Assembly (NCBI GenBank): GCA_021299715.1 | Contig: JAJTEL010000006.1 | Coordinates: 1 to 64,000, forward strand | DNA length: 64,000 bases | Direction: 5' to 3' | Source: Ilumatobacteraceae bacterium | Lineage (GTDB): Bacteria > Actinomycetota > Acidimicrobiia > Acidimicrobiales > Ilumatobacteraceae | Shown: positions 1-64,000 of the stretch, one piece after another | How the letters are laid out: every line of letters begins with the position of its first letter | Position numbering within the stretch: the first letter of the stretch is position 1 | Notes under the pieces: generated by a model | The model's database searches: none | Told to the model about the DNA's origin: nothing | What the model saw: only the letters and a program-made list of their open reading frames with translations | Made by a program: the position numbers and the translations under genes

Positions 1-41
1 GAGTCGGGAATTGAAGCCGCAGATAGCCTCGCATAGCACCA

Positions 42-118
42 CGGGGTGTGGCGCAGCTTGGTAGCGCGCGTCGTTCGGGACGACGAGGCCGCAGGTTCAA
101 ATCCTGTCACCCCGACCA
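42..118 (+). tRNA. tRNA-Pro (anticodon CGG)
   Basis: This is a 77-base cloverleaf. The acceptor arm CGGGGTG pairs with CACCCCG, the anticodon arm is CGTCG-TTCGGGA-CGACG with CGG at positions 34-36, and the T arm carries GGTTCAAATCC. The discriminator A and a genomically encoded CCA (116-118) complete the 3' end. It reads the proline codon CCG. A hairpin terminator follows directly. Confidence 0.95.
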
Positions 119-124
119 GGTTGC

Positions 125-150
125 AATGAGCCGCTGATGCGGCTCATTTT

Positions 151-153
<3 letters not shown>
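125..153 (+). terminator. Rho-independent terminator of tRNA-Pro
   Basis: A perfect 10-bp stem (AATGAGCCGC / GCGGCTCATT) with a TGAT loop is followed by a T run. The T tract overlaps the stop codon of the convergent asd gene. On the other strand no T tract follows, so it should stop only tRNA-Pro transcripts. Confidence 0.85.
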
Positions 154-1179
<1,026 letters not shown>

Positions 1180-1181
1180 TC

Positions 1182-1187
1182 AGGCTA
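1182..1187 (-). promoter_or_regulatory. -10 element of asd (leaderless)
   Basis: TAGCCT on the minus strand lies 8 bases before the asd ATG and overlaps the TAG stop of the upstream methyltransferase. There is no Shine-Dalgarno sequence in the gap. Confidence 0.55.
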
Positions 1188-2030
1188 ATGGCAGCGTGCG
1201 AGCAGCCACCAATGACTTTTATTAGCCACATCTAAATCACGCTGAGTGACAGGGTTTCCGTTGTAGGTCACAGAGCGTTGTGGGCGACCTGGGTGATGCA
1301 ATATGACCAACTCGTCGAACTGAACATTCGATGCCTGCAGGAGAGCGAGCACCCGTCGAGGATCAAGTCGATTGGCTTGCCACCCCAAGCGGGTAGACCA
1401 CCGCCATTGCGACAATCTTTGCCCTGCCACAGGAATTCGCCACAACAGACGCATGACTGCGCCGGCTGGAACAAGAACGACGTCGGCTGGAACCCACGTG
1501 CGATAGTTCAATGCAATGTGACCACCAGGCTTCACCACTCGAAGTGCTTCGGTGGTGAGCCGTAATGCATCACTGGCTTTGCAGTGTTGAAGTGTGATGT
1601 ACGAAAACACTGCATCAACAGAATTGTCGCTAACTGAAATTGAACTGCCATCAGCAATGTGAACAGTGCGAAGAGTGTTCACACGACCAAATCGCGCGAC
1701 GGTTTCGCGACACCGCTCAAGAAATGCAGCATCGACATCTGTTGCAACAACTGATGAAAACTTGCGAGACAACGCAGAGGTCATACGCCCAATGCCCGAC
1801 CCAATTTCAAGAACTGACGACTGACCAGCAATTGAATTCCAGCCGAATCGGTCGAGATAAATGTCAACTTCGGCGTCGCCCGTCTTCACAAACTCATCAA
1901 GTGTGAGAGAGCTGCCAGTCTGGTTATTGAAGACCCAACCAGTGTCGCGTACTACTTCATCGGCATTTCGTCGCATCTCGGCACGCGTACCAGCAGCACG
2001 CCATGGGATGAGTTGACGACGAAGTGCCAT
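1185..2030 (-). CDS. Class I SAM-dependent methyltransferase
   Basis: The protein has 281 residues. It shows the class I methyltransferase motif I (VLEIGSGIGRM, about residues 73-83), the acidic residue ending strand beta-2 (VVATDVDAAFL) and a motif IV region (VDAVFSYITLQH). The substrate cannot be read from sequence; the fold suits small molecules as well as lipids or quinones. The gene sits between lysC and asd on the same strand, an unusual interruption of that gene pair. A CATACT hexamer ends 6 bases before the ATG, so it may start its own leaderless transcript. A role in lysine synthesis is not implied. Confidence 0.85.
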   Translation of the reverse strand: MALRRQLIPWRAAGTRAEMRRNADEVVRDTGWVFNNQTGSSLTLDEFVKTGDAEVDIYLDRFGWNSIAGQSSVLEIGSGIGRMTSALSRKFSSVVATDVDAAFLERCRETVARFGRVNTLRTVHIADGSSISVSDNSVDAVFSYITLQHCKASDALRLTTEALRVVKPGGHIALNYRTWVPADVVLVPAGAVMRLLWRIPVAGQRLSQWRWSTRLGWQANRLDPRRVLALLQASNVQFDELVILHHPGRPQRSVTYNGNPVTQRDLDVANKSHWWLLARCH

Positions 2031-2036
2031 GCTTCG

Positions 2037-2042
2037 AGTATG
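2037..2042 (-). promoter_or_regulatory. -10 element of the methyltransferase gene
   Basis: CATACT on the minus strand ends 6 bases before the ATG at 2030, with no ribosome-binding site between. The same arrangement precedes the ethylmalonyl-CoA mutase gene. Confidence 0.4.
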
Positions 2043-2051
2043 GCAGGCGAG

Positions 2052-2564
2052 TTACTTGCGTTCGGGCAATGGTGCCGAATAGGCGGTACCAGAGTCCAAA
2101 CCAAATGCCGTATGGAGCGAGCGAACGGCCGATTCCATGTCTGCAGATGACACCACTACCGACACACGAATGGTGCTGGTAGAGATCATGTGAATGTTGA
2201 TGTTGTTGTCTGCAAGAACACGGAACATTTTTGCTGCAACACCTGGGCTGGTTTTCATTCCGGCCCCCACTAATGACACTTTTGCAATGTCTGATTCGTG
2301 AGAGACACCTTGTGCGCCAATTTCTTTAGACACTCGCGACACGATGTCTTCTGCAACCTTCATGTCGGCTTTGGGAACCGTGAAAGAGATATCTGTCAGA
2401 CCATCTTTTGACGTGTTCTGAACAATCATGTCGACGTTGATGTTTGCGTTCGCCAAGTTTTCGAACACTGCCGCAGAAATACCTGGGCGGTCGGGAACAC
2501 CAAGCAACGTGACTTTGGATTCACTTGCGTCGTGCACGACACCAGAAATGATTGGTTCTTCCAT
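2052..2564 (-). CDS. lysC: Aspartate kinase beta subunit, internal in-frame start
   Basis: In Corynebacterium glutamicum and Bacillus subtilis aspartate kinase is an alpha2beta2 complex, with beta translated from an internal start in the same frame. Here an in-frame ATG (2564) opens the peptide [20 protein letters not shown], which aligns with the known corynebacterial beta start (MEEAVLTGV as I recall it). A perfect AAGGAG lies 8 bases upstream, although most genes around it lack such a site. The product would be 170 residues containing only the two ACT domains, close to the corynebacterial beta size. Translation from this site is an inference. Confidence 0.75.
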
Positions 2565-3314
2565 GGAGGATTCTCCTTGTGACTTTTCCACGCTGACCCA
2601 TGTGCCGTGTTCCCAAGTGAAACTGGAACGAACATGAATGGGAACGTTGTGATTACGGGCGAATTCAACTGAACGAAGTGCGAGAACTTTGCTACCTACT
2701 CCGGCCATTTCAAGCATTTCGTCAAACTGAAGATGCGACAGCTTGCGCGCTTGAGGCGCAATGCGCGGGTCTGCGGAAAAAACTCCGGTGACGTCTGTAT
2801 AGATTTCGCACACGTCGGCATTCAATGCGGCAGCAAGCGCAACTGCTGTGGTGTCACTTCCGCCACGACCAAGTGTGGTGATTTCTGAGTCGGTGGAGAC
2901 GCCTTGGAATCCGGCAACCACCACAACTTTTCCTTCGGCAAGAGCATCGCGAACGCGATCACCCTTCACTTCAAGAATTTTTGCTTTGGTGTGAATGGTG
3001 TCGGTGATAATGCCCACCTGCGACCCCGTAAAACTGACGGCCTCTACGCCCACCCCGGCAAGGGCCATTGACAGCAGTGCCATAGAGATTCGCTCACCGG
3101 TCGTGAGCAACATGTCCATTTCGCGACCCGGATGTATATCGGAGACAGCATTGGCAAGACCCAGCAGGTTGTCGGTGGTTTTCCCCATGGCCGACACCAC
3201 CACAACCACGTCGTTTCCGTGCTTGCGCGTAAAGGCCACATGGTCGGCAACGGACTTAATGCGGTCGGGGTCAGCTACCGAAGTGCCGCCATATTTCTGA
3301 ACGATGAGAGCCAC
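2052..3314 (-). CDS. lysC: Aspartate kinase, alpha subunit (full length)
   Basis: Aspartate kinase phosphorylates aspartate to aspartyl phosphate, the first step of the aspartate family pathway, and is normally inhibited by lysine and/or threonine. The amino-acid-kinase domain begins with the phosphate loop QKYGGTSV and is followed by two ACT domains ([15 protein letters not shown] and [18 protein letters not shown]). I place the start at GTG 3314, giving 420 residues: the family begins [10 protein letters not shown], and TAGCCT ends 9 bases upstream. A TTG at 3323 with AGGGG ahead of it is the alternative. The gene contains an internal start for a separate beta subunit. It is divergent from the cyclophilin gene. 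Confidence 0.95.
2573..2578 (-). promoter_or_regulatory. Shine-Dalgarno inside lysC for the beta subunit
   Basis: AAGGAG on the minus strand ends 8 bases before the internal ATG at 2564. It is a strong ribosome-binding site inside a coding region, and it decides the beta-subunit start. Confidence 0.7.
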
Positions 3315-3323
3315 TGTTGTCAA

Positions 3324-3347
3324 AGGCTACCCCTGTGCGACTAACCT
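3324..3347. promoter_or_regulatory. Divergent -10 elements of lysC and the cyclophilin gene
   Basis: TAGCCT (3329-3324, minus) ends 9 bases before the lysC GTG, and TAACCT (3342-3347, plus) ends 9 bases before the cyclophilin GTG. The two -10 elements are only 12 bases apart, so the polymerases probably compete for this site. Confidence 0.5.
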
Positions 3348-3356
3348 GCCGACTTC

Positions 3357-4160
3357 GTGGGAACAGATAAAAGAGCACGCCAAAAAGCCAACCGAGATCG
3401 CGCACGCCAAGAGCGCATCCGCAAGCAAAAGATGACCAAGGTCCGCAAACGCGGCGTGATTCTCGGCGTGGGCATCCCCGCCATTGTTCTTGCTCTCTTC
3501 CTCATTTCTCGTCTCGCCACTGGTGACGACGCAACCGTCATCTCTGCAACCACTGCTCCTCCTGTCTCAAACTCAGCAGGTGTTGCTGAAGGCGAGACAG
3601 AATGTCCCAAGGCCGACGGAACCCAAGAGAAAGTGGCGTCATTTGCTTCGCCAATGAAGAAGTGCATTGATGAGTCAAAGTCGTATTCCGCAACATTCGA
3701 CACCACCGAAGGCGAAATTGTTGTTGAACTCAATACGGCGTCAGTACCAGGCACCGTGAACAACTTCGTTGCGCTCTCTCGCTACAAGTACTACGACGGT
3801 TCTGTCATCTTCCGTACCGACCCCAGCATCGACATCATCCAAGGTGGCGGCAAGACCAACACCGACAACCCTGGCTATTCCATTCCCGACGAAGGCGGAC
3901 CGTTCGCTTACGCTGAGGGTGACTTGGTCATGGCACGTGGTTCCGAGCCCAACTCCGGTGGCGGACAATTCTTCTTCGTTACTGGTCCGAAGGCATCTCT
4001 TCTTGATTCGCAAGGCACCTATGTGACCTTTGGAAAAATCACGAAGGGGCTCGATGTTGCTAAAGCCATCATGGCGCTCCACAAAGCAGACGACAGTGGC
4101 CTTGGTGGAGCACCAAGCCGCACCGTCACCGTTAACTCGGTCACCATCACCGAAAAGTAG
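3357..4160 (+). CDS. Membrane-anchored cyclophilin-type peptidyl-prolyl isomerase
   Basis: The 267-residue protein has a very basic N-terminus (residues 1-32, rich in Arg and Lys), one membrane segment (about 33-51), a Thr/Ala-rich linker and a cyclophilin domain from about residue 108. The domain shows typical strands (FDTTEGEIVVELN, VNNFVALSRYKYYDGSVIFR) and the GGQFFFVTGP segment. It should catalyse proline isomerisation during folding of exported proteins outside the membrane. The canonical catalytic arginine region (FHR in cyclophilin A) reads FRT here, so the active-site geometry may differ. The GTG start is supported by TAACCT 9 bases upstream. Confidence 0.9.
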   Translation: MGTDKRARQKANRDRARQERIRKQKMTKVRKRGVILGVGIPAIVLALFLISRLATGDDATVISATTAPPVSNSAGVAEGETECPKADGTQEKVASFASPMKKCIDESKSYSATFDTTEGEIVVELNTASVPGTVNNFVALSRYKYYDGSVIFRTDPSIDIIQGGGKTNTDNPGYSIPDEGGPFAYAEGDLVMARGSEPNSGGGQFFFVTGPKASLLDSQGTYVTFGKITKGLDVAKAIMALHKADDSGLGGAPSRTVTVNSVTITEK

Positions 4161-4195
4161 AACGCCTGCGTTCTTGCGAATGCAGTCCGTGTTGT

Positions 4196-4201
4196 TAGCC
4201 T
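4196..4201 (+). promoter_or_regulatory. -10 element of the 3-hydroxyacyl-CoA dehydrogenase gene
   Basis: TAGCCT lies 28 bases before the ATG. Here, unlike most neighbours, a short leader with a Shine-Dalgarno GGGAGG (4218-4223, 6 bases before ATG) follows. Confidence 0.5.
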
Positions 4202-4229
4202 CGCCGAGTACTCATTCGGGAGGATTGAC

Positions 4230-5072
4230 ATGAACAAGATCGGCATTTGTGGCTCAGGAATCATGGGCTCAGGCTTGGCAGAAGTTGCGGCAAAGGCGGG
4301 ATACACCGTCATTGTGCGCTCACGTAGCGCAGCAACAGCACAGGCCATGATCACATCCATCGAAAAGGGCCTCGACAAGCAGGTGCAACGCGAGAAGATC
4401 ACCGCTGACGACAAAGCAACCATTCTTGGTCGCCTGTCTGCAACCGACAAAGTGTCTGACCTTGCCGATTGTGATCTTGTCATTGAGTCGGTTGTTGAAG
4501 ATCTGGATGTAAAGAAAGCACTCTTTGCTGAATTGGACAAAGCAGTAAAGCCAAGTGCAATCTTGGCAACCAACACCAGCACATTGCCTGTTGTTGAAAT
4601 GGCAATGGCCACTGGTCGTCCCGACAAGGTGTGCGGCATTCACTTCTTTAACCCTGCAACAGCAATGCCATTGGTTGAAGTTGTTCGCCCCATCACTGCA
4701 TCAGACGAAACAATCGCTGCAGCAAACGACTTCACCGCAAAGTGCGGAAAGAACGGCGTACAAGTTAAGGACCGCGCAGGCTTCATTGTGAACGCGCTTC
4801 TCTTCCCGTACCTCAACAATGCAATTCGCATTTGGGAAACCGGAACCGCATCGATGGAAGACATTGACACCGCAATGAAGGGCGGCTGCAACTTCCCCAT
4901 GGGTCCGTTTGCCCTTCTCGACCTTGTTGGCCTTGATACATCGCTCGCAATTTTGGACGCCTTGTACGCAGAATTTGCAGACTCCAACTATGCCGCCGTA
5001 CCAACGCTGCGTCGTCTTGTTGCTGCAGGAAAACTTGGCCGCAAGAGTGGCGAAGGCTTCTACTCGTACTAA
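4230..5072 (+). CDS. 3-hydroxybutyryl-CoA dehydrogenase family protein
   Basis: This 280-residue enzyme interconverts acetoacetyl-CoA and 3-hydroxybutyryl-CoA, or longer homologues. It has the Rossmann motif GICGSGIMGSG at the N-terminus, the conserved IESVVEDLDVK, ATNTSTLPV, and the catalytic histidine in HFFNPA (about H138), followed by the C-terminal dimer domain (GFIVNALL). After strand beta-2 the sequence is VIVRSRS: arginines sit where NAD-specific members have an acidic residue, which suggests NADPH use (inference). It has a Shine-Dalgarno GGGAGG and stands 0.7 kb before ethylmalonyl-CoA mutase, fitting a role in the acetoacetyl-CoA to crotonyl-CoA steps. Confidence 0.9.
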   Translation: MNKIGICGSGIMGSGLAEVAAKAGYTVIVRSRSAATAQAMITSIEKGLDKQVQREKITADDKATILGRLSATDKVSDLADCDLVIESVVEDLDVKKALFAELDKAVKPSAILATNTSTLPVVEMAMATGRPDKVCGIHFFNPATAMPLVEVVRPITASDETIAAANDFTAKCGKNGVQVKDRAGFIVNALLFPYLNNAIRIWETGTASMEDIDTAMKGGCNFPMGPFALLDLVGLDTSLAILDALYAEFADSNYAAVPTLRRLVAAGKLGRKSGEGFYSY

Positions 5073-5076
5073 CCCA

Positions 5077-5082
5077 TAGTCT
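5077..5082 (+). promoter_or_regulatory. -10 element of aat (leaderless)
   Basis: TAGTCT ends 7 bases before the GTG start of aat. There is no ribosome-binding site in between. Confidence 0.5.
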
Positions 5083-5089
5083 CGGTGTC

Positions 5090-5725
5090 GTGAAGACGCC
5101 AACCGACTGCAGGTGGAACTTTCCACCGTCACACAAGTGGCCTAGTCGCGACTTCATTATTCCTGGTGCAGATCTTGAACCAGACACGTTGCTGTACGCA
5201 TATGCACACGGATTGTTCCCCATGTACGCAGAAGGCGAGCTGTGGTGGTGGTCTCCTGTTCACCGTGGAATCATTCCGATCTTCGGATTCCACGCGTCGC
5301 GCACCTTGAAGAAAAACGTGCGTAGGTTTACGTGCAGTGTGAACACTGACTTTGAAGGAGTCATGAAAGCATGCGCGGCGAATCACTCAGAAGGTGAATG
5401 GATTACTCATGAGTTCATTGATGCCTACAGCCGTCTGCACACACTTGGTCACGCGCACAGTGTTGAAGTACGAGATGCCTCCGGAGACTTGGTGGGCGGT
5501 GTTTACGGCATTCGCATCAACAACTTCTTTGCCGGAGAATCCATGTTTCACACCGAGACCGACGCATCAAAAGTGGCGCTGTTGTACTTAGTTGAGCTCA
5601 TGCAACTAGACGGCATGTTGTTATTCGACACGCAATGGCTGACCGACCACCTTGCCAGCCTTGGGGGAATTGAGATTCCACGTCGGGAATACCTAGAACT
5701 TCTGGCGTCAGCAGTGGCTGAATAG
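5090..5725 (+). CDS. aat: Leucyl/phenylalanyl-tRNA-protein transferase
   Basis: Aat transfers Leu or Phe from tRNA to proteins with N-terminal Arg or Lys, marking them for Clp-dependent degradation (N-degron pathway). The 211-residue protein has the family hallmarks: YAYAHGLFPMY near the N-terminus, WWSPVHRGIIP, and VGGVYGI followed by FFAGESMFH and the DTQW segment. The GTG start is supported by TAGTCT 7 bases upstream. It lies between two acyl-CoA genes but is functionally unrelated to them. Confidence 0.95.
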   Translation: MKTPTDCRWNFPPSHKWPSRDFIIPGADLEPDTLLYAYAHGLFPMYAEGELWWWSPVHRGIIPIFGFHASRTLKKNVRRFTCSVNTDFEGVMKACAANHSEGEWITHEFIDAYSRLHTLGHAHSVEVRDASGDLVGGVYGIRINNFFAGESMFHTETDASKVALLYLVELMQLDGMLLFDTQWLTDHLASLGGIEIPRREYLELLASAVAE

Positions 5726-5759
5726 CCCATTTTTGGTGTCTTTCCGTGCATCTCGTTGC

Positions 5760-5765
5760 CATACT
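5760..5765 (+). promoter_or_regulatory. -10 element of ethylmalonyl-CoA mutase
   Basis: CATACT ends 6 bases before the GTG start. No Shine-Dalgarno sequence is visible. Confidence 0.4.
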
Positions 5766-5771
5766 TGACCC

Positions 5772-7733
5772 GTGACAGACGCAAGCACTCCCCGCCGCGA
5801 TGACCCGTGGTTAATGCGCACCTACTCGGGCCATTCCACTGCCGCCGCGTCCAACCAGCTGTACAGAACCAACCTTGCAAAAGGCCAAACAGGTCTGTCC
5901 ATTGCTTTCGACCTTCCCACCCAAACGGGATACGACCCCGACCACATTCTCGCCAGTGGCGAAGTTGGAAAAGTTGGTGTGCCTGTGTCCCACCTTGGGC
6001 ACATGCGCACACTTCTGAACTCCATTCCGCCAGGAAAAATGAATACGTCTATGACCATCAATGCCACTGCGGCATGGATGCTTGCGTTGTACGTTGCAAA
6101 CGCACGTGAACAAGGCGTGTCGTCTCACGAACTACGCGGCACAACGCAGAACGACATCGTGAAGGAATATCTGTCGCGAGGAACATACATTTTCCCACCG
6201 GCCCCATCGAAGCGTCTCATTGTTGACATGGTGGCATGGTGTGCACAGAATGCTCCGAAGTGGAACCCCATGAATGTGTGTTCCTATCACTTGCAAGAAG
6301 CAGGTGCTACACCTGTTCAAGAAATTGCATATTCACTCGCAACCGCAGTTGATGTCTTGGACGCGGTTCGTGCAAGTGGTCAAGTAGACGACGAACAGTT
6401 TGATCAGGTGTTCGGATCAATTTCATTCTTTGTGAATGCTGGCATTCGTTTTGTTGAAGAAGTGTGCAAAATGCGCGCATTCACTGAATTGTGGGATCGC
6501 ATTGGTCGTGAGCGCTACAACGTTACCGATGCAAAAGCACGACGCTTTCGCTATGGCGTTCAAGTGAACTCACTTGGACTCACTGAAGCACAACCAGAGA
6601 ACAACATTCAACGCATCGTGTTGGAAATGCTCGCTGTCACACTTTCCAAAAAGGCTCGTGCACGAAGCGTGCAGTTGCCCGCATGGAACGAAGCACTGGG
6701 ACTTCCCCGCCCGTGGGATCAGCAGTGGTCTCTTCGTATGCAGCAAGTGTTGGCATTCGAATCCGATTTGCTTGAGTATGAAGACATCTTTGACGGCTCG
6801 AAAGTAATTGAAGGTCGTACCGCAGAACTTCGCGATGCTGCGTGGGCAGAGTTTGAAGAAGTCATGTCGTTGGGCGGCGCATTCAACGCAGTCGATGAAT
6901 TAAAAGGTCGTCTCGTGCGATCAATGGCCGAACGCACTCGTCGTATTGAATCTGGCGAACAAGTGGTTGTTGGCGTGAACTCGTACACCGAATCTGAAGA
7001 CAGCCCACTTGCTACTCCTGGCAACATCTTGGTGGTAGACCCCGCTGTAGAAACAGAAATGATTGCCGACGTCGAAAAGTGGCGTTCAGCGCGCGATGCA
7101 GCCCGCGTTCAATCAGCACTCACCCGTCTGCGTGATGCCGCAGTCTCGGGCGAGAACATCATGGAGCCATCCATCGAGTTGGCAGAAGCAGGCGGAACCA
7201 CAGGTGAGTGGTCACAGGTGCTTCGTGAAGTATTTGGTGAATTCCGCGCGCCCACTGGTGTTGGCGCTGCTGTAGGTCGCCGAACAAACGCTCTGTCCGC
7301 TGTGGCGGACTATGTACGAACCATTCCTGGTGGACCCCCACGATTCCTGGTCGCAAAGCCAGGACTTGACGGCCACTCCAATGGCGCCGAACAAATTGCA
7401 GTGGCGGCTCGTGATGCTGGCATGGAAGTGGTGTACAGCGGCATTCGTCTCACACCCGAACAAATTGTTGCTAGCGCTCGCGATGAAGACCCGGACGTGG
7501 TGGGCCTGTCCATCCTGTCGGGTTCACACCTTCAATTGGTCCCCGATGTTGTTCGTCGTCTTCGCGCAGAAGGCGTTGATGCGCCTGTCATTGTCGGCGG
7601 AATCATTCCCGAAGAAGATCGAACTCGCTTGGCAAATGAAGGCGTTGCGGCGGTGTACACGCCAAAAGACTTCGACATTGCCCGCATTATGCGCGAAGTG
7701 GCCGAATTGGCTGCTGCACACCGCAACAACTAA
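5772..7733 (+). CDS. meaA: Ethylmalonyl-CoA mutase (MeaA-type, B12-dependent)
   Basis: The enzyme rearranges (2R)-ethylmalonyl-CoA to (2S)-methylsuccinyl-CoA by a coenzyme B12 radical mechanism. The 653-residue protein carries the substrate-binding barrel with AFDLPTQTGYDPDH near residue 45, the form typical of ethylmalonyl-CoA mutases rather than methylmalonyl-CoA mutase (AFDLATHRGYDSDH). The C-terminal B12 domain (from about residue 530) has the cobalt-ligand motif LDGHSNG, SILSGSH and VGGIIP. Barrel and B12 domain are on one chain. Crotonyl-CoA carboxylase/reductase and the epimerase lie 23 kb away. The GTG start follows CATACT by 6 bases. Confidence 0.9.
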   Translation: MTDASTPRRDDPWLMRTYSGHSTAAASNQLYRTNLAKGQTGLSIAFDLPTQTGYDPDHILASGEVGKVGVPVSHLGHMRTLLNSIPPGKMNTSMTINATAAWMLALYVANAREQGVSSHELRGTTQNDIVKEYLSRGTYIFPPAPSKRLIVDMVAWCAQNAPKWNPMNVCSYHLQEAGATPVQEIAYSLATAVDVLDAVRASGQVDDEQFDQVFGSISFFVNAGIRFVEEVCKMRAFTELWDRIGRERYNVTDAKARRFRYGVQVNSLGLTEAQPENNIQRIVLEMLAVTLSKKARARSVQLPAWNEALGLPRPWDQQWSLRMQQVLAFESDLLEYEDIFDGSKVIEGRTAELRDAAWAEFEEVMSLGGAFNAVDELKGRLVRSMAERTRRIESGEQVVVGVNSYTESEDSPLATPGNILVVDPAVETEMIADVEKWRSARDAARVQSALTRLRDAAVSGENIMEPSIELAEAGGTTGEWSQVLREVFGEFRAPTGVGAAVGRRTNALSAVADYVRTIPGGPPRFLVAKPGLDGHSNGAEQIAVAARDAGMEVVYSGIRLTPEQIVASARDEDPDVVGLSILSGSHLQLVPDVVRRLRAEGVDAPVIVGGIIPEEDRTRLANEGVAAVYTPKDFDIARIMREVAELAAAHRNN

Positions 7734-7781
7734 TTCGCTCATTTGGGGAATGATGAACTCCTCTCGCGTGTTTCATTCAAC

Positions 7782-8264
7782 ATGAGCATTTACTCCACAC
7801 CTATTTCAACTCTCGACGGCCAACCGAACGCATTGTCGTCTCTTGAAGGAAAAGTCACTCTTGTAGTGAATGTTGCAAGTAAGTGCGGCCTTACCCCTCA
7901 ATACGAGCAACTTGAGCAATTGCAAAAGAACTATGCATCACGTGGGTTCAGCGTGATTGGTGTTCCTTGCAACCAGTTCCTTGGCCAAGAACCAGGTACT
8001 GCAGAAGAAATTGCAACGTTCTGCTCGTCAACTTATGGCGTTACGTTTCCACTCACCGAAAAGATTGAGGTGAACGGAGATAATCGTCATCCGTTATACG
8101 AATCTCTCACTCCAGTTGTAGATGAAGAAGGCGTCAATGGCGACATTCGTTGGAACTTTGAAAAGTTCCTCGTCGGTCGTGACGGTTCGGTCATTGCACG
8201 TTTTCATCCAAAGACTGCACCCGATGCAAGTGATGTCATCGCTGCAATTGAAAGCGCGCTGTAA
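7782..8264 (+). CDS. Glutathione peroxidase-like thiol peroxidase
   Basis: This 160-residue thioredoxin-fold peroxidase uses a peroxidatic cysteine (NVASKCGLTPQY) instead of selenocysteine. The catalytic Gln (PCNQF) and the Trp-Asn pair (RWNFEKFLV) are present. Such bacterial enzymes usually take electrons from thioredoxin, which suits actinobacteria that lack glutathione. The reading frame is open from TTG 7743, but the family begins at ATG 7782 (MSIYSTPIS), which I use. Confidence 0.9.
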   Translation: MSIYSTPISTLDGQPNALSSLEGKVTLVVNVASKCGLTPQYEQLEQLQKNYASRGFSVIGVPCNQFLGQEPGTAEEIATFCSSTYGVTFPLTEKIEVNGDNRHPLYESLTPVVDEEGVNGDIRWNFEKFLVGRDGSVIARFHPKTAPDASDVIAAIESAL

Positions 8265-8270
8265 AAATCT

Positions 8271-8966
8271 CTAAGCGTGTTCGCGCGCAATAAACGAATC
8301 GAGAGCAGAACCGCTCTCGAAACTCGTGATAAGTGCGTAACGCGGGAAGTCGTGGTTGTGAACAACAACGTGCCACAGACGTTGCGTGTCCACTACAAAA
8401 CGTGCGCCTTTGCTGAGTGGCACACGACGCTCTGTTGAAGGGTCTGGCAATCCGTCGGGGCCATTGTCCATCAGCAACATATAGCTGTCGGGACTATCGG
8501 TGAGTTCTAGCCACGTACGTACAACCCAGCCTTCATTTTCAGGGTTAAAACGGTTGTTGTCGTCGCGGTGAATAGAGCGAATTGCTTGGTCACGATCTTG
8601 TGGCTCAAGTTTGATAATTCGCACGCGCCCAAAATTCGCGCCAACAGATGACACATAATTTTTCAACGTTGGGGCAAGCGCAGCGTTTGATGTCCACTCG
8701 GCGTCTTTGTCTGTTTTTCCTTTGTCCCAGAAACCACGACAATCGAGTTGTCCATCGGCAGATGCAAGTGGAGCAAAGTTTGTATCGCCACCACTCTTCC
8801 AATCGAAGTACTCCAATGACTCCCACTCATGCGCTGGCACATCGAACGGCGCTGGCTTCAGTGCGACAAACCCGGTCTCGGACAAACAGTCGAGACGCAC
8901 GTGTGGTGTGTGCAATGGAATTGCAACGGACCAATGCTCTTGCGTGGGCCAGAAGGTTGTGGTCAT
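8271..8966 (-). CDS. Putative aspartyl/asparaginyl beta-hydroxylase-like oxygenase
   Basis: The 231-residue protein has a plausible double-stranded beta-helix iron site. An HRD (IHRDDNNRF) and a distal His (RLWHVVVHNHDFPRYAL) with a following Arg resemble the HxD...H...R set of Fe(II)/2-oxoglutarate oxygenases of the aspartyl/asparaginyl hydroxylase group. The substrate is unknown. I place the start at ATG 8966 because TACACT ends 6 bases upstream; an ATG at 9005 would add 13 residues. It is convergent with the peroxidase gene. The assignment rests on motif spacing only. Confidence 0.5.
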   Translation of the reverse strand: MTTTFWPTQEHWSVAIPLHTPHVRLDCLSETGFVALKPAPFDVPAHEWESLEYFDWKSGGDTNFAPLASADGQLDCRGFWDKGKTDKDAEWTSNAALAPTLKNYVSSVGANFGRVRIIKLEPQDRDQAIRSIHRDDNNRFNPENEGWVVRTWLELTDSPDSYMLLMDNGPDGLPDPSTERRVPLSKGARFVVDTQRLWHVVVHNHDFPRYALITSFESGSALDSFIAREHA

Positions 8967-8972
8967 AACTTC

Positions 8973-8978
8973 AGTGTA
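8973..8978 (-). promoter_or_regulatory. -10 element of the putative hydroxylase gene
   Basis: TACACT on the minus strand ends 6 bases before ATG 8966 and supports that start over the upstream ATG at 9005. Confidence 0.45.
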
Positions 8979-9001
8979 AGTACGAATGCGACGCCATGTG
9001 G

Positions 9002-9364
9002 TCATGGTGGCATGGTTGTTGTGGCACCAATTGGTACGAAACCGTTGCTGGGAGGGAGTAATAGCTCTGTCCCTGCAGATACACGGTCGGGATTTTTGAT
9101 CTTGTTCAGCTCGACCAGTGCCGGGGCACTGAGATTGAACTTCTGAGCAATTGCGAACAACGATTCACCAGACTGCACCACATACTTGCGCAACTCCCCC
9201 GCAACGGTTGTAGTAGTTGCCACGGCCGTTGTGGTAGCGGCCTGTTGTGTGTCGGGTGAGTCATCTGAGCCACCATCGGTGAGCAGGCCAGAAATAACAG
9301 CAAGAAAAACAAAAGCGCATGTACTCCACAACAAATACATATGGAGACGTGTGCGCAAGAACAT
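9002..9364 (-). CDS. Small membrane-anchored LysM-domain protein
   Basis: The 120-residue protein has a membrane segment (about residues 9-28), a Thr/Ala/Val linker (about 45-57) and one LysM domain (YVVQSGESLFAIAQKFNLSA through TELLLPP). LysM domains bind peptidoglycan N-acetylglucosamine, so the protein probably stands outside the membrane against the cell wall. No catalytic domain is present. I prefer ATG 9364 because TAACAT ends 7 bases upstream; ATG codons at 9373 and 9391 are alternatives. Confidence 0.8.
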   Translation of the reverse strand: MFLRTRLHMYLLWSTCAFVFLAVISGLLTDGGSDDSPDTQQAATTTAVATTTTVAGELRKYVVQSGESLFAIAQKFNLSAPALVELNKIKNPDRVSAGTELLLPPSNGFVPIGATTTMPP

Positions 9365-9371
9365 TCCTGCC

Positions 9372-9377
9372 ATGTTA
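9372..9377 (-). promoter_or_regulatory. -10 element of the LysM gene
   Basis: TAACAT on the minus strand ends 7 bases before ATG 9364. It overlaps the alternative ATG at 9373. Confidence 0.4.
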
Positions 9378-9436
9378 GGTCGGTGTGGCATATGTCGTGT
9401 GTGCGCCCCACTGCACTCTCTTGGGCGAGACTGTCC

Positions 9437-9442
9437 TAACCT
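9437..9442 (+). promoter_or_regulatory. -10 element of the hydrolase pair
   Basis: TAACCT ends 8 bases before the GTG start at 9451. No ribosome-binding site follows. Confidence 0.5.
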
Positions 9443-9450
9443 AAAGACCC

Positions 9451-10359
9451 GTGACTAACGAGACTCGCTCATACCCAGGAGCCAGAACCCCCGACCGTAC
9501 CCGTCGGGTTGATGCCGACGGAGTGGGTATTGCAGTACATGAATGGGGTAAAGAAAGCGACCCCGTGGTTTTCCTTGTGCACGGTGGGTCAGACTTTGCA
9601 CGCACCTTCGATGTGTTCGCCGCGAAAATTGCCGATGCCGGCTGGCGCGCCGTGGCGTGGGACCACCGCGGGCATGGAGACAGCGATTACGCCACTCTCT
9701 ATAGCTGGGATGCCGATATCCGCGATGCGCTGGCAGTGATGACCAGCACAACATCTCAACCAGCACCGGTTGTTGCGCACTCCAAAGGCGGTGCACTCAT
9801 GATGCAGTTGGCCGAAGCAAGCTCGTACCGCGTATCAAAAATGGTGAACATCGATGGCATGCCCAGCAAACGTCGTATGCCAGACGTACCCGACCATGAC
9901 CAGTCACGTCTCCTAGCTGGAGAAATTGGTTCGTGGCTTGACTACCGCCACGACGCACCTACAGCAATTCGTAAACCGGGAACATTGGAAGACCTTGCGC
10001 AACGTCGCGCAAAAATGAATCCGCGACTTTCTATTGAATGGCTCGAGTACTTGGTCACTGTGGGTGCTCGTCACGACAGCGACGGATGGCGTTGGAAACT
10101 CGATCCCACCATGCGCTTCGGCGGTTTCGGACCTTGGCGCCCCGAGTGGAGTGCACTGCGCATGGCATCTTTGACCATGCCGTTCCTTGGTCTCCTTGGA
10201 ACAGTGGACGAACCAATGGGTTGGGGTGCACGCGCTCGCGATGTGATGCCATGGATACCGCAAGGTGGACGACTTGAAGTTTTAGAAGATGTTGGTCACT
10301 TCATTCACATTGAAGAACCAGACCGTGTCAGTGCAATGGTGTTGGAGTTCTTGTCGTGA
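9451..10359 (+). CDS. Alpha/beta-fold hydrolase (catalytic residues intact)
   Basis: This is a 302-residue alpha/beta hydrolase. The oxyanion-hole motif is VHGGS, the nucleophile is Ser111 in VVAHSKGG, the likely acid is Asp in GLLGTVDEP, and the histidine lies in DVGHFIHIEEP near the C-terminus. The substrate is unknown (ester, epoxide or similar). The stop codon overlaps the GTG start of a second hydrolase-like gene, so the two are translationally coupled. The GTG start is supported by TAACCT 8 bases upstream. Confidence 0.85.
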   Translation: MTNETRSYPGARTPDRTRRVDADGVGIAVHEWGKESDPVVFLVHGGSDFARTFDVFAAKIADAGWRAVAWDHRGHGDSDYATLYSWDADIRDALAVMTSTTSQPAPVVAHSKGGALMMQLAEASSYRVSKMVNIDGMPSKRRMPDVPDHDQSRLLAGEIGSWLDYRHDAPTAIRKPGTLEDLAQRRAKMNPRLSIEWLEYLVTVGARHDSDGWRWKLDPTMRFGGFGPWRPEWSALRMASLTMPFLGLLGTVDEPMGWGARARDVMPWIPQGGRLEVLEDVGHFIHIEEPDRVSAMVLEFLS

Positions 10360-11006
10360 GCACAGTTCATCTTCAACACAATCGCGTCACATTGGCTCTT
10401 CATTGCATTAAAGAAGGAACTGGACGACCACTACTTCTCTTACACGGACTCAGTGAGTCAGCAGCCAACATGTCCTCTCTTCGTGTGGCGTGGAATGGGC
10501 CAATTTGGGCACTTGATTTCACTGGTCACGGCCAATCATCGGTGCCACGCGGTGGTGGTTACTCGGCAGAAATCTTGATGGCCGATGTAGACGTAACGCT
10601 TCGACACATTGGTGAAGCCACCATTGTTGGACGTGGACTTGGTGGATATATCGCATTCCTCATTGCGGGTGCACGACCACAGCTTGTTCGCGGCGCTGTC
10701 ATTATGGATGGTCCTGGGCTTTCGGGTGGTGCAATTCAGGCAACATCATCATCTGAAATTGCCATTACAGATCGACCCGGAACAACGCCAGACCCGTGGG
10801 CACTTATTGAATTATCTCGCGACGCTAGACCGCCAAATTACGCAGTCACATTCGTACATTTGGCTACCACAGGTTCATCGCTAGATGAACCAATTGCAGT
10901 CACCTGCAAGGTCACACCCCCATGGGTGGAAGCAATACGTGCCGAACCAGGCGTAATGACCGATATCTCTATGCAAGACGCGTTAGATATTTTTGCTGCT
11001 TCTTAA
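10356..11006 (+). CDS. Degenerate alpha/beta hydrolase-like protein (nucleophile lost)
   Basis: This 216-residue protein resembles the N-terminal two thirds of an alpha/beta hydrolase: oxyanion motif LLLHGLSES and DFTGHGQSS. The nucleophile elbow reads VGRGLGG instead of the usual GHSLGG, placing Gly at position 94 where Ser is expected. The C-terminal histidine region is also missing. It starts inside the stop of the intact hydrolase gene (GTGA). A non-catalytic partner or a gene in decay are both possible. Reading frame and codon use look normal, which favours a maintained protein. Confidence 0.7.
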   Translation: MSTVHLQHNRVTLALHCIKEGTGRPLLLLHGLSESAANMSSLRVAWNGPIWALDFTGHGQSSVPRGGGYSAEILMADVDVTLRHIGEATIVGRGLGGYIAFLIAGARPQLVRGAVIMDGPGLSGGAIQATSSSEIAITDRPGTTPDPWALIELSRDARPPNYAVTFVHLATTGSSLDEPIAVTCKVTPPWVEAIRAEPGVMTDISMQDALDIFAAS

Positions 11007-12043
11007 ACCGTTCGGTCGGTAACTGCAACAGCAAGTTTTTCTAGTTCTCTGCGCGCATCTGACGTCAGTCCTACAAGTGCCGTAATAGCTTCATCGCGTA
11101 GCGTCACAATGAGTGCTTCGGTTTTCTCTAACGCCTTTGTGTCGAGAAGAACATTTTGAATTGCTTCAATGTCTTCTGGCGAGAGTTCCCGTTCTCCCAC
11201 TCGCTGAAGAATGCTGAGTTCTTGCGGATTTGCATTCTGAAATGCGAACGACAGCAATGCAGTTGGCTTTGCTTCGTGAAAATCTCCGCCCACTGATTTA
11301 CCGGTGACAGATTCATTTCCGAATGCACCAAGAACATCGTCGCGAAGTTGAAACGCTGTTCCTAATGGAATGCCGTATGCCGACAAAGTGTGAAGCAGTG
11401 CTTGCGCATTCTCGGCATGTGCCGCCATTGCACCAATGTGCAACGGCCGTTCAACGGTGTACTTCGCCGTCTTTAAGCGCGACACGGAATGTGCATGTTC
11501 TACGGATCGTTCGCGAAGTGCTGAACCGAGAGTGTCGAGATACTGACCAACGTTCATTTCAAGGCGCAGTTCGTTCCAATAATGGCGCGCCTCGTTCGGG
11601 AGTTCTTTCATAAGAAAGTCAGCTAGTGAATAGGCAATATCTCCAATAAGAATTGCTGATCCTTCGCCGAACCGTCGAGACTCGCCTGCCAATGCATCTT
11701 CTTCGTGATAGCGCGCGAGCCGTCTATGAGTGGTCTCGTGTCCACGACGAGTATGGGCATCGTCAATAACATCATCGTGAAATAACGCAAATGCATGCAA
11801 CATCTCAATTGCTGCACCAAACGAGTGATGGCCCGTCTCTGCTGCATCACCACCAGCAGCAACCCAACCCCAATGAAGAAACTGTGGTCGCAATCGCTTT
11901 CCACCCGATAACACCAACACTTCAAGTTCGTCGAAAACTGTGGCTAGTTGGGTGTTCACGGCCTGCCATCGATGGCGTTGGTCGGTGAGAACATGACGAA
12001 GGGCCGTGTCGACCTCACGAATGATGAACGAGTCAGTACTCAT
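11003..12043 (-). CDS. Polyprenyl diphosphate synthase
   Basis: The 346-residue trans-prenyltransferase elongates allylic diphosphates with isopentenyl diphosphate, giving chains for quinones, carotenoids or other isoprenoids. The first Asp-rich motif is HDDVIDD, followed by RRGHETTHRR. The second is LRDDVLGAFG, whose last position is Gly rather than Asp, as occurs in several actinobacterial members. Product chain length cannot be assigned. Its ATG overlaps the xseB stop (ATGA), so it is the last gene of an ABC exporter-xseA-xseB run. It converges on the degenerate hydrolase gene with 4 bases shared. Confidence 0.88.
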   Translation of the reverse strand: MSTDSFIIREVDTALRHVLTDQRHRWQAVNTQLATVFDELEVLVLSGGKRLRPQFLHWGWVAAGGDAAETGHHSFGAAIEMLHAFALFHDDVIDDAHTRRGHETTHRRLARYHEEDALAGESRRFGEGSAILIGDIAYSLADFLMKELPNEARHYWNELRLEMNVGQYLDTLGSALRERSVEHAHSVSRLKTAKYTVERPLHIGAMAAHAENAQALLHTLSAYGIPLGTAFQLRDDVLGAFGNESVTGKSVGGDFHEAKPTALLSFAFQNANPQELSILQRVGERELSPEDIEAIQNVLLDTKALEKTEALIVTLRDEAITALVGLTSDARRELEKLAVAVTDRTV

Positions 12044-12348
12044 TCGTCATCATCATCAAAGTCGTCATCATCGTCATCGTCGTCAAATTCGTCGTCGTCT
12101 TCATCAAAATCATCGTCGGTAAAAGAAGTTTGTGAGGCAAGATCTGCGACGAGCGCGTCGACTGTCATTTGTGCTGAAGAGATTCGTTCATTGCACCACG
12201 TAATGAGATACGAAGCGCGCTCTACTTTGGCCGACAGCACATCTACATCTATTGAGTTGGAATCGAGTTCAGACAGAATTGATTCCACTTCGCGCATTGC
12301 TTCGGCGTAGCCCGATGGTTCTGCAGATTGATTCTTCTTTGTAGCCAT
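12040..12348 (-). CDS. xseB: Exodeoxyribonuclease VII small subunit with acidic tail
   Basis: XseB binds the large subunit XseA to form exonuclease VII, which degrades single-stranded DNA. The 102-residue protein begins with the family's helical part (GYAEAMREVESILSELDSN through ASYLITWCNERI). It ends in a tail of about 25 residues made almost only of Asp and Glu with a few Phe, which is not part of the usual 60-80 residue family. The tail is coded by runs of GAT/GAC/GAA. Start and stop overlap the neighbours by 3-4 bases, indicating coupled translation. Confidence 0.9.
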   Translation of the reverse strand: MATKKNQSAEPSGYAEAMREVESILSELDSNSIDVDVLSAKVERASYLITWCNERISSAQMTVDALVADLASQTSFTDDDFDEDDDEFDDDDDDDDFDDDDE

Positions 12349-13532
12349 CAGGACTTTCCTTCTACTCGGCTTGTAATTGATCCTTGTGCGAGAGATGTCA
12401 CGAGAACATCTCCGTCAGATACTTGGTCTGTAGACCGAACAACATTTCCATTGCTATCGCGTGTAATGCTCCACCCACGCGCCATAGTGACCGCCGGATC
12501 AAGAAGTCGCACCGTTGCAGCCCGCATTTCAAGAATTTGCTTCTGTCGTTCTAAAGCATTTCGTGGGCGTGTGGTGAGACGTTCAACAGCAAGAGCGACA
12601 CGATTGCGCGCGCGAAGTAACGAGTTCCCGGTGAGAAGTCGTAATTGGTTCTGTGCAGATGCAAGATCTGACAAGAAGTCTTCTACGAGTGCAATAACTG
12701 CTTGCGCGCACGCTGTAGGAGTTTTGTGAGCGGTATGCGCCATGACGTCGGCGATGCTTGTATCTATTTGGTGGCCAAGGCCAGTAAAAACAGGATGACG
12801 ACATTGAGAAATTGCAAGAGCAATACGTTCATCATCGAATGCGGCCAAGTCACTCTTAGAACCGCCGCCACGCATGAGCAACACCACATCAATGTCGTCA
12901 CGGCGAGACAACGTGTTGAGAGCCGCCACAACTTGCGGCGGAGCGTCATCGCCTTGTACTCGAACATCGATAAATGAAACAGAGAATCCATACCCAGATT
13001 CCAGAAGTTGACGTTCTGCATCTGCCCACCCTGCAGCCTGGCTAGACGACACAACACCAAGACGAAGCGGAACAAGGGGCACAGGCCGACGCTTATTTAG
13101 TTTGTGGACGCCTTTTTCCAAAAGTGCCTTCAACAGCGCTTCACGTTTTGCAGCGACATCGCCAACCGTGAATTGAGTGTCGATGTCTTCAACCTTGATG
13201 GAAAGTTTTCCAAACGGCGCGTAATAGTCGGGGATGCCATAGAGACGAACCCGTAGTCCGTCCTTTAGTTCTAAACCTTGTTGACGAAGTTTGGTTTGAA
13301 TTGCGCGAAGATTTCCGGCAAACAAATTGATGTTGGCTTGCGCTTTTTTGCCATCAACATTTTCAATGAGGCTGAAATACAAGTGAGGATTCGGCTTCTT
13401 TAGGCCCTCAATCTCGCCTTCTATCCACACGCCACCATCGAACGCAGACGACAACAATTGATTCACTACTTCGGAGAACTGACCAACAGTGACCGCAGGA
13501 ACTCCGTTGATGTAGTCGATGTCCATTGGCAT
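12348..13532 (-). CDS. xseA: Exodeoxyribonuclease VII large subunit
   Basis: XseA is the catalytic subunit of exonuclease VII. The 394-residue protein has an N-terminal OB fold (VGQFSEVVNQLLSSAF, VWIEGEIEG, HLYFSLIE), followed by the catalytic domain with LGVVSSSQAAGWADAER, DVVLLMRGGGSKSDLAAFDDE and TGLGHQIDTSIADVMAHTAHKTPTACAQ split over residues 200-300. I place the start at ATG 13532 (MPMDIDYING), because TAGAGT ends 7 bases upstream and the family begins here. Confidence 0.93.
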   Translation of the reverse strand: MPMDIDYINGVPAVTVGQFSEVVNQLLSSAFDGGVWIEGEIEGLKKPNPHLYFSLIENVDGKKAQANINLFAGNLRAIQTKLRQQGLELKDGLRVRLYGIPDYYAPFGKLSIKVEDIDTQFTVGDVAAKREALLKALLEKGVHKLNKRRPVPLVPLRLGVVSSSQAAGWADAERQLLESGYGFSVSFIDVRVQGDDAPPQVVAALNTLSRRDDIDVVLLMRGGGSKSDLAAFDDERIALAISQCRHPVFTGLGHQIDTSIADVMAHTAHKTPTACAQAVIALVEDFLSDLASAQNQLRLLTGNSLLRARNRVALAVERLTTRPRNALERQKQILEMRAATVRLLDPAVTMARGWSITRDSNGNVVRSTDQVSDGDVLVTSLAQGSITSRVEGKS

Positions 13533-13539
13533 GTTCCCT

Positions 13540-13545
13540 ACTCTA
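13540..13545 (-). promoter_or_regulatory. -10 element of xseA
   Basis: TAGAGT on the minus strand ends 7 bases before the xseA ATG and overlaps the stop codon of the upstream ABC transporter gene. Confidence 0.45.
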
Positions 13546-15414
13546 CGAAGTTGGTGTTGCAGAGCCGAATGATTCGCCAGCGCGCACTTGTGAGGCGTAC
13601 GCCCCATCACGAGCCATCAATTCGTCGTGTGTCCCCTGCTCGACAATCGAGCCACTGTCAAGAACGACAATGCGGTCAGCATCCTGAATAGTGGTGAGAC
13701 GGTGAGCGATGATGAGTGCTGTGCGACCATGCAATGCGGCGTCCAACGCTTCTTGAACGAGTGCTTCGTTCTCGTTATCGAGATGACTGGTGGCTTCGTC
13801 CAGAATCATGATTGCGGGATTCTTCAACAACATGCGAGCAATAGCCAGACGCTGCTTCTCCCCACCCGACAGTCTGTATCCGCGTTCGCCAACCAAAGTT
13901 TTGTATCCGTCCGGCAGTGCATGAATGGTGTCGTGAATTCGTGCAGCCTGACACGCCGCCACCACTTCGTCGTGCGTGGCGTCTGGACGTGCATACAACA
14001 GGTTCGATTCAATGGACTCATGGAAGAGATGCGGATCTTGCGACACCACTCCGATGGCATCGTGAAGCGAATCTCCCGTGAGATCTCGAACATCACGACC
14101 ATCTATTCGCACAGCACCGGAAGTGACGTCGTACAGGCGCGGTACAAGTGACGCCAAAGTGCTCTTGCCAGAACCACTAGCCCCCACAACGGCAACAGTT
14201 TCACCAGCGGCAATTCGAAGCGACAGCCCCTTGATGACATCAACATCCGGGTCTCCTGAGTGAGAACCTGGTGTTTCTAGTGAAGCAACAGACGATGTAG
14301 AGGCTGAGGGGTACCTAAACACCACATTGTCGAATTCAATGTCACCGCGCGCGTCAACTAGATCGACGGCACCAGGACGATCAAAGATTGCTACAGGAGC
14401 ATCTAACACTTCAAACACGCGATCGAACGAAACGAACGCTGTCATGACCTCGACACGGGCATTTGTAAGTCCCGTTAGTGGCTGATAAATACGAGTGACC
14501 AGCGCAGCCATTGCTACAAGGGTGCCAGTGCTGATGGTTCCGTTCACCACCATGTGTGCACCCACACCGTAAATGGCTGCAGCACCCATTGCACCCACCA
14601 ATCCGAGCGCAACAAAGAACACACGCCCGTACAACGCAGACTTAATGCCACTGTCTCGAACTCCACCTGCACGCGACGCAAACGTTGCAACTTCGCGTTC
14701 ACGACGTCCAAACAACTTCACGATGATGGCTCCGGCAACATTGAAACGTTCGCTCATTTGTGTGTTCATTTGGGCATTGAGATCCATCTGTTGACGCGCA
14801 ATGGCACCTAACTTCAACCCGACTCGTTTCGCTGGTGCAATGAACAATGGGAGAACTACGAGAGCAAGAAGCGTGAGACGCCACTCCAGCACAATCATTG
14901 CTGTCAGAGATGTAACAAGTACCACCACATTTGACACCACACTTCCCAAGGTAGATGTCACTGCAGTTTGTGCACCCACTACATCTGAATTCAAACGACT
15001 GATAAGAGCACCCGTTTGTGTGCGAGTGAAGAACGAGATGGGCATTCGTTGAACTTTGTCAAACAATGCAACACGTAAGTCGTAGATGAGACCTTCACCA
15101 ATGGTTGAGCTGAGCCACCGCTGCATGATGGCAAGCACCGCATCGCCAATGGCTGCCAGAACTAGGAAGATTGCCAGTGTTGTAATGAGACCCTTGTTGT
15201 TCTCAACAATGGCCTTATCGAGAATTGCACGGAAGAGAAAAGGTGGAGCCAACGCCAACAAGGCCGATGCAACGATGGCCGACAAAAAGCCAATGACATG
15301 CCATTTATATGGTGCCGAAAACTGCCATGCACGACGTAGCGATTCCCGCTTCATCCGCGCGCCCTTGACAGCATCGGCATCACCCGGAAGAAGCATGTGT
15401 GGACCCATTCGCAC
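13543..15414 (-). CDS. ABC exporter, fused membrane and ATPase domains
   Basis: The 623-residue half-transporter has a six-helix ABC membrane domain (about residues 30-330) and a nucleotide-binding domain with Walker A GASGSGKST, signature LSGGEKQRLAIARML, Walker B IMILDEATS and switch IAHRL. Such exporters dimerise and extrude lipids, peptides or drugs; the substrate is not apparent. I place the start at GTG 15414 (MRMGPHMLLPG), 7 bases after TAGCCT. The frame stays open to 15603 but that extension is antisense to the divergent lipoprotein gene. It is divergent from the peptidase gene with 43 bases between the starts. Confidence 0.9.
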   Translation of the reverse strand: MRMGPHMLLPGDADAVKGARMKRESLRRAWQFSAPYKWHVIGFLSAIVASALLALAPPFLFRAILDKAIVENNKGLITTLAIFLVLAAIGDAVLAIMQRWLSSTIGEGLIYDLRVALFDKVQRMPISFFTRTQTGALISRLNSDVVGAQTAVTSTLGSVVSNVVVLVTSLTAMIVLEWRLTLLALVVLPLFIAPAKRVGLKLGAIARQQMDLNAQMNTQMSERFNVAGAIIVKLFGRREREVATFASRAGGVRDSGIKSALYGRVFFVALGLVGAMGAAAIYGVGAHMVVNGTISTGTLVAMAALVTRIYQPLTGLTNARVEVMTAFVSFDRVFEVLDAPVAIFDRPGAVDLVDARGDIEFDNVVFRYPSASTSSVASLETPGSHSGDPDVDVIKGLSLRIAAGETVAVVGASGSGKSTLASLVPRLYDVTSGAVRIDGRDVRDLTGDSLHDAIGVVSQDPHLFHESIESNLLYARPDATHDEVVAACQAARIHDTIHALPDGYKTLVGERGYRLSGGEKQRLAIARMLLKNPAIMILDEATSHLDNENEALVQEALDAALHGRTALIIAHRLTTIQDADRIVVLDSGSIVEQGTHDELMARDGAYASQVRAGESFGSATPTS

Positions 15415-15421
15415 CCTGATG

Positions 15422-15449
15422 AGGCTACGGGCATCTCTGCCCCTAGTGT
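15422..15449. promoter_or_regulatory. Divergent -10 elements: ABC exporter and lipoprotein peptidase
   Basis: TAGCCT (15427-15422, minus) ends 7 bases before the ABC exporter GTG, and TAGTGT (15444-15449, plus) ends 8 bases before the peptidase GTG at 15458. Both starts lack a Shine-Dalgarno sequence. Confidence 0.5.
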
Positions 15450-15457
15450 CTGTAGAC

Positions 15458-16930
15458 GTGCGTCGTACTCCCCTCGTGTCCATTGTGATAGTTGCTCTTC
15501 TCGCTGGATGCGGCGGTGGCACCACATCTTCCGAGACCACCACTGTTGTTGAGACACCAGCAACTGGCGGCACTATTGACTGGAAAGCCTGCGAAGACGA
15601 CATCGAGTTGAAATGTGCGCAATTTGAAGTGCCCTACGACTACGAAAACCCCGACCTCGGTACATTCAGCCTGAATCTCACAATGCACCCTGCAACAGAT
15701 CCGGCCCGACGTATTGGGCCCATGCTGGTGAACCCTGGCGGTCCCGGCTTCGGCGGCTCTTATCTGGCTGAAGCGGCAAGTTCATATTTCGGATCGGAAC
15801 TCATCGAGGTATTCGACATCGTGGGATGGGATCCACGTGGAACAGGCCGCTCCACTCCATCTGTTGATTGTGTTGATAACTACGACCCCTACTTTGCCTA
15901 CGACCCGTCGCCCGATACCGATGATGAACGCGAACTGGCCATCAAAGTCGGAAAAGACTTTGTTGCTGAGTGTGAAAAAAAGAGTGGCGAAATTCTTCAA
16001 TATATTTCTACTAACAACACGGCTCGCGATATGGACAGAATTCGTGCAGCACTTGGTGTAGAAAAAATTACGTACTTCGGTTTTTCTTATGGCAGTGAAC
16101 TTGGGGCAACGTGGGCAACGATGTTCCCAAATACCGTGCGTGCTGCTGTGCTGGACGGTGCATCCGACCCCAACTCTGACTATGTACAAGGGGGGCTAGA
16201 CCAAGCAAAAGGCTTTGAAACCGAGCTGAACAAATTTCTCGCTTCCTGTTCGTCACGCCCAACCTGCCAGTTCTATAACGGCGGCAACGCTGAAAAAGCA
16301 TTCGATGAATTAATGGTGTCACTTGATGAGAAGCCAATCATTTTCAAACCAACTCGGGCACCAATTAACCAAGGCGTTGCTCTCACAGCAGTTGCGCAAG
16401 CAATGTATTCCTCAACACTCTGGCCAACATTGGAATTTGCACTGAGTGAAGCGCAACAGGGGCGTGGGGTTGAGTTGTTGATTATGTACGACAACTACTA
16501 CCAACGAGGTTCCGATGGAACGTACGGAAATGAACTGGAAGCATTCAATGCCATCATGTGTCTCGATGACCCAGGTCCAAAATCTGTTGAAGGCGTTGAC
16601 AAGTACTACGACGACTTTATGAAAGTTGCACCGCGATTAGGTTCATCGTTTGCCACTGGTTATGTGTGTACGTTCTGGCCTACAGAAACTGATGCCCGCG
16701 TGAAAATTACCGGTCAAGGTGCCGGACCAATTGTTGTCATTGGCACAACGGGAGATGCCGCAACTCCACTGCAAAGTTCGCGGAATATGGCCAAAGCCTT
16801 AGAAGACGGACGTCTTATTGTGGTAAACGACAACAGGCACACCGGATACGGGTCTAACCAGTGTGTTGTTGATGCTGCTAATAAATATCTCATCACAACT
16901 ACGGTGACATGGTCGGAAAAAGATTGTTGA
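15458..16930 (+). CDS. Secreted lipoprotein alpha/beta-hydrolase, tripeptidyl aminopeptidase type
   Basis: The 490-residue protein starts with a lipoprotein signal (basic MRR, hydrophobic stretch, lipobox LLAGC), then a Thr-rich linker and an alpha/beta hydrolase of the mycobacterial/Streptomyces Tap family. It has NPGGPGFGGS (oxyanion loop), DIVGWDPRGTGRS, the nucleophile serine in GFSYGSELG, and a C-terminal TAP-like part with GTTGDAATPLQ (Asp) and RHTGYGSNQCV (His). It probably trims N-terminal peptides outside the membrane. The GTG start at 15458 is set by the signal peptide and TAGTGT 8 bases upstream; the frame is open much further upstream. Confidence 0.9.
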   Translation: MRRTPLVSIVIVALLAGCGGGTTSSETTTVVETPATGGTIDWKACEDDIELKCAQFEVPYDYENPDLGTFSLNLTMHPATDPARRIGPMLVNPGGPGFGGSYLAEAASSYFGSELIEVFDIVGWDPRGTGRSTPSVDCVDNYDPYFAYDPSPDTDDERELAIKVGKDFVAECEKKSGEILQYISTNNTARDMDRIRAALGVEKITYFGFSYGSELGATWATMFPNTVRAAVLDGASDPNSDYVQGGLDQAKGFETELNKFLASCSSRPTCQFYNGGNAEKAFDELMVSLDEKPIIFKPTRAPINQGVALTAVAQAMYSSTLWPTLEFALSEAQQGRGVELLIMYDNYYQRGSDGTYGNELEAFNAIMCLDDPGPKSVEGVDKYYDDFMKVAPRLGSSFATGYVCTFWPTETDARVKITGQGAGPIVVIGTTGDAATPLQSSRNMAKALEDGRLIVVNDNRHTGYGSNQCVVDAANKYLITTTVTWSEKDC

Positions 16931-16933
16931 CAA

Positions 16934-17593
16934 ATGACAACGAAAAAGTCGGACAAAAATAGCGAAGAACAAAGCACGCGACGCACTCGCGCCGATGGGC
17001 GCGAGACGGCTCAACGCATTCTTGAGTTTGCCGAAAAAGAATTAGTTAATTCTGGACTCGTCAACTTCAACCTTGAGCGGGTCATTGAACAATCGGGCGT
17101 GGCACGAAGTTCGGTGTACCACCACTTCGGCGGACGTGATGGCGTGATTGCAGCTGTAGAGACCGAATATCTTCGCGCGTCACTTGATGCCGGCATGAAT
17201 GAGATGATTGCCTTGTTGTCAACTGTTACATCTGGTGAGGAAGCTTTTGCACTGGTTGAGCTCGGTGTCCTGGTGTCCGGGTCTGACTCACAGAAGGCAA
17301 CACGCCGGCGCAGAATTTCCACTTTGGATATCGCTACCAACAGCCCAGCGACCATGGAAATGTTGTCACGGCTGCAAGCGTCGGGAACTTCGCGATTTGC
17401 AGACATCATTCGGGACCTGCGAGACCGTGAACTATGCAATCCCATTGAGCCAATTGATGGGACAGCCCACCTGATCCAGTCGATCCTGCTCGGACGCATT
17501 TTGGTCGACATCATCGGTGACCCCATGGCGGAATCTCAGTGGACCCAATCAGCCACATCCACCCTTCGACACCTGCTGCGTCCATGCTCGTGA
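16934..17593 (+). CDS. TetR-family transcriptional regulator
   Basis: The 219-residue protein has a basic N-terminal arm (rich in Lys and Arg) and the TetR DNA-binding domain (ILEFAEKELVNSGLVNF, then VIEQSGVARSSVYHHFGGRDG), followed by a helical ligand domain (residues 75-219) with no recognisable ligand signature. It starts 3 bases after the lipoprotein peptidase stop and lies 60 bases before the Ig/Kelch gene. The inverted repeat at 17616-17627 and a palindrome at 17631-17638 in that gap are candidate operators. Confidence 0.88.
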   Translation: MTTKKSDKNSEEQSTRRTRADGRETAQRILEFAEKELVNSGLVNFNLERVIEQSGVARSSVYHHFGGRDGVIAAVETEYLRASLDAGMNEMIALLSTVTSGEEAFALVELGVLVSGSDSQKATRRRRISTLDIATNSPATMEMLSRLQASGTSRFADIIRDLRDRELCNPIEPIDGTAHLIQSILLGRILVDIIGDPMAESQWTQSATSTLRHLLRPCS

Positions 17594-17615
17594 GCCGTAA
17601 ATAGATTCAACATCT

Positions 17616-17638
17616 AACTAGATAGTTCATCTAATTAG
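17616..17638. promoter_or_regulatory. Candidate TetR operator upstream of the Ig/Kelch gene
   Basis: AACTAGATAGTT (17616-17627) is an inverted repeat AACTA-GA-TAGTT, and CTAATTAG (17631-17638) is a perfect palindrome. They occupy the -35 side of the promoter whose -10 is TAGGGT (17642-17647). Binding by the adjacent TetR protein is inferred. Confidence 0.4.
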
Positions 17639-17641
17639 TCG

Positions 17642-17647
17642 TAGGGT
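17642..17647 (+). promoter_or_regulatory. -10 element of the Ig/Kelch gene
   Basis: TAGGGT ends 6 bases before the ATG at 17654. The intervening AGGGGT could also act as a very close ribosome-binding site. Confidence 0.45.
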
Positions 17648-17653
17648 AGGGGT

Positions 17654-20656
<3,003 letters not shown>

Positions 20657-20660
20657 GCGT

Positions 20661-21344
20661 TTAGCGCGAACCGTGTGAATGGTTTGCTGGCGCGAACTGA
20701 TCAAACCAACTCGGGTTACGCGACTGCGCATAAATGCGGCCTGGTCCAGTGATGGTGAACACCAAACCTTCGCCCGACTTGATGGTGTTCATCCAGCCAG
20801 ATGCAGCTTTGCTCAACGTTGCTGTCACAGTGCTTTGTAGTGCCACTAAATGCCCAGAGTCAATCACCATTGTTTCGCCAGCAGCAAGATCGTGAATATC
20901 CAGTGCACCATAACAATTCAAGACAACTTCGCCTTGACCTTGTGCAATGACAACGAAGCCGCCTTCACCGCCGAACAGGTTTCCGAATCCAGCCCACTTT
21001 GAATCAATGGTGACGTCGTTACTCGATGCCAACCACGCGCTGCGAGTTAACACCCACGGGGCATCGGGTGCAACAGGAAGATGAATGATGTCGCCAGGAA
21101 GTCCAGGGGCAAGATCAACCCAGCCGCCACCTGCGCCGGCAGTAAGAGTGGACATGAAGAACGAATCGCCTGCCATTACCGCACGCTTGAGCGACTTCAG
21201 TAAGCCACCTTCCATCTTTGATGTGAGTTCAACATCTGCAGAGCGGGCCACCATGGCGCCTGATTCCACTCGAATTGATTCATTCGGGTCGAGTGTGACC
21301 CGAGCGATGGTGTATGCCGGAGAATGACGAAGGGCGATATGCAT
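20661..21344 (-). CDS. AIM24 / TIGR00266 family protein
   Basis: The 227-residue protein matches the AIM24 family in layout: an N-terminal PNESIRVESGAMVARS, repeated beta strands with many Gly, and the LVALQSTV, SGEGLVFTITGPGRIYAQSRNP terminal segment split over two strands. The fold is beta-rich. Bacterial members have no settled biochemical role; the yeast namesake is mitochondrial. The ATG follows TACACT by 6 bases. Confidence 0.8.
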   Translation of the reverse strand: MHIALRHSPAYTIARVTLDPNESIRVESGAMVARSADVELTSKMEGGLLKSLKRAVMAGDSFFMSTLTAGAGGGWVDLAPGLPGDIIHLPVAPDAPWVLTRSAWLASSNDVTIDSKWAGFGNLFGGEGGFVVIAQGQGEVVLNCYGALDIHDLAAGETMVIDSGHLVALQSTVTATLSKAASGWMNTIKSGEGLVFTITGPGRIYAQSRNPSWFDQFAPANHSHGSR

Positions 21345-21350
21345 AACGAG

Positions 21351-21356
21351 AGTGTA
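21351..21356 (-). promoter_or_regulatory. -10 element of the AIM24 gene
   Basis: TACACT on the minus strand ends 6 bases before the ATG at 21344. Confidence 0.45.
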
Positions 21357-21383
21357 TGCACTTACACGAGTGCTCCTGATTGA

Positions 21384-22772
21384 CTAAGCCGAAGGGGCTT
21401 CCACTCGTGGTTGAAGAAGCGAAATAAGTCCTGCCGTTGCACTACACGCTGCAATGAAATACCAGCCCCGTTGGAATCCGACAAGACCGTCAGATGATGT
21501 CTGGATAGTGACCACAAGAGCAACACCAACTGCAGAGCCAATTTGGCGCGACGTGTTATTGATTGCCCCACCAAGCGAGAACAACGTTGGCGGCAACGAA
21601 TGCACTGTTGCAGCCGACAGTGTGGGAAACGTGAGACCAATGGAGATTCCCAGCACAAACATCAACGGCAACCACTCAGACCACGGCGTTGGGTCTGATC
21701 CGAAAATGCGTGAACCAAGAAAAACGAGAACACCAAACAAAAGCGGACCACCCACCAACAGCTTCCTAAATCCGATGCGAGATATGTGACGACCGATGGC
21801 AAATGACGTGGCAGCAACAATGACGGGTGCGAGTACCGAATACAAGCCAGCTTCTAAGACGCTGTACTTCCATTCAGAACGCAAGAAGAGAACGTTGTTC
21901 AAGATATTGGCGGAAAAGGCAGCACCAAAGAGAAAAGTTGCTGTATTGGCCACGGAGAATGACCGCACTTTAAACATTGCCGGTGGCATAAGTGGCACGG
22001 GGTGTGTGAGCGTGCGTCGCACAACGTACACGCCAAAGACAACTGCAGCAACAAACAAAGAAAGAACCAAAGAGTCGGTCCACGAATGTTCTTCAGCTCG
22101 AGAAATTCCCCACACCAAAGATGCAACTGACAAGGTGACAAAAATTGATGCACCAATGTCTGGTCGTGGAGAATCCGTGCGAGGAGTCTCTTTTACGTAC
22201 TTTGCTGCTAGCAACACAACAAGAAGACAGATGGGAACATTGATCCAGAAGGCAGACCGCCAACCAAGCGTGTCAACAAACAAAGCACCAAGCGTTGGTC
22301 CAGATGCAACGCCCAATGCACCGACGGCGCCATTCCACGCAACCGCTTGACTACGTCTCTCCAGCGAGAACACTGACAACAACAAGCCCAACGATGCCGG
22401 GGTCATGATGGCGCCACCAACGCCTTGCACTGCGCGACCCGCAATAAGCATGCCCATTGATGGAGCTACTGCGCAGATAACAGAGCCCGCCAAGAAGAGC
22501 AACGAACCAAATTGGAAAAGTCTCTTGCGACCGATTCTGTCTGCAAGACGACCAGATACAACCAGCAACGAACCAAAAAGAATGGAGTACGCGGTAACAA
22601 CCCACGAGATGGTGCCTCGACTCACAGTGGGGAAATCCGCTGCAATCTCTGCAAACGCAACATTCACAATTGAAAGGTCGAGCGTTGAAATATACGCAGC
22701 AATAGCTGTGACAACGAAAGTTGGCCACGGACTACTGAATGCATTTTGTGGCGGTGTTGACGTCTGACTCAT
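21384..22772 (-). CDS. MFS multidrug transporter (DHA2/EmrB type)
   Basis: The 462-residue protein is a proton-coupled efflux pump with about 14 predicted membrane segments. It has the loop motif GRLADRIGRKRLF after helix 2 and the DHA2 motif SLDLSIVNVA-like segment in helix 1 (here STLDLSIVNVAFAEI). Start at ATG 22772, with Shine-Dalgarno AAGGGG 6 bases upstream; the frame extends to 22889 but that part would run through the operator. The gene is divergent from an HxlR regulator and shares its operator, so inducible drug efflux is likely. Confidence 0.9.
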   Translation of the reverse strand: MSQTSTPPQNAFSSPWPTFVVTAIAAYISTLDLSIVNVAFAEIAADFPTVSRGTISWVVTAYSILFGSLLVVSGRLADRIGRKRLFQFGSLLFLAGSVICAVAPSMGMLIAGRAVQGVGGAIMTPASLGLLLSVFSLERRSQAVAWNGAVGALGVASGPTLGALFVDTLGWRSAFWINVPICLLVVLLAAKYVKETPRTDSPRPDIGASIFVTLSVASLVWGISRAEEHSWTDSLVLSLFVAAVVFGVYVVRRTLTHPVPLMPPAMFKVRSFSVANTATFLFGAAFSANILNNVLFLRSEWKYSVLEAGLYSVLAPVIVAATSFAIGRHISRIGFRKLLVGGPLLFGVLVFLGSRIFGSDPTPWSEWLPLMFVLGISIGLTFPTLSAATVHSLPPTLFSLGGAINNTSRQIGSAVGVALVVTIQTSSDGLVGFQRGWYFIAACSATAGLISLLQPRVEAPSA

Positions 22773-22785
22773 GATTTCCCCTTTT

Positions 22786-22802
22786 GGTACAAAAAATGTA
22801 CC
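22786..22802. promoter_or_regulatory. HxlR operator between MFS pump and regulator
   Basis: GGTACAAAAAATGTACC is a perfect 6-5-6 inverted repeat midway between the divergent starts (MFS 22772, HxlR 22811). It overlaps a -10-like TACATT (22800-22795, minus) for the pump and TACCAT (22799-22804, plus) for the regulator. A bound dimer would block both genes. Confidence 0.75.
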
Positions 22803-22804
22803 AT
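22799..22804 (+). promoter_or_regulatory. -10 element of the HxlR gene (leaderless)
   Basis: TACCAT ends 6 bases before the HxlR ATG at 22811 and overlaps the right arm of the operator palindrome. Confidence 0.5.
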
Positions 22805-22810
22805 GTAGAC

Positions 22811-23203
22811 ATGAGCCGTTCGCGATCCACGAAATCCGCTGTCTCCACGCATCGCAGTTACGACATGAACTGCCCCATCGCGAAGTCACTCGACCTCATG
22901 GGAGACCGCTGGACACTTCTCATCCTGCGTGATCTTTTCATTTCATCATCGTGTCGATACGTTGAACTTCGAGAAAGCCTCACTGGTGTTTCACCCACAC
23001 TTCTCTCGCAAAGAATCAAAGATCTCATCAACAACGGTCTCATTGAACAATGTGAGAAACCTGGTACCGGGCACATTGCATACAGGCTCACCCCACGCGG
23101 CAAAGAAACCAAGCCCATCTTGGTTGCGCTCGCAAAGTTTGGGCTACCCGAAATTGACGGGCGTGTGCCCGACAAAGCGTGGCGAACCTTCACAAGCAAA
23201 TAA
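22811..23203 (+). CDS. HxlR-family winged-helix regulator
   Basis: The 130-residue protein has the HxlR hallmarks: an N-terminal cysteine in NCPIAKSLDLMGDRWTLLIL, the helix-turn-helix ELRESLTGVSPTLLSQRIKDL, and the wing HIAYRLTPRGKE. HxlR proteins often sense electrophiles or oxidants through that cysteine. ATG 22811 is chosen because the longer frame (from 22784) would run through the operator and the -10. It probably represses both itself and the divergent MFS pump. The stop codon touches the left repeat of the tRNA-Ser island. Confidence 0.92.
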   Translation: MSRSRSTKSAVSTHRSYDMNCPIAKSLDLMGDRWTLLILRDLFISSSCRYVELRESLTGVSPTLLSQRIKDLINNGLIEQCEKPGTGHIAYRLTPRGKETKPILVALAKFGLPEIDGRVPDKAWRTFTSK

Positions 23204-23303
23204 AACAAAAACGACCCAGCCGAAGCTGGGTCGTAATGGCGGAAGAGGTGGGATTTGAACCCACGGTGGCTATTCACCACAACGGTTTTCGAGACCGTCC
23301 TAT
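23203..23303 (-). repeat. Left 101-bp direct repeat of the tRNA-Ser island (attL/attR)
   Basis: This segment is identical over 101 bases to 25253-25353. It holds the last two thirds of tRNA-Ser(CGA), including the anticodon arm, variable arm, T arm and CCA, plus the tRNA's hairpin terminator. Beyond 23303 the sequence leaves the tRNA. Confidence 0.9.
23237..23303 (-). pseudogene. tRNA-Ser(CGA) 3' fragment, displaced by the island
   Basis: The fragment runs from just before the anticodon stem to CCA (23239-23237). It lacks the acceptor 5' strand and the D arm. It can be mistaken for a tRNA because everything 3' of that point is perfect. It is followed by its own terminator hairpin (23211-23234 with a T-rich tract to 23203, minus strand). 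Confidence 0.9.
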
Positions 23304-23391
23304 CTTTTCACATGCTCAGACACTTGAAAGGACATCGTTATTAAGTCGTATGTGATAGGTAATGCGCTACAGAGAAATAGGGACTATCAAA

Positions 23392-25191
23392 ATGGCAAAA
23401 CTAATTCCACCAAAATTTCCCTTTCCAAATGATCCAATGCGGAAAGCTGAGCACAAGTTCTATAAGGCATGTCGAGAGCAACTAGACAACGACTGGCATG
23501 TTCTCTACAACGTGTCATGGACGGGGCCGCGAAATGGTCACAATGACGATTGCGACTCCGATTTTCTTTTGATACACCCTCGTTTTGGGCTGTTCACAGT
23601 TGAGGTCAAAGGGGGACAAAGAATCTGGGTCGAAAATGGCTCTTGGTTTACTCAGCCCCACGGAAATTTCGATGCTCGGAAAATCAAAGACCCAGCAGTG
23701 CAAGCCTCCGAGTCAAAACGTTTTCTCTACAGCTTCATCACAAGAAATGCAGACGTAAGGCTGAACGGATCATTTGGTCACATGGTGGTATTCCCTGGAC
23801 ACACACAAGTTGATGACATGGCTCCACATCTTCCACGTCGAATTATTTGTGACTCAGACGATTTGAACAATCTTTCAGAAAAATTGACGGACATAGCTAA
23901 CTACTGGAATCAGAAACACCAGTTTGACGAGGATGCGGTCAAAAGGATTGTCGACTCACTTATTCCGAGTTTTCAATTAATTGGCGCAAGTCGATTGCAA
24001 GTTGATGAAGTCGAACATAGTCTCAGAATGTTGACCAATGCTCAACTCGAAGTTTGGTCAATGCTTGACGATGTAAAGAAATTAATCGTGACTGGTGGGG
24101 CCGGAACTGGGAAGACTGTTTTGGCCTTCAACAAAGCAATTACTCTCGCAAATCGTGGCTTTAAAGTGCTTTATCTTTGTGCAACAGACGGATTAGCGCA
24201 TTCGCTGCATGACCAACTTTCGAATAGTCATGATTCAATCAAAACTAAAGTCTTTATAGTTTCCGAAGAGACATTCTCTAGTGCCATTAGTAGAGAAATA
24301 CAGTCCGGGCGGGAATTAGACTCCGATATTGAAATTGAATGCATGGTTCAAGCACTCAACCGTCTCAATTCCCAAGTCAATGAAAGCATTGATTTTGACG
24401 CTGTAATTGTCGATGAAGCACAATCAGTATCAGCCAGAATCTACGAGCTTTTTTCAATATTCAGAGCAACACAATCTTGTGAGTACATCTTTGGAGATCA
24501 TTTTCAAGATTGGAACGATGACTCTGTTCTTGCAGCTACCAATTTTCACGAGAGAAAGACGCTCACAATAAATTGTCGATCGACCGGAGAAATCTCTCAA
24601 TATGCCGCTGACTTTATTGGACGACGTGAGGAATCTGGTCAGTTGCAGAGTGTCAATGGACCTGAAGTGACTGCCGCCTTCACTAGTAGACAAGGCGTCG
24701 TTGCTGACGTGGCAAGTATTGTCAAGGAATGGATGCTGGAATACGCCGTTTCAGAGGACGAGATTGTGATTTTATGTGACAATTCATTTCAGCCAGAACT
24801 CTCAGATGATTTCGGGGAAACTCCAAGAGGAATAACAACTCACGAATCTTTTGGGATTGATTGGCGTTCATCCTGGGATACGTTTGATGTTTGGTCACCA
24901 CCAACTTGGAAAATCTCCCGAAAGAACCGAGATTCTCAGACTTCGCTAAATGCAGCAACGAGCAAAGAAATAACAAAATTCATAACGTTTAGAGATAGTT
25001 TTCCTCTCCCGCTGATTCAGGTTTGTCCAATTTCTCGTTTTTTAGGTCTAGAGAGTCTCGCTGTCTTAGTAGTTACAGGAATGTCTAATCCAGCTGGAAT
25101 CGCCAATCCAGCACGAGTTGAATCTGACATGTATGTGGCTTGCTCTCGGGCTCGGTCAATTCTCGGGCTTGTGGTGGTGCTACCGAGTTAG
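23392..25191 (+). CDS. NERD nuclease domain fused to SF1 (UvrD-like) helicase
   Basis: The 599-residue protein is the only gene of the island. The N-terminal NERD domain (about residues 15-125) shows the PD-(D/E)xK-type signature: DSDFLLIHPRFGLFTVEVKGG (acidic residue, then E-x-K) and QASESKRF, so DNA cleavage is plausible. The helicase part has TNAQLEVW (Q-motif position), Walker A GGAGTGKT (about 225), Walker B VIVDEAQS, motif III YIFGDHFQDWND, motif IV NCRSTGE, a degenerate motif V (ISRFLGLESL) and motif VI YVACSRARS. Many such fusions lie in phage-defence islands; defence is an inference from architecture and location. ATG 23392 has AGGGA 9 bases upstream; ATG 23362 is the alternative. 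Confidence 0.88.
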   Translation: MAKLIPPKFPFPNDPMRKAEHKFYKACREQLDNDWHVLYNVSWTGPRNGHNDDCDSDFLLIHPRFGLFTVEVKGGQRIWVENGSWFTQPHGNFDARKIKDPAVQASESKRFLYSFITRNADVRLNGSFGHMVVFPGHTQVDDMAPHLPRRIICDSDDLNNLSEKLTDIANYWNQKHQFDEDAVKRIVDSLIPSFQLIGASRLQVDEVEHSLRMLTNAQLEVWSMLDDVKKLIVTGGAGTGKTVLAFNKAITLANRGFKVLYLCATDGLAHSLHDQLSNSHDSIKTKVFIVSEETFSSAISREIQSGRELDSDIEIECMVQALNRLNSQVNESIDFDAVIVDEAQSVSARIYELFSIFRATQSCEYIFGDHFQDWNDDSVLAATNFHERKTLTINCRSTGEISQYAADFIGRREESGQLQSVNGPEVTAAFTSRQGVVADVASIVKEWMLEYAVSEDEIVILCDNSFQPELSDDFGETPRGITTHESFGIDWRSSWDTFDVWSPPTWKISRKNRDSQTSLNAATSKEITKFITFRDSFPLPLIQVCPISRFLGLESLAVLVVTGMSNPAGIANPARVESDMYVACSRARSILGLVVVLPS

Positions 25192-25252
25192 CTTCGTTAT
25201 TTCGAAATGCCAGATGTTGCGCTTTCCGTAATGACATTTCGATAGTGATGAC

Positions 25253-25284
25253 AAACAAAAACGACCCAGCCGAAGCTGGGTCGT
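25253..25284 (-). terminator. Terminator of tRNA-Ser(CGA)
   Basis: A perfect 10-bp stem (ACGACCCAGC / GCTGGGTCGT) with a CGAA loop is followed on the minus strand by TTTTTGTTT. It lies 3 bases beyond the CCA end and is duplicated in the left repeat. Confidence 0.85.
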
Positions 25285-25353
25285 AATGGCGGAAGAGGTG
25301 GGATTTGAACCCACGGTGGCTATTCACCACAACGGTTTTCGAGACCGTCCTAT
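25253..25353 (-). repeat. Right 101-bp direct repeat of the tRNA-Ser island
   Basis: Identical to 23203-23303. This copy is continuous with the tRNA 5' part, so it belongs to the functional tRNA-Ser(CGA). The identity ends between the D arm and the anticodon stem, which brackets the crossover. Confidence 0.9.
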
Positions 25354-25375
25354 TCGGCCGCTCTAGCACCCTTCC
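25287..25375 (-). tRNA. tRNA-Ser (anticodon CGA)
   Basis: This is an 89-base class II tRNA with a long variable arm. The acceptor GGAAGGG pairs with CTCTTCC through one G-U, the anticodon arm is ACGGT-CTCGAAA-ACCGT with CGA at 34-36, and CCA is encoded (25289-25287). It reads UCG. Its 3' two thirds come from the integrated island. It follows the tadA stop by 20 bases on the same strand. Confidence 0.95.
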
Positions 25376-25395
25376 GTCAATAAACGCTATCGGGG

Positions 25396-25845
25396 CTATG
25401 AACGCTTTGAGGAGAAGAATTCCTTCAACAACTCAGCAGATTCTTCGGCCAAAACACCATGTTCTACTGGCGGATTGTGACCAAGACGCGGGTCGCTCAT
25501 GACGTTGTACAAACTTGCTGTTGCTCCGGCTTCAAAGTTCGCTGCGCCGTAGACAAGACGGCCAATACGAGCAGATTGCGTTGCACCAGCGCACATGACA
25601 CACGGTTCCAACGTAACGACCAATGTGCAATCACTTAATCGCCAACTACCCAACAGTGCACTGGCGTCGCGAAGAGCAAGTACCTCAGCGTGAGCGGTGG
25701 GGTCGTTGCTGGCCTCACGCTCATTGTGACGGCGTGCGATGACATCGCCATTGCGCAACACCACAGCACCTACCGGCACATCACCCTTTGCAGCGGCAAG
25801 TTTTGCCTCTTCAAGCGCGATTCGCATTGCCTCTTCATGAGTCAT
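25396..25845 (-). CDS. tadA: tRNA-specific adenosine deaminase
   Basis: TadA converts A34 to inosine in tRNA-Arg(ACG) so that it can read CGU, CGC and CGA. The 149-residue zinc deaminase has the HAE motif (TAHAEVLALRDA) and PCVMCAG zinc ligands, with VPVGAVV near the N-terminus. I place the start at ATG 25845, because TAGGTT ends 6 bases upstream; a GTG two codons earlier is possible. It lies between two tRNA-Ser genes on the same strand. It should not be confused with the pilus ATPase of the same name at 48-49 kb. Confidence 0.95.
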   Translation of the reverse strand: MTHEEAMRIALEEAKLAAAKGDVPVGAVVLRNGDVIARRHNEREASNDPTAHAEVLALRDASALLGSWRLSDCTLVVTLEPCVMCAGATQSARIGRLVYGAANFEAGATASLYNVMSDPRLGHNPPVEHGVLAEESAELLKEFFSSKRS

Positions 25846-25851
25846 GGGCAC

Positions 25852-25857
25852 AACCTA
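25852..25857 (-). promoter_or_regulatory. -10 element of tadA (deaminase)
   Basis: TAGGTT on the minus strand ends 6 bases before ATG 25845, just downstream of the tRNA-Ser(GGA) 3' end. Confidence 0.45.
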
Positions 25858-25865
25858 CTTATGTC

Positions 25866-25953
25866 TGGCGGAAGAGGTGGGATTCGAACCCACGGAAGCT
25901 TTCACTTCACACGCTTTCCAAGCGTGCCGATTCGGCCGCTCTCGCACTCTTCC
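25866..25953 (-). tRNA. tRNA-Ser (anticodon GGA)
   Basis: This is an 88-base class II tRNA. The acceptor GGAAGAG pairs perfectly with CTCTTCC, the anticodon arm is CACGC-TTGGAAA-GCGTG with GGA at 34-36, the long variable arm is present, and CCA is encoded (25868-25866). It reads UCC and UCU. No terminator is seen before the tadA promoter. Confidence 0.95.
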
Positions 25954-26044
25954 ACGCAGGAACATTGCTACTCCTACGAGTCGGTCAGGCTATCTGACGG
26001 TTACGCTGTAACCCTCAACGAGTACGGGTTTGCCCGTGAGCGGT

Positions 26045-26157
26045 GAGGTGGCGGTCGGGTCCTGTGCGACGGTCGCCCGTAAACCAGGTCAGGTCCTGAC
26101 GGAAGCAGCCTCCACACGGGAACGATCGTGCGCCGCAGGTCGCCTGGCCGTCACTTC
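26045..26157 (+). ncRNA. ffs: Signal recognition particle RNA (4.5S, small bacterial type)
   Basis: The core GTAAACCAGGTCAGGTCCTG followed by ACGGAAGCAGCC matches the conserved Ffh-binding internal loops and closely resembles the mycobacterial 4.5S RNA core (GTCAACCGGGTCAGGTCCGG as I recall it). The flanks fold into one long helix: GTGGCGGTCGGGT (from 26048) pairs, with several G-U, with the complement ending CCGTCAC (26154). Ends are estimated from the helix. The RNA forms the SRP with Ffh for membrane-protein targeting. The 90 bases upstream (25954-26044) hold its promoter, which I cannot place exactly. Confidence 0.85.
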
Positions 26158-27019
26158 ACTGCTCATGGGCTGTCATTTCTAGTTTGCGAGCAATAGCACT
26201 GAGTTCTTTTGTAGGGCCGCGCCATTCCCAATCGTCAACATTGCCAATCTTCACATCGTCATCAACATCGGTGACAACGGTTGCAATCTTTTTAAACAAC
26301 ATGGCCAAATCGCGTTGCTCACGAAGTGTGTTCGCGAGCTTGGCTGCTCCACGAACAACAACACCATCTGTTGTCCACTGCGATTCGTCATCAGGAATGT
26401 TCTCAATGTGGATGTATTTCGCAAGAACTGATGATGCGCTCTTTGCACCCCACCCTTGTAAACCCGGAAAACCATCTGCGGTGTCTCCGACAAGACCAAG
26501 CCAGTCGGCAATGCTTGCAGGTGTAACACCAAACTTTTCAATCACGGCAGATTCATTAATAATCACATCGTTACGGCGGTCGTACTGAACAACTCGATTG
26601 CCCTGTACCACTTGGCCCAAGTCTTTGTCTGGCGTCAGCATTTGTACCTGATCAACTCGTGCATCTGCATTTGCACGTACCGCTGCAGCAGCTAAGGCGT
26701 CATCGGCCTCGTACTTCACCATTGACCACACAGGTACACCCAGTGCACGCAATGCCTCTTGCATGACGGGCAACTGCTCAAGAATCTCTGGTTCCATTCC
26801 CTCCGAAGTTTTGTAACCGTCATACAGATCATTTCGAAAACTCTCGATGACATGGTCGACAGACACTGCAACATGCGTGGCCCCACCTGCAAGCAACTGC
26901 AACGTGGATGTCACCACACCACGAGATGCAGACAACGGCGGCGGGGTGCGATGGCGAACAGCCTGACCAAAGTGCTGGCGGTACAGCTCGTATGTTCCGT
27001 CAATGAGGTGAACAATCAC
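26156..27019 (-). CDS. 5'-3' exonuclease (PolA N-terminal-domain type)
   Basis: This is a 287-residue stand-alone flap/5'-3' exonuclease resembling the N-terminal domain of DNA polymerase I. It has LIDGTYELYR at the start, RNDLYDGYK, the acidic cluster KYEADDALAAAA, TPDKDLGQ and the helix-hairpin-helix part (GLVGDTADGFPGLQGWGAKSA, within which D residues bind metal). Several codons could start it; I use GTG 27019 (VIVHLIDG), which stands 6 bases after CACACT. GTG 27025 and an open extension to 27079 are alternatives. It probably acts in flap removal or repair. Confidence 0.85.
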   Translation of the reverse strand: MIVHLIDGTYELYRQHFGQAVRHRTPPPLSASRGVVTSTLQLLAGGATHVAVSVDHVIESFRNDLYDGYKTSEGMEPEILEQLPVMQEALRALGVPVWSMVKYEADDALAAAAVRANADARVDQVQMLTPDKDLGQVVQGNRVVQYDRRNDVIINESAVIEKFGVTPASIADWLGLVGDTADGFPGLQGWGAKSASSVLAKYIHIENIPDDESQWTTDGVVVRGAAKLANTLREQRDLAMLFKKIATVVTDVDDDVKIGNVDDWEWRGPTKELSAIARKLEMTAHEQ

Positions 27020-27041
27020 ACCCACAGTGTGCCAGACCCCG

Positions 27042-27070
27042 TTGTGGCCCTGCCCGTTGCTCGTTATGAT
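27042..27070 (+). promoter_or_regulatory. Candidate sigma-70 type promoter of the pirin gene
   Basis: TTGTGG (27042-27047) and TATGAT (27065-27070) are separated by 17 bases. The start codon is 46 bases further on, so this gene has a leader with AGGAG near the ATG at 27117. Confidence 0.45.
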
Positions 27071-27078
27071 TGCGGACA

Positions 27079-27092
27079 CAACTAAATAGTTG
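27079..27092. promoter_or_regulatory. Inverted repeat in the pirin leader (candidate operator)
   Basis: CAACTA-AA-TAGTTG is a 6-2-6 inverted repeat located 8 bases after the -10, where a repressor would block transcription. No regulator gene is adjacent. Confidence 0.35.
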
Positions 27093-27116
27093 CGACCTCA
27101 ACCATAGGAGCCCCCA

Positions 27117-28073
27117 ATGCCTGCAGTCACCGCCGACACATTGACCCTTCCGCGACTCCCCGCTCCGTCACCAACTGCACGGGACCGCGTTGTTCGTGCG
27201 CTCACTACTGCTCCACAAGGATTTGAAGGCGAAGGGTTCCCTGTCCGTCGAGCATTTGCCGGAATTTCAAAAGCTGCTCTTGACCCGTTCATCATGATGG
27301 ATCAAATGGGCGAAGTGGACTATGGCCCGTACGAGCCGCGTGGAACCGACTGGCACCCACATCGCGGTTTTGAAACTGTTACCTACATCATGGATGGTGC
27401 ATTCATTCATCAGGACTCACACGGCGGTGGCGGCATTATCTCGGATGGAGACACGCAATGGATGACTGCCGGTGGCGGAATTCTCCACATTGAAACGCCG
27501 CCGGAGAGCTTGGTTATTCAAGGAGGCCTCTTCCACGGTTTGCAGTTGTGGGTCAACTTGCCATCACACAAGAAGATGATCTCGCCGGCGTATCAAAATC
27601 TCGAAGCATCTCTCATCCCACTTCTCACTACATCCGATGCAGGAACACTCATTCGACTGATTGCTGGCGACTTAGGAGACACCAAGGGACCAGGCTCCAC
27701 ACACTCGCCCATTGTGATGGCACACGCAACATTGTCTGCTGGTGCTCGCATGACTCTTCCATGGAACCCACACTTCAATGCGCTTGCGTACGGATTGAAA
27801 GGGTCGGGTTTTGCAGGTGCTGAACGTCTTGCGTTCGGCCTTGGTCAAGCAGTTGTCTTCGGAGATGGTGATGTCATCACTCTTGAAGCAAGCGCACACG
27901 AATCGCTTGACGTCATTCTTCTTGGTGGTCAACCCATCGGTGAGCCGGTGGAACAGTACGGACCATTCGTTATGAATACGCGCACTGAACTGCAGCAAGC
28001 ATTCGACGACTACCAACGCGGACGCTTAGGTGTTGTTCCAGCGAACGGAATTCAACCGTTCCGCGGTCGTTAA
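27117..28073 (+). CDS. Pirin family protein
   Basis: The 318-residue bicupin begins its core at PVRRAFAG. It carries the metal-site segment WHPHRGFETVTYIMDG with the further PPE region (GGGILHIETPPE, GLQLWVNLP), the signature of pirins. Some bacterial pirins have quercetinase activity and others regulate central metabolism; which applies here is unknown. An AGGAG precedes the ATG. A candidate promoter and inverted repeat lie upstream. It ends convergently with the SDR gene, sharing 3-4 bases. Confidence 0.9.
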   Translation: MPAVTADTLTLPRLPAPSPTARDRVVRALTTAPQGFEGEGFPVRRAFAGISKAALDPFIMMDQMGEVDYGPYEPRGTDWHPHRGFETVTYIMDGAFIHQDSHGGGGIISDGDTQWMTAGGGILHIETPPESLVIQGGLFHGLQLWVNLPSHKKMISPAYQNLEASLIPLLTTSDAGTLIRLIAGDLGDTKGPGSTHSPIVMAHATLSAGARMTLPWNPHFNALAYGLKGSGFAGAERLAFGLGQAVVFGDGDVITLEASAHESLDVILLGGQPIGEPVEQYGPFVMNTRTELQQAFDDYQRGRLGVVPANGIQPFRGR

Positions 28074-28807
28074 CTAACTTGCGTTAATCCACCATCAACT
28101 ACGAATACTTCACCCGTGACGTACTTGTTACGCACTAAAGCAAGTGTTGCCTCTGCGCAATCATCTGGAGTTGCAGAACGCTTAATGGGGTTAATCATTG
28201 CAATTCCCGCGTGCTGACTTGTCCAGTCTTTGGTCCACGGAGTTTCCACCAAGCCTGGAGCCACGGCATTAAAGCGAACAGGGCCATGACTCTTCGCCAT
28301 CAAGCGAGTCATCTGATTCAACGCCGCCTTACTCATGGAATACGCAATAGACGAACCCATGGGACGAACGCCCGCAACAGACGTGATGTTGACAACATGT
28401 CCGTCCGTTGATTGGCGAAGGTAAGGCATTGCGGCTTTGGTTAAAAACCATGTGCCAAAAACATTGACCTCGAAAGTCTTCATGAAGATCTCGTCTGTCA
28501 AGGCATCAATGTCTCCGTGCGGTACCAAGGTGGTCCACCCTGCATTGTTCACCAGCAAGTCAATTTTTCCGAACCGCTCGATGGTTTTTGCAATGAGATT
28601 CTCACATTGCTCTTTATCGCTGATGTCGGCCTGCACATACAAAGAATCACCAGGCAACGCATCGGACACTTTCTGTCCTGCTTCAACACTGCTTGCAGAG
28701 TTGACTACTACGGCCGCACCAAGTTCCGAAAGGCGTTGCGCAATTCGCTCGCCAATACCGCTTGATGAACCGGTGACTATTGCAACCATTCCCGTGAATT
28801 CAGCCAT
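28070..28807 (-). CDS. Short-chain dehydrogenase/reductase
   Basis: This 245-residue classical SDR has the cofactor motif TGSSSGIGE, NNAG, the catalytic Ser-Tyr-Lys set (ITSVAG, then YSMSKAALN) and the C-terminal GEVFVVDGGLTQVS. After beta-2 the sequence is VVVNSASS, which leaves the cofactor open (NADP likely). The substrate cannot be told from sequence; a 3-oxoacyl reductase or a simple alcohol dehydrogenase are both possible. AAGGAGAG precedes the ATG. Confidence 0.88.
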   Translation of the reverse strand: MAEFTGMVAIVTGSSSGIGERIAQRLSELGAAVVVNSASSVEAGQKVSDALPGDSLYVQADISDKEQCENLIAKTIERFGKIDLLVNNAGWTTLVPHGDIDALTDEIFMKTFEVNVFGTWFLTKAAMPYLRQSTDGHVVNITSVAGVRPMGSSIAYSMSKAALNQMTRLMAKSHGPVRFNAVAPGLVETPWTKDWTSQHAGIAMINPIKRSATPDDCAEATLALVRNKYVTGEVFVVDGGLTQVS

Positions 28808-28831
28808 GTTGACTCTCCTTGTTGTGTGACT

Positions 28832-29482
28832 TCATCGTAGAACTGCTACCAGGGCGCCAAAGAACAGAAACGGCCCAAAAGGAAGATGAGTGGTGCGACC
28901 TGCTCGGCGCGCCAGAAGTAGGACTACAGCTACCCCACCACCACAAACAAACGATGCCACCAATGCAGTGGCAATGAGTTCAAGTGACAACCCGCCAAGA
29001 AATAGCCCTAGATACGCGGCGAAAGTGACATCGGCGGGGCCCAGGTCTCCACGAGACAGCACTTCCAGCACTTTCATCACGCACCACATAATGAGCGAAC
29101 CCAAGAGAATCCTGGTCAGAACGAGGTCTTTACTGGCCACGGCAGCAATGAACAACAACGGTGCGAACACGGCAACGGACCACAACAGAACTCGACGCGG
29201 AAGCGTGTGAGTATCAATGTCAATCACAGACAGTCGAGTTCCGGAGAACAACAAAAACGCACTGGTCAGCACAGTGACATCGTCGACGTACTTCTTGGCA
29301 AAAAGCCCCAGAACAACCGCACACATCACACTTACCAGAAGAGGTGCAAAAGTTGTGTGTGCGAAATTCGCTTCACCAAAAGTGACACCACGTTGCCGTT
29401 GGATAATGACATCTCTTCGTGCACGCAGGCACGCAAGTAAACCGAGTCCTCCACCACACAGACCCCACACCACTAATCGCAT
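28832..29482 (-). CDS. Type IV prepilin peptidase (A24, TadV/CpaA-like)
   Basis: The 216-residue integral membrane aspartic protease is expected to cleave class III signal peptides of pilins. The first catalytic Asp is probably in SVIDIDTHTLP. The second lies in GDLGPADVTFAAYLGLFLGG split across the helix, where the usual GxGD reads GPAD. The C-terminus LPFGPFLFFGAL is typical. The N-terminal methylase domain is absent, as in Tad-type peptidases. It is the likely processing enzyme for the Tad operon 15 kb away, which has none of its own. Confidence 0.85.
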   Translation of the reverse strand: MRLVVWGLCGGGLGLLACLRARRDVIIQRQRGVTFGEANFAHTTFAPLLVSVMCAVVLGLFAKKYVDDVTVLTSAFLLFSGTRLSVIDIDTHTLPRRVLLWSVAVFAPLLFIAAVASKDLVLTRILLGSLIMWCVMKVLEVLSRGDLGPADVTFAAYLGLFLGGLSLELIATALVASFVCGGGVAVVLLLARRAGRTTHLPFGPFLFFGALVAVLR

Positions 29483-29537
29483 GTGCAGTGTTTAACGGCG
29501 ATTCGTGAATTTGTCCATGCGCCCATGGCGCACAGAT

Positions 29538-29939
29538 TTACTCTTGAACGAGTTCGATGAGGGTGCCGAAACTTCCCTTGGGATGAATGAAGGCAACAGT
29601 TGTTCCACGTGAACCAGGACGTGGTGCCTTATCGATAGGTGTAGCACCCGCGGCAACCATTGCTGCCAGAGCTTCACCACAGTTGTTCACGCGGTACCCA
29701 ATGTGGTGCAAACCTTCACCACGCTTCTCAATTGCTTTTGCAACAGGAGAATCGGGATTTGTTGGTGTGAGCAACTGAACGTAGCTCTCGGCCACTTTCA
29801 ACAACGCCTCTTCAACGCCATCAGACTCAACAATTTCTCGGTGATCAACCGTTGCGCCAAAAGCCTTCTGGTAATACTCGATTGCCGCTTCAAGATCGCG
29901 TACTGCGATGGCAACGTGGTCAATTTCTGTCAACAACAT
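29538..29939 (-). CDS. mce: Methylmalonyl-CoA / ethylmalonyl-CoA epimerase
   Basis: The 133-residue vicinal-oxygen-chelate protein interconverts (2S) and (2R) methylmalonyl- or ethylmalonyl-CoA. Metal ligands are seen in IDHVAIAVRDLE (His), GLHHIGYRV (His) and the C-terminal GTLIELVQE (Glu). A good AGAAGGAT lies before the ATG. It follows crotonyl-CoA carboxylase/reductase by 24 bases on the same strand, so ethylmalonyl-CoA is a probable substrate: it would supply the isomer used by the mutase at 5.8 kb. Confidence 0.93.
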   Translation of the reverse strand: MLLTEIDHVAIAVRDLEAAIEYYQKAFGATVDHREIVESDGVEEALLKVAESYVQLLTPTNPDSPVAKAIEKRGEGLHHIGYRVNNCGEALAAMVAAGATPIDKAPRPGSRGTTVAFIHPKGSFGTLIELVQE

Positions 29940-29963
29940 TTTCGTATCCTTCTGCTGAGTCGC

Positions 29964-31292
29964 TTAACGACGGAACCAATTGAGTTTCTCGCCAACCTTG
30001 GCGCGCAACTCGTGATCGTCTACACCAAGACCTTCTTCCGGAGCCAAGCACAACACGCCAAGTTTTCCTTCGTGCATGTTGTTGTGTACTTGATACGACG
30101 CTTCGCCCACCTGATCAAGAGTGAATACCTGCGACATTACGGGGTGAATCATTCCCTTAGCAATCAATCGGTTTGCTTCGTACGACTCTTTGTAGTTCGC
30201 AAAGTGTGAACCAACAAGCTTCTTCAAGCGCATCCAGAAGTGACGGTTGTCGAACTCCATCATGAAACCACTAGTTGCTGCACAGGTAACAACAGTGCCG
30301 CCCTTCTTCACAACATAAATTGATGCTGCAAAGGTGCTGCGACCTGGGTGTTCAAACACAATGTCCGGATCTTCGCCAACGAGTTTGCGAATGTCGCCAC
30401 CAAGACGACGCCATTCGGTTTCGTCGTGTGAGCCGTCTTCCTTGAAGAACTTGTAATTGGCCTTCTTGCGGTTGATGATGTGTTCACATCCCATTTCGCG
30501 AAGAATTGCTTCTTTTTCTTCAGACGAAACAACTGCTACGGGAATACCACCGCCGTTGAGAACGTACTGAACTGCGTAAGCACCAATACCGCCCGATGCG
30601 CCCCAAATAAGAACAACATCGCCTTGCTTCATGTTTGCACCGTTTGGCGATACCAACATGCGGTAACTGGTGGAGTTACACAACGCATTCACTGCTGCTT
30701 CTTCCCACGTGAGATGTGCTGGCTTTGGCATGAGCTGGTTGGCTTTCACCACTGCAAGATCTGCAAGGCCACCGAAGTTTGTTTCGTAACCCCAGATGCG
30801 CTGGTTGGAACCCATCATGGAGTCACTATGTGATGACGGGTCTTGGTCGTCAACGTGATTGCAATGAATGGTGATCTTGTCGCCAGGCTTCCAGTTACGT
30901 ACGGCACTGCCAACGCGAAGTACAACGCCGGAACCGTCGGAACCAACAACGTGGTAGTCGAGGTCGTGGCGCTTGGCCCATGAGCTCTCGCGTCCGAGAC
31001 GTGCCAATGCACCAAACGTACTGATGGGTTCGAAAATGCTGGTCCACACCGTGTTGAAGTTGATGCTGGACGCCATAACGGCAACCACAACTTCATCGGG
31101 AGCAATCTCTGGAAGAGGAACTTCGCCGATATGGAGACTCTTACGAGGATCCTTCTGCTCGCTAGGAATTCCGTCCCACATGTTCTGGTCTTCCTTGCGG
31201 ACAAACGCTGCGCGGTAGGTAGTGGGAAGGGGGATTGCGGCGAGTTCTTCGCCCGATGCGCCATTCAAGATGGCCTGGAGAATTTGGTCCAT
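29964..31292 (-). CDS. ccr: Crotonyl-CoA carboxylase/reductase
   Basis: This enzyme reductively carboxylates crotonyl-CoA to (2S)-ethylmalonyl-CoA with NADPH and CO2. The 442-residue MDR-family protein has the family segments SSINFNTVW (Asn of the CO2 pocket), WGYETNFGG (Phe/Glu pocket region), NSTSYRMLVSPNGANMKQGD (split), the cofactor motif GASGGIGAYAVQ and VGSHFANYKE with the CO2-binding His. Those pocket residues indicate a carboxylating member, not a simple reductase. ATG 31292 follows TATCGT by 7 bases. It forms an operon with the epimerase and is divergent from thiolase. Confidence 0.95.
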   Translation of the reverse strand: MDQILQAILNGASGEELAAIPLPTTYRAAFVRKEDQNMWDGIPSEQKDPRKSLHIGEVPLPEIAPDEVVVAVMASSINFNTVWTSIFEPISTFGALARLGRESSWAKRHDLDYHVVGSDGSGVVLRVGSAVRNWKPGDKITIHCNHVDDQDPSSHSDSMMGSNQRIWGYETNFGGLADLAVVKANQLMPKPAHLTWEEAAVNALCNSTSYRMLVSPNGANMKQGDVVLIWGASGGIGAYAVQYVLNGGGIPVAVVSSEEKEAILREMGCEHIINRKKANYKFFKEDGSHDETEWRRLGGDIRKLVGEDPDIVFEHPGRSTFAASIYVVKKGGTVVTCAATSGFMMEFDNRHFWMRLKKLVGSHFANYKESYEANRLIAKGMIHPVMSQVFTLDQVGEASYQVHNNMHEGKLGVLCLAPEEGLGVDDHELRAKVGEKLNWFRR

Positions 31293-31299
31293 TCATAGG

Positions 31300-31333
31300 A
31301 CGATAGCGAGATTTCGTCTTTCATCTCCTAGCC
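31300..31333. promoter_or_regulatory. Divergent promoters of ccr and thiolase
   Basis: TATCGT (31305-31300, minus) ends 7 bases before the ccr ATG (leaderless). TAGCCT (31328-31333, plus) heads a roughly 50-base leader to the thiolase ATG, which has ACGGAGG just before it. Co-control of the two genes is likely. Confidence 0.5.
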
Positions 31334-31383
31334 TGAAAACACTTCAGTAGCACCCCTCGGTGCCCGTACTCACGGAGGCAAAC

Positions 31384-32565
31384 ATGGCCGGTTCATACAT
31401 CGTTGCAGGAGCCCGCACACCCATTGGAAAAATGAGCGGTGTACTTTCTTCATTTAGCGCCGCAGAACTTGGTGGCTTTGCCATCAAAGCAGCACTCGAG
31501 CGCGCAGGCGTCAAGCCAGAAGAAGTGGAACACGTAATCATGGGACAAGTTCTCATGGCAGGCCAAGGCCAAGTTCCTTCACGTCAAGCAGCAGTCAACG
31601 CTGGCATTCCCATGAACGTTCCTTCAGTGAACATCAACAAGGTGTGCCTGTCTGGTTTGAACTCCATCTATCTCGCAGACCAAATGATTGCTTCGGGTGA
31701 AGCAGACATCGTTGTTGCAGGCGGCATGGAATCAATGACCAATGCTCCGTACCTTGCACAAGGTGCGCGCGGTGGTTTCCGCTACGGAAACACCGAACTG
31801 CAAGATGCCATTGTTCGTGATGGTTTGTGGTGTGCATTCGACGCATGTCTCATGGGTCTTGGCACCGAGCGTTACACCGCTGGTGGAATTTCTCGTGACG
31901 AACAAGACGATGCCGCAATGAAGAGCAACCAGCGCGCTGCTGCAGCAATTGCATCAGGCAAGCTTGCTGAAGAAATCGTTGATGTTGCTGTGAAGCAGCG
32001 CAAAGGCGACCCCGTCATTGTGAAGAACGACGAAGGCGTACGTGCAGACACCACTATGGATTCTCTTGGTTCGTTGAAGCCAGCGTTCGACAAAGAAGGC
32101 ACAATTACTGCAGCAAACGCCAGCCAAATTTCAGATGGTGGGTCCGCAGTAGTTCTCATGTCGAAGAAGGCAGCAGAAGCTCGCGGTGTAAAGCCACTTG
32201 GCGAAATCGTTTCGTACGGAATGGTTGCTGGTCCAGACAACGCATCGTTGTTGCACCAGCCAAGTCGTTCCATCTTGCGTGCACTTGATCGCGTTGGCAT
32301 GAAGGTATCCGATGTTGACTTGTTCGAACTGAACGAAGCATTCGCTGCAGTGGGAATTGCATCTATGCGCGAACTTGGCATCACTGACGAAATTGTGAAC
32401 GTCAATGGCGGAGCAATCGCACTGGGTCACCCCATTGGTATGAGCGGAAACCGCTTGGCACTCACCATCTTGCACGAGCTTCGTCGCCGTGGTGGCGGTG
32501 TTGGTGCAGCAGCACTGTGTGGTGGCGGCGGTCAAGGCGACGCCATCATCGTTCGCACCATCTAA
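31384..32565 (+). CDS. Acetyl-CoA acetyltransferase (thiolase)
   Basis: The 393-residue thiolase condenses two acetyl-CoA to acetoacetyl-CoA, or cleaves it. The nucleophilic cysteine is C88 in NKVCLSGLNS, the His is in GGAIALGHPIGMSG, and the second cysteine is in ALCGGGGQGDA. ATG 31384 has ACGGAGG 6 bases upstream; the frame opens at 31360. Facing ccr across a shared promoter region, it probably supplies acetoacetyl-CoA for the ethylmalonyl-CoA route. Confidence 0.95.
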   Translation: MAGSYIVAGARTPIGKMSGVLSSFSAAELGGFAIKAALERAGVKPEEVEHVIMGQVLMAGQGQVPSRQAAVNAGIPMNVPSVNINKVCLSGLNSIYLADQMIASGEADIVVAGGMESMTNAPYLAQGARGGFRYGNTELQDAIVRDGLWCAFDACLMGLGTERYTAGGISRDEQDDAAMKSNQRAAAAIASGKLAEEIVDVAVKQRKGDPVIVKNDEGVRADTTMDSLGSLKPAFDKEGTITAANASQISDGGSAVVLMSKKAAEARGVKPLGEIVSYGMVAGPDNASLLHQPSRSILRALDRVGMKVSDVDLFELNEAFAAVGIASMRELGITDEIVNVNGGAIALGHPIGMSGNRLALTILHELRRRGGGVGAAALCGGGGQGDAIIVRTI

Positions 32566-32573
32566 GACATTCA

Positions 32574-33797
32574 ATGTTCAGCGAGCCACTCGGTCGAGCA
32601 CGTCACGTTGCTCGCTGGGTGGCTCTTGCTGTTGTAGTGGGAGTTCTCTCAGGCCTTCTCTCTGCAGCGTTTCTTGAATCTCTTGACTGGGCAACAAACA
32701 CGCGTAACAGCAACAACTGGTTGGTCTTCACCCTTCCCGTTGCTGGCCTCATTGTTGGTGCGTTGTATCACTACGTAGGTCGAGGACTTGAGCGCGGAAC
32801 GAATCTTGTTATTGATCAAATTCATTCACACTCAGAGTGGATCCCCTTTCGATTAACACCACTCATCTTTGGTGCAAGTGTCATCTCGCATGTTGCTGGT
32901 GGGTCTACCGGGCGTGAAGGTGCCGCACTGCAGTTTGCAGCGGGCGTCACTGACCCCATCAGCAAAAGACTCACACTGCCACCTGCTGACCGATCGCTCA
33001 TGTTGATTACCGCTATCGCCGGTGGGTTCGGTTCCGTCTTCGGAGTACCCGTCACCGGTGCGGTGTTTGCCTTAGAAGTACAACGGGTGGGACGCGTCCG
33101 TTACGACGCACTTGTTCCCGCATTCGTCGCCAGTTTTGTTGGCGATGCAGTTGTTCGCGGCCTAGGCGTGCATCACACGCACTATCCCTTGTTCCCCTCA
33201 GTCACGTGGAACTGGGAAATGGGTGGTCGTGTTGCAGCCTTTGGTCTCGTTGCTGGACTTGTTGCGTTGTTGTTTGTTCAACTCACGCGCACCGTTAAAA
33301 AAATTACTGCCACATACATCTCGTGGTACCCCGCTCGACCTCTTGTTGGAGGAATCATTCTTGCGGTGTTAGTGCTTGCATGCGGGTGGCGTGACTACCA
33401 AGGTCTTTCCATTCCACTTGCGGTTGAGGCAATGAATGGCTCTGCCGCTGGTCAATGGGGAACAAAACTGTTGCTCACATCACTCACCATTGGATCTGGC
33501 TTTGTGGGCGGCGAGTTCATTCCGTTGTTTGTGATTGGTGCCCTTGCTGGTGCAAGTTATGCACACATCACGGGAGCAAACATCGCCCTCTTTGCAATGG
33601 TGGGCGCTGTTGCCGTTCTCGCTGGCGCAACCAATGCACCACTGGCTTGCACATTGTTGGGTATTGAGTTATTTGGTGGGAACGGAATTGTGTTGTTCGC
33701 AATTGCATGCGCTGCGGCGTACGCAACAAGTGGACACACTGGCATTTACCACGCGCAACCTATTGGTGCGCACAAGTCGGGTGCGCCAAGAACTTAA
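32574..33797 (+). CDS. CLC-family anion transporter, possibly fluoride type
   Basis: The 407-residue membrane protein has the CLC fold, with the gating-glutamate motif GGSTGREGAAL and the helix-N region GSGFVGGEFIPLF. At the position of the canonical chloride motif GSGIP the sequence is GTNLVID, resembling the fluoride-exporting CLC-F clade (GxNLx, with GREG followed by a non-proline residue). Fluoride/proton antiport is therefore plausible but unproven. No fluoride riboswitch is seen; the gene begins 8 bases after the thiolase stop and is probably co-transcribed. It overlaps the end of recR by 4 bases. Confidence 0.85.
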   Translation: MFSEPLGRARHVARWVALAVVVGVLSGLLSAAFLESLDWATNTRNSNNWLVFTLPVAGLIVGALYHYVGRGLERGTNLVIDQIHSHSEWIPFRLTPLIFGASVISHVAGGSTGREGAALQFAAGVTDPISKRLTLPPADRSLMLITAIAGGFGSVFGVPVTGAVFALEVQRVGRVRYDALVPAFVASFVGDAVVRGLGVHHTHYPLFPSVTWNWEMGGRVAAFGLVAGLVALLFVQLTRTVKKITATYISWYPARPLVGGIILAVLVLACGWRDYQGLSIPLAVEAMNGSAAGQWGTKLLLTSLTIGSGFVGGEFIPLFVIGALAGASYAHITGANIALFAMVGAVAVLAGATNAPLACTLLGIELFGGNGIVLFAIACAAAYATSGHTGIYHAQPIGAHKSGAPRT

Positions 33798-34402
33798 GGT
33801 TCTAGGCGACGGCGATTGTCGAAAGCGCGACCAAGCGTGACTTCGTCGGCAAACTCAATGTCTCCACCAACGGGAAGACCACTTGCAAGACGAGACACTT
33901 CTACACCCAATGGTGACAACATGCGTGCCAAATACATTGCAGTGACATCACCTTCTGTGTTGTTACTTGTGCACACCACAACTTCGGTGATTCCTTCAGG
34001 CTTAATTCGTGCAACCAATTCACGCACTTTCAAGTTCTCTGGGCTGACACCCTGTAACGGGTCTATAAGGCCAAGCAAAACGTGGTAGCGACCGCGGAAC
34101 CCGCCTGTTCGTTCGAGAGCAGCGATGTCGCGAGAGTCTTCAACGACGCACAAGATGGTGGATTCACGCTTTGCATCGGCGCAAATACTGCACAACTGAG
34201 AATCGGCCAAGTTAAAACAACGCTCACAAAAACGCACTTTTTGTTTTGCTTCGATAATGGAGCGCGCTAATCGTGCAACATCGTCGTCGTTTGACTTAAT
34301 GAGGTGAAGTGCAAGACGCTGGGCACTACGTGGCCCAATTCCGGGAAGACGGCCAAGTTCGTCAATAAGAATTTGAACAGGTGGCGTATACGGAGATGCC
34401 AC
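33794..34402 (-). CDS. recR: Recombination protein RecR
   Basis: RecR works with RecO/RecF in loading RecA at gaps. The 202-residue protein has the helix-hairpin-helix LPGIGPRSAQRLA, a four-cysteine zinc motif (CERCFNL and CSICAD), a Toprim domain (CVVEDSRD) and the C-terminal LASGLPVGGDIEFAD. It starts 2 bases after the dnaX stop, the usual dnaX-recR pairing. Confidence 0.96.
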   Translation of the reverse strand: MASPYTPPVQILIDELGRLPGIGPRSAQRLALHLIKSNDDDVARLARSIIEAKQKVRFCERCFNLADSQLCSICADAKRESTILCVVEDSRDIAALERTGGFRGRYHVLLGLIDPLQGVSPENLKVRELVARIKPEGITEVVVCTSNNTEGDVTAMYLARMLSPLGVEVSRLASGLPVGGDIEFADEVTLGRAFDNRRRLEP

Positions 34403-34404
34403 GA

Positions 34405-36168
34405 CTACTGCTCGAGAGATGATGAGTCGTCGGAACTAAATGAACCATCGGGGAACTTTGCTTGCAATGCTTCGACGAGCGGATCGATGGCGTCTGTGAC
34501 AGCAACGGTTTCTGAGATATCGACCGGAGCAAAAGGATCCTTTTCAACAATCTTGTCAATTGTTTCGGGTTTATCGTCAACAACGGGCCGTTCAATTCCA
34601 CCAGTGGGATCTGCTTGCACAAACTGAAGAGTGCACGTGACTCCACACACACTCTTAATGGCAGCAACAACTTCTGCCTCGCGTTCACGCGCACGTTGCA
34701 ACGGAGTATTTGCTGGCATTCGTACAGTGATCTTCTTGCCATCGAACGATTCAACAACCGCTGGCTTAAAGAGCGCTTTTGCAAGACCCTTTAAAGAATC
34801 GGTGATTTGTGGCCAGGCTTGTGCCGGGTCTTTTGCACCGGCGTCGTGCACGACGGGCTCGGGTTCTTTTTCTACTGGCGGCGTTACTTCTGGCGCAGTA
34901 GGCACTTCAACTGCTGGCTCGTCTGCAACTGGTGCAGCCTCAACTCGAGGAGTTGGTGTTGACGCATCGTTTGACGATGGTGTTGCACGACCACCAATTT
35001 TTGCGCGACCCGTTGCTGGATTAAGAGGTGGTGGTGGCAATGCGGCAGCAACACCATTTTCTTTCAGTTGCTTCACGGCTTCTTCTAATTGGCCGATACG
35101 TGCAAGAAGATTTTCGTTGCTGTCGTCGAACACGGGAGACGACAATTGCACAATTGCTACTTCCAATAACAAACGGGCATCGGGAGCATGGCGCATTTCC
35201 ACCATGGTGCTTCCCAGCGTTTCCATAATGCGAACAATGCGTTGCACGCCAAGATCGCGCGCATAAACATTTATTTCGTCAACGCGTGCCGATGGAAGTT
35301 GAACAAGTTCTGGAGACATGAGCGACAAGAAACAATCGCGCATAAGGCGAACAATGTCTTCGGCATATGTATGTGCGTCGCGGCCTTGCTGCATTGCGTG
35401 TGCAACGGCAACAAGTGCTGCACCATGGTCACGCGCAACCATTGCTTTCACAATTTCTTCAATATGAAGTGCATCTTCTGGTTCGCCGCCGCCAGCTGCT
35501 ACAAGTTCAAGCGCCGACAACGTGTCGCGAGCACTTCCGCCACCTTGACGCAGCACCAAGGAAATTGCTTCTTCGTCCACGTCGAGTTGAGCTTCGGCAA
35601 TAACGAAGCGAACATACTTTTCGAGTTCGTCGATAGGCAGAAGATGGAATTGCAAATGCTGCACGCGGCTGCGAATGGTTTCTGACACTTTTTGTGGGTC
35701 TGTGGTGGCCAGCACGAACACAACTTGTGCTGGCGGCTCTTCCAACGTTTTCAGCAGTGCAGCTTCGGCGGCACGGGTAAGCATGTGAACTTCGTCGAGA
35801 ATAAAGACGCGGTGACGACCAGGACTTGTTAACGCCGCGGCCTCGATGATGTCGCGAATTTCTTGAACTCCGTTGTTGCTAGCCGCGTCTAGTTCGAGAA
35901 CGTCGTAACTGGTACCCACTTCAACGGCTTTGCAGGAGTCGCAAACGCAGCAGGGTTCACCGTCGACAGGATTCTGACAGTTAAGAACTTTGGCCAAAAT
36001 GCGGGCTGTGGTGGTTTTGCCCGTACCGCGAGGACCCGAAAAGAGGTACGCCTGGCCTTCGCGACTATTAATGACCGCATTGCGTAATGCGCGCACCACA
36101 TGGTCTTGGCCGTATAACTCGGAGAACTTCCGGGGCCGGAAGCGACGGTACAAAGACTGTGTTGCCAT
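34405..36168 (-). CDS. dnaX: DNA polymerase III subunit gamma/tau
   Basis: The clamp-loader ATPase has 587 residues with the start at ATG 36168 (MATQSLYRRFRP). It has Walker A GPRGTGKTT, a zinc module (CQNPVDGEPCCVCDSC), Walker B FILDEVHML and sensor SARDTLS. Residues 400-500 form a Pro/Ala/Glu-rich linker, followed by the tau-like C-terminal domain. The frame is open to 36309 but TAGGGT ends 7 bases before ATG 36168. No A6G slippery site was found, so a gamma form by frameshift is not expected. Followed directly by recR. Confidence 0.95.
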   Translation of the reverse strand: MATQSLYRRFRPRKFSELYGQDHVVRALRNAVINSREGQAYLFSGPRGTGKTTTARILAKVLNCQNPVDGEPCCVCDSCKAVEVGTSYDVLELDAASNNGVQEIRDIIEAAALTSPGRHRVFILDEVHMLTRAAEAALLKTLEEPPAQVVFVLATTDPQKVSETIRSRVQHLQFHLLPIDELEKYVRFVIAEAQLDVDEEAISLVLRQGGGSARDTLSALELVAAGGGEPEDALHIEEIVKAMVARDHGAALVAVAHAMQQGRDAHTYAEDIVRLMRDCFLSLMSPELVQLPSARVDEINVYARDLGVQRIVRIMETLGSTMVEMRHAPDARLLLEVAIVQLSSPVFDDSNENLLARIGQLEEAVKQLKENGVAAALPPPPLNPATGRAKIGGRATPSSNDASTPTPRVEAAPVADEPAVEVPTAPEVTPPVEKEPEPVVHDAGAKDPAQAWPQITDSLKGLAKALFKPAVVESFDGKKITVRMPANTPLQRAREREAEVVAAIKSVCGVTCTLQFVQADPTGGIERPVVDDKPETIDKIVEKDPFAPVDISETVAVTDAIDPLVEALQAKFPDGSFSSDDSSSLEQ

Positions 36169-36175
36169 TGATGTG

Positions 36176-36181
36176 ACCCTA
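36176..36181 (-). promoter_or_regulatory. -10 element of dnaX (leaderless)
   Basis: TAGGGT on the minus strand ends 7 bases before the ATG at 36168 and decides that start over the open frame upstream. Confidence 0.5.
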
Positions 36182-36245
36182 CCAATGAGGTGCATCGGGG
36201 GTCTGTGTGTGCCATCGTTGAGCGCCCCGACGGTGTCCGAGTGGC

Positions 36246-36251
36246 TACCGT
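36246..36251 (+). promoter_or_regulatory. -10 element of the CopC/CopD gene
   Basis: TACCGT lies 11 bases before ATG 36263. The leader would be only a few bases long. Confidence 0.4.
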
Positions 36252-36262
36252 TTTCTGAATCC

Positions 36263-38095
36263 ATGCGTCGTCTTTTCTCATACCTCCTCGTGTTCTTCGG
36301 AGCCTTCACGCTGCTGGCTGGTCAGGCCAGCGCTGCTGGCGACAACACGCTTGAGTCCTCCACCCCTGCCGCTGGCGAAATCATCACCTTGGCACCCACC
36401 CAAATTCAGCTTCGCTTCACTCAGCCCGTCGGCGGCGCCGAGGCAGTGGCTCAGATGGGATTGGTACTCACCTGCGACAACAAGATCACCAACTTGGCGT
36501 CACCACAATTGGGTTCAGATGGCGTCACTGTTTCCGCAGCCCTCACGCAGGTCTTGGCCAATGGAAACTGCAAAGTGGACTGGACTCTTCCTGACGGAAG
36601 CGCCGGATCATTCACATTCACATCAAACGTTCAATCAACGACAACTGTTCCCGACAGCGTTCCCGGAGTAACGACCCCCACCATCCCAGGTCTTCCAGGA
36701 ACTGAAGTAAAGGAAGCACCCCGCCTAGGTGGACCAATTGGTTTGGTTCGCTGGCTGTCGTTCTTTTTTGTCAGCGCATTATTTGGCGGCATTGTCTTTA
36801 TTCGTTTGGCATGGCCCGAAGGGGTTGAATACCCCGTCACCGAGCGTTACTTCCGGCAAGTGGTCATTCTGGCGATGGTCTCGCTCTATTTGTTAATGGT
36901 GCTCATGAGTGCTCGCGAAGCGGGAACCGGATTTGGTTCAACGCTGTCACCTACGTCGTGGGGACCACTACTTGAAATCAACGAAGGCCGAGCACTTCTC
37001 TTGCGCTTTATTGCAGTTGGCGTCATGGGATTCTTCGCATGGATCACTGAGCGCGTGCTGTTTGAAACGTATGGCGTCGTCACAATTGTTGTTCTTGGCA
37101 TCATCGCCCTTACGTATGGTTTCGATCGTGTGGCTGGGCGCGGCGTCATCATTGGCATTGTTATTGCAGTTCTTCACATGGGATTCATTGCCACTTGGGT
37201 AGGAAGTATTTCTCTTATTTGGCGAGTGGTTCTACACGGACCTGGAAGTTCCGACCTAGTTGATGCTCTACGCGGATGGGCGCGAGTGGCAACACCCATC
37301 ATGAGCGCAGTGGTTATTACCGGCGTTGCTCAAGTCGCACGTATTGACGGCATCAGTCTCATCAACAGTGGCCACGGACGCGTCATCATTCTGAAATCGC
37401 TCGTTGTTGCCGGAATGATTTTTGTGAGTGCAAGCATTCGACAATTCATTCTTCGAGGAATGGAACGCGCAAAGTCATTAAATGAAAAAGTTGTGTACCG
37501 ACTGAAGCGACCAGTGGGCGTCGAACTGTCACTCAGCATTGTTGTTCTCGCAACATCGTCGTGGTTAATGGCAATGCGGCCGCCATATGTTCTGCTGGCC
37601 GACAAGGGACCGCGGGTGGCCTATGCCATCGTGCAAGATCTTGAGGGCGACGACGATTTCAAAGTTCGTCTGTCCATCACACCGGGCAACGTTGGTGCAA
37701 ACAGAATGCTCATTGAGTTATTCGGACCATCGCGAATTCAGAACTTCACCGTGAAACTCACTCCAGAAAATCCGAACTTCTCTGGCTTCACCATCAATGT
37801 GCCCATTACTCGACCAGGCGGCGCACTTCTTGAGGTCGATTCCGGATTCCAACTACGAGCACCGGGCGTCTGGAAGGTAGAGGTCACTGGCGTCAGCACC
37901 ATTGGCAACCTCGATGTCCTCACCACCCAATTCGTCATAGCGGACGGCGTGACGGTAACCACGGTGCCAAAGCAGGGTCTACAACCCGTCACCACCACGG
38001 CGGCTCCCGCTACCACGACAACGGTTCCGGCTGCCATAGCCACCACCACAGCCCCTCCCGCTGTGGCCACCACCACAGTTCCTCCCGCTGGATAG
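36263..38095 (+). CDS. CopC/CopD-like membrane protein (YcnJ type)
   Basis: The 610-residue protein has a signal peptide (MRRLF, hydrophobic core, AGQASA cleavage region), a CopC-like beta domain (about 28-120; LESSTPAAGE, IQLRFTQPVGGAEA), a linker, a multi-helix CopD-like domain (about 160-440), an extracytoplasmic domain (about 450-560) and a Thr/Pro/Ala-rich tail. In copper-binding CopC the mature protein starts with a copper-ligating His; here the equivalent is Asp-Asn, so high-affinity copper binding through that residue is unlikely. The frame is open upstream to 35990, but the signal peptide fixes ATG 36263. Function in copper uptake or periplasmic maintenance is uncertain. Confidence 0.8.
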   Translation: MRRLFSYLLVFFGAFTLLAGQASAAGDNTLESSTPAAGEIITLAPTQIQLRFTQPVGGAEAVAQMGLVLTCDNKITNLASPQLGSDGVTVSAALTQVLANGNCKVDWTLPDGSAGSFTFTSNVQSTTTVPDSVPGVTTPTIPGLPGTEVKEAPRLGGPIGLVRWLSFFFVSALFGGIVFIRLAWPEGVEYPVTERYFRQVVILAMVSLYLLMVLMSAREAGTGFGSTLSPTSWGPLLEINEGRALLLRFIAVGVMGFFAWITERVLFETYGVVTIVVLGIIALTYGFDRVAGRGVIIGIVIAVLHMGFIATWVGSISLIWRVVLHGPGSSDLVDALRGWARVATPIMSAVVITGVAQVARIDGISLINSGHGRVIILKSLVVAGMIFVSASIRQFILRGMERAKSLNEKVVYRLKRPVGVELSLSIVVLATSSWLMAMRPPYVLLADKGPRVAYAIVQDLEGDDDFKVRLSITPGNVGANRMLIELFGPSRIQNFTVKLTPENPNFSGFTINVPITRPGGALLEVDSGFQLRAPGVWKVEVTGVSTIGNLDVLTTQFVIADGVTVTTVPKQGLQPVTTTAAPATTTTVPAAIATTTAPPAVATTTVPPAG

Positions 38096-38114
38096 GCGCC
38101 TATAAATGGGCGCC
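38095..38114. repeat. Short inverted repeat between the CopC/CopD gene and pccB
   Basis: GGCGCC occurs at 38095-38100 and 38109-38114 and could pair with an 8-base loop. It lies near the -35 side of the pccB promoter. It has no T tract and is probably not a strong terminator. Confidence 0.4.
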
Positions 38115-38131
38115 AACGGCCCTGTCGGCAG

Positions 38132-38137
38132 TAGCGT
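38132..38137 (+). promoter_or_regulatory. -10 element of the carboxylase beta gene
   Basis: TAGCGT ends 8 bases before the GTG start at 38146. Confidence 0.5.
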
Positions 38138-38145
38138 TTCTCCCT

Positions 38146-39711
38146 GTGACAGACACAACGGCAGCCAGCATGCAAGACAAGATTGACGACCTCAGAGATC
38201 GCCAAGAGCAGGCACGTAATGCCGGCAGCCCTCGGTCGGTTGAGCGCCACAAAGGAAAAGGCAAGTTGCTTGCCCGTGAGCGCATTGAATACCTGTGCGA
38301 TCCAGGCTCTTTCCACGAACTCGACATGTTGGCACGCCATCGTGCTCACGCAGCCGGACTAGAAGAGCGCCCCTACACCGACGGTGTTATCACTGGTTGG
38401 GGAACCATTGAAGGACGCAAGGTGTTCTTGTTCTCTCAAGACTTCACCGTCTTCGGTGGAGCGCTTGGCGAAGTCTTCGCAGAGAAGATTCACAAGTTGA
38501 TGGACCTTGCTTTGAAGGTGGGCGCACCTGTTGTTGGTTTGAACGATGGCGCTGGAGCCCGTATCCAAGAAGGTGTTGTTTCGCTTGCGTCATACGGCGG
38601 AATCTTCCATCGCAACGTTCAAGCATCGGGAGTCATTCCGCAAATCTCGGTCATTCTCGGACCATGCGCTGGTGGTGCTGTGTACTCCCCAGCAATGACC
38701 GACTTCATCTTCATGGTGCGCGAGTCCAGCCACATGTTCATTACTGGCCCCGATGTTGTGAAGACCGTTACCGGCGAAGATGTCACGCTTGAAGAACTTG
38801 GTGGCGCAATGAGTCACGCTTCTAAGAGCGGCGTTGCAACATTTGTTTCAGCAGATGAACAAGCATGTTTGGACGACGTGCGTTTCTTGTTGTCGTTCCT
38901 TCCACAAAACAACTTGGAAGAACCACCAGCAGAAGAACCTTCAGACGATGCAGAGCGTTCCTGCGACATGTTGCGCGACATTCTTCCGGTATCGCCCAAC
39001 CAGCCATACGACATGAAGAAAGTTATTCGCGAGGTGTGCGACAACGGCGAGTACTTCGAATACTTCCAACATTGGGCAACAAGCATCACATGCGGCTTCG
39101 CACGTCTCGACGGAATGACAGTTGGTGTTGTTGGTAACCAGCCAATGGCATTTGCTGGTGTTCTCGACATTGAATCATCTGAAAAAGCTGCACGTTTCGT
39201 GCGTACCTGCGACGCATTCAATATTCCACTCGTCACTTTTGTCGATGTTCCCGGCTTCTTGCCTGGCGTCAATCAAGAGCACGAAGGAATCATTCGTCAC
39301 GGAGCGAAATTGCTGTATGCCTTCTGTGAAGCAACCGTTCCACGTATTCAAATCATCACCCGCAAGGCGTACGGCGGTGCGTACGTTGTGATGAACTCAA
39401 AGTCAATTGGCGCCGACCTTGCCTATGCATGGCCAACAGCAGAACTTGCGGTTATGGGCCCACAAGGTGCCGTTGAAATTGTGTACAAGCGTGAATTGCA
39501 GCAAGCAGCAGATCCCGTTGCTCGTCGTAATGAACTAGTTACCGAATACACCGAGAAATACGCCAACCCGTATGCAGCGGCAGAACGCGGTTATGTAGAC
39601 GATGTCATTGACCCAGCAGACACCCGCAGGAAAGTCATTGCCGGATTGCGTATGTTGCAAACAAAGCGCGAAGAACTTCCACGTCGTAAGCACGGCAACA
39701 TGCCTCTGTAG
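38146..39711 (+). CDS. pccB: Acyl-CoA carboxylase beta (carboxyltransferase) subunit
   Basis: The 521-residue carboxyltransferase moves CO2 from biotin to acetyl- or propionyl-CoA, giving malonyl- or (S)-methylmalonyl-CoA. It shows the N-terminal RERIEYLCDPGSF, the oxyanion segments GLNDGAGARIQEGV and GPCAGGAVYSPA, FVDVPGFLPGVNQEH, and RKAYGGAYVVMNSK with the C-terminal GYVDDVIDP. It is nearest in form to propionyl-CoA carboxylase beta. The epsilon subunit follows two genes later; the biotin-carrying alpha subunit is not in the window. Start GTG 38146. Confidence 0.93.
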   Translation: MTDTTAASMQDKIDDLRDRQEQARNAGSPRSVERHKGKGKLLARERIEYLCDPGSFHELDMLARHRAHAAGLEERPYTDGVITGWGTIEGRKVFLFSQDFTVFGGALGEVFAEKIHKLMDLALKVGAPVVGLNDGAGARIQEGVVSLASYGGIFHRNVQASGVIPQISVILGPCAGGAVYSPAMTDFIFMVRESSHMFITGPDVVKTVTGEDVTLEELGGAMSHASKSGVATFVSADEQACLDDVRFLLSFLPQNNLEEPPAEEPSDDAERSCDMLRDILPVSPNQPYDMKKVIREVCDNGEYFEYFQHWATSITCGFARLDGMTVGVVGNQPMAFAGVLDIESSEKAARFVRTCDAFNIPLVTFVDVPGFLPGVNQEHEGIIRHGAKLLYAFCEATVPRIQIITRKAYGGAYVVMNSKSIGADLAYAWPTAELAVMGPQGAVEIVYKRELQQAADPVARRNELVTEYTEKYANPYAAAERGYVDDVIDPADTRRKVIAGLRMLQTKREELPRRKHGNMPL

Positions 39712-39720
39712 GCAACAACT

Positions 39721-40215
39721 ATGACTGAAGAACTCAACTGGCCAGCACCAAACCCACAGGATGCACCTCAACCAAACGTCGGTGCGTCACGCAGTGGTGG
39801 CGAGAAGATGGCAACATTTGGCCAACGTTTACTAGGGCGAATTCTTGACTCTCTGAATTCATTTGTTGCCTATCTAGGTGTTTTGTTGTTATCTGCAGTC
39901 ATCATGGCAATCAGTGGCGCAGAAGAGGGTTCTGCTACAGCCACGGTTGTCACTGTGATTGGCGCAATTGTTGTCATCGGACTACAGGTGATGTGGGAAG
40001 GAAATGGTGGAAGCCCATTTCGTCGTGGCATCAGCGTGTTGATTGTCGATCAAAATACGTTCCAACCAATCGGACCTTGGCGCGCCATTGTTCGCATCAT
40101 CGTTGCCAACTTCAGTTTGTTGTTCTTCGGACTTGGTTTCTTGTGGATGTTGTGGGACGAGAACAGCCAAACATGGCACGACAAAGCAGCCGGCTCTGTG
40201 GTGGTCAAGCGATGA
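39721..40215 (+). CDS. RDD-family membrane protein
   Basis: The 164-residue protein has a Pro/Asn-rich N-terminus (about 1-35) and an RDD domain with the Arg in RLLGRILDSL, three hydrophobic segments, and the second conserved part in RRGISVLIVD and TWHDKAAGSVVV. RDD proteins are small membrane proteins of mostly unknown role, some linked to ion transport. It is inserted between the carboxylase beta and epsilon genes and overlaps the epsilon start (ATGA). Confidence 0.85.
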   Translation: MTEELNWPAPNPQDAPQPNVGASRSGGEKMATFGQRLLGRILDSLNSFVAYLGVLLLSAVIMAISGAEEGSATATVVTVIGAIVVIGLQVMWEGNGGSPFRRGISVLIVDQNTFQPIGPWRAIVRIIVANFSLLFFGLGFLWMLWDENSQTWHDKAAGSVVVKR

Positions 40216-40412
40216 ATCTCAACATCGGAGCAATTTCTCCTGCCCCAACCGACGAAGAAGCAGCCGCCATTGCCGCAGCCGTCACCATGATGTGGCCGCA
40301 ACCCGTTGTCCCTTCTGCGTCAGACAACAAAACGGCCAATGTGTCGTGGAGATTTAGCGGACGCTGGTGGGCATCGAATCACATCTCTCGTCGTAGCCGT
40401 CCAGGCGCGTAA
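40212..40412 (+). CDS. Acyl-CoA carboxylase epsilon subunit
   Basis: The 66-residue peptide has the two marks of actinobacterial AccE/PccE: an N-terminal helix of the form SPAPTDEEAAAIAAAVTMMW and a C-terminal Trp/Arg-rich part WRFSGRWWAS. These subunits stabilise and activate the alpha-beta carboxylase complex. The ATG overlaps the RDD stop (ATGA). The frame is open further upstream, but the family size fits this start. The pairing with the beta gene supports the call. Confidence 0.8.
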   Translation: MNLNIGAISPAPTDEEAAAIAAAVTMMWPQPVVPSASDNKTANVSWRFSGRWWASNHISRRSRPGA

Positions 40413-40418
40413 CGCACA

Positions 40419-41537
40419 ATGGCCGAGCAGGCACTTTCTGGTCTCCGTGTCATTGACATGTCAACGGTGTTGGCTGGTCCGAACTGTGCTCGATACCTCG
40501 CAGACTTCGGTGCCGATGTCATCAAAGTAGAACGACCAGATGTTGGCGACAGTCTTCGCAACATGGGGTGGCGTGATCCAGAAGACGGTGAAGGCTTGTG
40601 GTGGCGCATGGTCAATCGCAACAAACGAAACATTGCACTCGACTTAAAGAATGCGGACGACCACGCATTGTTTCTACGTCTTGTAGACGACGCCGATGTT
40701 TTGGTTGAAAACCTTCGGCCAGGAATTCTTGAACGCCTTGGACTTGGCCCCGATGTTTTGCATGCGCGTAACCCGCAATTAGTTATCACTCGAGTCAGCG
40801 GCTTTGGACAAACAGGCCCGTATGCAAATCGTCCTGGCTTTGCCACGATTGCCGAAGCTATGTCTGGGCTTGCATCAATCACCGGGATGCCTGGTGGCGA
40901 CCCAATGCTGCCACCCATCGCGCTCACCGATGAGGTGACAGGACTTGTTGCCGCATTCGCAACAATGGTGGCTCTGTGGTCAGAACAGGGACAAGTTGTT
41001 GATGTATCGCTTTTAGAGAGCATCTTTCAAATTATGGGACCGCTTATCTCGGTGTATCTCACGCGTGGAGAAATGCAAGAACGCATGGGGTCACTTATCC
41101 CCTACACAGTTCCTCGTGGTGTGTACAAGTGCAGTGATGGAAAGTTTGTTGCGATGTCAACATCAAGCGACTCCATTGCCAGTCGCGTTATGACTCTTCT
41201 TGGTTTTGAAAACGACGAGCGCTTCGCAACGTTTGCTGGTCGCATTGAAAATCGCCACGTCATTGACGATGCAATTGAGAAGTGGTTCGCACAACACACA
41301 CAAGCAGAGGCACTTGCCATCTTTGAAGTCATTCAAGCTGCCGCTGGTCCGGTTCTAGATATGCACGACATCGCCAATGATCCGCATTACGCCGCTCGTG
41401 AGGCAATTGTTCATGTAGAGGGAACACCCATGCAGTCACTTGTCGCGCGACTGTCAAAAACTCCGGGCGCGGTGAAGTGGCGTGGACGCGCACGTGATGC
41501 CGACGGTGCATCCATTCGTGACAACGGTTGGGGTTAG
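40419..41537 (+). CDS. CoA-transferase family III (CaiB/BaiF)
   Basis: The 372-residue protein moves CoA between carboxylic acids, or is a racemase of the same fold. It has the N-terminal LSGLRVIDMSTVLAGPNCARYL (split), DFGADVIKVERP, NRNKRNIALDLK and the region around FATIAEAMSGLASITG that supplies the catalytic Asp in the family. An alpha-methylacyl-CoA racemase role cannot be excluded. It follows the epsilon gene by 6 bases and is probably in the same transcript. Confidence 0.88.
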   Translation: MAEQALSGLRVIDMSTVLAGPNCARYLADFGADVIKVERPDVGDSLRNMGWRDPEDGEGLWWRMVNRNKRNIALDLKNADDHALFLRLVDDADVLVENLRPGILERLGLGPDVLHARNPQLVITRVSGFGQTGPYANRPGFATIAEAMSGLASITGMPGGDPMLPPIALTDEVTGLVAAFATMVALWSEQGQVVDVSLLESIFQIMGPLISVYLTRGEMQERMGSLIPYTVPRGVYKCSDGKFVAMSTSSDSIASRVMTLLGFENDERFATFAGRIENRHVIDDAIEKWFAQHTQAEALAIFEVIQAAAGPVLDMHDIANDPHYAAREAIVHVEGTPMQSLVARLSKTPGAVKWRGRARDADGASIRDNGWG

Positions 41538-41570
41538 TCCCCCAACACGACCAAATGTCTAGGGGGCTAG

Positions 41571-41576
41571 TAATGT
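41571..41576 (+). promoter_or_regulatory. -10 element of the MFS gene at 41.6 kb
   Basis: TAATGT lies 24 bases before the ATG, and a strong AGGGGG is 7 bases before it. Just upstream, TAG-CCCCC and GGGGG-CTA (41535-41570) can pair and may end the preceding transcript. Confidence 0.4.
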
Positions 41577-41600
41577 TCACCTGTTCGTCAGGGGGACATC

Positions 41601-43061
41601 ATGTTGACTCAAGAAGCAGAGCCTCGCTTTAGCCGCGCCCATAAAGTTCTTGGTCTCACCGCCATTGCAACCATGCTCGTCTCGCTGGATACCAGCATTG
41701 TGGTGGTTGCAGAACGCACCATTGCTGAAGACCTTGGCAATCCCAACTGGATGCCATGGGTGTTCTCTGGTTACAGCATCGCGTACGCCGCCGGCCTTTT
41801 AACTGCAGGTCGATTTGCAGACGTAAATGGTCGCAAGCGTTCGTTCATGCGCGGGCTTGCCCTCTTCAGCATCGGCTCTGTGTTGTGTGGTCTTGCACCC
41901 ACTACTCACCTGTTGGTGCTGGCTCGTTTAATTCAGGCCATCGGTGGTGCCCAACTCACACCGGCGTCCATCGCCTTAGTTCTTCCAGAGTTCCCCGCCG
42001 AGAAGCGCACCGTTGCCATTGGTGTGTGGGGCGCGGTTGGTGGTTTGGCTGCCGCCGCTGGTCCATCCCTTGGTGGAATTCTTCTTGATTGGTTGAACTG
42101 GCGCTGGTTGTTCTTCATCAACGTGCCGTTCTGCATTTTCACTTTGCTCATTGGTCGCACTTTGTTGCATGAAAGTAAAGATCCAAATGCAACCAAAGAT
42201 GTCGACCTCATCGGAACCGCATTTGGTTTCCCTGGAGTTGCGTTGGTGACGCTTGCGATTACACAAAGTACCGAGTGGGGTTACTTCGATAACCGCACCA
42301 TCGGGTCGTTCCTTATTGGTCTTGCTTTGTTGGCCTTGTTCGTGCAGCGTTGTCGCACCGTTACTAATCCACTTCTTGACTTGAAGTTGTTCAAGCTGCC
42401 ATTCGTGGTTGCTGCAAACATCTCCGGCTTGTTCTTTTCCATTGGATTCCTTGGAATGTGGTTGTTGAACACGCAGTGGATTCAAGTGATTTGGGGCTAC
42501 AGCCCTGCACGTTCTGGTTTGGCAACAGCACCTGGCCCAATCATGGCTGCACTTTTCGCAGCGCCCATGGGTCGTCTTGCAGTGCGTTGGGGACACGCAA
42601 AGGTATTGATGGTGGGCTCGGTGTTGATGAGTGTTGGCACATTCATGTTGACTGTCACCATGACGCCAACACCTGATTACGTGCGCGACTATTTGCCGTT
42701 AATGATCATCACCGGTATTGGCGTTGGTTGCAGTATGTCAACGCTCTCCAGTGCTGCAAATGCATTCCTTCCACCAGCGAAGTTCGCTATGGGTTCTGCA
42801 CTCAACACCACTGCACGTCAAGTTGGTTCAGCACTAGGCGCAGCACTCGCAGCGTCTCTGGCAACACCTGCCATTAAGAACGCGATTCAAGCACTCACAA
42901 CAAAGCAACCAATTACAGAGGCCATGGTGTCGTCATACGACAATGCGTGGTACTTGATGTCAGGCATTTACCTATTTGCAGGCCTCATCATGTTGACGTT
43001 GTTCCGCAAGCCAACTGACGAACAAATGGCTGCAGCTAACGACGTCACATTCGTTGACTAA
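41601..43061 (+). CDS. MFS drug-efflux transporter (DHA2/EmrB type)
   Basis: The 486-residue protein has about 14 membrane segments, the motif [18 protein letters not shown] in helix 1, [14 protein letters not shown] after helix 2, and [17 protein letters not shown] in helix 4-5. It is a proton-driven exporter of hydrophobic compounds. A Shine-Dalgarno AGGGGG precedes the ATG. No regulator is adjacent. Its end overlaps msrA by 4 bases on the opposite strand. Confidence 0.9.
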
Positions 43062-43702
43062 AGAATTCCTACTGGACAACTAACACCGGTTCCACCGATA
43101 CCGCAATATCCATTCGGGTTCTTCCCGAGATATTGCTGGTGGTATGGCTCTGCGTAATAGAACGCAGAGAGCGGTGCAATCTCTGTGGTGATGGTCCCGT
43201 AACCGGCTTTGGTGAGCTGTTCTTGATATGCATCACGTGTTGCCACCGCAATGTCACGCTGTTCATCAGTGGTGTAATACACACCGCTGCGATATTGCGT
43301 GCCAATGTCGTTGCCTTGGCGCATTCCTTGTGTGGGGTCGTGGTTTTCCCAGAACACGCGCAACATGTCTGCAAGCGACACTTGCGATGCATCAAAGACC
43401 GCGAGTACCACTTCTGTATGACCAGTGAGTCCAGAACACACCTCTTCATATGTGGGGTTTGGTGTGTAGCCACCCGCATAACCAACAGCTGTTGAGTACA
43501 CGCCAGATGCCTGCCAGAACTTGCGCTCGGCACCCCAGAAACAACCCATGCCCACAACCAGAGTTTCCGCATTGTCTGGCCATGGAGCAACAAGTGGTGT
43601 GCCCAACTCGAAGTGCTCAGCAGGCACTGGCATTGTTTGATCAGTGCGACCAGGCAACGCCTGGCTAGGGCTGATCAATTCTGGGTTTTTCCGTCCGAAC
43701 AT
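43058..43702 (-). CDS. msrA: Peptide-methionine (S)-S-oxide reductase
   Basis: MsrA repairs oxidised methionine. The 214-residue protein has the catalytic GCFWGAER (C54), [22 protein letters not shown] split over two strands, and the C-terminal cysteines in [15 protein letters not shown] that can serve as recycling residues. The ATG follows TAGCAT by 6 bases. Confidence 0.95.
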
Positions 43703-43708
43703 ATGGTC

Positions 43709-43714
43709 ATGCTA
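43709..43714 (-). promoter_or_regulatory. -10 element of msrA (leaderless)
   Basis: TAGCAT on the minus strand ends 6 bases before the msrA ATG. Confidence 0.5.
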
Positions 43715-43730
43715 CGGACAAGAAAAGCAC

Positions 43731-44168
43731 CTAATGACGAGTGATGGACACCTTCTTGGTCTCGGCCTGCTTGCCACTCATGGGAATACGCACTTCCAAG
43801 ACGCCATCGACATAGCGGGCCTTCACGTCTTGGTCAGTAGCACCGGCTGGCAATGCAATGGTGCGAACAAATGAGCCGTACTGGAACTCGCTTCGGTAGT
43901 GGCGCTTGTTCTCGTGCTTTGACTCTTTCTTGCGTTGCACCATGATGCGCAGCATTCCCTCGGTCAACGTGATCTCAATGTCATCTTCAGGGTTCACGCC
44001 AGGAGCTTCGGCACGCACGATGAGTTGATCATCATCTTCGTACTCCTCCACTTTGATGGCTGCTTCGCCGACGGAATCAATCCATGATTCGGGAAAATCC
44101 AACACACTGCGACCAGCCATCCACGCCGGCCAGTCAAAATCTGTTGCTGCTTTTCGTATGAGGGTCAT
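43731..44168 (-). CDS. Small heat-shock protein, Hsp20 family
   Basis: The 145-residue chaperone has an alpha-crystallin domain (about 38-130) with QLIVRAEAPGVNPEDDIEI, EFQYGSFVRTIALPAG and GVLEVRIPM, where the last is the usual GVL/IPx end. It holds unfolding proteins until ATP-dependent chaperones act. AAGGAGAA precedes the ATG at 44168; the longer open frame to 44312 is not needed. No HspR or CIRCE box was recognised in the 55 bases upstream. Confidence 0.92.
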   Translation of the reverse strand: MTLIRKAATDFDWPAWMAGRSVLDFPESWIDSVGEAAIKVEEYEDDDQLIVRAEAPGVNPEDDIEITLTEGMLRIMVQRKKESKHENKRHYRSEFQYGSFVRTIALPAGATDQDVKARYVDGVLEVRIPMSGKQAETKKVSITRH

Positions 44169-44223
44169 GTCATTCTCCTTTTGTTGGGGATGACAGTGAC
44201 GGTAAAGGTCAGACGTTGTGCAT

Positions 44224-45465
44224 TCAACCGATTGCGCGCTGTTGGGACATTGATGTATTCGAAATGAATGAATGTTGAATCGCCAAGAGTTCTTCACACC
44301 CAGGCAATACACGCAGACCGGCTTTCACCGCCGCCATACACATATCGATCTCCCCATGTGCTTGCGCCCACTCAGCGAGTTCCTTTGAGGCTTGGAAAGC
44401 CGTCACAACCATTCGTGTAGTAGTTCCATCTAAATCTGCCCACATATAGTTCGCGCCAGCAAATGGAATATCTCGAATGTTGTTCAACTCTTGTAACAAG
44501 GTGGGAGCTGTTGCTTTATTCTCTCGAAAAGAACGCAACGCTGCACTCAACACATTGAAATCTGTTGTTATGCAAACACCTAGTTCTATTGCATCTGTGA
44601 ACGTAGGAGGAAGGATTTGTTGACGTTGCTTATACGAAACAACATCGCTTAGACCCCTGCGAACATCGGACAGAACAGTCGAGAAGCTTGCATCTGTAAT
44701 CTCGATATCCCAAATTGCTGTTCTCACAGCTGACCGTCGAGGTCTATCTTGATTCATTCCTAGCCATGACAACACTTCGAGTGAACGACGCTTTGCAAAA
44801 GTGGCGCACTGCCCATTTCGATTCTCAACACTGGGGTATCCATACATTCGGATGATGATGTCCCACGCAAATATCTCCAAGTTTGACTCGTCACATTCTT
44901 CTTCTTCCAGAAGGCTGTCAACTACGTGTTCAAAACTTTCGCTACAGGTATTGGTCTCTCTAGCCACAACATCCACAGAAATTCGTCTGAGCTCATTCAT
45001 CCGCACTTGTGATTCGTTGGAAATCCGGCCAGGAATGAACCGTGATGCAACTTGGGACTTCCTTCGCTGAAGTACCCGCTGCAAAATTGCCATCGCCACT
45101 ACTGGATCCACGACGGACCTCATCGGAAGTTCAATGATGTCAGATGTGTGGCTCTCCTCAGACACATTGCTTCGTGGAAGAAATGCCAACACAGCCGCTA
45201 CAGCGACTTCTTTCGTTGTTAATACATCTAGTGAACTAAGAATGAATTGACGAAGCGATTGTCTTCTGGCGGCATCACGCACACCCAACAGAAGTACTAC
45301 GAGAACTATGAGCACCAACAACGCATGAACGACGAGAGCCAACTCGTACTGGGCAATAGAGCCGTCCGTAAAGTCTTCAAGGCTAAGACGTCTTCCATAG
45401 ACATTCATTTGCCAAAGTGACCATACAAATATGAACAGAGTCAAGAGACGCAGTGTCCACTTCAT
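44224..45465 (-). CDS. Tad-cluster membrane protein with BTAD-like C-terminus
   Basis: The 413-residue protein has two N-terminal membrane helices (about 5-22 and 40-62), a central region without recognised domain, and a C-terminal helical part (about 250-400). The last 45 residues (ASKELAEWAQAHG, then MAAVKAGLRVLPGCEELLAI) resemble the TPR-like end of BTAD domains found in proteins at the same place in actinobacterial Tad clusters. There is no LysM or DNA-binding domain. It is the last gene of the Tad operon, starting 3 bases after the TadG-like gene. Function unknown. Confidence 0.65.
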   Translation of the reverse strand: MKWTLRLLTLFIFVWSLWQMNVYGRRLSLEDFTDGSIAQYELALVVHALLVLIVLVVLLLGVRDAARRQSLRQFILSSLDVLTTKEVAVAAVLAFLPRSNVSEESHTSDIIELPMRSVVDPVVAMAILQRVLQRRKSQVASRFIPGRISNESQVRMNELRRISVDVVARETNTCSESFEHVVDSLLEEEECDESNLEIFAWDIIIRMYGYPSVENRNGQCATFAKRRSLEVLSWLGMNQDRPRRSAVRTAIWDIEITDASFSTVLSDVRRGLSDVVSYKQRQQILPPTFTDAIELGVCITTDFNVLSAALRSFRENKATAPTLLQELNNIRDIPFAGANYMWADLDGTTTRMVVTAFQASKELAEWAQAHGEIDMCMAAVKAGLRVLPGCEELLAIQHSFISNTSMSQQRAIG

Positions 45466-45468
45466 GAC

Positions 45469-45858
45469 TCATCCCTGCACTAGTTCAACTGTCCTTGACG
45501 CAACGACAGTTCTGCTACCGACGCCCACAAGCGACAACATGTTGGTTCTCACCTGGCGCACGAGAGTCACTTTTAATCTGTATTTGCTCAATTGATACGT
45601 AGCACGTTCTCCGTATTGCGCAAGAAAACGAGTCATCACATTCACCGCGCGTTGTTCGTCAATCTGAGCATCTCCACTTCGTATTCCAACTATCTGCTGA
45701 CCACCAATTCGAGCAGTGTCAGCAGCAAGTGTGGAAAGTTCGTCATACGTCTGCACAACTTTTCCGCCATCAAAGACCAATGCGGTAATTGAAATTAATC
45801 CAACTACCAGACAGACAAATAGCCCGGAGATTGATCCCTTTTCTCTAACTTCATTCAT
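45469..45858 (-). CDS. TadE/TadG-like pseudopilin (third)
   Basis: The 129-residue protein has a short basic/acidic leader (MNEVREKGS) followed by one hydrophobic helix (about 9-28) and an extracytoplasmic domain. It resembles the short actinobacterial TadG-like proteins encoded after TadE. A prepilin peptidase site before the helix is plausible. Its ATG overlaps the previous stop (ATGA). Confidence 0.75.
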   Translation of the reverse strand: MNEVREKGSISGLFVCLVVGLISITALVFDGGKVVQTYDELSTLAADTARIGGQQIVGIRSGDAQIDEQRAVNVMTRFLAQYGERATYQLSKYRLKVTLVRQVRTNMLSLVGVGSRTVVASRTVELVQG

Positions 45859-46253
45859 TGCTTTCTAAACCGATCAATAACTGAAAGAGATGATGCATCA
45901 ACCCTTAATGATGGAATTCGCAGAAGACCAAAACCAGCAGTGTTCACAGAACATGCAACTCTGACCCGCACTGCATTTAGTGTCTCGTGACGTACAACTT
46001 GTGCTTGAACATCTGCACGGGTGCAATCGAGATCAAGTCTTTGCAACTCACGAATGCCTATCGAGACTGCTGTTCTCTGAGCGTTCTGTAGAGATTCTCT
46101 CGAAGCAGATCGAGCGGCGGTCTCGGCGACATGTTGCACCTGGGTTGCGGTCTGGGTCATTCGACCTGCGTAGACAATGAGGAGTAACAGCGTTACGAAA
46201 CAGGGCACGAGAATTACCGTCTCTGCTGCAAGCGAGCCTCTTTCACTTCCCAC
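45855..46253 (-). CDS. TadE-like pseudopilin (second)
   Basis: The 132-residue protein begins with the TadE signature: a short polar leader with SERGSLAAETVILVPCF, containing the conserved Glu in the hydrophobic segment, then a long helix and a small extracytoplasmic domain with a cysteine pair. I use GTG 46253, which overlaps the preceding stop as TAGTG. The open frame to ATG 46295 would overlap the previous gene by 43 bases. Confidence 0.75.
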   Translation of the reverse strand: MGSERGSLAAETVILVPCFVTLLLLIVYAGRMTQTATQVQHVAETAARSASRESLQNAQRTAVSIGIRELQRLDLDCTRADVQAQVVRHETLNAVRVRVACSVNTAGFGLLRIPSLRVDASSLSVIDRFRKQ

Positions 46254-46654
46254 TATCGATACTGCTCTTGCTTGAAGGATTCCCATGGCGTCCACGCATT
46301 GGCTGATGCAATTTGTGGCAAGAACGAGACTGGTCCTGAAACCTTGACGCGTACGGTGACATGAACACCGTCGTGGCGAAATATCACTTCAGGAAATTCC
46401 AAAAGTTTCGAGTTCAAATCTCCCGTTACTCGTTGGACCTCGGAGACTGCACGTTGTTGTGCATCTGATGAGGGAGTTAGAGCACTCGCCACCGCGGCAC
46501 CGCGAAGGGCAGCCAACTCTGCAACATGTGTGTGATGAAAGATTGCACCAACGTGAAAGCACATAAACACGAGAAGAAAAACGACCGGGACGAGAACGAC
46601 AGTTTGCAGGCTGGTCTCGCCCCGGTCTTTCAGCGGATGATGGGCAGCAATCAT
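46253..46654 (-). CDS. TadE-like pseudopilin (first)
   Basis: The 133-residue protein has the leader KDRGETSLQTVVLVPVVFLL, in which GETSLQ and the hydrophobic helix fit a TadE-type class III signal, followed by an extracytoplasmic domain. Minor pilins of this type help pilus assembly. Its ATG overlaps the stop of the Flp-like pilin gene. Confidence 0.78.
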   Translation of the reverse strand: MIAAHHPLKDRGETSLQTVVLVPVVFLLVFMCFHVGAIFHHTHVAELAALRGAAVASALTPSSDAQQRAVSEVQRVTGDLNSKLLEFPEVIFRHDGVHVTVRVKVSGPVSFLPQIASANAWTPWESFKQEQYR

Positions 46655-46836
46655 CCGAGATTGAGAGAGTTAGCTTTCTCACGAACGCGGGTACTGATGA
46701 TGGCTCCCACACTGATGGCCAAAGCAACTAATGCAGCGGCCATCACTACGGTTGTCGCGCTCACTTCCCCACGTTCACGATCTAGTTCACGGGAGGCCGT
46801 GTACCGAATCCAGTAATACTGAAATAGTTCCTTCAT
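46651..46836 (-). CDS. Flp-type major pilin candidate
   Basis: The 61-residue peptide has a charged leader (about 1-23, ending DRERGEVSATT) and a single hydrophobic helix (VVMAAALVALAISVGAIIST) with a short tail. This matches the size and layout of actinobacterial Flp pilins. AGAAAGGA precedes the ATG. The prepilin peptidase would cut ahead of the helix, near GEVSA. It is the first gene after the membrane platform genes. Confidence 0.8.
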   Translation of the reverse strand: MKELFQYYWIRYTASRELDRERGEVSATTVVMAAALVALAISVGAIISTRVREKANSLNLG

Positions 46837-46857
46837 TGATTTTCCTTTCTGGCGAGT

Positions 46858-47547
46858 TCAGAACGAACTCATTGTTTGAACAAATGCCGGATACCCAACA
46901 AGCGTGAGAAATCCCATAAACAGCACAACGAGGGGAAGACCGATCTTTTCGGTGCGCTGTTCCTCATCAAACTCAACGCGAGCGAGGTTCTTTTTGCGCA
47001 ACGATTCCGCCTTAGTGACAAGAGATGTACGAACTCGAGCTCCGTGTTGCCCCGCTAGTTGCACTGTGTGTGCCACCTCAACAAGAGAACTCACTTGTAC
47101 TCGATGACCTAATTCAGCGAGCGAGTCCCAATATGAGACGCGCGCGCTTTGAGCTCTCATGACAGCTGTTCGAATCAATGAGAATCCGGGCCCATCTCCA
47201 GAGTGCGAAGCCGCAAGAACCGACGTTTCAATCCCGGCCCCGCCTGCCACCATCACATTTACGAGATCTAGAAAAACTGCCGTTGCAAGATCTAGTTGAC
47301 GCCGAACGCTCTCAGCATCCCGAAAAATACGCCGAGCCGGTTGCGTACTGTACAGAACTGCACCAACAACGGACAGCACAACAACACACATCGCTGTTGA
47401 TCTACTGAAAGTCGTGAGCGCACTCACACTGATGACAGCTGCAATCCCTGTTGAGACAGAAGTGACGCGCACGACAGATTGCCGATGGGTCACGGCACAG
47501 ATTTCTAGTAGTTCAGTATCGGCTTCGTCTGCAATCCACTGAGTCAT
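46858..47547 (-). CDS. tadC: Tad membrane platform protein TadC
   Basis: The 229-residue type II secretion F-like protein has hydrophobic segments near residues 28-65 and at the C-terminus (LPLVVLFMGFLTLVGYPAFV), with the GspF core AVFLDLVNVMVAGGAGIETS. ATG 47547 overlaps the tadB stop as ATGA, which is why I prefer it to the open frame at 47634. It forms the inner-membrane base with TadB. Confidence 0.85.
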   Translation of the reverse strand: MTQWIADEADTELLEICAVTHRQSVVRVTSVSTGIAAVISVSALTTFSRSTAMCVVVLSVVGAVLYSTQPARRIFRDAESVRRQLDLATAVFLDLVNVMVAGGAGIETSVLAASHSGDGPGFSLIRTAVMRAQSARVSYWDSLAELGHRVQVSSLVEVAHTVQLAGQHGARVRTSLVTKAESLRKKNLARVEFDEEQRTEKIGLPLVVLFMGFLTLVGYPAFVQTMSSF

Positions 47548-48251
47548 GAATGGCCACCAAATGTATTGAGAAAACGTTGAGGGGCCTTCAATGTGGTCAT
47601 TTGGCGAAGCCATATCAATCCGCATACAAAACATGCCGCGGTAAGCGCAAGAAAGAAGAAACCTTGCGGTGTAAAGAACGGCGCAACATACGACGGATTA
47701 AGAACCAACAACCCCGAACAAAACCCTGCGATGGAGTAGTTGATAATTCGAACGGCCGTGCGAGAACGAGCTCGAGAAACCCACACGCGGAGATACAGGT
47801 CACATTCTGCTCGGGCACAGTCGCTGAGATGAGTTAACAGCGCACCAAAATCACGAGTTTGATGTCGAGCAGCAATGAGAAGTGAAGCCACCACAAAATC
47901 TGATGTGGGGTTGGCTAAGTCGTCAGCAAACTCACGCAGAGATTCTTCAAGTGTGCTGTAGCGAAGTGAAGCGACAAGGCGTTGAACATGGGGTTCAATT
48001 ACCGCCGGAGGAAATTCGCCGGTTGCTGTTATTGCTTGTTCAATTCCAGCCGATGCCGAGATGGCATCACGAAGGCTTTCGGTCCACACAGCAATAGCCG
48101 TCACTCGTTCCCGTTGATCTTCAACACTCACCCGGGTGAACAAATTCTTGGCACGTGATAGGTGCCCTACTGATCCAGTTCGTCCAAAGACTGCAATAGA
48201 AAGGCCTACCCCTACGAGAAGACCAGCTAGGAGAAGGACTAGGAGGCCCAT
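47544..48251 (-). CDS. tadB: Tad membrane platform protein TadB
   Basis: The 235-residue protein has an N-terminal helix (2-22), a GspF-like cytoplasmic part (WTESLRDAISASAGIEQAI, FVVASLLIAARHQTRDFGALL split) and two C-terminal helices (about 165-215). It overlaps the end of the ATPase gene by 13 bases and couples to TadC. Confidence 0.85.
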   Translation of the reverse strand: MGLLVLLLAGLLVGVGLSIAVFGRTGSVGHLSRAKNLFTRVSVEDQRERVTAIAVWTESLRDAISASAGIEQAITATGEFPPAVIEPHVQRLVASLRYSTLEESLREFADDLANPTSDFVVASLLIAARHQTRDFGALLTHLSDCARAECDLYLRVWVSRARSRTAVRIINYSIAGFCSGLLVLNPSYVAPFFTPQGFFFLALTAACFVCGLIWLRQMTTLKAPQRFLNTFGGHS

Positions 48252-49525
48252 GATGACGTCCGACGATGTGAGAAACCAAACTCCTCTAATACTTCTTGTG
48301 TAGCCAACCGAAGCGAAACAAAGTTGTGCTGCGATTGAGTTCGAGAGAAGATTTCATTTGTAAGAATTCCGACACCGTCTGATTGCACAACTTCGTGAAT
48401 CGATGTAACCGTTCGCGTGTCTCCAATCAATTGAACATGAACAACAAAATTCAACGATGTAGAAATGAGCAGATTGATTGCATCTGCCGGTACACCCGTC
48501 TGTGCCATTGCGACATATGCCAAGAGTTTTGGAAAGACGTTTCGCGGGCTATCTGCATGGATGGTGCACATTGAGCCGTTGTTGCCTTGACTCATGGCAA
48601 GAAGCATGGGAAACGCTTCGGCTCCGCGCACTTCGCCAATGACAACTCGATCGGGATCCATGCGGAGTGCCATTCGAGCTAGATCGCTCATAGAGATTGC
48701 ACCCGTGCCTTCCATATTGGGCGATCGAGACTGCAGAGCATCGTGATCTGGGTGTGCATCCTCAAAGCGGTCGATCCCTAGTTCAAATGCATCTTCTATG
48801 GTGACAATTCGCTCCGACCGCGGAACTTCATTGATGAGCGCGCGCAACAACGTCGTCTTCCCGGATCCGGTTCCCCCTGCAACAATGATGTTGTGCTTAG
48901 ACCGCACAGCGGCCGCGAGAAATTCTGCCGTCTCGGCTGTGAGCATGTTTCGAGACACAAGTTCAGCAAGGTGTGAATAGTCGAAGCGATGGCGACGAAT
49001 GACAAGCGATGGACGAAGTGAAACATCCATAGCTGCAAAGACTCGGGAGCCGTCCCGGAGTTGAAGATTCAATTCTGGATGCGCAGCATCGAAACGTTGT
49101 TCACGATGCCCCATACGCGAAGCAATTCGTCGGATGAGATCGATAAGTTCCTCATCAGTCTCGGCAATTGGGTCAACCTCGCGACGTTCCCCATTACGCA
49201 TCTTTAACCACACGGGACGATTCCCTCGAACGTGAATATCTGAGACGTCATCATCGTCGAGTAGTGGTTCTAATTTCCCTAATCCCAGAACTCGAGCTAT
49301 TGCATCGTCAATAAGTCGACGTTCAGTTAGTTCTGATGAAAAATCATGAGTCCAGCCTTGTTGCACTTGATCACGCCGAATGAATTCTTCTGCTGTTTGT
49401 CTAGCCAGGGCCCGCTCTTCATCAGTGCTGGCTACTGGCAAATCGCTCTGATGGCGTCGCACACGATCATCAGCAAGAGAAGTTGCAATTGCACGAGCAA
49501 TTTCAGCCGATGTAGAAGAGTTCAT
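48239..49525 (-). CDS. cpaF: Tad pilus assembly ATPase (CpaF/TadA)
   Basis: The 428-residue secretion ATPase powers pilus assembly. It has the N-terminal domain (about 60-160), Walker A VAGGTGSGKTTL, the Asp box IVTIEDAFELG, Walker B RMDPDRVVIGEVRGAEAF and the His box in GSMCTIHADSPRN. Its ATG overlaps the preceding gene (ATGA). I use the symbol cpaF to avoid confusion with the tRNA deaminase tadA in this window. Confidence 0.93.
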   Translation of the reverse strand: MNSSTSAEIARAIATSLADDRVRRHQSDLPVASTDEERALARQTAEEFIRRDQVQQGWTHDFSSELTERRLIDDAIARVLGLGKLEPLLDDDDVSDIHVRGNRPVWLKMRNGERREVDPIAETDEELIDLIRRIASRMGHREQRFDAAHPELNLQLRDGSRVFAAMDVSLRPSLVIRRHRFDYSHLAELVSRNMLTAETAEFLAAAVRSKHNIIVAGGTGSGKTTLLRALINEVPRSERIVTIEDAFELGIDRFEDAHPDHDALQSRSPNMEGTGAISMSDLARMALRMDPDRVVIGEVRGAEAFPMLLAMSQGNNGSMCTIHADSPRNVFPKLLAYVAMAQTGVPADAINLLISTSLNFVVHVQLIGDTRTVTSIHEVVQSDGVGILTNEIFSRTQSQHNFVSLRLATQEVLEEFGFSHRRTSSWAS

Positions 49526-50079
49526 TTGCTATCTCCAATGTGTGAAACGAAAAGTGGCCCCGATCGTGCGACGTCAATGAGCATTTTTTTCGGAGCGCGA
49601 ACCGTGATGATGGTTGATGTTGAAACTTCATTAGGTGTACTGAGATCAACGACGGTGGCCTCCTCCTGGAGTATCCGTGCCTCTCCGGTTCCGTCGAGTC
49701 CTGGCGTCACCGCTATTTCCACAATGTGGCCAACTTCTAACTTCGGAGGAAAATGTCCAATCTCAACTGAGAGAGGAATGAACGCTTCATTCGCCAGTAG
49801 TTCGCGTGACGTATTCACCTGTTTTACGGATTCCGGTTGAATCTCGCCACTCGTGGTAACGGAAACAGGTTTGTTCATCATGAGCGCAAAAACGAGTGCA
49901 ACACCTGCAAGGACAACCGTGGCACCAATGAGCAGGTCTTTTCGCCGCAACGACAACCCACCTGCACCTGCTGCATCAGCCCGATCGCGGAGAGCGGATA
50001 GTCGGTCTGCTGACGACAAAGCACCTGGCCTGTGTAGTGAGTCCACGATTCGTCTCCCCTCGTCTCTGATGTCCACCAC
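49522..50079 (-). CDS. SAF/RcpC-like Tad-cluster membrane protein
   Basis: The protein (about 185 residues from GTG 50079; frame open to 50124) has a cytoplasmic N-terminus, one membrane helix (LLIGATVVLAGVALVFALM) and an extracytoplasmic domain with AFIPLSVEIGHFPPKLEVGH and VRAPKKMLIDVARSG. The layout matches SAF-domain (RcpC/CpaB-like) proteins encoded ahead of the Tad ATPase in actinobacteria. The start is uncertain: two GTG codons (50079, 50076) and a TTG (50124) are possible. It heads the Tad operon. Confidence 0.65.
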   Translation of the reverse strand: MVDIRDEGRRIVDSLHRPGALSSADRLSALRDRADAAGAGGLSLRRKDLLIGATVVLAGVALVFALMMNKPVSVTTSGEIQPESVKQVNTSRELLANEAFIPLSVEIGHFPPKLEVGHIVEIAVTPGLDGTGEARILQEEATVVDLSTPNEVSTSTIITVRAPKKMLIDVARSGPLFVSHIGDSK

Positions 50080-50137
50080 AAATGTGTGGGCGGGCAACGT
50101 ATGGACGGAAGAACGAAAGTTCAAGTCAGCGAAATGC

Positions 50138-50143
50138 TGTCAA
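50138..50143 (-). promoter_or_regulatory. Candidate -35 (TTGACA) of the Tad operon
   Basis: TTGACA on the minus strand is a perfect -35 match. A poor -10 (ACTTTC) lies 17 bases downstream, so the promoter may need an activator. A transcript from here would exclude the TTG start at 50124. Confidence 0.35.
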
Positions 50144-50152
50144 GTCACCCTC

Positions 50153-50158
50153 TAGCCT
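50153..50158 (+). promoter_or_regulatory. -10 element of map (leaderless)
   Basis: TAGCCT ends 7 bases before ATG 50166. This settles the start against the open frame that begins at 50082. Confidence 0.5.
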
Positions 50159-50165
50159 TGTACTC

Positions 50166-51143
50166 ATGACTCAGGCACCAGAAACACTGCCCGCCTCCAA
50201 CGACCCCTGTTGGTGCGGCAGCGGACGCAAATACAAGCGGTGCCACAAGGGAACCGAAGGCCGTATCCAGCCAGGGGTCATCAGCCCTATGCGGTATGTG
50301 CCAGACACCATCGCAAAGCCTCCGTATGCAGATACGGGTGTTGTTCCTCGCTACGACGAATCACGAGTAAAGAGTGCCGACGTTATTGAGCGCATGCGAG
50401 TTGCTGGTGCCGCAGCATCCGAAATTCTGCGCCGTGCTGGCGAGTTTGTTCGGCCCGGAATCACCACCGATGAAATTGACATCTTCGTACACGATCTCAC
50501 CATTGAAATGGGTGGTTACCCAAGTCCGTTGAACTATCACGGATACCCCAAGAGTGTGTGCACAAGTGTGAATGAAGTGATCTGTCATGGCATTCCAGAT
50601 TCACGTGTTCTTGAAGACGGCGACATTGTGAACTTAGATGTCACCATTTACTTAAACGGTGTTCACGGCGACACAAATGGAACATTTGCTGTTGGCAACA
50701 TTTCACAAGAAGACCGCAACCTCATTCGCGTGACCGAAGAATGCTTGTGGTACGGAATTGAAGCCGTGAAGCCAGGTGTTTCCATTAATGAAATTGGACG
50801 CGCCATTGAAGTACATGCAAAGAAGCACAAGTACGGAATTGTTCGCGCTTTCATTGGTCACGGAATTGGCGAGAACTTCCACACCGACATTCAAGTTCTT
50901 CACTACTACGACCCACGCAACACAATGATTTTGCGTGAGGGTATGACCTTCACCATTGAACCCATGATTACTGCAAGCGGCGAATTCCGCCACAAGATGT
51001 GGGATGACGATTGGACTGCAGTGACTGCTGATGGCAGCCGTACCGCGCAGTTCGAGCACACCATGGTTGTCACTTCAGATGGAGTCGATGTCCTTACCGC
51101 TGGCCCTGGCGCAGTTTCACCCTGTGCACCTTGGAACCGCTAA
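50166..51143 (+). CDS. map: Methionine aminopeptidase type I with SEC-C zinc motif
   Basis: The enzyme removes N-terminal methionine from new proteins. The 325-residue protein has an N-terminal SEC-C motif (CWCGSGRKYKRCH, residues 15-27) that binds zinc and is thought to contact the ribosome, as in MetAP type 1c. The pita-bread domain follows, with metal ligands in NLDVTIYLNGVHGDTNG (two Asp), GHGIGENFH (His), FTIEPMI (Glu) and QFEHTMVV (Glu). ATG 50166 is set by the SEC-C start and TAGCCT 7 bases upstream. Confidence 0.95.
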   Translation: MTQAPETLPASNDPCWCGSGRKYKRCHKGTEGRIQPGVISPMRYVPDTIAKPPYADTGVVPRYDESRVKSADVIERMRVAGAAASEILRRAGEFVRPGITTDEIDIFVHDLTIEMGGYPSPLNYHGYPKSVCTSVNEVICHGIPDSRVLEDGDIVNLDVTIYLNGVHGDTNGTFAVGNISQEDRNLIRVTEECLWYGIEAVKPGVSINEIGRAIEVHAKKHKYGIVRAFIGHGIGENFHTDIQVLHYYDPRNTMILREGMTFTIEPMITASGEFRHKMWDDDWTAVTADGSRTAQFEHTMVVTSDGVDVLTAGPGAVSPCAPWNR

Positions 51144-51154
51144 CCACAAAGTCG

Positions 51155-51160
51155 TAGCGT
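51155..51160 (+). promoter_or_regulatory. -10 element of coaA (leaderless)
   Basis: TAGCGT ends 7 bases before the coaA GTG at 51168. Confidence 0.5.
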
Positions 51161-51167
51161 CAGAGCC

Positions 51168-52100
51168 GTGATTGACACACAGAACCCTGATCGCTATCTG
51201 GCGTTTAGTCGCGACGAGTGGGCAGAGCTTCGCGCCGCTACTCCTCTCACCATTCGTGAGCGTGAACTTGAAATGTTGCGCGGTATCAACGACAAGATTG
51301 ATCTTGACGAAGTAGCCGCGGTGTATCTGCCCCTCACCCGCCTTATCAATCTGTATGTCAGTGCTACGCAAAATCTGCACAAGGTGTCTGCGACATTCTT
51401 GGGAACAATGGCGCCGAAGGTTCCCTATGTCATTGGTATCGCAGGAAGCGTTGCAGTGGGAAAGAGCACTTTCGCTCGTATTTTGCAGTCACTTCTTACG
51501 AGATGGCCAGATCATCCACGAGTAGACCTCATCACCACCGACGGCTTCTTATTTCCCAACGCAGTACTCGACGACCGCGGAATTATGAATCGAAAAGGTT
51601 TTCCAGAAAGCTACGACACCAAAGCATTGTTGAAATTCCTTCGTGACCTGAAGAGCGGAACCGCCGAAGTAACCGCACCGGTGTACAGCCATGTGGTGTA
51701 CGACATTGTTGATGGCGAGAACATCTCTGTGTGCCAACCCGACATTCTGATTCTTGAGGGTTTGAATGTTCTGCAAGTTGGCAGCGAATCAAATGAGTTC
51801 GTGTCCGACTACTTTGACTTCTCTATCTACATTGATGCAGACGAAGAACATATTGAGCAGTGGTACATAGAGCGGTTCCAAACGTTGCGCGAAACAGTGT
51901 TCCGTGACCCCAACAGCTTTTTCCAAAACTATGCACATCTCTCGGATGAAGAGGCCGTTGCTACAGCACGAGCTATCTGGCGTGAGATCAACGGTAAGAA
52001 CCTGGTGGAGAATATTGAACCAACCAAGTCACGTGCATCTTTATTAGTGCATAAAGGTGCAGATCACCGCGTGACTGACGTGCAGTTGCGCCGTCTCTAG
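51168..52100 (+). CDS. coaA: Pantothenate kinase type I
   Basis: CoaA phosphorylates pantothenate, the committed step of coenzyme A synthesis, and is usually inhibited by CoA. The 310-residue protein has the P-loop [33 protein letters not shown] and EGLNVLQ, and ends close to the usual RKL-type tail. It follows map by 24 bases but has its own leaderless promoter. Confidence 0.96.
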
Positions 52101-52107
52101 TTCGAAA

Positions 52108-53364
52108 TCAGTCCTCGGCGCTGTCGTCGAGCTCAGATTCAGCTTGCTCAATTTCCTTGAACGCCTCCTGCACAGAAAGCAGCGTTTCATCTGATGCCAA
52201 CACGCCTTGTGCCTTGGTGAGCTCGTCGATTTCACGAATTGGCTTGCGTAGGTTGGACATCACGCGACCAGTTGTAACGGCCTTCAATTTTTTCTGAATG
52301 TTGTCGAAGTGCTTTGAGATCTCGGTGAGGTATTTGACGTACTGAGTCCATGCTTTGCTGAAACCAGTCAACAGACCGAGAATTTCCTTTGCGTTTTGTT
52401 CCATATGAAAACTGTCGGTTGCTTGTCGTACAACCCCCAAGAATGCATACAACGTCAACGGAGAGCACAGAACAACTTTCTTGCTCAAGGCCGAGTCAAT
52501 CAATGTGGGCTTGTGTTGCTGAATGAATCCGATGACGCTCTCATTTGGAATAAAGAGCAGTACATAATCCAGCGCATTGCGATTTGACTGCGAGACATAA
52601 TCGCGTCGTTCAAGCTCTTTCACACGGTCTTCAACGTTCTTCAAAAACTGATCGCGATACATGTTGCGTGAATTTTCATCTGACGCTTCGAAATACTTGA
52701 GATAGTTGTCAACCGGGAATTTGGAGTCGAGGTACAACACACGGTCTGGTGGCAGATAGAAGCTGTAGTCAGGCTTTCCACCGTCGCCAAGAATTTCTTG
52801 CTTTTCGTAGTTGATTCCACGTTCAAATCCGGCGTGAGACAAGATGTCTTCCAACATTCGCTCGCCCCAGTTGCCTCGGCCCTGAGCACTAGACAGCACG
52901 TTTCGCAAAGCTTGTGTTTGTGTGGCCAGACCTTTGACAGCTTCGTCAACATTGCCGAACTTCTCGGTGTTGTGGGTATGCAACTTTTCAACTTCTTTAC
53001 CCAATGTCGCAATCTTTTGTTCAAATGGTTGCAAGAGGTTTTTTGTTTGTGCTTCAAGCGCATCCCGTTGAGCGTTCAAACGTTCATCGGCTTGTTGGCC
53101 GGCCGATTCATTTGCCTTTGTCAAAACATCAGCAGCAACTTCTCGAATCTTTGACTCGACTGCACCTTGCACACCAGTACTGATGGCATTCACATCTAGA
53201 GCCGCTTTGACGGCCTCAACAATTGGAGCAATATCCACTGGGGCAGCAACCACGCTTGGAGAGACTGGAGCCGACGTCTGCTTCATGTTCCTCTGCAGAA
53301 AAACAATGCCGCCACCCATCACGGCAATCAAAACAACAAATAGCCCAATTACGAGAGATTCCAT
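52108..53364 (-). CDS. rmuC: DNA recombination protein RmuC
   Basis: The 418-residue protein has an N-terminal membrane helix (about 4-23), a coiled-coil region (about 60-145) and the RmuC nuclease-fold domain (RGNWGERMLEDILSHAGFERG, KPDYSFYLP, LDSKFPVDNY, VLLFIPNESVIGF). RmuC limits inversions and other rearrangements at short inverted repeats. CAGAAT ends 6 bases before the ATG, and an 8-bp perfect inverted repeat overlaps it. It ends 7 bases from coaA, convergently. Confidence 0.93.
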   Translation of the reverse strand: MESLVIGLFVVLIAVMGGGIVFLQRNMKQTSAPVSPSVVAAPVDIAPIVEAVKAALDVNAISTGVQGAVESKIREVAADVLTKANESAGQQADERLNAQRDALEAQTKNLLQPFEQKIATLGKEVEKLHTHNTEKFGNVDEAVKGLATQTQALRNVLSSAQGRGNWGERMLEDILSHAGFERGINYEKQEILGDGGKPDYSFYLPPDRVLYLDSKFPVDNYLKYFEASDENSRNMYRDQFLKNVEDRVKELERRDYVSQSNRNALDYVLLFIPNESVIGFIQQHKPTLIDSALSKKVVLCSPLTLYAFLGVVRQATDSFHMEQNAKEILGLLTGFSKAWTQYVKYLTEISKHFDNIQKKLKAVTTGRVMSNLRKPIREIDELTKAQGVLASDETLLSVQEAFKEIEQAESELDDSAED

Positions 53365-53373
53365 CCGGTCATT

Positions 53374-53393
53374 CTGACAGAGGGGTCTGTCAG
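53374..53393. promoter_or_regulatory. Perfect inverted repeat over the rmuC promoter
   Basis: CTGACAGA-GGGG-TCTGTCAG is an 8-4-8 perfect inverted repeat, 9 bases upstream of the rmuC ATG and overlapping its CAGAAT -10. No T tract follows, so an operator is more likely than a terminator. Confidence 0.5.
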
Positions 53394-53406
53394 CGGGTCG
53401 TACTAC

Positions 53407-53766
53407 TTAGCGGTGCAGTGCGTTCAAATAGTTGTACACCGTGATGCGAGATACACCCATTGCGTCGGCAACATCTTCCACTGCACGACGAAGAATAAAA
53501 GCACCGCGTTGATCTAATAACTTCACTGCAAGTTGCTTTTCGTGTCGCGACAAATTTGGAAGTGGGCAGCCGAGTTCTTTTTCCACTTGTTCTATAAGCC
53601 GGTCAAGTGCGCCATACAACTTTGGCAAACGAACCGCAGCAATAATCTCGCCTTCCCATTCCAAGGCCATGTCGCTAATGCGAGCATCGTCGACGGAAAT
53701 GAGCTGTGCACCCACCGCATCGAGGATGGGCTTTACCGCAGTCAGTAACGGGTGTTGGATAAACAC
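53407..53766 (-). CDS. Helix-turn-helix (HTH_22/YheO-type) regulator
   Basis: The 119-residue protein has a short N-terminal part (LTAVKPILDAVGAQLI) and a C-terminal HTH of the type LSRHEKQLAVKLLDQRGAF then VEDVADAMGVSRITVYNYLN, which matches the domain at the end of YheO-like regulators. The PAS-like sensor of YheO is shortened. GTG 53766 starts 2 bases after the stop of the thiamine-binding gene, so the pair forms an operon. It may use its partner, or thiamine, as signal (inference). Confidence 0.75.
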   Translation of the reverse strand: MFIQHPLLTAVKPILDAVGAQLISVDDARISDMALEWEGEIIAAVRLPKLYGALDRLIEQVEKELGCPLPNLSRHEKQLAVKLLDQRGAFILRRAVEDVADAMGVSRITVYNYLNALHR

Positions 53767-53768
53767 CG

Positions 53769-54002
53769 TTATCCCACCACTTCCGTGTCAATAGTGATGT
53801 GCGTAGCGCCCAGTTCATATGCAGCAGTGACCAGGGCATTCAACGCTTCACCCACTTGGCTAGCAGACGTTGTAAACGACGAGCCGAACACCCCAATTTC
53901 AACGGGAACGCCAAGGGCCTCTACGGCCGCCACCGCGCGGGTAACCCGTTGCGGTGGGTCGCCTTCCTCAAACGGCTCGATAGTGAACTCAACCTTGATC
54001 AC
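53769..54002 (-). CDS. Thiamine-binding YkoF/MTH1187-family protein
   Basis: The 77-residue single ferredoxin-like domain reads VEFTIEPFEEGDPPQRV at the start and GATHITIDTEVV at the end, the pattern of the DUF77/MTH1187 thiamine (or pyrimidine) binding proteins. The GTG at 54002 is the start: the family begins here and TAGGCT ends 7 bases upstream; the frame is open to 54128 and would overlap the Nudix gene. Co-transcribed with an HTH regulator. Confidence 0.78.
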   Translation of the reverse strand: MIKVEFTIEPFEEGDPPQRVTRAVAAVEALGVPVEIGVFGSSFTTSASQVGEALNALVTAAYELGATHITIDTEVVG

Positions 54003-54009
54003 CCCACGA

Positions 54010-54015
54010 AGCCTA
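54010..54015 (-). promoter_or_regulatory. -10 element of the thiamine-binding/HTH operon
   Basis: TAGGCT on the minus strand ends 7 bases before GTG 54002 and lies before the end of the upstream Nudix gene. Confidence 0.45.
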
Positions 54016-54028
54016 TGGCTCAGGTGGG

Positions 54029-54556
54029 CTAGCGCCCCATGGGAAGGCGGGGAAGAACCAGCGCCACGCTGTCTGGCAATACCTGGTGGGTGCGTAGCCA
54101 CCCCATCAGCTCGCTCAGCGGCACCCACTCTGTGGCAACCACTTCCCCATCGCTAAATATGAAAGGCCCATCGGAGAAGCACACATAGGCGTCTGCCACC
54201 AGTTTCACATTGGAATCGTCATAGGCCCCACTGCCCAAGAGCTGCACGCTCACACCTGTCAGCCCTACCTCTTCGGCCAGCTCGCGTTCGGCTGCATCGC
54301 GACTGGCTTCACCCGGTGCCATCACCCCACCCACAGCAATGTCCCACCACCCTGGCCAGATGTCCTTTGAGAGGGAACGCTGATGAACAAGCACCTGATT
54401 GCTGCTGGAGACCACAGCAATAAACACCGCGCGATGACGAAGGACATGCTGACGCATCTGCTGGCGAGTCACCAATTGCAGGACACGACCATCTCGATCT
54501 ACTTCTTCCACCATTTCTAGGGGTGAGTTCTCTGGATGAGCCACCGACTGAGCCAT
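54029..54556 (-). CDS. Nudix hydrolase
   Basis: The 175-residue protein has a full Nudix box (GGVMAPGEASRDAAERELAE followed by EVGL). The N-terminal EEVDRDGRVLQLVTRQQMR and LRHRAVFIAVV resemble isopentenyl-diphosphate isomerase-like and YfcD-type Nudix proteins. Substrate unknown; a nucleoside diphosphate derivative is most likely. It is divergent from the amidohydrolase gene with 22 bases between start codons. Confidence 0.88.
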   Translation of the reverse strand: MAQSVAHPENSPLEMVEEVDRDGRVLQLVTRQQMRQHVLRHRAVFIAVVSSSNQVLVHQRSLSKDIWPGWWDIAVGGVMAPGEASRDAAERELAEEVGLTGVSVQLLGSGAYDDSNVKLVADAYVCFSDGPFIFSDGEVVATEWVPLSELMGWLRTHQVLPDSVALVLPRLPMGR

Positions 54557-54567
54557 TCACTTCTGCC

Positions 54568-54573
54568 TACCAT
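54568..54573 (+). promoter_or_regulatory. -10 element of the M20 amidohydrolase operon
   Basis: TACCAT ends 5 bases before ATG 54579, a slightly short spacing. Confidence 0.35.
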
Positions 54574-54578
54574 TAGGT

Positions 54579-55832
54579 ATGAGCAAAAACACATTGACCA
54601 CCGATGCCGCGCGAGATCAACACGGCAACCCAGTAGGTCTGTTGGAACAAGCAAACGATGTGTTCGACGACATGGTCACCTTGCGTCGCGATCTTCACGA
54701 ATGGCCTGAAATTAGTAATCATCTACCACGCACGCGTGATCGTGTCCTGCAGTCACTTGAAGGTCTGCCATTAGACATCACACTTCACGAGACAACGAGC
54801 GGAATTGCAGCCATGCTCACTGGCGACAAGCCTGGACCAACTGTGTTGCTGCGCGCCGACATGGATGCTCTTCCCATGCCAGAAGACACCGATGTGGCGT
54901 TCAAGTCACGAGTTGAAAACATCATGCATGCATGTGGTCACGACACACACACCGCAATGTTGATGGGAGCCGCAAAGATTTTGTCGTCACGCAAAGCAGA
55001 TATTCCCGGTCGTGTGCTGTTCATGTTTCAACCAGGCGAAGAGGGGTACAACGGCGCTAGCGAAATGCTGAACGAAGGTTTGTTAGACGTTGGCACCGAA
55101 TCGCCAGTGACAGGCGCGTTCGCAATTCACGCAGCATCAAACATTCCCGGTGGATTCCTTGGAATCAAGGGCGGCACCATGATGGCGTCAAGCGATTTTT
55201 TTAACATCACTATTAAAGGAAAAGGTGGTCACGGAAGCGCACCACACTTCACCTTGGATCCAGTTCCTGTTGCCTGTGAAATAGTTCAGGCATTACAAAC
55301 ACTTGTTACCCGTCGAATAGATGTGTTTGACCCCGGCGTACTTACTGTGACGCAAATTCATACAGGAACAGCAAGCAATGTCATTCCAGAGACCGCATTC
55401 ATAAACGGAACAATTCGAGCTGTCAGCGAACGTACACGATCACTCATTCATGATGGTGTGCGTCGCGTGGCTGAAGGCATTGTTGCCGCACACGGAATGG
55501 ACGCAGATGTTGAAGTCAATCTTGGATATGACGTAACAGTCAACGACCACGATTTTGCATCGTTTGCCGCAGATGTCTCCACCGCGGTCAGCGGCGATCG
55601 CAATGTGCGCATCATGGACAACCCCGTCATGGGTGCAGAAGACTTCAGTTACGTCTTGAATCGCGTTCCCGGATCAATGATGTTCTTGGGTCTCATGCCC
55701 GAAGGTATGGACATTATGAAAGCAGCCCCTAACCACAGCAACCGCGCCATTTATGCAGAGGACTACATGCGTCGCGGAACTGCTGTCTATTCAGCTATGG
55801 CGCTGCGACACCTCGGAGTGGCGCTCAGCTGA
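54579..55832 (+). CDS. M20 family amidohydrolase (hippurate hydrolase-like)
   Basis: The 417-residue metal-dependent hydrolase removes acyl groups from amino acids or similar amides. Metal ligands appear in HACGHDTHTAM, FQPGEEGYNG (Glu), AIHAASNIPGG (His) and the C-terminal MGAEDFSYV. The dimerisation domain is at about 190-300. It is followed with a 1-base overlap by an acyl-CoA dehydrogenase (TGATG), which hints at a catabolic operon for an N-acyl compound. Confidence 0.9.
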   Translation: MSKNTLTTDAARDQHGNPVGLLEQANDVFDDMVTLRRDLHEWPEISNHLPRTRDRVLQSLEGLPLDITLHETTSGIAAMLTGDKPGPTVLLRADMDALPMPEDTDVAFKSRVENIMHACGHDTHTAMLMGAAKILSSRKADIPGRVLFMFQPGEEGYNGASEMLNEGLLDVGTESPVTGAFAIHAASNIPGGFLGIKGGTMMASSDFFNITIKGKGGHGSAPHFTLDPVPVACEIVQALQTLVTRRIDVFDPGVLTVTQIHTGTASNVIPETAFINGTIRAVSERTRSLIHDGVRRVAEGIVAAHGMDADVEVNLGYDVTVNDHDFASFAADVSTAVSGDRNVRIMDNPVMGAEDFSYVLNRVPGSMMFLGLMPEGMDIMKAAPNHSNRAIYAEDYMRRGTAVYSAMALRHLGVALS

Positions 55833-57058
55833 TGTATCAGTCAACTCGTCACTGGCTTGAGGAGAACTGGAACGATTCCCTCACGCTGCGCCAATGGTGG
55901 CAACTCATGAACGATGCTCGATTGTCATTTCCTCGATGGCCGTCCGCATGGTTCGGACAAGACGCAACCAAAGAAGACCAAAATGAGATTGCTCGTGCCT
56001 TTGCCGATGCAGCAGTTATCGGAGCTCCCTCTGGACTTGGTGTGCTGATGGGTGCACCCGTCACAATGACCTTCGGCACCGAGGAACAAAAACAGCGTTG
56101 GCTGCCTTCACTCGCCACAGGTGTAGAGGGGTGGTGTCAGTTATTCAGTGAACCGGGCGCAGGCTCAGACCTTGCCAGCGTTACATGCAGAGCAGAACGT
56201 GACGGCGACGAATGGGTCATTAACGGTCAGAAAGTGTGGACATCTGGCGCGTTGCACTCAACACGAGGAATGTTGGTTGCACGTAACGACTTTGATCAAC
56301 CAAAACACAAAGGGCTCACCTACTTCATCATTGACTTAGAACAGCCCGGCGTAGAAATTCGACCAATCAAGCAAATGAACGGCGCAGCGCACTTTAACGA
56401 GGTGTTCTTTAGCGATGCTCGTGTCAGCGATGCAGATCGAGTCTCTGACATCAACAATGGTTGGGCAGTTACCGCGGCTACTTTGGGCTTTGAACGCAGC
56501 GGCTTGTCCGAGGGTGCCTTTGGCGGTGTTCGTGTTCCTGCAGGCAAGCAGGCCGGATTTCTCGATCGCCCTGTGGGAGAACTCCTCGAATACGTGAAAG
56601 CCAGTCGATCTCATCCCGATGAATATGGCGGGCTTCTTTCCACTTTGCGAACCATCCCTGTTACGGCAGGAATCAATGAGATTCAAAAACAGAAGATGGT
56701 CAGTCTCTACACCAATGAACGCATTGCTGAAATGACCCACGAGCGAATTGCATCAACCATGAAAAAGGGCGAATCACCCGGTGCTGAAGCGTCCACCATG
56801 AAATTGCATTGGACAAACGGCTTACGTATTTCGCGTGACTTGGGAATGGAACTGCTAGGTGCTGAAGGGATGCTCACAGGCGATGACCTGCCGGTTGAAG
56901 GAAAGGTGCAGCACTTTTTCCTTTCCATGCCGTCAGCATCTATTGCCGGTGGAAGTGACGAAGTGCAACGCAACATCATCGGCGAAAAAAGTTTAGGTTT
57001 GCCAAAAGACGCGCAAACCGACCCCAAAACTCCATTCAAAGACGTTCCAAAGAATTGA
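55832..57058 (+). CDS. Acyl-CoA dehydrogenase (long N-terminal form)
   Basis: The 408-residue flavoprotein oxidises an acyl-CoA to the enoyl-CoA. It has the FAD segments CQLFSEPGAGSDLAS and WVINGQKVWTSGA, GPLNN-like helices and the C-terminal GSDEVQRNIIGEKSLGLP. The catalytic Glu is not obvious; IKQMNGAAHFNEVFF and the last helix suggest the actinobacterial FadE group that often works as heteromeric pairs. It is the middle gene of an amidohydrolase-dehydrogenase-hotdog operon. Confidence 0.88.
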   Translation: MYQSTRHWLEENWNDSLTLRQWWQLMNDARLSFPRWPSAWFGQDATKEDQNEIARAFADAAVIGAPSGLGVLMGAPVTMTFGTEEQKQRWLPSLATGVEGWCQLFSEPGAGSDLASVTCRAERDGDEWVINGQKVWTSGALHSTRGMLVARNDFDQPKHKGLTYFIIDLEQPGVEIRPIKQMNGAAHFNEVFFSDARVSDADRVSDINNGWAVTAATLGFERSGLSEGAFGGVRVPAGKQAGFLDRPVGELLEYVKASRSHPDEYGGLLSTLRTIPVTAGINEIQKQKMVSLYTNERIAEMTHERIASTMKKGESPGAEASTMKLHWTNGLRISRDLGMELLGAEGMLTGDDLPVEGKVQHFFLSMPSASIAGGSDEVQRNIIGEKSLGLPKDAQTDPKTPFKDVPKN

Positions 57059-57059
57059 C

Positions 57060-57929
57060 ATGACCATCATCTCCACAGGCATCTGCCATCCACGAAATCT
57101 CTCAATTACAGCCAAAGGCAGTATTCACGACGACGAAACTGCAACCGAGTTGGGGTTCCGTGCCGGAACCGTTGCTGGTGATATTCATCTAGAACAATTC
57201 GGCGGAATTTTGGTCTCCGCATTTGGTCAGCAATGGTGTGAAACGGGAACCCTCAGCATGTACTTCATGCACGCAACCGCCGACGCAGAACCAGTTGAAG
57301 CAACGCTAGATATCGGTTCTTCTGCAACACCACTTCACAATGCACAAGTTGTGGCTCGAATGCAGACACCCGAAGGAATCACTGTTGCTGAAGGCACGGC
57401 AAGTGTGGGCACTACTTCAACACCCACTGCTTTGTATTCACGCGATCGACGACCAGTTGATGCATCCACTTTGAAAATGCTGCGTCACGCACATTCAGGT
57501 CGGCAGCTTGAAACAATCACTCGTAAGGCGCAAGGTGCCGACCAGGTTCGGCGACACTCGCAGGGCATTATGACTGCTCCACTTGACTGGTACGTGAAGG
57601 ATTCACCGTGGGGTGGACCAATCTGCTCTCCGCTTACTTCGTGTCGACTTCTTGTTGCCGGTATGACTGAAACAATTGAAAAAGAATGTGGTGAATTCGT
57701 TGGTCTCTACGGAGCCATAGAAATTCGACATCACAACGGTCCACTCATGTTGGATGTTGACTACACCGTGACTGGTCGTGTTCTCGATGTCTCCGATTCA
57801 CCAAAGACCGAAGTGCTGTGGTTCACAACCGAGGCACGCGAGGCAGGAAAACCTAACTCTGAACCTGTCGCCAGTCTCACCATGATGACCAGATTGTTGA
57901 AGGACTCATCTCCTCTGTACAACAAATAG
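57060..57929 (+). CDS. Uncharacterised double-hotdog-like protein
   Basis: I do not recognise a named family for this 289-residue protein. The first half (ELGFRAGTVAGDIHLEQFGGI, then LSMYFMHATADAEPVEATLD) has a MaoC/hotdog feel, and the second half (LMLDVDYTVTGRVLDVSDSP, TEVLWFTTEAREAG) looks like a second such unit. Hotdog proteins act as thioesterases or hydratases on acyl-CoA. It begins 1 base after the acyl-CoA dehydrogenase stop, so an acyl-CoA step is likely. Confidence 0.6.
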   Translation: MTIISTGICHPRNLSITAKGSIHDDETATELGFRAGTVAGDIHLEQFGGILVSAFGQQWCETGTLSMYFMHATADAEPVEATLDIGSSATPLHNAQVVARMQTPEGITVAEGTASVGTTSTPTALYSRDRRPVDASTLKMLRHAHSGRQLETITRKAQGADQVRRHSQGIMTAPLDWYVKDSPWGGPICSPLTSCRLLVAGMTETIEKECGEFVGLYGAIEIRHHNGPLMLDVDYTVTGRVLDVSDSPKTEVLWFTTEAREAGKPNSEPVASLTMMTRLLKDSSPLYNK

Positions 57930-57947
57930 ATCCGGCTCTTTCAGAGT

Positions 57948-57953
57948 TAAAGT
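57948..57953 (+). promoter_or_regulatory. -10 element of the F420 oxidoreductase gene
   Basis: TAAAGT ends 6 bases before ATG 57960. Confidence 0.45.
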
Positions 57954-57959
57954 TCCTAC

Positions 57960-59000
57960 ATGGCAAATAACTCGGTCACTCTCGGATACAACACTGGCTA
58001 TTGGGGAAGTGGCCCGCCACAGGGCGCGCTGGAAGCAATCAAAGAAGCCGAACGACTTGGCTACACCAGTGTGTGGACTGCAGAGGCATACGGAAGCGAT
58101 GCCATCACACCATTGGCGTGGTGGGGTGCACACACAGAAAAGGTTCGTCTCGGAACATCAATTGTTCAGATGAGCGCGCGAACTCCAGCAGCAACTGCGA
58201 TGGCTGCGATGACCCTTGATCACTTAAGTGATGGTCGTTTCATTCTTGGACTCGGAGCATCGGGGCCGCAAGTTGTTGAAGGATGGTACGGACAGCCATA
58301 TCCAAAACCACTTGCACGAACACGCGAATACGTCGACATTGTGCGACAGATTATTGCTCGTCGAGAACCAATTGATTATCACGGTGAGTTTTACGACATG
58401 CCCTACAAAGGTGGAACCGGACTCGGCAAACCATTAAAGAGCACTATTCACCCACGCCGTACAGAGATTCCCATCTTCCTTGGTGCCGAGGGCCCAAAGA
58501 ATGTTGCGCTCTCGGCAGAAATTTGCGACGGATGGTTGCCGCTGTTCTTTAGTCCGAAAGAAGATGCGTATTACCGCCAATGTTTGAACGAGGGCTTTGC
58601 CAAGAGTGGCGAAGCAAACAAGGCAGACCGATTCGAAGTTGCCGCTGTTCTCACAGTTGTTCCAGGTGACGATGTTGAGAAATGTGCAGACATGGTGCGA
58701 CCATTTCTTGCGCTGTACGCAGGCGGTATGGGTGCACGGGGAGCAAACTTCCACTTCGAAGTATTTGCTCGCATGGGATACGAAGATGTTGCGTTAAAAG
58801 TGCAAGATCTCTATCTGGCCGGAAAGAAAGCAGAAGCTGCCGCAGCAATTCCATTAGCAATGGTGGAAGATGTTGCGTTAGTGGGTCCTCCGGCAAAGAT
58901 CAAAGAAGAAGCGGCAAAGTGGCGCGAAACTTGTATCACCAATTTCCTTGTTGGCGGACCAGCACAAGTTCTGGAAACGTACGCCGAATTACTGCTGTAA
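57960..59000 (+). CDS. LLM-class F420-dependent oxidoreductase
   Basis: This 346-residue luciferase-like TIM barrel is of the MSMEG/Rv-type that uses coenzyme F420. It has AERLGYTSVWTAEAYGSDA, TSIVQMSARTPA, DHLSDGRFILGLGASGPQV and IFLGAEGPKNVALSAEICDGW, each matching known F420-binding positions. The substrate is unknown. The presence of this group supports an F420-producing actinobacterium. It has its own leaderless promoter after the hotdog gene. Confidence 0.9.
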   Translation: MANNSVTLGYNTGYWGSGPPQGALEAIKEAERLGYTSVWTAEAYGSDAITPLAWWGAHTEKVRLGTSIVQMSARTPAATAMAAMTLDHLSDGRFILGLGASGPQVVEGWYGQPYPKPLARTREYVDIVRQIIARREPIDYHGEFYDMPYKGGTGLGKPLKSTIHPRRTEIPIFLGAEGPKNVALSAEICDGWLPLFFSPKEDAYYRQCLNEGFAKSGEANKADRFEVAAVLTVVPGDDVEKCADMVRPFLALYAGGMGARGANFHFEVFARMGYEDVALKVQDLYLAGKKAEAAAAIPLAMVEDVALVGPPAKIKEEAAKWRETCITNFLVGGPAQVLETYAELLL

Positions 59001-59035
59001 TTACGCAGCAATTGTCTCCGCCATCACCACAGCCC

Positions 59036-59041
59036 TAGGGT
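59036..59041 (+). promoter_or_regulatory. -10 element of dut (leaderless)
   Basis: TAGGGT ends 6 bases before the dut ATG. Confidence 0.5.
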
Positions 59042-59047
59042 GACACC

Positions 59048-59482
59048 ATGCCTGACATTTCCGTTCAGCGACTAGACCCACTACTTCCACTCCCCACGCA
59101 AGCCCACGCCGGCGACGCAGGTGTAGACCTCTACGCGCGAGAAGACATTGTTTTGGCACCAAACGGTGGCCGCGCGCTTATGCCCACTGGTATTGCCATT
59201 GCAATCCCCCTCGGATATGCCGGCTTTGTTCTTCCCCGTAGCGGACTCGCCCTGAACCACGGAATCAGTGTGGTGAATGCACCAGGGCTGATCGATTCGC
59301 ATTATCGCGGCGAACTAAAAGTTGTTTTGCTGAACACCGACTCTGCTCGCCCCTATCACGTGTACCGCGGTGACCGCATTGCACAACTTGTCATTCAAAA
59401 AGTTGAAGATGTGACGTGGGTAGAAGTTGACGCACTCGACGAAAACAACCGTGGCGGTGGCTTCGGACATTCTGGCCGTTAG
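59048..59482 (+). CDS. dut: Deoxyuridine 5'-triphosphate nucleotidohydrolase
   Basis: Dut hydrolyses dUTP to dUMP and prevents uracil incorporation. The 144-residue trimeric enzyme shows the five motifs: [47 protein letters not shown] and the C-terminal RGGGFGHSG that closes over the base. ATG 59048 follows TAGGGT by 6 bases. Confidence 0.96.
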
Positions 59483-59488
59483 TTCGTC

Positions 59489-60718
59489 TTACGCGCGTGG
59501 CAGACGAATAGACAGAACGCCTCGTTCGGTGAGATCTCTCACTTGTTCTGGTGTTAACCCTGCCAATGTAGTCAGCACTTCTTCGTTGTCTTCGCCGCGA
59601 AACTTTGGAATTCCTTGCGTAGATGTGTCGGAGCCAGAAAACACCCACGGTGAATTAGGAACTCGAAATGTGGAACCAGATCTGTCATCGGCGTTCACAA
59701 TGACATTTCTGTCGGCGGCCCAATCCGTTGCGGCAATCTCTGGCATGGTGCGCATAACTCCCATAGCAAGTCCCGCTTCTGCCATGACGTCTTCAATTTC
59801 TTGAGCCGTGTGAACTGAAAGTGCCCATTCGCGAATAATGTCGCGAAGCGCATCAAAATTGTGCAGTCGCAATTCAACATCGGTGAACCGAGGATCATTC
59901 AGCAACTCTGGTCGCTTCATTGCAGATACAAACAAGTCAAATGTTCCGCGTTCTGCAGGATGCCCACTGACAACAACGTACGTGCCGTCTCCGGTTTGCA
60001 AAATTGGGTAATCGCCAGGTTGGAACGAACGAATTTGATTAGTTGGAACTTCGCGTTCAAATAATTCATTTTGAACGTGCTCGTTCACATACAACATGGT
60101 TTGAGCCATTGACACATCTATGTATTGACCTTCACCCGTGCGTTCACGCTGAAATAAGGCCGCCAAGACTGCAGCAGCGCATTCCATTCCGGTGTACACA
60201 TCGGCATGACTATGTGGGTCATTTGTTGCATCGCCCCCACGAGCTCGTGCTTGCAATCCCGTCATTCCTGTTTCTGCGTTCACCACAGTGGCGTATGCAC
60301 GCCTATGGCTCCACGGTCCAGTGTTTCCGTATCCACTGATGGCTGCATAGATAAGGCGTGGGTTTACGTGTGACACCACGGACCAGCCCAAACCCAACTT
60401 GTCCATCACCCCACCGCGGTAATTTTCCACCACCACATCGCATTCTCGAATGAGTGCCTTCACCAGTTCCACAGCTTCTGGAGCCTTCAGGTCCATGGAG
60501 ATGTTCTTTTTCCCAATGTTCTGTTGAGCGAAGTATGTGGACATAGACCCCACGCGCGGAAATGCAAAACGGGTGAGGTCACCTTCAGGCGGCTCTACCT
60601 TGATGACCTCTGCGCCCAAGTCAGACAACATTCGTGTGCAGTGTGGACCTGACAGCACGCGAGTGAAATCGAGAACGCGAATTCCCTCTAACGGGCGTGC
60701 TCCCGGTGCGTGTGCCAT
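59489..60718 (-). CDS. CoA-transferase family III (CaiB/BaiF), second copy
   Basis: The 409-residue protein has GIRVLDFTRVLSGPHCTRML, DLGAEVIKVEPPEGD, QNIGKKNISMDLK and NYRGGVMDKLGLG, and the middle segment with GMECAAAVLAALFQRERTG near the domain exchange. It is longer than the copy at 40.4 kb and more like formyl/succinyl-CoA transferases. The ATG follows TACAGT by 9 bases. It is divergent from an acyl-CoA dehydrogenase, so transfer of CoA to a fatty or branched acid followed by oxidation is plausible. Confidence 0.9.
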   Translation of the reverse strand: MAHAPGARPLEGIRVLDFTRVLSGPHCTRMLSDLGAEVIKVEPPEGDLTRFAFPRVGSMSTYFAQQNIGKKNISMDLKAPEAVELVKALIRECDVVVENYRGGVMDKLGLGWSVVSHVNPRLIYAAISGYGNTGPWSHRRAYATVVNAETGMTGLQARARGGDATNDPHSHADVYTGMECAAAVLAALFQRERTGEGQYIDVSMAQTMLYVNEHVQNELFEREVPTNQIRSFQPGDYPILQTGDGTYVVVSGHPAERGTFDLFVSAMKRPELLNDPRFTDVELRLHNFDALRDIIREWALSVHTAQEIEDVMAEAGLAMGVMRTMPEIAATDWAADRNVIVNADDRSGSTFRVPNSPWVFSGSDTSTQGIPKFRGEDNEEVLTTLAGLTPEQVRDLTERGVLSIRLPRA

Positions 60719-60727
60719 GCGTTAGTG

Positions 60728-60748
60728 ACTGTAGTGAAGACCTAAGGT
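60728..60748. promoter_or_regulatory. Divergent -10 elements: CoA-transferase and acyl-CoA dehydrogenase
   Basis: TACAGT (60733-60728, minus) ends 9 bases before the CoA-transferase ATG, and TAAGGT (60743-60748, plus) ends 9 bases before ATG 60758. The -10 boxes are 9 bases apart. Confidence 0.45.
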
Positions 60749-60757
60749 GAAAGACAC

Positions 60758-61897
60758 ATGCGAGGGGGCGTGCACGTGGGTGACCAATTCGAAAAAGACG
60801 TCGAAGCATTCTTTGCGGCACTTCCCGCAGTCCTTGATGCCGCCGGCCCGAACCACAGAACGCGGTTATCGGCCTATCGCCAACTGATGGTGGCGCATCG
60901 AATGGTGGGATTTGGAATTCCCGAAGAGTACGGCGGCCGCACCGACGTACCGCACGCAAATCGTCGTTTTCAAGAACTCGCACACGGTCGTCTTCCCAAA
61001 GAAGAAAGTTCGCTGGGCATTGGTCTCAATATGGCCGTACCCATCATTTTGCAATTCGGTACCGAAGAACAAAAGAAGCGCTTCATTCCGGCAGCACTCA
61101 GTGCCGCGGAAGTGTGGTGCCAGTTGTATTCAGAACCAGAGGCCGGCAGCGACCTCGCAAGTTTGCGTACAACTGCCGTCCTTGATGGCGACGAATGGGT
61201 GGTTAACGGTCAGAAGGTGTGGACATCTGGTGCACACCTCAGCGAGATGGGAGTTCTTCTCGCACGAACTGGAGACGAACCTCGCAACCGAGGAATCTCC
61301 ATGTTGTTAGTACCAATGAAACAACCTGGCGTAGAAGTCCGCCCGCTTCGACAAATGACCGGCGAAGCGGAATTCAACGAGGTGTTCTTCACCAATGCGC
61401 GAGTTCCACGTGACTGGGTCATTGGCGAAGTCAATGACGGGTGGAGAGCTGCCACCGGCCTACTCGCTCACGAGCGCAGCTCCTTGGGCAAAGTTGGAGC
61501 AGATGAAAAACGTGAAGCGTCTGGCTCTGCTGCTGTTCCGTTTCACTATCTCTTTGACTTAGCGATGGACACCAATCGGAACACTGACCCACTGCTTCGA
61601 CAAGATCTTGCACGCGCGTACACCGGCGAGAAAGTAATGGGCTGGCTTGGTCAACGTTCTGTTCATCCAAGTGTGGGGAAACTTTGGAGAACTAAACAAG
61701 CACGTTTTGTTGCATCCCTTGCAGCGCAAATCTCTATGTCTGGCGCAGCAGCGCACGTTTCGGGTGACAAAGATTCTGAGTTCTGGATGTATCACATTTT
61801 GAATTCACCGCGAATGTCACTCGGTGGAGGCACCGACGAGATTCAGAAGAACACAATTGGAGAACGCGCGCTGGGATTACCGCGCGAACCGTCGTGA
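60758..61897 (+). CDS. Acyl-CoA dehydrogenase, second copy
   Basis: The 379-residue flavoprotein has MVGFGIPEEYGGR, CQLYSEPEAGSDLASLRT, WVVNGQKVWTSGAH and the C-terminal GGGTDEIQKNTIGERALGLP. It belongs to the same general FadE group as the copy at 55.8 kb. A GTG at 60776 could also start it. It lies between a divergent CoA-transferase and a convergent crotonase, a local set for oxidising an acyl-CoA. Confidence 0.9.
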   Translation: MRGGVHVGDQFEKDVEAFFAALPAVLDAAGPNHRTRLSAYRQLMVAHRMVGFGIPEEYGGRTDVPHANRRFQELAHGRLPKEESSLGIGLNMAVPIILQFGTEEQKKRFIPAALSAAEVWCQLYSEPEAGSDLASLRTTAVLDGDEWVVNGQKVWTSGAHLSEMGVLLARTGDEPRNRGISMLLVPMKQPGVEVRPLRQMTGEAEFNEVFFTNARVPRDWVIGEVNDGWRAATGLLAHERSSLGKVGADEKREASGSAAVPFHYLFDLAMDTNRNTDPLLRQDLARAYTGEKVMGWLGQRSVHPSVGKLWRTKQARFVASLAAQISMSGAAAHVSGDKDSEFWMYHILNSPRMSLGGGTDEIQKNTIGERALGLPREPS

Positions 61898-61898
61898 A

Positions 61899-62726
61899 CT
61901 AGTGGCCCGTAAAATTCGGGGATCGCTTCTCTACAAATGCTGCAGCTGCTTCGCGGTGGTCAGCAGTAGACATTGTTCGCACCATGGCTGTGGCTTCAGC
62001 ATCTAAAGCTGACTGAAGAGACACATCGCCTGCTCTGTTGATGTTCTCTTTCATATAGCGAAGTGCAATGGGTGCACGCTGCGCTAACGATTGGCACCAC
62101 TCCACTGCAGACACTTCAAAATTCTCATCAGGAAGTACCACATTGATAATTCCCAACTCCTTTGCCTCACGCGCTGTTAAACGTGGAGAGGTAAACAGCA
62201 GTTCTTTTGCTTTGGCTTCACCCAACAATCGCGGCAAAAACCACGACGATCCAAAGTCTCCACTTGCACCAACATTTGCAAATGCAGTCATCACAATGGC
62301 GCGCTCGGCAGCAATACGAATATCTGCTGCGAGAGCAATAGACAAACCTGCACCAGCTGCGGCACCAGGCAACGCTGCAATCACAGGCTGAGGCAATTTA
62401 CGAAGTGCAGCGCTAACAAGGTTTTGCCTGTGGCGAAGACCGTTAATGCGGTCTTCAACATTGACCGGTGCACTTGCACCACTGCCCTTATGAGATGCGT
62501 TCATTCCTTTCACATCACCACCGGAACAAAATGCCCCGCCTTCGCCCGTAATCATGACGACGCGCACATCGGGATGAGACGCAATGACTGGTAGCGCTGC
62601 TTCAAAACCTGCGTACACGCCCTCGGAGAGAGCGTTGCGAACCTCTGGGCGATTGAACGAGAGAATTGCGACATTCCCTTCAATACGACCAATGAGATCT
62701 GTTTGCCCTGTTTCAAGTGTTTCCAT
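61899..62726 (-). CDS. Enoyl-CoA hydratase/isomerase family protein
   Basis: The 275-residue crotonase has ILSFNRPEVRNALS, the oxyanion-hole segment GEGGAFCSGGDVKGM and AALPGAAAGAGLSIALAADI. Of the two catalytic Glu of true hydratases neither is obvious: the positions read GLSIAL and VGASGDFGSSW, the latter with an Asp as in PaaG-like isomerases. An isomerase or other crotonase reaction is more likely than simple hydration (inference). GAGGGGG precedes the ATG. Confidence 0.88.
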   Translation of the reverse strand: METLETGQTDLIGRIEGNVAILSFNRPEVRNALSEGVYAGFEAALPVIASHPDVRVVMITGEGGAFCSGGDVKGMNASHKGSGASAPVNVEDRINGLRHRQNLVSAALRKLPQPVIAALPGAAAGAGLSIALAADIRIAAERAIVMTAFANVGASGDFGSSWFLPRLLGEAKAKELLFTSPRLTAREAKELGIINVVLPDENFEVSAVEWCQSLAQRAPIALRYMKENINRAGDVSLQSALDAEATAMVRTMSTADHREAAAAFVEKRSPNFTGH

Positions 62727-62788
62727 TACTGCCCCCTCACCTGTTGACAGATTGCCACGCCAACCCTGACGGTCACGAAGTGCACCAC

Positions 62789-62794
62789 TAGATT
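62789..62794 (+). promoter_or_regulatory. -10 element of orn
   Basis: TAGATT lies 21 bases before ATG 62816, with GAGGGG as a possible ribosome-binding site in the short leader. Confidence 0.35.
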
Positions 62795-62815
62795 TGAATG
62801 AGTGAGGGGTAAGGC

Positions 62816-63373
62816 ATGCTGATTTGGATGGACCTAGAAATGACAGGTCTCGACCCCGACCGCCATGTCATTGTAGAAATAGCCACTTTGGTGACCGACG
62901 ACGACCTCAACATCGTTGCCGAAGGGCCCGACCTAGTCATCTTTCAGCCCGATGACGCCTTGGCTGAAATGGACGACTTCGTCACCAACATGCACACAAC
63001 ATCTGGGCTCTTAGAACTCATTAAAACATCCACCGTCACTCACGAGGACGCCATGCAGCAAACACTTGACTTCATCAAGCTGCACAGCCCCGAACCCATG
63101 AAGATCCCGCTGTGTGGAAACTCCATTCGCACAGACCGTGCTTTTCTCAATAAGTACATGCCAGACATTGAAAACTGGTTGCACTACCGCTGTGTCGATG
63201 TCTCCACTGTCAAAGAACTGGTGAAGCGTTGGAACCCAGGGCTAGAACATGCGCGTCCGAAAAGTGAAGGCATCACGCATCGCGCAATGGATGATGTGCG
63301 CGACAGTGTTGCTGAATTGAAGTTCTATCGGGACAAAGTGTTCCGTACTGCAGACGAGACGAAGAAGAAGTGA
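62816..63373 (+). CDS. orn: Oligoribonuclease
   Basis: Orn degrades di- to pentaribonucleotides, including pGpG from cyclic di-GMP turnover, to mononucleotides. The 185-residue DEDDh exonuclease has WMDLEMTGLD (D, E), GNSIRTDRAF (D) and the HRAMDDVRDSVAEL end (H, D). The stop overlaps the next gene's GTG (GTGA). Confidence 0.96.
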   Translation: MLIWMDLEMTGLDPDRHVIVEIATLVTDDDLNIVAEGPDLVIFQPDDALAEMDDFVTNMHTTSGLLELIKTSTVTHEDAMQQTLDFIKLHSPEPMKIPLCGNSIRTDRAFLNKYMPDIENWLHYRCVDVSTVKELVKRWNPGLEHARPKSEGITHRAMDDVRDSVAELKFYRDKVFRTADETKKK

Positions 63374-64000
63374 GTGCCGAAACTCCACGCCCACTGAAGT
63401 CGGAGCAAATGCAAGCAACCGACGAAATTGCTGAAGTTGCTCCAGGCGTCTACCGCACTCAGTTGCCGGCCAACATCACAGGGCTTGGCCACGTGAACAT
63501 GTACGTCATGGAAGACGAACGTGGTGTTGCCGTAGTCGATCCCGGTCTTCCCACCAAAGAGTCGTGGAACGCTGTGCTTCAGAGACTCGGACAACTAGGC
63601 GTTCCTGTTGCTCGAGTGCATTCGGTCATCGTCACGCATAGCCATCCCGACCACTACGGCGGCGCGGAACGTCTGCGAAGTGAGTCGGGCGCAGACGTCA
63701 TTACTCACCGTCTCTTTCGTACGTTCTACGACCCAACAGAGCCCCCCGATGTAGACGCCGAAGAACTTGCATTAATGATGCGTAGCCCATTCGATTCTCC
63801 ACCGTGGGGCGGACCAGCCATGGACATGCCATGGCAACGAAAAGTGAAACTACGTATTGGGCGAGCGTTCCCCAAGTTGATGCGTGTTCCACGCCCATCA
63901 ATTCGGTTAAGCGAAACCGATCGTATGAAGTTTGCAAAGCGTGACTGGATGGCCGTTCATACACCAGGCCATACTCACGACCATTTGTGCCTTTTCGACC
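63370..64000 (+). CDS. Metallo-beta-lactamase-fold hydrolase (3' end beyond window)
   Basis: The frame starts at GTG 63370 inside the orn stop and stays open to the window end, giving at least 210 residues. The zinc motif THSHPDHYGG (HxHxDH) follows a typical beta strand pair (GVYRTQLPAN, VNMYVME) and a DPGLPTK segment, and VHTPGHTHDHLCLF provides the next ligand His. The family includes glyoxalase II and similar thioesterases. The substrate is not clear. Coupled to orn. Confidence 0.88.
   Translation, partial: MSAETPRPLKSEQMQATDEIAEVAPGVYRTQLPANITGLGHVNMYVMEDERGVAVVDPGLPTKESWNAVLQRLGQLGVPVARVHSVIVTHSHPDHYGGAERLRSESGADVITHRLFRTFYDPTEPPDVDAEELALMMRSPFDSPPWGGPAMDMPWQRKVKLRIGRAFPKLMRVPRPSIRLSETDRMKFAKRDWMAVHTPGHTHDHLCLFD

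What the first reader, a model, noticed from the sequence alone, without database searches (positions are those of the whole stretch)
23203..25375. Single-gene island in tRNA-Ser(CGA) with 101-bp direct repeats and no integrase
A perfect 101-bp duplication covers two thirds of tRNA-Ser(CGA) and its terminator. The copies bound 1949 bases of A+T-richer DNA with one gene. The geometry (element on the 3' side, tRNA restored, crossover just 5' of the anticodon stem) is that of tyrosine-recombinase integration, yet no recombinase is present. It is a minimal, probably trans-mobilised element. Repeat identity and geometry are seen; mode of integration is inference.
Basis: partly seen in the sequence, partly recalled or inferred. 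Interest (0 to 1): 0.82.

Follow-up and report, generated by a model that had tools for sequence, protein, structure and literature searches.

The report
Single-gene cassette inserted at tRNA-Ser
A freshwater bacterium carries one extra, probably anti-virus gene slipped in behind a tRNA gene between two identical tRNA pieces: a small gene parcel of a recognised kind that has no machinery of its own for moving.

Summary
A perfect 101-bp repeat (23203-23303 = 25253-25353) spans tRNA-Ser(CGA) positions 23-89 plus 34 nt holding its terminator. It bounds 1949 bp (43.5% GC; other windows mean 51.8%), about 94% one intact gene: a NERD nuclease + SF1 helicase resembling defence proteins. The sister species G023 has an empty site; so do G008 and G010. 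The own genome (92.8% complete) shows only XerC and XerD as tyrosine recombinases.

It is not alone. The same genome has a second single-gene island (alpha-L-rhamnosidase) at tRNA-Thr(CGT). Relatives carry tandem arrays of such cassettes there, whose longest copies start in the anticodon stem, as does the repeat of an 8.4-kb integrase-bearing element at tRNA-Arg(CCT). The rhamnosidase cassette is 94% identical between two species whose neighbouring DNA is 73-74% identical, and the match stops exactly at the tRNA copies: integrase-less cassettes move as units.

Best reading: a site-specific cassette inserted by a tyrosine integrase that is not in the element. Helper-borne (trans) versus lost by decay is unresolved. 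tRNA cassettes with end repeats are published (Ca. Actinomarinales, Methylopumilus; CIMEs), so this is a new member of a known kind.

The parts
25287..25375 (-). intact tRNA-Ser(CGA), the insertion target; its 5' 22 nt are chromosomal, the rest lies in the right-hand repeat copy
25253..25353 (-). right repeat copy (tRNA positions 23-89 + 34 nt): by the geometry of integration the copy brought by the element (inferred)
23203..23303 (-). left repeat copy, distal end of the island: displaced original 3' end of the tRNA and its terminator, continuous with the flank seen in G023
25332..25348 (-). anticodon stem-loop (tRNA positions 28-44), presumed integrase core site; copy at 23282-23298
   Evidence: sequence; the role is inferred
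25261..25284 (-). terminator hairpin, right copy
23211..23234 (-). terminator hairpin, left copy
23304..25252 (.). element body, 1949 bp, GC 0.435
23392..25191 (+). cargo gene, NERD nuclease + SF1 helicase, 599 aa from this start (ORF opens at 23362, 609 aa); reads towards the tRNA 3' end
22784..23203 (+). flanking HxlR-type regulator gene, next to the tRNA terminator in the empty sites of G008 and G010
25396..25851 (-). flanking tadA-type deaminase gene on the 5' side of the tRNA

Best explanation
A minimal site-specific gene cassette. A DNA circle carrying one gene and a copy of the 3' part of tRNA-Ser(CGA) with its terminator recombined with the chromosomal tRNA gene, most likely across the anticodon stem-loop, catalysed by a phage- or ICE-type tyrosine integrase that is not encoded in the element. 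The element's copy rebuilt the tRNA and its terminator; the original 3' part was pushed to the far end. The cargo, an intact NERD nuclease-helicase, probably acts as a one-gene anti-phage system. Shown: insertion, empty sites, geometry, absence of an integrase in the element, lineage-specific presence, the same anatomy at a second tRNA, and movement as a unit for that second cassette. Inferred: the catalyst, the crossover point, the circle, the defence function. Open: whether the integrase acts in trans from a visiting element or was lost after insertion.
For: Perfect repeat from tRNA position 23 through tRNA end and terminator. Empty site in G023, G008, G010. A genus element with integrase has the same layout: tRNA-Arg(CCT), 47-nt repeat from position 28, 401-aa integrase beside the tRNA, 8.4 kb (L215); a 372-aa tyrosine integrase also sits next to a tRNA-Thr(CGT) (L212). 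At tRNA-Thr(CGT) the longest copies start at positions 28-31, within the anticodon stem (G009, G030, G016, G014, G020, G028). Second single-gene island in the same genome (rhamnosidase, 24-nt copy). That cassette is 94.2% identical over 2533 bp between G000 and G008, the match running from tRNA position 49 (the first base of G008's copy) to the last base of the distal copy, while upstream and downstream DNA matches at 74.1% and 72.6% and eight genes around tRNA-Ser at 75-83% nt. Both copies of the 101-bp block are identical; the nearest relative differs by 1, the next by 7, the others by 11-43 columns. The cargo keeps all checked NERD and helicase motifs; best PADLOC model RTasNERD-Hel, 1.1e-49.
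Against: No integrase-bearing element or other insertion was found at tRNA-Ser(CGA): 0 of 26 distinct loci with at least 2.5 kb held downstream. No circle, attP or phage with the site in viral contigs (exact patterns only). The repeat is longer (101 vs 46-49 nt) and reaches 5 nt beyond the stem and into the terminator, unlike the tRNA-Thr and tRNA-Arg cases. Total identity of the copies can come from recent insertion within the species or from gene conversion. No excision data.
Confidence: 0.62

Rival explanations
1. Remnant (CIME in the strict sense): a larger integrase-bearing element entered the tRNA and lost everything but one gene and the two ends.
For: Integrase-bearing elements with this geometry exist in the genus. 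Decay is the standard origin given for CIMEs (PMC5704250, passages). No such helper is known for this tRNA.
Against: The body is about 94% one intact ORF with only about 60-90 nt on either side, no remnant genes. Single-gene contents recur: 13 of 17 closed elements seen here, or 4 of 8 distinct cargo types (not independent). The rhamnosidase cassette moved between species in its reduced form.
Confidence: 0.2
2. Homologous or homology-facilitated illegitimate recombination after DNA uptake: a fragment with a tRNA end and a foreign gene was taken up and inserted using tRNA homology, with no site-specific recombinase.
For: No mobile integrase in the genome; a 101-nt perfect repeat is long enough for RecA. 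In G009 and G030 the small-protein cassette is followed by a tRNA copy of the foreign T-arm type (31-32 nt, 97-100%) while the host tRNA has another type, opposite to what simple integration with a crossover in the anticodon would leave.
Against: The longest copies start at the anticodon stem at tRNA-Thr, and so does the integrase-bearing element's; homologous recombination gives no reason for a common edge.
Confidence: 0.13
3. Host XerC/XerD move the cassette, as with pdif modules.
For: XerC and XerD are the only PF00589 proteins found in the own assembly; this XerC is long (438 aa) with two stretches matching the SAM-like domain PF02899.
Against: The tRNA anticodon arm does not look like a dif site (recalled, not aligned). 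Both Xer genes sit in ordinary chromosomal neighbourhoods (dprA-xerC-sigma-rpsB-tsf; scpA/scpB-xerD). The same geometry occurs with ordinary integrases.
Confidence: 0.03
4. Assembly or binning artefact.
For: It is a metagenome-type assembly in 16 contigs with no reads at hand; G023's contig ends 16 nt beyond the terminator.
Against: Flanks on both sides agree with independent relatives and a second island of the same kind is found with close copies in three other genomes.
Confidence: 0.02

Closest known systems
tRNA-targeted gene cassettes of additive flexible genomic islands in 'Candidatus Actinomarinales' (PMC7771536; passages seen)
   Same: Streamlined aquatic Actinomycetota; [quoted passage not shown] transfer of a cassette between genera reported; the word integrase does not occur in the held text.
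   Different: Described mostly inside one envelope-polysaccharide island; here stand-alone single genes with defence-like and sugar-hydrolase cargo, and a repeat that includes the terminator.
Additive island fGI-2 of 'Candidatus Methylopumilus' (PMC10872708; passages seen)
   Same: Freshwater streamlined bacteria; repeated last 20 nt of tRNA-Lys in varying number; size 330 bp-42 kb, 1 to 63 genes, so single-gene units are included.
   Different: Other phylum and tRNA; shorter repeats; authors describe many unknown proteins, no single-gene unit singled out in the passages.
CIME, cis-mobilizable element (definition in PMC5704250, passage); integrase-free ssrA islands of Dehalococcoides (PMC3146451, passages)
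   Same: att-like repeats at both ends, no integration or transfer genes, tandem accretion at one target.
   Different: Defined as decay products of ICEs/IMEs; origin by decay not shown here. Dehalococcoides islands use a serine recombinase and a 20-bp repeat.
Tycheposons and phage satellites (named in PMC11389934 and PMC10872708, passages; original paper not held)
   Same: tRNA-inserted cargo carriers of aquatic bacteria.
   Different: 4-200 kbp with their own tyrosine recombinase per PMC10872708; this is 1.9 kb without one.
Integron cassette arrays without integrase (CALIN; PMC11389934, passages)
   Same: Works like: tandem single-gene units moved in trans, new ones next to a fixed site.
   Different: No attC sites or IntI; the ends are tRNA 3' fragments.
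NERD-helicase of defence loci (PADLOC RTasNERD-Hel; Nhi)
   Same: Cargo protein matches RTasNERD-Hel at 1.1e-49 and Nhi at 1.7e-7.
   Different: No reverse transcriptase beside it; single gene; homologues 23-31% identical.

Membership tests
CIME / integrase-less genomic island | att-derived direct repeats at both ends, one in the target gene | tested here: met
CIME / integrase-less genomic island | no integrase and no transfer genes | tested here: met
   one gene only; no PF00589 or PF00239 hit in the element
CIME / integrase-less genomic island | derived by decay of an ICE or IME | tested here: inconclusive
   no remnants in the body; no parent element at this tRNA in 26 loci with enough sequence
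CIME / integrase-less genomic island | can be mobilised by a related element | not testable with these tools
   needs excision assay or circle reads
additive-island tRNA cassette | variable insertion at a tRNA, absent in close relatives | tested here: met
   empty sites
[quoted passage not shown]
additive-island tRNA cassette | several cassettes stacked at the same tRNA | tested here: not met
   one cassette only at tRNA-Ser(CGA); stacking is met at tRNA-Thr(CGT) in relatives
tycheposon / integrative element with own recombinase | encodes a tyrosine recombinase | tested here: not met
integron or CALIN | attC sites and IntI | tested here: not met
   ends are tRNA 3' sequence; the only two PF00589 proteins found are XerC and XerD. 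No dedicated attC model was run
DRT (defence reverse transcriptase) system | reverse transcriptase gene next to the helicase | tested here: not met
   no other gene in the island; neighbours are HxlR and tadA
NERD-domain nuclease fused to SF1 helicase | NERD ExK motif, Walker A and B, helicase motif VI | tested here: met
NERD-domain nuclease fused to SF1 helicase | anti-phage activity | not testable with these tools
   needs plating assay

The most novel reading that the evidence does not exclude
An integron-like gene-shuffling system built on tRNA 3' ends: single genes of any kind (nuclease-helicase, rhamnosidase, a 95-aa membrane protein) circulate among freshwater Acidimicrobiia as recombinase-free cassettes of 0.3-3.5 kb, stacked behind tRNA genes, and are moved wholesale by integrases of visiting elements; hosts need no resident integrase at all.
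Probability: 0.22. Interest if true: 0.75.

Novelty: new member of a known kind. Interest (0 to 1): 0.45.

Why it matters
Streamlined freshwater bacteria are short of plasmids and prophages, yet their strains differ in single genes. Cassettes that carry only a gene and a borrowed tRNA end, that spread between species (94% identity against 73-74% for the surrounding DNA), and that need no recombinase of the host would be a cheap route for defence and sugar-use genes. The two-tRNA comparison here makes the question of the missing recombinase directly testable, because candidate helper integrases at tRNA-Thr(CGT) and tRNA-Arg(CCT) are now named.

Tried and rejected
Cargo and att in viruses: the cargo protein and three exact att patterns gave nothing in viral contigs; this tests exact or close matches only. 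Phage records gave 2 distant hits to the cargo, plasmids 20, of which the 10 listed are 23-31% identical.

Origin of the cargo: 21 of 221 family genomes (own included) at E <= 1e-10, 24-31% identical apart from itself; 3 of 397 order genomes (own included) at E <= 1e-30, the two others 29%. None of the 20 + 12 + 2 homologue loci examined holds a tRNA, so the gene is not generally a tRNA cassette.

More islands in the own genome: of 41 tRNAs searched within stretches around them, two have a 3' copy, Ser(CGA) and Thr(CGT); the other listed matches were Ser(GGA) and Ser(GCT) cross-matching the left copy and one 18-nt match of tRNA-Asp on another contig, dismissed as chance. In G029, a second genome, 0 of 43 ARAGORN tRNAs (two stretches overlap; Rfam found 42) has one. 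So such islands are rare and this genus is not full of them.

Other occupied tRNA-Ser(CGA) sites: none in 25 relative loci (20 with 2.5 kb or more downstream; G023 has only 49 bases), 9 GTDB loci and later family loci; counting only distinct loci with 2.5 kb or more, 0 of 26. The 1.5-kb flanks of most later loci could not have shown a copy 2 kb away. G108's partial match is a contig end; L286's repeat is, as I read it, a neighbouring tRNA-Ser cut by the contig end. G113 and G187 have tRNA-Ser(CGA) on two contig ends that merely overlap by 141 and 149 bases.

Serine recombinase in the own genome: no PF00239 match. Xer-driven movement: considered, no support. PDB sequence search: only weak P-loop matches. 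NCBIfam: nothing above its cut-off. No structure was predicted. Promoter scan of the element: no more hits than in shuffles.

Small-protein cassette as proof of transfer: against G028 the G114 cassette (87%) is about as similar as the flank (84%), so inheritance is possible; against G009 it is 84% vs 72%.
Full report
What is there. The window is the start of contig C12 of a 1.9-Mb, 92.8% complete genome in 16 contigs. A perfect 101-bp direct repeat lies at 23203-23303 and 25253-25353. On the minus strand the right copy is positions 23-89 of an intact tRNA-Ser(CGA) (25287-25375) plus 34 nt with its terminator; the hairpin is intact in both copies. Between them are 1949 bp of GC 0.435 (z = -5.7 against 580 windows) with one gene and about 60-90 nt on either side.

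Insertion. In G023, whose tadA, exonuclease and pirin proteins are 96-97% identical, the contig reads tadA, tRNA-Ser(CGA), terminator and then 16 nt that equal the window's left flank apart from one T, and ends. G008 and G010 have the single tRNA and terminator followed by the HxlR gene (84% identical protein) and the MFS gene. So the site was empty and the island was gained after the split from G023, at the exact 3' side of the tRNA.

The cargo. Pfam gives NERD (4.9e-12) and SF1-type helicase/AAA models above their cut-offs; PADLOC's best model is RTasNERD-Hel (1.1e-49, residues 11-475), then a NERD+UvrD model (3.1e-16), AbiO and Nhi. Homologues put the start at 23392, and the NERD ExK, Walker A, Walker B, the NCR motif and motif VI are all present. 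Relatives are distant everywhere searched (23-31% identity). Defence is inferred from these resemblances; no reverse transcriptase accompanies it.

Where is the recombinase? PF00589 finds two proteins in the own assembly. One lies in dprA-xerC-sigma factor-rpsB-tsf, the other by scpA/scpB: they are XerC and XerD. No resolvase-type recombinase was found. About 7% of the genome is missing, including tRNA-Arg(CCT), a site used by an integrase-bearing element in G024, so a hidden integrase cannot be excluded.

A second island. I searched 41 own tRNAs for copies of their 3' ends. Besides Ser(CGA), tRNA-Thr(CGT) has a perfect 24-nt copy (positions 48-71) 2.5 kb downstream. Between lies a single gene, an alpha-L-rhamnosidase of 779 aa, reading towards the tRNA 3' end like the NERD-helicase, with low GC3 (0.394, NERD gene 0.390, seven neighbours 0.448-0.553).

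Arrays in relatives. In 20 loci with tRNA-Thr(CGT), partial copies stack behind the tRNA: three in G008, three in G009, two in G030, one each in G016, G014, G020 and G028 (the first copies in G009 and G030 are weak, E = 0.24 and 0.039, but match another tRNA variant over 31-32 nt at 97-100%). The longest copies begin at positions 28-31, in the anticodon stem, and end at or just past the tRNA end. Counting every unit closed by a tRNA or copy on both sides, I find 17: 13 hold one recognisable gene (NERD-helicase; rhamnosidase in four genomes; a small membrane protein in seven; a 1015-aa protein in G016), G008 has one of three genes and one without any ORF of 90 aa, G009 one of up to three, and G024's carries an integrase. 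These are not independent: there are 8 cargo types, 4 of them single-gene.

Movement as a unit. The rhamnosidase unit of G000 and that of G008 match at 94.2% over 2533 bp, from tRNA position 49 (the first base of G008's copy) to the last base of the distal copy; DNA upstream of the tRNA matches at 74.1% and downstream DNA at 72.6%. For G009 it is 89.1% against 74.4%, for G030 86.3% against 71.9%. Eight genes around tRNA-Ser are 75-83% identical between G000 and G008. It is the first unit in G000, the second in G009 and G030, the third in G008. G023 and 26 other genus genomes have no close copy; G015 has a broken 57% piece. So an integrase-less single-gene unit bounded by tRNA copies crossed species borders. 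A 105-bp end of it also occurs behind the small-protein unit in G114, another genus, at 94-95%.

Geometry and mechanism. An element with its own integrase in G024 has a 47-nt repeat from position 28 of tRNA-Arg(CCT) and the integrase gene beside the tRNA. A second integrase sits beside a tRNA-Thr(CGT) on a short contig of G021, whose bin has two versions of that tRNA, so that contig may be foreign. The common edge at the anticodon stem points to a tyrosine integrase with its core in the anticodon stem-loop (established knowledge for tRNA integration). In the window the shared block starts 5 nt before the stem, as expected if the outer core arm is shared as well.

Where the copies came from. 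By geometry the right copy came with the element. The two copies are identical; G023 differs in 1 of the aligned columns, G018 in 7, the other relatives in 11-43. So the element carried a tRNA end of its own species, or the copies were evened out by gene conversion. The first fits circulation inside one population.

Against my reading. No other insertion was seen at tRNA-Ser(CGA) in 26 loci with enough sequence, none of 43 tRNAs in G029 has a copy, no virus carries the exact att, and in G009/G030 a foreign-type tRNA copy lies on the 'wrong' side of the small-protein unit, which simple integration does not predict. The small-protein unit may be largely inherited. None of this tells trans action from later loss of an integrase for the window's element itself.

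What is known. Papers were seen as search listings and passages only. Ca. [quoted passage not shown] Ca. Methylopumilus has additive islands with repeats of the last 20 nt of tRNA-Lys, 1 to 63 genes (PMC10872708). Alteromonas additive islands use a tRNA as target (PMC4119200). Elements without integration genes but with both att sites are CIMEs (PMC5704250), and 15 integrase-free ssrA islands are known in Dehalococcoides (PMC3146451). My searches showed no report for Ilumatobacteraceae (no paper held all three terms) and none of a one-gene NERD-helicase tRNA cassette, but that pairing was not searched as such. The kind is known; this is a clean, minimal member with useful comparisons.

Noticed in passing
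L130:7239-9819 (own genome, contig C9): Second single-gene island at tRNA-Thr(CGT): alpha-L-rhamnosidase between the tRNA and a 24-nt copy of its 3' part; a highly similar unit in G008, G009 and G030.
   Followed up: yes
L193, L194, L196, L197, L207, L306, L199 just behind tRNA-Thr(CGT) or one of its copies: A 306-390 bp cassette with one 78-98 aa protein (mostly proline-rich, two hydrophobic stretches) recurs at tRNA-Thr(CGT) across at least two genera.
   Followed up: partly
L192:9530-11017 (G008): A 1485-bp unit between two tRNA-Thr copies without any ORF of 90 aa or Rfam match; nature unknown.
   Followed up: partly
L117:9694-11007: The own XerC is long (438 aa); PF02899 (SAM-like DNA-binding domain) matches it in two stretches; about 440-480 aa frames are common in the genus.
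   Followed up: no
window 1-114: The window's first 114 bases overlap the end of contig C6 in tRNA-Pro(CGG): the assembly breaks at this tRNA.
   Followed up: no
window 26053-26152: Bacterial small SRP RNA gene (RF00169, 64 bits) downstream of tRNA-Ser(GGA).
   Followed up: no
own genome: tRNA-Arg(CCT) and tRNA-Leu(CAG), present in G029, are not among the 41 tRNAs found in the own assembly.
   Followed up: no
window 17654-20656: Relatives of this 1000-aa repeat-rich protein gene lie right beside tRNA-Ser(CGA) in G019, G029 and G012: the area is reshuffled.
   Followed up: no
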